Below, one piece after another: positions 1-12,177 of a stretch of 12,177 nt of DNA. The stretch's first letter is position 1. The number at the start of each line of letters is the position of its first letter. The notes under the pieces were generated by a model. That model was not told the origin of the DNA. It made no database searches and saw only the letters and a program-made list of their open reading frames with translations. The position numbers and the translations under genes are program-made. Where the stretch lies: NCBI GenBank assembly GCA_900556425.1, contig USOR01000014.1, positions 1 to 12,177 of the forward strand, read 5' to 3'. The DNA comes from an uncultured Coriobacteriaceae bacterium. GTDB lineage: Bacteria; Actinomycetota; Coriobacteriia; Coriobacteriales; QAMH01.

Positions 1-542
1 CCCTCGGGGTCAAGGCCGAGCGTCGGCTCGTCGAAGATGAGCAACGCGGGACCGTTGATGAGGGCGCGGGCGATGAGCGCGCGACGCGCCTGGCCCGTGG
101 AAAGCGTGAGCATGTCGCGCTCGGACAGCGATGGGATGCCGATCTCGCGGATGGCCTTGCGAGCCTGCTCGACCTGCTCGTCGGAGGCGCCGATGTGGAA
201 GGGCACGCCGACGCTTCCGAAGAAGCCTCCGAGCACGATGTCGAACACCGTGCGGTGCACCATCATGCGCTCCTGCACATCGGTGGACACGAGGCCGACC
301 GTCTCGATAAGGGTCTCCTCGGAGGGGTCGGGCTGACCCATGAAGAGCACCGGCGGCGTCTCGCGCCAAACCGGTTCGATCTCCTTGGTGAGCAGTTTGA
401 CCAGCGTCGACTTACCCGAGCCATTGGGTCCGAGCACGACGATGTGCTCGCCTTGGTTGATGACGAAGTCATCGACGTCGAGGATCACACGGCCGTCCAT
501 CTTTACTTTTGCGTCATGAAGACGAAGCAGTTCCTGAGTCAT
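1..542 (-). CDS. ABC transporter ATP-binding protein, ModF/YlmA-like (partial, C-terminus off window)
   Basis: This is an ATP-hydrolysing ABC subunit or stand-alone ABC protein. Reading leftward from the ATG at 542-540, 180 codons are present before the window ends, with no stop. Walker A GPNGSGKST is at residues 38-46, the signature LSTGQ at 147-151 and Walker B ALLIFDEP at 166-173, so the fold and ATPase residues look intact. The stretch between Walker A and the signature (FMGQPDP, STDVQER, GGFFGS) resembles the ModF/YlmA group, which is often annotated as a molybdenum-transport ATPase, although substrate evidence for that group is weak. An AAGGAG ribosome site lies about six bases before the start. 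The gene begins 13 bases after the typA stop, so the two are probably co-transcribed. A second ATPase domain could lie beyond the edge. The ABC call is certain; the subfamily is moderately sure. Confidence 0.88.
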   Translation of the reverse strand, partial: MTQELLRLHDAKVKMDGRVILDVDDFVINQGEHIVVLGPNGSGKSTLVKLLTKEIEPVWRETPPVLFMGQPDPSEETLIETVGLVSTDVQERMMVHRTVFDIVLGGFFGSVGVPFHIGASDEQVEQARKAIREIGIPSLSERDMLTLSTGQARRALIARALINGPALLIFDEPTLGLDPE

Positions 543-555
543 GGTGGCTCCTTAA

Positions 556-2379
<1,824 letters not shown>

Positions 2380-2398
2380 GTGCGTTATCCCGTTGTCA

Positions 2399-2415
2399 GC
2401 TGTATTTCGTACAGC
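2399..2415. other. Short inverted repeat in the typA leader
   Basis: GCTGTA and TACAGC form a 6-bp perfect inverted repeat around a 5-base spacer (TTTCG), 20 bases before the typA start codon. It could be a small leader hairpin or a protein-binding dyad. It resembles the E. coli LexA form CTGT-N8-ACAG but has a 7-base spacer, and actinobacterial LexA boxes have a different consensus. Function is unknown. Confidence 0.3.
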
Positions 2416-2471
2416 CTTGCAGGATACCACGCTTGATGCGCTCGCGCAGCATTTCATTGTGGGAATGGAGG

Positions 2472-2554
2472 GACTGGGCGACGGGCGACTGGAGGCTTGC
2501 TCTCGCACCCGACCCACGTCTCGCGCGATGCCTCCAGTCGCCCGTCGCCCAGTC
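2472..2554. repeat. 25-bp perfect inverted repeat with 33-base loop
   Basis: Arms at 2472-2496 and 2530-2554 are exact reverse complements over 25 bases; the left arm begins GACTGGGCGACGGGC. The loop is 2497-2529. The element fills most of the 183-base gap between the stop of the 133-residue protein (2563) and the typA start (2379). On the leftward transcript it starts eight bases after that stop codon, as a terminator would, but no T-run follows (the next bases read CCTCCATTCCC). Within each arm the motif GGGCGAC occurs twice in a row. It may be a terminator lacking a U-tract, a transcript-stabilising stem, or a dispersed palindromic repeat. Confidence 0.75.
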
Positions 2555-2562
2555 GCAGCGCA

Positions 2563-2964
2563 CTATCCGAAAAGAAGCTCTTCCTCGCCTGCCGGCATGG
2601 GGTCACTTACCTCGATGTGACCGTCCTCGTCACGTCGGTACAGCATGAAACCGCTCCAGGCGCAGTCCATGCCGCGCTCGCCAAACTCGAAGAGCAGCGC
2701 CGGCTGACCGGAATCGGTCTCGTCTTCCTGAACGAAGCCCTGGGTGAGCAACGCATAGCGCGTGCAGTCCTTGCCATAGGAACGTACCTGCTCGCGAGCG
2801 GCACGATAGCAACCATCGGGTGTGTCATCCTCGAAGGTCAGTAACTCGTCATCGCAATCCACCGCAAGCATGACGGGAACATCGTCATGCACGTCGAGCA
2901 TGTCAATCGCTGTCTGGATGAGCGCAATCGAAAGCTGATCGAGCTCAGGCGAAATCTGCGGCAT
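2563..2964 (-). CDS. Hypothetical protein, 133 residues
   Basis: I do not recognise this family. The gene is supported by an ATG at 2964-2962 with a strong AGGAGG ribosome site nine bases upstream, a clean stop, and codon use like its neighbours. The product is soluble and strongly acidic (runs such as DCDDE, FEDDTPDG, QEDETDSG and AGEEE), with three cysteines, no signal peptide and no membrane segment. A hydrophobic N-terminal helix (LSIALIQTAIDML, about residues 11-23) precedes an alpha/beta-looking middle (VPVMLAVD) and a C-terminal part with YRRDEDGHIEV. It lies between ecfA2 and typA, bracketed by long perfect inverted repeats on both sides, so it may be transcribed as a separate unit. 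Nothing in the sequence ties it to riboflavin or translation. Confidence 0.78.
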   Translation of the reverse strand: MPQISPELDQLSIALIQTAIDMLDVHDDVPVMLAVDCDDELLTFEDDTPDGCYRAAREQVRSYGKDCTRYALLTQGFVQEDETDSGQPALLFEFGERGMDCAWSGFMLYRRDEDGHIEVSDPMPAGEEELLFG

Positions 2965-2997
2965 GGTTATGTACCTCCTATACGGTGGACGCGGAAA

Positions 2998-3062
2998 TGA
3001 GACACTTGCTCAGGGACGTTGTCTCATAGCAAATGAGACAACGTCCCTGAGCAAGTGTCTCA
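2998..3062 (-). terminator. 30-bp perfect inverted repeat after ecfA2 (candidate terminator)
   Basis: Arms at 2998-3027 and 3033-3062 are exact reverse complements over 30 bases with a 5-base loop (AGCAA). Each arm itself starts with TGAGACA and ends with TGTCTCAT, so each could also fold alone. On the leftward transcript it begins 11 bases after the ecfA2 stop codon (3074-3076) and is followed by only a short T-run (TTTCC), then the ribosome site of the next gene. Likely roles are terminating or stabilising the ribU-ecfA1-ecfA2 message. The GGGACGTTGTCTCA core resembles the TTTTGTCT repeats near 7340-7500. Confidence 0.7.
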
Positions 3063-3073
3063 CGTCCCCACTG

Positions 3074-3910
3074 TCACGCACGCAGCGCAATCAGCGCCTC
3101 GACAAGCTGTTGCTCATCGAGAATGGGCTCAGGCAATACGAACCCGCGTTGTGCCAATTCTAGGGCAAACTTCGTGGCGCGGGGCACGTCAAGGTTGATG
3201 CGACGCAACTCGGCGGCGTTTTGCGCCGTGAACAGCTCGTCGGGTGTTCCCTGCATGTGCAGCACGCCGTGATCGAGCACGACGATGCGCGAACAGAGCT
3301 CGGCGACGTCATCCATCGAATGCGAGACGAGCACGATGGTGAGACCCTGATCGTTGAGGTCACGCAGGTAATTGCGAATCTCGTCCACCGTCGCAGGATC
3401 CATACCGGCAGCAGGCTCGTCGAGCACGAGTACGCTCGGCTCCATCGCGAGTATGCCGGCAAGCGCCACACGGCGCTGCTGGCCGCCCGAGAGATCGAAG
3501 GGGCTTCGTTGTGCGATGGCGTCGTAATCCAACCCCACATGATCGAGGGCCTCTCGCACGCGTCGATCCACCTCGTCATCGGACAATCCCAAGTTGCGAG
3601 GACCGAAGGCGACATCCTCGGCAACCGTGTTGGCAAAAAGCTGCGTCTCGGGGTATTGGAAAGCCAAGCCAACCTTCGTGCGCACCTCGCGGCGCAACTT
3701 GCGCTCGCGCGTGTCGAGCCCATCCACGAGCACACGTCCGGCCGTGGGGACGAGCAAGGCGTCCATGAGCTGCACGAGCGTCGACTTACCCGAGCCAGTG
3801 TGACCGATGACGCCCAGGAACTCGCCGTCCTCCACGACAAGGTCGATGTTCTGGAGGGCGTCATGCTCGTCGTCGTAGGAGAAGCTCACCTGTTCGAAAG
3901 CAATTGGCAC
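3074..3910 (-). CDS. ecfA2: Energy-coupling factor transporter ATPase EcfA2
   Basis: This is one of the two ATPases that power an ECF-type vitamin importer, pairing with EcfA1 on the inner face of the membrane. The protein has 278 residues, normal for the family. Walker A GHTGSGKST is at 36-44, typical of EcfA2 rather than EcfA1. The Q-loop glutamine is in FQYPETQLF (Q85), the signature LSGGQ is at 140-144, Walker B VLVLDEP at 160-166, and the switch histidine is in VSHSMDD (H197). The start is a GTG at 3910-3908, set by a strong GGAGGAG site just upstream; the next in-frame methionine lies inside the domain. It overlaps the end of ecfA1 by 25 bases, so translational coupling is likely. It is the last gene before a long hairpin, and no ecfT follows. 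Confidence 0.95.
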   Translation of the reverse strand: MPIAFEQVSFSYDDEHDALQNIDLVVEDGEFLGVIGHTGSGKSTLVQLMDALLVPTAGRVLVDGLDTRERKLRREVRTKVGLAFQYPETQLFANTVAEDVAFGPRNLGLSDDEVDRRVREALDHVGLDYDAIAQRSPFDLSGGQQRRVALAGILAMEPSVLVLDEPAAGMDPATVDEIRNYLRDLNDQGLTIVLVSHSMDDVAELCSRIVVLDHGVLHMQGTPDELFTAQNAAELRRINLDVPRATKFALELAQRGFVLPEPILDEQQLVEALIALRA

Positions 3911-4737
3911 AGCTCCTCCTCCAGCTTCTCCTCGGAAAGCCCCATCCCGACCTCGATTCCTCGCGCGCGCAGGTCCTCCGCAAGCTGAATCGAGAACGGC
4001 AGCTCGAGGCGCAACGCACGCAGCGCAGCGGCATCGGTGAAGACCTCATCGGGCGTGCCCGCGAGTGCGATGCGTCCGCGATCGAGTACGACGACCTTGT
4101 CGGCATTGAGCGCGTCTTCCATGAAGTGCGTGATGAGCACGACGGTCATTCCATCGGCATTGAGCTCGTGGGCCACGCGCGTGATGCCACGCCTGCCGCG
4201 GGCATCGAGCATGGCGCCCGGCTCGTCGAGTATGAGGATTCGCGGCCGCATGGCCAGAACGCCCGCGATGGCGATACGCTGCTTTTGGCCGCCGGACAGA
4301 CTCTCGATTTCGTCAAGCGCATGGTCTTGCATGGCAACGGTCGCAAGCGCCTCTTCGACGCGTGCGCGAATCTCGTCGGGAGCGAGGCCAAGGTTTTCCG
4401 GGCCGAAGGCGACATCGTCACGCACGACGGAGGCGACGGCCTGATTGTCGGGATTCTGAAACACCATGCCCGCGCTCTCTCGGATGGCAAAGACGCTGCG
4501 CTCATCACGCGTATCGAGGCCACCTACCGTGACACGTCCGCCCGTGGGCGTAAGCAACGCGTTGATGTGCTTGGCCAGCGTCGACTTGCCCGAGCCATTG
4601 GCGCCGAGAACGGCGACGAATTGACCGGCCTCGATATCCAGGCAGATGTCATCGAGCACGCAGGGTGCATCTGCCTTGTACGTAAACGATACGTGATCGA
4701 ACGAAATGCTGCCTGGATTGTCGAGGCCGTCACTCAT
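3886..4737 (-). CDS. ecfA1: Energy-coupling factor transporter ATPase EcfA1
   Basis: This is the partner ATPase of EcfA2 in the ECF vitamin-uptake complex, 283 residues long. Walker A GANGSGKST is at 45-53, the Q-loop glutamine in VFQNPDNQ (Q94), the signature LSGGQ at 147-151, Walker B ILILDEP at 167-173, and the switch histidine in ITHFMED (H204). After the catalytic glutamate it reads PGAMLDARGR where many EcfA1 proteins have ATSMLDPxGR; catalytic residues are kept. The C-terminal tail (LSEEKLEEELCQLL) suits the helical region that docks on EcfT in this family. The ATG at 4737-4735 lies only three bases after the ribU stop, and the 3' end overlaps ecfA2, so the three genes form one tightly packed operon. 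Confidence 0.95.
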   Translation of the reverse strand: MSDGLDNPGSISFDHVSFTYKADAPCVLDDICLDIEAGQFVAVLGANGSGKSTLAKHINALLTPTGGRVTVGGLDTRDERSVFAIRESAGMVFQNPDNQAVASVVRDDVAFGPENLGLAPDEIRARVEEALATVAMQDHALDEIESLSGGQKQRIAIAGVLAMRPRILILDEPGAMLDARGRRGITRVAHELNADGMTVVLITHFMEDALNADKVVVLDRGRIALAGTPDEVFTDAAALRALRLELPFSIQLAEDLRARGIEVGMGLSEEKLEEELCQLLSNR

Positions 4738-4740
4738 ACG

Positions 4741-5322
4741 CTAGTCCTTGGACATGAGGTTCTCGACCGGTTTGTAGAGCACGAAGGCAAGCACATCGTT
4801 GATGAGAATCTTGAGCGCGTTGAAGGGCAGCAGGATGGGGATGATCATGGCGGCGACCGTCGCCACGTCCGTGCCCGTGTAGATGGGCGTGATGAGCAGG
4901 TTACCCACGATGGCGCCGGCCAGCGAGAGGACAGAGCCTACGATGATGCCGATGAGCAGCGTCGTGCGCGTCTTCTTGGTGCGATAGATGAGCGCCATGG
5001 GCACGATCCAGCATGCCACGGCGATGATGGTCATGAGCGAGCCCCAAGGATCACCCATGATGAGGCCATGGATGGCAGCCGAGGCAATGCCCACGAGCAA
5101 GCCAGCACCCACACCAAGGCCGCAGGCTGCAAAGCCCGCGATGACGGCCGACGGGTCGTACTTCAGAAACGGTGCCGCGGGAAAGATGGGTGCCTCGATG
5201 AAGGACAGGATGAGCGAAAGCGCCGTGAAGAGCGCAAGCAGGACGAGCTTGCGCGTGCTCCATGCGGCCTTGCGTGATTGCTGCGGGGTGACGCTCCCGC
5301 CTGCGTGAGAGATTTCGGACAT
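4741..5322 (-). CDS. ribU: Riboflavin ECF transporter substrate-binding subunit RibU
   Basis: This is the membrane S-component that binds riboflavin and hands it to the ECF energising module. The protein has 193 residues, with a short charged N-terminus and about six hydrophobic segments (roughly 25-42, 57-87, 95-113, 120-145, 155-167, 172-185). The RibU hallmark IEAPIFPAAPFLKYDPS sits at about 42-58, and LPFNALKILINDVLAFVLYK near the C-terminus also fits the family. The ATG at 5322-5320 has an AAAGGAG site nine bases upstream, directly beside the 3' arm of the FMN riboswitch. That placement strongly supports flavin-controlled riboflavin uptake. It is the first gene of ribU-ecfA1-ecfA2. Function is supported by both sequence and riboswitch. 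Confidence 0.95.
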   Translation of the reverse strand: MSEISHAGGSVTPQQSRKAAWSTRKLVLLALFTALSLILSFIEAPIFPAAPFLKYDPSAVIAGFAACGLGVGAGLLVGIASAAIHGLIMGDPWGSLMTIIAVACWIVPMALIYRTKKTRTTLLIGIIVGSVLSLAGAIVGNLLITPIYTGTDVATVAAMIIPILLPFNALKILINDVLAFVLYKPVENLMSKD

Positions 5323-5338
5323 AGTAATCCGCTCCTTT

Positions 5339-5472
5339 CTGCTCTCTCATCCGGACTATGACCGTCGGCTCCAGAGTCTCACTGGATCGGCCCTTCCGAA
5401 GAAGGGTTTGCGGGCTGCGCGGCGCCTCTGGCCGCTTACCGCCGGTGGGGAATTCCGCCCCGCCTTGAACAG
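5339..5472 (-). promoter_or_regulatory. FMN riboswitch (RFN element) upstream of ribU
   Basis: Read leftward, the conserved RFN blocks appear in order: GGCGGGGCGG, AATTCCCCACCGGCGGT, AGCCCGC, GTGAGACTCTGGAGCCGACGGT (in parts) and AGTCCGGATGAGAGAG. The closing P1 stem can be drawn between CTGTTC (5472-5467) and GAGCAG (5344-5339). A variable arm ends in the CTTCTTCGGAAG hairpin. The AAAGGAG ribosome site of ribU (5338-5332) touches the 3' side of P1 and no terminator hairpin with a T-run separates them. Control is therefore probably at translation initiation: FMN binding would hide the ribosome site and lower riboflavin import. The motif is certain; the mechanism is inferred. Confidence 0.97.
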
Positions 5473-5482
5473 ATGCGTCGTT

Positions 5483-5507
5483 CATTATAGCCATTGCGTC
5501 TATAATG
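5483..5507. promoter_or_regulatory. Symmetric divergent -10 elements (ribU operon and aminotransferase)
   Basis: CATTATAG (5483-5490) and CTATAATG (5500-5507) are a perfect 8-bp inverted repeat with a 9-base spacer. Each half contains TATAAT in the direction of its own gene: forward at 5501-5506 for the aminotransferase, leftward at 5489-5484 for the riboswitch/ribU leader. At 17 bases' spacing neither has a convincing -35 hexamer (TCGTTC forward, GCGCCC leftward). The two start sites would lie about 35 bases apart with interleaved promoters, so they could compete for polymerase. One of the two may be only a by-product of the symmetry. Confidence 0.55.
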
Positions 5508-5543
5508 GGCGCCGACATTTTCACCACGAGGAAAGAAGCGGGC

Positions 5544-6830
5544 ATGACCGAGTACAAGGACCTGAGCACAGACGAGATGCGTACGCTCTACGACGCGCTT
5601 GAAAGGCAATACGAGGAGTATTGCGCCTTGGATCTCGAACTCAACATGGCCCGTGGCAAGCCGAGCCCCGAACAGCTCGAGCTCAGCATGCCGATGCTCG
5701 ACTGCGTTAACTCGACAAGCGACTACCGCGCCGTTGACGGCACCGACTGCCGTAACTATGGTGTGCTTGCCGGCCTGCCCGAAGCACGTACGTTCATCGC
5801 CAACATGCTCGACGTTGCGCCCGAGCAAGTCGTCGTGTGCGGCGCCTCGAGTCTCAACGTCATGTTCGACACCATCGCACGTGCCTGGATTTCCGGCCTA
5901 GGCGGACAGCTGCCCTGGAGCAAACTCGATAGCGTCAAGTTCATCTGCCCTGTTCCTGGCTATGACCGTCACTTCGCCATCTGCGAGCACTTCGGCATCG
6001 AGATGATCCCCGTCGAGCTGGGCGAGGATGGCCCGGACGTCGCCGAGGTCGCGCGCCTCGTGGCAGACCCGGCGGTCAAGGGCATCTGGTGCGTCCCCCA
6101 GTACTCGAACCCCTGTGGCTACACCTACTCGGACGAAGTCGTGCGCGGGCTGGCTGCACTTGAGCCGGCCGCTAGCGACTTCAGGATCTTCTGGGACAAT
6201 GCCTACGCCGTGCACCATCTCTATGATGACCCCACGCAGCAGGATCACGTGCTCAACATCATCGATGCTTGCGCCGATGCGGGCCATCCCGACATGGTCT
6301 TCGAGTTCTGCTCGACCTCGAAGGTGACGCTTCCCGGAGCGGGTATCTCGGCTTTTGTGTCGAGCGTCACCAACGTGGACGAGATGCTCGCGGCGATGGG
6401 AGCGCAGACCATCGGCTTCGACAAGCTCAATCAGCTGCGTCACGTACGCTTTTTGGAAGATGCCGAGGGCGTTGCCGCACACATGAGCAAGCACGCGGAG
6501 CTGCTGCGTCCGCGTTTCGAGAAGGTGCTCGAGATCTTCGACGAGGACTTGGGTGACACGGGCATTGGAAGCTGGACCCGCCCGCGCGGTGGCTACTTTA
6601 TCAGCTTCACCGGCCTTGACGGTACGGCCAAGGCGACCGTGGCCAAGGCCAAGGAAGCGGGCGTCGCACTGACGGGCGCTGGCGCGACTTGGCCGTACGG
6701 AGACGACCCGCATGACTCCAACATCCGCATCGCCCCGAGCTTCCCGAGCATCGAGGAACTCGAGCAGGCAGCGCGCATCTTCACCGTCTGCGCGCGCATG
6801 ACCGCCCTCGAAAAGCTGCTAGGGGAATGA
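5544..6830 (+). CDS. PLP-dependent aminotransferase, AspC4-like (type Ic aspartate aminotransferase)
   Basis: This is a cytosolic fold-type I aminotransferase, most likely moving the amino group between aspartate and 2-oxoglutarate. The protein has 428 residues. Family-specific features are MARGKPSPEQLEL near residues 35-47, NYGVLAGLPEAR at 71-82, SNPCG at 188-192, WDNAY at 217-221 and the PLP lysine in STSKVTLPGAG (K260). A carboxylate-binding arginine is plausible in NIRIAP near the end. These mark the Aminotran_MocR-type (PF12897) group that includes Corynebacterium AspT/AspC4. The frame is open from 5505, but the ATG at 5544 is preferred: AGGAAAG lies about ten bases upstream, and 5505 is only about five bases past the -10 box. 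The gene is monocistronic and converges on the rhodanese gene. Substrate is inferred from family. Confidence 0.9.
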   Translation: MTEYKDLSTDEMRTLYDALERQYEEYCALDLELNMARGKPSPEQLELSMPMLDCVNSTSDYRAVDGTDCRNYGVLAGLPEARTFIANMLDVAPEQVVVCGASSLNVMFDTIARAWISGLGGQLPWSKLDSVKFICPVPGYDRHFAICEHFGIEMIPVELGEDGPDVAEVARLVADPAVKGIWCVPQYSNPCGYTYSDEVVRGLAALEPAASDFRIFWDNAYAVHHLYDDPTQQDHVLNIIDACADAGHPDMVFEFCSTSKVTLPGAGISAFVSSVTNVDEMLAAMGAQTIGFDKLNQLRHVRFLEDAEGVAAHMSKHAELLRPRFEKVLEIFDEDLGDTGIGSWTRPRGGYFISFTGLDGTAKATVAKAKEAGVALTGAGATWPYGDDPHDSNIRIAPSFPSIEELEQAARIFTVCARMTALEKLLGE

Positions 6831-6861
6831 AAAGCGACCCCCGGATTTCTCCGAGGGCCGC
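6826..6861 (-). terminator. GAAA-tetraloop hairpin terminator of the rhodanese gene
   Basis: On the leftward transcript, arms 6861-6850 and 6845-6834 form a 12-bp stem closed by a GAAA loop (6849-6846) and followed by TTTTCATT. Two positions that are A-C mismatches in a forward transcript become G-U pairs in the leftward one, and the loop is GNRA only in that direction, so the leftward RNA is the functional form. It lies 57 bases beyond the rhodanese stop and its T-run crosses the aminotransferase stop codon. A near-identical hairpin is at 7436-7463. Confidence 0.7.
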
Positions 6862-6867
6862 TTGACT

Positions 6868-6900
6868 AGACAATTGTCGCCGGGGCGCTTTTATCTGGTT
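6868..6900. repeat. AGACAA/TTTTATCT palindromic repeat, copy 1
   Basis: The sequence reads AGACAATTGTCGCCGGGG, then CGCTTTTATCTGGTT. Together with the adjoining hairpin it aligns without gaps to 7433-7498 (50 of 66 bases, and 30 of 31 across the hairpin part). Its TTTTATCTGGTT end matches TTTTGTCTGGTT at 7359-7370. A 10-bp palindrome, GACAATTGTC, lies at 6869-6878. The repeat is somewhat decayed relative to the copy at 7470-7498. Confidence 0.6.
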
Positions 6901-6917
6901 ATTTTCGACGAAACGCC

Positions 6918-7268
6918 TTACTTCTCGACTGGGCGTGAGGAGTCGGAGATCCAGTCGATCCAGCTGCCCTCGTAGCACTTCTGGCAGGTGTTGCCGGCAT
7001 TCTCGAGCAGGTCGCAGGCTTCGCGTGCAAGGCCGCCGTTGTAGCAGTAGACGATGAAGTCCTTGGTGGGGTCGATTCCGGCATCGAGAACCTCGCGCAG
7101 GAAGAACTCGGTCGTGTCCTCGGGAGCGTCCTTGGCCTCCATAAGCGGGGCCGAAACCGCACCGGGAATGCGGCTTTCCAGGTACATGTCCTTGGGACGC
7201 ACGTCCAGAATAGGCATCTTGCCAAGGTGCTCGAGCACGTAGGCGGCATCAACGATTTCGTATTTCAT
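6918..7268 (-). CDS. Rhodanese-like sulfurtransferase, single domain
   Basis: This is a small cytoplasmic rhodanese-fold protein of 116 residues that would carry sulfane sulfur on a cysteine. ILDVRPKDMYLESRIPGA (residues 20-37) is the typical opening of the fold, and VYCYNGGLAREA places the catalytic cysteine at C75 in a CYNGGLA loop. GSWIDW at 101-106 matches the usual Gly-rich/aromatic end. The loop lacks the arginine of the common CxxGxR form, and a second CxxC pair (C95, C98) sits near the C-terminus, which is unusual. The ATG at 7268-7266 has a strong AAAGGAGG site. It is transcribed in the same direction as the iron-sulfur gene, 232 bases away across terminator-like repeats, so it is probably a separate unit. 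A role in molybdenum-cofactor sulfur chemistry is only a guess. Confidence 0.88.
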   Translation of the reverse strand: MKYEIVDAAYVLEHLGKMPILDVRPKDMYLESRIPGAVSAPLMEAKDAPEDTTEFFLREVLDAGIDPTKDFIVYCYNGGLAREACDLLENAGNTCQKCYEGSWIDWISDSSRPVEK

Positions 7269-7338
7269 GGGAACCTCCTTTTATAGTCGATAGCGATGAT
7301 TTCATTTTAGCAGCAGAACGTGAGCGAAACGTCAGCGT

Positions 7339-7370
7339 GACAAAACGCGCCGGGGACGTTTTGTCTGGTT
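7339..7370. repeat. GACAAAACG/CGTTTTGTC palindromic repeat, copy 2
   Basis: GACAAAACG (7339-7347) and CGTTTTGTC (7357-7365) are perfect 9-bp arms around CGCCGGGGA. The right half continues as TTTTGTCTGGTT (7359-7370), which is also the perfect complement of AACCAGACAAAA at 7389-7400. Two mutually exclusive hairpins are therefore possible here. It sits about 70 bases before the rhodanese start on the leftward strand. Confidence 0.7.
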
Positions 7371-7388
7371 TCGGGACATCTGTCACAT

Positions 7389-7420
7389 AACCAGACAAAA
7401 ATGCCCTGGCGAGCTTTGCC
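7389..7420. repeat. AACCAGACAAAA repeat, copy 3 (decayed)
   Basis: It begins AACCAGACAAAA; positions 7394-7420 match 22 of 27 bases of the better copy at 7471-7497 (shared GGCGAG and TTTG core). Its right arm has decayed (CTTTGCC in place of TTTTGTC). The AACCAGACAAAA half pairs with 7359-7370 of copy 2 in a 12-bp stem with an 18-base loop. Confidence 0.6.
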
Positions 7421-7428
7421 CGATCGCA

Positions 7429-7463
7429 AACGAAAGCGGCCCCCGGATTTCTCCGAGGGCCGC
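7429..7463 (-). terminator. GAAA-tetraloop hairpin terminator of the iron-sulfur gene
   Basis: On the leftward transcript the arms 7463-7452 and 7447-7436 pair over 12 bp, with one G-U and no mismatch, around a GAAA loop, followed by TTTCGTTT. It lies about 37 bases past the stop of the iron-sulfur gene, with a palindromic repeat (7470-7498) between. It is almost identical to the hairpin at 6834-6861. Probable intrinsic terminator of the oxidoreductase operon. Confidence 0.72.
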
Positions 7464-7469
7464 CCGATA

Positions 7470-7498
7470 AGACAAAAGTGCTCCGGCGAGTTTTGTCT
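7470..7498. repeat. AGACAAAA/TTTTGTCT palindromic repeat, copy 4
   Basis: AGACAAAA (7470-7477) and TTTTGTCT (7491-7498) are perfect 8-bp arms around GTGCTCCGGCGAG. It lies two bases after the stop codon of the iron-sulfur gene on the leftward strand and immediately precedes the tetraloop terminator. This is the best-preserved of the repeats joined to a terminator hairpin. Confidence 0.7.
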
Positions 7499-7500
7499 CA

Positions 7501-7920
7501 CTATTGGCGGGTGCTCGCGTACTCGATGCAGGAGCGCGTCGTCGTGCCGGCATCGTCGAGCTCCCAGAACCGCGCACCGCGGGCCTCGAGTCGCGCCCGG
7601 GCCTGCGAGTAGGCGGAGTCCGGGTCGTCGACATCGCCGAAGGCCAGCGCCTGCGTCGGGCAATCCATCACGCAGAACTGCGGCTCGTCCTCCTTCATGC
7701 GCTCGGCGCAGAAAGTGCAGCTCGGCTTGTAGATCGGCTGCCACCACATACGCAAGTCGGGATACACGCCCTCGGGACGGTCGATGCCGGCGCCCGAGCC
7801 GTGAGTCTCGACCTCGACGCGATACTCGTCATCTTCCAGGTGATTGCCGACCTTGCAGCCCATCGCGCAGGTCCAGCAGCCTATGCAACGGTCGATATCG
7901 ACCAACATCTTGTGTGCCAT
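7501..7920 (-). CDS. Short 4Fe-4S ferredoxin-type electron-transfer subunit (DmsB/PhsB-like)
   Basis: This is an electron-transfer partner for the molybdopterin enzyme encoded just upstream. The protein has 139 residues and nine cysteines. The first motif is CIGCWTCAMGC (C12, C15, C18, C22); the second is C68xxC71, then C83xxxC87P. That suits two [4Fe-4S] clusters. DmsB-type subunits usually have about 200 residues and sixteen cysteines for four clusters, so this is a reduced version lacking the second ferredoxin repeat. The region between (GVYPDLRMWWQPIYKPSC) is typical of the family. No Tat signal or membrane segment is present. The ATG at 7920-7918 is three bases after the oxidoreductase stop, with AAGGAGG overlapping its 3' end, so translation is coupled. 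A lone cysteine (C131) is at the end. No membrane anchor gene follows. Confidence 0.9.
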   Translation of the reverse strand: MAHKMLVDIDRCIGCWTCAMGCKVGNHLEDDEYRVEVETHGSGAGIDRPEGVYPDLRMWWQPIYKPSCTFCAERMKEDEPQFCVMDCPTQALAFGDVDDPDSAYSQARARLEARGARFWELDDAGTTTRSCIEYASTRQ

Positions 7921-7923
7921 GAC

Positions 7924-10347
7924 TTAAGCCTCCTTCACGATGGATTCCTGCGGATTGGGCGTTATCTCGCCCTCGAACTTGCGGATATCACACCACGAAT
8001 CCCAGTAGCAGTCGGTCGAGCCCGTGAGCGAACTCATTGCCTCGACGTAGGGGTTGGGATGGTGTCCCGCGGCAAGCCAATCCGCGAACCACTTGTCCTC
8101 GAGCGGGCCCTGCGAATCCTGGCCAGCGCACTGGTGCGTGATCTCGGCGTAGGTGCCCTCCTCGAACTGACGACGACGCCAGCCAAACCACACGTGCACG
8201 GTGCCATCCGGAACGCTCTCGTCGAGCACCAGACGCGTGATGACATGCCCACGCTCGTTGAAGACCTCGACCATGTCACCTTCGGCCAGCCCCAAGCGCT
8301 GGGCCTGCACCGGATTGAGCCTCGTGGCGGGCGTCTCTCCGGAAAGCTTCACGGTGATGGGATCGTCGGTGAAGCTCGATTGCATGAAGAAACGCTGGCG
8401 ACCGGTGAAGAGCTGGTATGGATACTCGCTCGACTTGCCGATCTTGTTCGGCTCGAGCACCTTGGTCGTTGCCATGCCGAGTTCGGCGAGCTTCTCGGAG
8501 TAGATGATCTCCATGCGTCCGGTCTCGTTATCGAGCACCTCGGCGGGATTGAGGTACGGCGTGTACTTGGGCTCGGGCGGAGCGGCAGCGCGAATCATCT
8601 TCTCGGCCTTGAGACGCTCGTAGGTGACGGGCGGCTGGATGCCGGCGATGAGCGGGTACTGCGTCTGCAGGCGAATGTCGATGTATTCGGGAATGCCCAT
8701 CGTGAAGTAATCGCCCAGACCGACGCGCTTGGCGAGCTCGCTGAACACCCAGACGGGCTCATGGCCGTCGACCTGCGGCTCGATGGCCGGCTCCTGCAGA
8801 ATGACGTGGTTGTAGCATGCTCCCGTGATGAGATCCTCGCGCTCGAAGGACATGAGGTCGGGCAGCACGTAGTCGGCGATTTCGCCGGTGTCGGTGAGCC
8901 ATACGTCATAGTCGACGACAAGCTCCATGTCCTTCACGACGTCGAGCCATCGCTGACGATCGGGCTGCTGGTGCACGGGATTGCCGCTGCATACGATGAG
9001 CGCCTTGTAGGGGCTGTCATCGGCCTCGGCCGCCGCAAACCATTGCGCCATGCGCACGGGCACCGACTTCACGCCGGCAACGCCATCGGGGCAGCTGATG
9101 GGGATGTCGTTGAAGACGAGCGGCCAGCTCTGGAGCTGCAGCGCCTCGAAGACGCCGCTACCCGGCTTGCCCAGGCGCCCCGTCAGGGCGCCGAGCAGCA
9201 GGAACTGGCGATAGGTCTCGTTGGAGTTGCGGTAGCGCAGACCATAGCCCGACAGGATGAAGGCGTTTTCCGCCTCGACCCAGTCACGTGCAAGACGCTC
9301 GGCGTCCTCGGCGCTGATACCGCACTTCTCGGCGGCAAGCTCAAAGGTGTACTCCGCCGCGGCGTCCTTGAGCTTCTGCAGTGCCGTGGTGTAGCGCTTG
9401 CCGTCGATCTCGTAGCTGCCGAAAAGCTGGACGTCGGCCCCCTCGGGATAATCTCCGCGCTTGGGCGCAACACCGACGGCGGCATCACTCGCCGCATCCC
9501 AGACAAGGTAGCAGCCATCATCGGAATCGCGGGCGAGCAGCCCCGTCTCGTCATCGACGAGGTAGGCGGCGATTGAGCGTGCGAGCAGGTACTCGCTTGC
9601 CTGCAGGTCGTTTTGCAGGATGTAGTTCACCATGGCCATGGCCAGATAGCCATCGGACGCCGGCTTCATGGCAACGAACTCGTCAGCAAAGCCTGCCGTG
9701 CCGTCGAAGATGAGGCCGAGGTCGACGATGCGCGCACCAGCCTCGCGGGCACGTACGAGGTTCTGGGCGCAGCGCATCTGGTTCTCGATGGGATTGCAAC
9801 CCCAAACGTAGATGAGATCCGTGCCGACCATGATGCGTGGGTCGATCACGGTGCGAGGAAACTCGCTGCCCGCGTTATAGAACTCGGCGTAGAAGGGACC
9901 GTTATCCAAACCGATCGAGCCGAGCGGAACGGTGACGCCAAAGGTGTTCGCGAAACGGAACGGCATCAGGTTCTCGAAGCTGTACTGGGCAGGGACGCCT
10001 GCGCCGAGGTTCCAGAGAACGACCTTATCAGGGCCATACTCGTCGCGAATCTTGCAGAGCTTCTCGCCAATTTCGTCGAGGGCTTGGTCCCAGCTTATCT
10101 CCTCCCACTTGCCCTCGCCGCGCTCGCCCACGCGCTTGAGCGGTTTTCTGAGACGTTTGGGATCATAGGGTTGACGACCCGCAAGGCAGCCCTTCTGGCA
10201 AATGTGCCCATCGGGCTCTTCCGGCTGAGAGTAGACGATGCGCTCCATGCGCTCGATCTTGCCATCTTTCACGATGGTCTTGAGCGCACAGTAGTCATGG
10301 TCACCCCAACCGGGACAAGCAGTGTAGACGAACGATTCTTCCGACAT
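7924..10347 (-). CDS. Molybdopterin (bis-MGD)-dependent oxidoreductase, DMSO reductase superfamily catalytic subunit
   Basis: This is a catalytic subunit of 807 residues that should bind bis-MGD molybdenum or tungsten and one iron-sulfur cluster. The N-terminal motif CPGWGDHDYCALK puts cysteines at 11 and 20, followed by ICQKGC (C50, C54). Many relatives have a cysteine near position 14-16; here W14, G15 and D16 occur. Family blocks follow: DPKRLRKPLKRVGERG (62-77), WEEISWDQALDEI (81-93), VWGCNP (181-186), a NPVHQQPD block, LTDTGEIADYVLPD, and a C-terminal dinucleotide-binding domain (LNPVQAQRLGLAEGDMVEV). The metal ligand could not be assigned. The start at 10347 has GAGAGGAG upstream and begins just before the motif; an upstream start (10395) is less likely. 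No twin-arginine signal is seen, so it should be cytoplasmic. Substrate unknown; a soluble transhydroxylase- or dehydroxylase-like enzyme is one possibility. Confidence 0.93.
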   Translation of the reverse strand: MSEESFVYTACPGWGDHDYCALKTIVKDGKIERMERIVYSQPEEPDGHICQKGCLAGRQPYDPKRLRKPLKRVGERGEGKWEEISWDQALDEIGEKLCKIRDEYGPDKVVLWNLGAGVPAQYSFENLMPFRFANTFGVTVPLGSIGLDNGPFYAEFYNAGSEFPRTVIDPRIMVGTDLIYVWGCNPIENQMRCAQNLVRAREAGARIVDLGLIFDGTAGFADEFVAMKPASDGYLAMAMVNYILQNDLQASEYLLARSIAAYLVDDETGLLARDSDDGCYLVWDAASDAAVGVAPKRGDYPEGADVQLFGSYEIDGKRYTTALQKLKDAAAEYTFELAAEKCGISAEDAERLARDWVEAENAFILSGYGLRYRNSNETYRQFLLLGALTGRLGKPGSGVFEALQLQSWPLVFNDIPISCPDGVAGVKSVPVRMAQWFAAAEADDSPYKALIVCSGNPVHQQPDRQRWLDVVKDMELVVDYDVWLTDTGEIADYVLPDLMSFEREDLITGACYNHVILQEPAIEPQVDGHEPVWVFSELAKRVGLGDYFTMGIPEYIDIRLQTQYPLIAGIQPPVTYERLKAEKMIRAAAPPEPKYTPYLNPAEVLDNETGRMEIIYSEKLAELGMATTKVLEPNKIGKSSEYPYQLFTGRQRFFMQSSFTDDPITVKLSGETPATRLNPVQAQRLGLAEGDMVEVFNERGHVITRLVLDESVPDGTVHVWFGWRRRQFEEGTYAEITHQCAGQDSQGPLEDKWFADWLAAGHHPNPYVEAMSSLTGSTDCYWDSWCDIRKFEGEITPNPQESIVKEA

Positions 10348-10457
10348 GCGAAACTCCTCTCGCTCTCTCTTTGCTGGCTGCGACATGCGACGCATCCGCG
10401 ATGACCAGTCACGACTAGATTACGCCCATCCACCCTTATGTAAAGCATTTTTCATTA

Positions 10458-10491
10458 ACAATATATGCATTCAATAATATTGTAATTGAAT
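10458..10491. promoter_or_regulatory. Nested AT-rich palindromes, candidate MarR operator
   Basis: The 177-base gap between the divergent oxidoreductase and marR starts turns AT-rich near marR. It holds ACAATAT/ATATTGT (10458-10464 and 10477-10483), ATTCAAT/ATTGAAT (10469-10475 and 10485-10491) and the 11-bp palindrome CAATAATATTG (10472-10482). MarR proteins commonly bind AT-rich dyads of 16-20 bp next to their own gene. The site is 34-67 bases before the marR start and could also control the oxidoreductase. No -35/-10 pair could be assigned with confidence on either strand. Confidence 0.5.
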
Positions 10492-10524
10492 AACTTTTCG
10501 CAAAGTCGCATCTGTGAGGTTTTC

Positions 10525-11460
10525 ATGATCGCAACGGAACTTGACCAGGAGCGCCGTAAGCTCGAGGACGTCAATCATCCACAGCATGTCGCCGCAGTCG
10601 AGGGCCTGTCGGACTACCTCACCATCATGAACCTGCTGTACAAATCCATCAGTCGCATCCTGGAGGGCGACTGCTCCCTTACGACCCTGCAGTACCGCAT
10701 GCTCTTGCGCCTGCTATCGGCTCCGCGGCAGACCATGCGCAGCACCGACCTTGCCGCCAACCTGCGCGTCGGCGTGAGCACGGTTTCGGCTGCAGTTCCC
10801 CATCTCGTGGAGGAAGGGCTCGTTACGAGGGCGGAGGACCCCGATGACATGCGCGTGGTGTCACTCGCCCTCACCGCCAAGGGAGCATCGTCCATCGAAC
10901 GGGCAGACTACCATGTTGGGCAGTTCTTGCAGAACTACTGGAAAAACCTCACGCCCGAGCAGCTCGAGGCCGCCTTTGCCAGCTCGACGAACGCGGTAAC
11001 CATCCATGATGCGCAGCGCATCGAGAACGGCAAGTTCCGCCTGGACACGGCATTCTTCGACACCATCATGATTTCGCGCACGCTCACGGCGCAACGTCTG
11101 CGCGAGCTCGGCCTCAAGACATCCGAGCTTCGCGTATTGCTCGCGCTCTACCTGCTCGGCCCCAACGTGACCGCATCTCGCGTCGCCGACTACCTTTTCC
11201 TGAAGAGCAGCGACATCACGGCACCCATGAAGACCCTGGAATCCCAGGGACTCATCTCCAAGGAACGCAGCGTGGAAAACCGCCGGACCAAATTGCTACA
11301 GTTGACGCAAAAGGGGCGTGACCGAACGGAAGAGCTGCTTCTTCCCACGCACGACGCGCTTCTCGAGACGTGCCACAGCGACGAAGAGGCTGTGCGCATA
11401 CACCTGAGCGCCGCGCAAGGCATCGTCACGCGCGAGCGCAGCATGAGGCTTTTCGGGTAG
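10525..11460 (+). CDS. Tandem MarR-family transcriptional regulator (two winged-helix domains)
   Basis: This is a DNA-binding regulator of 311 residues, about twice the usual MarR length. It has two winged-helix units. The first spans about 35-125, with helix-turn-helix MRSTDLAANLRVGVSTVSAA and wing EDPDDMRVVSLALTAKG (104-120). The second spans about 180-270, with VTASRVADYLFLKSSDITAP and wing RSVENRRTKLLQLTQKG (248-264). The first matches the DxxDxRxxxLxLTxxG hallmark well; the second keeps NRRTKLLQLTQKG. A single chain could thus form a pseudo-dimer. The ATG at 10525 has GTGAGG five bases upstream; an in-frame TTG at 10486 lies inside the palindromic region and is rejected. It is divergent from the oxidoreductase and probably regulates it. 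MarR proteins often sense phenolics or redox, but no ligand can be read here. Confidence 0.92.
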   Translation: MIATELDQERRKLEDVNHPQHVAAVEGLSDYLTIMNLLYKSISRILEGDCSLTTLQYRMLLRLLSAPRQTMRSTDLAANLRVGVSTVSAAVPHLVEEGLVTRAEDPDDMRVVSLALTAKGASSIERADYHVGQFLQNYWKNLTPEQLEAAFASSTNAVTIHDAQRIENGKFRLDTAFFDTIMISRTLTAQRLRELGLKTSELRVLLALYLLGPNVTASRVADYLFLKSSDITAPMKTLESQGLISKERSVENRRTKLLQLTQKGRDRTEELLLPTHDALLETCHSDEEAVRIHLSAAQGIVTRERSMRLFG

Positions 11461-11889
11461 GAGCGGGCGTTCACGCGCCGACGCTCGCTCAGCACGCTTT
11501 AGCAGGAAGACCATGAGCATGGCGACCAGCATGAGCGCGACGTAGAAGCCGAAGAAACCCTGGAAGCCGATGCCATCGAGTAGTCCCGTAGCGACAACCG
11601 CGCCGAACATGGTGCCCAGCGACGTGCCCGCTCCCTTGATTCCCGCGCGCCTGCCCATGTGCTTTCTGGAGGCCGCGCTCATCACGGCGACAGTCATGAC
11701 GTTGGTCGCCAGCGCGAACGCCACGACGAAGGTGCCACCGATGGTGGCCGAGTAACCAATGCTGTCGTAATAGTAGGGGATGCCTCTATTGAGGCCCTTC
11801 ATGTAGAGGGCCGTGAACACCGTCACGACGACCAGGACGACCAGCGATGTGACGTCCATGCGCGATGTGTGTCCGGCGTGCTTGTTCAT
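11296..11889 (-). pseudogene. Decayed MFS transporter remnant, overlapping the 3' end of marR
   Basis: The leftward frame from the ATG at 11889 encodes membrane segments at about residues 13-33, 48-70, 88-107 and 109-130. TM1 and TM2 of an MFS protein are recognisable (NRGIPYYYDSIGYSATIGG). They are followed directly by GRRAGIKGAGTSLGTMFGA and GFQGFFGFYVALM, which resemble the TM4-TM6 region. The TM3 region and the entire second half are missing. Transporter-like sequence ends near residue 143, exactly where the frame runs into the end of marR on the opposite strand (11460). The remaining 54 codons are antisense to marR and look like non-coding translation. No ribosome site precedes the ATG. 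A working short membrane protein cannot be excluded. Confidence 0.65.
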
Positions 11890-11997
11890 GATGCGTTCAT
11901 TGTACGCGCACGGGACCTGGGGTAAGGGGTCATCTTGGGTTTGGGAGCGGTCCTGCGAGAAGTGCTTTTTACTTGAGAAGGATTTATAGATTGCTTA

Positions 11998-12026
11998 TTG
12001 AAAATATAGCTTATAAGCTATATAAT
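11998..12026 (+). promoter_or_regulatory. Promoter with 20-bp palindromic operator for the toxin gene
   Basis: TTGAAA (11998-12003) and TATAAT (12021-12026) are separated by exactly 17 bases, a near-ideal vegetative promoter. The spacer and first bases of the -10 box form a perfect 20-bp palindrome at 12004-12023, with half-site ATATAGCTTA. A protein bound there would block polymerase. Toxin-antitoxin loci are usually repressed by their own antitoxin at such sites, so this is a probable autoregulatory operator. Confidence 0.85.
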
Positions 12027-12047
12027 TACACCGACAAAAGGGGTTCT

Positions 12048-12177
12048 ATGTGGTCCATTGATTACGAACATATAAGCACTTGGCTTCACACACTTGGCGA
12101 TGAAGACATTGACAACATATACGCAGCTCTGGAGATACTGGAAAGCGAGGGGCCAAATCTTGGAAGACCCTTGGTGG
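12048..12177 (+). CDS. RelE/HigB-type toxin, Gp49-like family (partial, runs off window)
   Basis: Forty-three codons are visible from the ATG at 12048 to the window end. WSIDYEHISTWLHTLGDED, then IDNIYAALEILESEGPNLGRPLV, matches the N-terminal pattern of phage Gp49-like/HigB toxins (PF05973), in which a GPxLGRP motif precedes the core strands. These proteins are ribosome-dependent or related mRNA endonucleases. The catalytic C-terminal part and the expected downstream antitoxin (HigA-like helix-turn-helix) lie outside the window. AAGGGG is five bases upstream and a strong promoter with a palindromic operator lies at 11998-12026. The gene and its leader are much more AT-rich than the rest of the window, which suggests horizontal acquisition. 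Confidence 0.82.
   Translation, partial: MWSIDYEHISTWLHTLGDEDIDNIYAALEILESEGPNLGRPLV

Follow-up and report, generated by a model that had tools for sequence, protein, structure and literature searches.

The window analysed here, that is, the whole stretch of 12,177 nucleotides from contig USOR01000014.1 of an uncultured Coriobacteriaceae bacterium, carries on its reverse strand a two-gene unit coding for a molybdopterin enzyme and a small iron–sulfur partner, with a regulator gene that runs divergently from it. The features referred to below are the following:

7924..10347, reverse strand: catalytic subunit, molybdopterin oxidoreductase (DMSO reductase superfamily), 807 amino acids, no Tat signal (ORF, Pfam)
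7501..7920, reverse strand: two-cluster 4Fe-4S partner subunit, 139 amino acids, 9 Cys (ORF, Cys alignment)
10198..10317, reverse strand: FS0 cluster motif C11-x4-D16-H17-x2-C20-x29-C50, with Asp replacing the second Cys (alignment)
9904..9906, reverse strand: Asp148, predicted Mo ligand (alignment)
10440..10491, no strand assigned: conserved AT-rich block, putative operator/promoter region (alignment of 8 intergenic regions)
10525..11460, forward strand: divergent dedicated regulator, a single chain with two MarR domains (Pfam, neighbourhood comparison, structure model)
6918..7268, reverse strand: single-domain rhodanese, membership uncertain (Pfam, neighbourhood comparison)

The catalytic gene starts at an ATG at 10347, with GAGGAG six bases upstream, and ends at 7924, the partner gene beginning three bases past its stop. 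The catalytic subunit matches the Pfam models Molybdopterin and Molydop_binding, and gains no hydrophobic stretch from an in-frame ATG further upstream (10395), when the partner matches 4Fe-4S models only, every one of them below the cut-off. The positions that a first-pass annotation of the window had given for the pair were confirmed, as was its reading of a two-subunit enzyme, this unit being conserved in Eggerthellaceae, with matches at E <= 1e-90 in 34 of the 138 genomes compared. Strains that carry the pair include Adlercreutzia faecimuris JBNU-10, Adlercreutzia sp. ZJ176, and Ellagibacter isourolithinifaciens DSM 104140. The single Rfam match in the window bears no relation to the enzyme pair.

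From a genomic context perspective, the comparison with other genomes that had been proposed as a check showed that the pair and a divergent regulator recur across Eggerthellaceae, with locus counts that are not all independent because some loci are repeat contigs (identical rows L011/L208 and L022/L195). The neighbourhood survey covered 515 gene clusters from 53 loci, cluster names being taken from Pfam for the minority of clusters that were scanned; clusters found within 5 kb of the enzyme in at least four loci were counted as recurrent. Besides the enzyme, its partner, and the regulators, these comprise ABC ATPases (6 loci), potassium uptake genes of the TrkH/TrkA type (4–5 loci), and the rhodanese (4 loci), as well as a cluster that overlaps the LysR gene (7 loci) and blocks confined to two sets of four near-identical contigs. 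Near the pair, a rhodanese is found in the window and in 4 of 33 loci, in three different arrangements. Among these 515 clusters, none that codes for a transporter, an electron donor, or a pathway enzyme is a widespread neighbour of the pair, nor does any third gene recur with it. More sporadic neighbours include a choloylglycine hydrolase gene located downstream at about 0.7 kb, identified by Pfam in L004, with a 97% identical counterpart in L009, and not found in the other 51 loci or the window; a gene of the catechol dehydroxylase type that lies, together with a LuxR regulator, an MFS gene, and a URO-D-like gene, within about 8 kb in L019/L209, which belong to one genome; and an HGD-D gene in L013. 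Deducing a substrate from such neighbours was considered and rejected, as they are too sporadic. On plasmids, the nearest named relatives reach about 30% at best; the three sets seen in their neighbourhoods, one haloarchaeal with an NrfD anchor, one from Novosphingobium, and one linked to chlorite dismutase, served as tree rows only.

With regard to cellular location, a Tat motif ahead of the first cluster cysteine is found in 0 of 68 aligned catalytic rows, the window included, in keeping with the original observation that the catalytic subunit has no twin-arginine signal. A tblastn search for anchors (E <= 1e-6), in which E. coli DmsC and a pair of NrfD proteins served as queries against 53 relative loci and the window, gave a match in L003 only, in a search that a diverged anchor could escape, and this NrfD belongs with a separate convergent MOP-FeS set; the claim that no NrfD/DmsC-type anchor adjoins the pair thus held as well. 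The conservation of a pair without Tat signal or anchor across Eggerthellaceae supports the description of the enzyme as apparently soluble, and we infer that it is cytoplasmic. With no Tat motif, and no anchor found beside it, the pair differs from exported membrane-anchored respiratory complexes, which have both a Tat signal and an anchor subunit. The exported Eggerthellaceae reductases L114, L115, and L003:14765 share with the window enzyme the side of the tree that also holds DmsA and type II DMSO reductases, but the partners of L114 and L115 have 18 and 17 cysteines, a Tat motif is present in L115, and an NrfD gene accompanies L003:14765. Kinship with an exported clade, or a conserved anchor or Tat-signal partner elsewhere in the regulon, had been named as speaking against the proposal: the nearest characterised clade is indeed that of the type II enzymes, which are mostly exported, whereas no Tat motif occurs in the 68 rows and no anchor was found beside the pair.

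The altered Fe-S motif reported from the window proved real and fixed, since cysteines 11, 20, and 50 are kept in all 68 catalytic rows and the second FS0 cysteine is Asp (D16) in 64 of 64 main-clade rows, the sister rows bearing Cys. On this basis, FS0 is predicted to be held by three cysteines and Asp16, for which the 3Cys/1Asp FS0 of KsNXR is a precedent, NXR having Cys67/Asp71, with an Asp likewise at the second position (PMC8387239). Asp148, invariant in the 68 rows, probably ligates molybdenum; it pairs with the PcrA Asp in the profile match but falls two columns off NarG Asp222 in MAFFT, alignments disagreeing by up to a few residues at this position. In the partner, cysteines 1–8 are kept in 35 of 37 rows, the exceptions being both from L031 and either truncated or gapped, and all eight align with cysteines of E. 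coli DmsB, of which only the first and last Cys groups are represented, the middle two having no counterpart. The ninth cysteine occurs in the window alone; the nine-Cys, two-cluster partner first described stands.

The regulator counts 311 amino acids from its ATG, or 324 from a TTG at 10486, and matches MarR_2 and MarR above cut-off on two stretches, its two halves showing no significant mutual alignment (best E 4.1). Its relatives divergently adjoin this enzyme in 12 of 13 cases, when an unrelated LysR occupies the same place in other loci, with at least six switches on a tree from which L029 and L030 were left out as too short. The proposed MarR control is supported as regards a dedicated, conserved MarR-type regulator, which is however a fused double-MarR protein rather than a single MarR, and is replaced by LysR in some relatives. 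The best PDB match of its model is SarS (1p4x, E 4.4e-07, TM 0.52 by query), a Staphylococcus aureus SarA/MarR-type protein that also has two winged-helix domains in one chain, but at 17% identity and in a different lineage, the window regulator being longer and tied to one enzyme. A search for fused or tandem MarR proteins in the open-licence PMC literature returned nothing on topic among the matches listed.

As to its kinship, the enzyme appears to form its own lineage, which stands closer to enzymes acting on perchlorate and nitrate than to the gut enzymes known to dehydroxylate polyphenols. The tree, predicted fold, and best profile match all place it in the vicinity of type II DMSO reductases, above all perchlorate reductase (PcrA). 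The phylogenetic placement initially suggested as a check puts the clade apart from catechol dehydroxylases and nearest to type II, as sister to NarG and L175 with an SH-aLRT of only 89, below the starred level (in one catalytic-subunit tree, 8 rows, mostly duplicates, were removed beforehand). By tree and VIA-align, type II enzymes (PcrA, nitrite oxidoreductase, ethylbenzene dehydrogenase [EbDH], NarG) are closest, the nearest VIA-align structures being perchlorate and nitrite/nitrate enzymes and EbDH the third distinct enzyme by fold; by Foldseek, PcrA is closest, with acetylene hydratase at rank 14, NarG at 35, and pyrogallol transhydroxylase at 37. In the profile search, PcrA scores 362 bits, acetylene hydratase 241 (fourth sequence), EbDH 238 (fifth), NarG 149, pyrogallol transhydroxylase 136, and NXR 129; because formate dehydrogenases and acetylene hydratase, spanning about 243–205 bits, outscore NarG and NXR, the profile-based type II affinity rests on PcrA and EbDH, and because NarG and NXR do no better than the transhydroxylase by the same measures, the latter's low scores are weak evidence on kinship. 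The best-scoring NCBIfam model, TIGR03479, gives 255 bits, far under its cut-off of 984.75, the exported row L115 reaching 274 bits with the type II model. Like type II enzymes, the window enzyme has a conserved Asp near the putative Mo-ligand position, but it has no Tat signal, its partner is two-cluster where the type II beta subunit is four-cluster, and no haem b gamma subunit gene was recognised among the neighbours identified beside the pair. In addition, the His reported as a conserved FS0 ligand of type II enzymes (PMC8840923) is replaced at this first position by Cys11 in all 68 rows.

On these grounds, we favour, with a probability of about 0.55, a molybdenum oxidoreductase of two subunits that is cytoplasmic and induced by its substrate, forms a lineage of its own close to type II, and is most likely a reductase. 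A soluble donor, perhaps ferredoxin, would feed electrons into the small partner, which keeps a single dicluster half where a DmsB/NarH-type subunit has two, presumably the half that faces the catalytic subunit, per cluster assignments. Electrons would then pass through FS0 to the bis-MGD molybdenum, where a small organic substrate would be reduced, losing an oxygen or hydroxyl group, and the double-MarR protein (LysR in some relatives) would sense substrate or product and control the two-gene operon, possibly through the AT-rich block. Sequence comparison shows a Tat-less two-subunit unit with a fixed cluster motif, a dedicated regulator, and no anchor found nearby, apart from catechol dehydroxylases; the cytoplasmic location, cluster ligands, Mo ligand, and electron donor are predictions, and the reductive direction and substrate class are suggested only by habitat and architecture.

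The strongest competing reading, although an unlikely one, is a catechol or phenol dehydroxylase, with the chemistry of Gordonibacter-type enzymes in another lineage. The soluble, two-subunit, Tat-less architecture has already been published for these enzymes (PMC7028382, PMC11887054, and PMC12771579). Dodh, Gp Hcdh, and Eadh1-3 share this architecture and the bacterial family with the window enzyme, their small 4Fe-4S partner has the same two Cys groups, hosts overlap (Ellagibacter), a divergent regulator is present, and the catabolic genes near the pair in L019/L209 fit such a role. However, an AU test rejects one clade of the window enzyme and catechol dehydroxylases (p 1.9e-11), and at the position thought to ligate molybdenum all 68 of 68 aligned rows have Asp, versus Cys in 15 of 15 Ellagibacter catechol-dehydroxylase rows, the reference enzymes being those of Ellagibacter eam clusters, recognised by cluster content. 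Moreover, Gordonibacter-type genes have LuxR regulators and MFS neighbours, where the window clade has LysR or double-MarR, and the catabolic neighbours occur in one genome only. Membership in the Gordonibacter type itself, which the architecture fits, was therefore rejected on tree and ligand position, and the kinship with gut catechol dehydroxylases first suggested is not supported by the trees; no structure titled catechol dehydroxylase is among the 50 fold matches listed.

An oxidative enzyme that, like ethylbenzene or cholesterol C25 dehydrogenase, would use water to hydroxylate a hydrocarbon or the side chain of a steroid is improbable. EbDH, a type II relative, is soluble and works oxidatively, and its ranks by fold and profile, together with the choloylglycine hydrolase gene of L004 and L009, would suit this role; but EbDH hands electrons to a high-potential haem (PMC8840923), of which no sign was found next to the two genes, and with an acceptor of the ferredoxin type the oxidation would be unfavourable. 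Still less probable is a cytoplasmic oxyanion reductase of the nitrate, chlorate, or selenate type, to which the VIA-align neighbours and the NXR-like FS0 would point, when the proposed substrate-holding Asn is Gly15 in 68 of 68 rows and LysR/MarR-type control is of the small-molecule kind. Hydroxyl transfer or hydration without net redox, as in pyrogallol transhydroxylase or acetylene hydratase, is the least credible reading, since despite the soluble architecture and the standing of acetylene hydratase, both enzymes score under PcrA, as do NarG and NXR, and the conservation of a relay with two clusters would point to a net transfer of electrons.

Returning to the favoured reductase, filing by architecture would make the pair a catechol dehydroxylase, which the sequence says would be wrong. 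No description of the clade was found in the open-licence PMC literature by titles and abstract openings; the MopB review PMC10100899 gave no match for Coriobacteri, Eggerthella, or catechol, and PMC13060105 contains passages on E. lenta reductase repertoires. We tentatively propose, at somewhat less than even odds, an undescribed cytoplasmic two-subunit clade beside type II, arisen in gut Eggerthellaceae independently of Gordonibacter-type enzymes, with an Asp-ligated FS0 and a half relay subunit, that would reduce a compound from diet or host to which no enzyme has yet been assigned and would be controlled by interchangeable dedicated regulators. One such regulator per operon offers a direct route to the substrate through induction, and the invariant Asp of the clade, set against the Cys of its sister rows, a means to test the role of an Asp-ligated FS0. 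Some molybdenum enzymes of gut Eggerthellaceae alter hormones and polyphenols, and dozens are without assignment; the Ellagibacter genome alone has 33 molybdopterin-domain matches.

The altered pair pointed out in the first-pass annotation was rightly observed: the window encodes a two-subunit molybdopterin enzyme whose modified motif for FS0, the Fe-S cluster of the catalytic subunit, is fixed.

The enzyme genes and their regulator
7924-10347, minus strand: catalytic molybdopterin subunit, 807 aa, with both expected Pfam domains
7501-7920, minus strand: small 4Fe-4S partner, 139 aa, starting three bases past the catalytic gene
start 10525 (ATG) or 10486 (TTG), end 11460, plus strand: regulator, 311-324 aa, divergent from the pair, with MarR-type domains in both halves (Pfam)

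That this enzyme is soluble, as had been suspected, is well supported. Indeed, in an alignment of the window and 67 relatives, none of the 68 rows harbors an RRx[FLIMV] (Tat) motif ahead of the first cluster cysteine, which is preceded by 9-20 residues in 67 rows and by 61 in one, probably an over-extended start. When the relative loci and the window were searched for anchors with NrfD and DmsC queries, the sole match lay in locus L003, where the NrfD gene adjoins another molybdopterin and 4Fe-4S gene set, not the window-type pair. L115, an exported relative that falls on the window clade's side of the tree, differs: it bears an RRSF signal, and its partner contains 17 Cys.

Gordonibacter-type catechol dehydroxylases are described as cytoplasmic two-subunit enzymes whose partner is a small Fe-S protein (PMC11887054, PMC7028382, PMC12771579, PMC11585353), the same architecture as the window pair, which by itself would suggest membership. 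Here, we took Ellagibacter as the reference genome because it is a reported carrier of the characterised eam cluster, to which a 20-kb stretch of its contig C1, containing three molybdopterin genes along with an amidohydrolase, appears by content to correspond. The suspected kinship did not survive: in two trees, with 19 then 12 catechol-dehydroxylase-type rows and 20 then 12 window-clade rows, the two sets fall into separate starred groups, the catechol-dehydroxylase-type rows siding with FdhF and the window clade with DmsA and type II, and a tree constrained to unite them is worse by 172 log-likelihood units (p-AU 1.9e-11). NarG and a chlorate-reductase-like row form the sister group of the window clade (SH-aLRT 89), a suggestive but not decisive placement. 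A clade that architecture would misfile is set apart in this way. Kinship with pyrogallol transhydroxylase is not favored.

With regard to the clusters, Cys11, Cys20, and Cys50 of the catalytic subunit are kept in 68/68 rows and His17, which follows the usual second-cysteine position, in 67. That position is Asp16 in all 64 main-clade rows, whereas a sister subclade (4 rows, 30-32% identity) has Cys there, so that Asp16 is most simply a derived, fixed change. In the partner, eight conserved cysteines align with the first and last DmsB cysteine groups, the two middle groups being absent. We take the kept groups to hold the two clusters closest to the catalytic subunit and the absent ones the two closest to the membrane; on this assignment, the partner retains the half needed by a soluble enzyme. 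A structural precedent for Asp16, itself known from sequence, is the Asp-bearing FS0 of Kuenenia nitrite oxidoreductase, with ligands reported as C67, D71, C75, and C115; its authors inferred 3Cys/1Asp or 3Cys/1His coordination, depending on lineage, for NXRs and NARs (PMC8387239). In one catechol-dehydroxylase-type enzyme of Ellagibacter (L129), the FS0 motif likewise reads Asp-His where Cys-His is usual, apparently through a separate change.

Most likely, a presumed soluble donor would reduce the small partner, from whose two clusters electrons would pass through the 3Cys/1Asp FS0 to the bis-MGD molybdenum, where, in a presumed reduction, a small organic substrate would give up oxygen or hydroxyl. 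Gly15, present in 68/68 rows, occupies the position of the proposed NAR/NXR substrate Asn, which speaks against nitrate or nitrite as substrate. Phenolic or catechol dehydroxylation, arrived at from another lineage, is less likely, and oxidative hydroxylation is improbable.

A scan of one genome per species yielded 78 loci, including 33 close relatives (47-97% identity), 31 of them labeled Coriobacteriia (Adlercreutzia, Enterorhabdus, Ellagibacter, Eggerthellaceae, Eggerthellales, Coriobacteriaceae, Coriobacteriia) and the other two uncultured bacterium (L005) and uncultured actinobacterium (L029). Among the named carriers are Adlercreutzia faecimuris JBNU-10 (two copies), Adlercreutzia sp. 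ZJ176 and ZJ473, Enterorhabdus sp. P55, and Ellagibacter isourolithinifaciens DSM 104140, and 34 of 138 genomes of Ellagibacter's family contain a match at E <= 1e-90. Among 53 loci (the 33 and 20 further ones, some contigs being repeated between both), the partner gene is present in 50, the catalytic gene reaching the contig end in the other three; beyond it, only a divergent regulator recurs widely, with potassium-uptake, ABC ATPase, and rhodanese genes recurring in 4-6 loci each. A TrkH-type potassium transporter gene lies near the pair in L004, L005, L009, and L202 (within 3 kb) and in L013/L192 (5 kb), and a choloylglycine hydrolase gene about 0.7 kb downstream of it in L004 (13100-14059, Pfam) and at the same place in L009 (97% identical). 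In Eggerthellaceae/Coriobacteriaceae MAGs (L025, L031-L033, L210), several molybdopterin and 4Fe-4S pairs related to the window's (30-65% identity) lie clustered on a single contig.

The predicted structure of the window's regulator (pLDDT 92.3) comprises two winged-helix domains in a single chain, and the PDB entry that matches it best is Staphylococcus aureus SarS. Among 5.8 billion proteins, searched through candidates with shared exact words only, 46 relatives were detected at E <= 0.001. Twelve of the 13 matches in 137 family genomes are divergent to a window-clade enzyme, the gap between match edges being 191-412 bp; no enzyme of this clade neighbors the thirteenth match (G055, 31% identity). 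Across the 53 loci, the divergent regulator belongs to a LysR-type cluster in 15 (identity checked by Pfam in five) and to the double-MarR cluster in 14. The enzyme tree, with 28 rows whose regulator is known, requires at least six switches of regulator class; on it, the MarR-bearing window groups with 95-97% identical LysR-bearing rows (L001-L003). Double-MarR (window 10486-11460) and LysR (L001-L003) are thus exchanged between near-identical enzymes. An AT-rich intergenic block conserved in eight MarR-type loci, the window among them, is a putative operator. A dedicated regulator implies that the substrate should be findable.

The remaining genes look ordinary (TypA/BipA GTPase, ABC proteins, ECF transporter component, aspartate aminotransferase, rhodanese, MFS remnant).

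Further features of the window
5335-5476, minus strand: FMN riboswitch (RF00050, 100.5 bits)
4741-5322: ECF S component downstream of the riboswitch, with a riboflavin-transporter Pfam match
11296-11889, minus strand: MFS remnant, a 197-aa ORF matching MFS_1 positions 99-191 only

The riboswitch, the ECF S component, and two ABC-type ATPases probably form a riboflavin uptake operon. The MFS remnant, convergent with the regulator gene and overlapping it, is perhaps the trace of a transporter formerly tied to the enzyme system. Finally, the intergenic DNA between the partner and rhodanese genes (7310-7500) contains repeated GACAAAA...TTTTGTC hairpin-like units, and an inverted-repeat search found one 38-nt inverted pair there.
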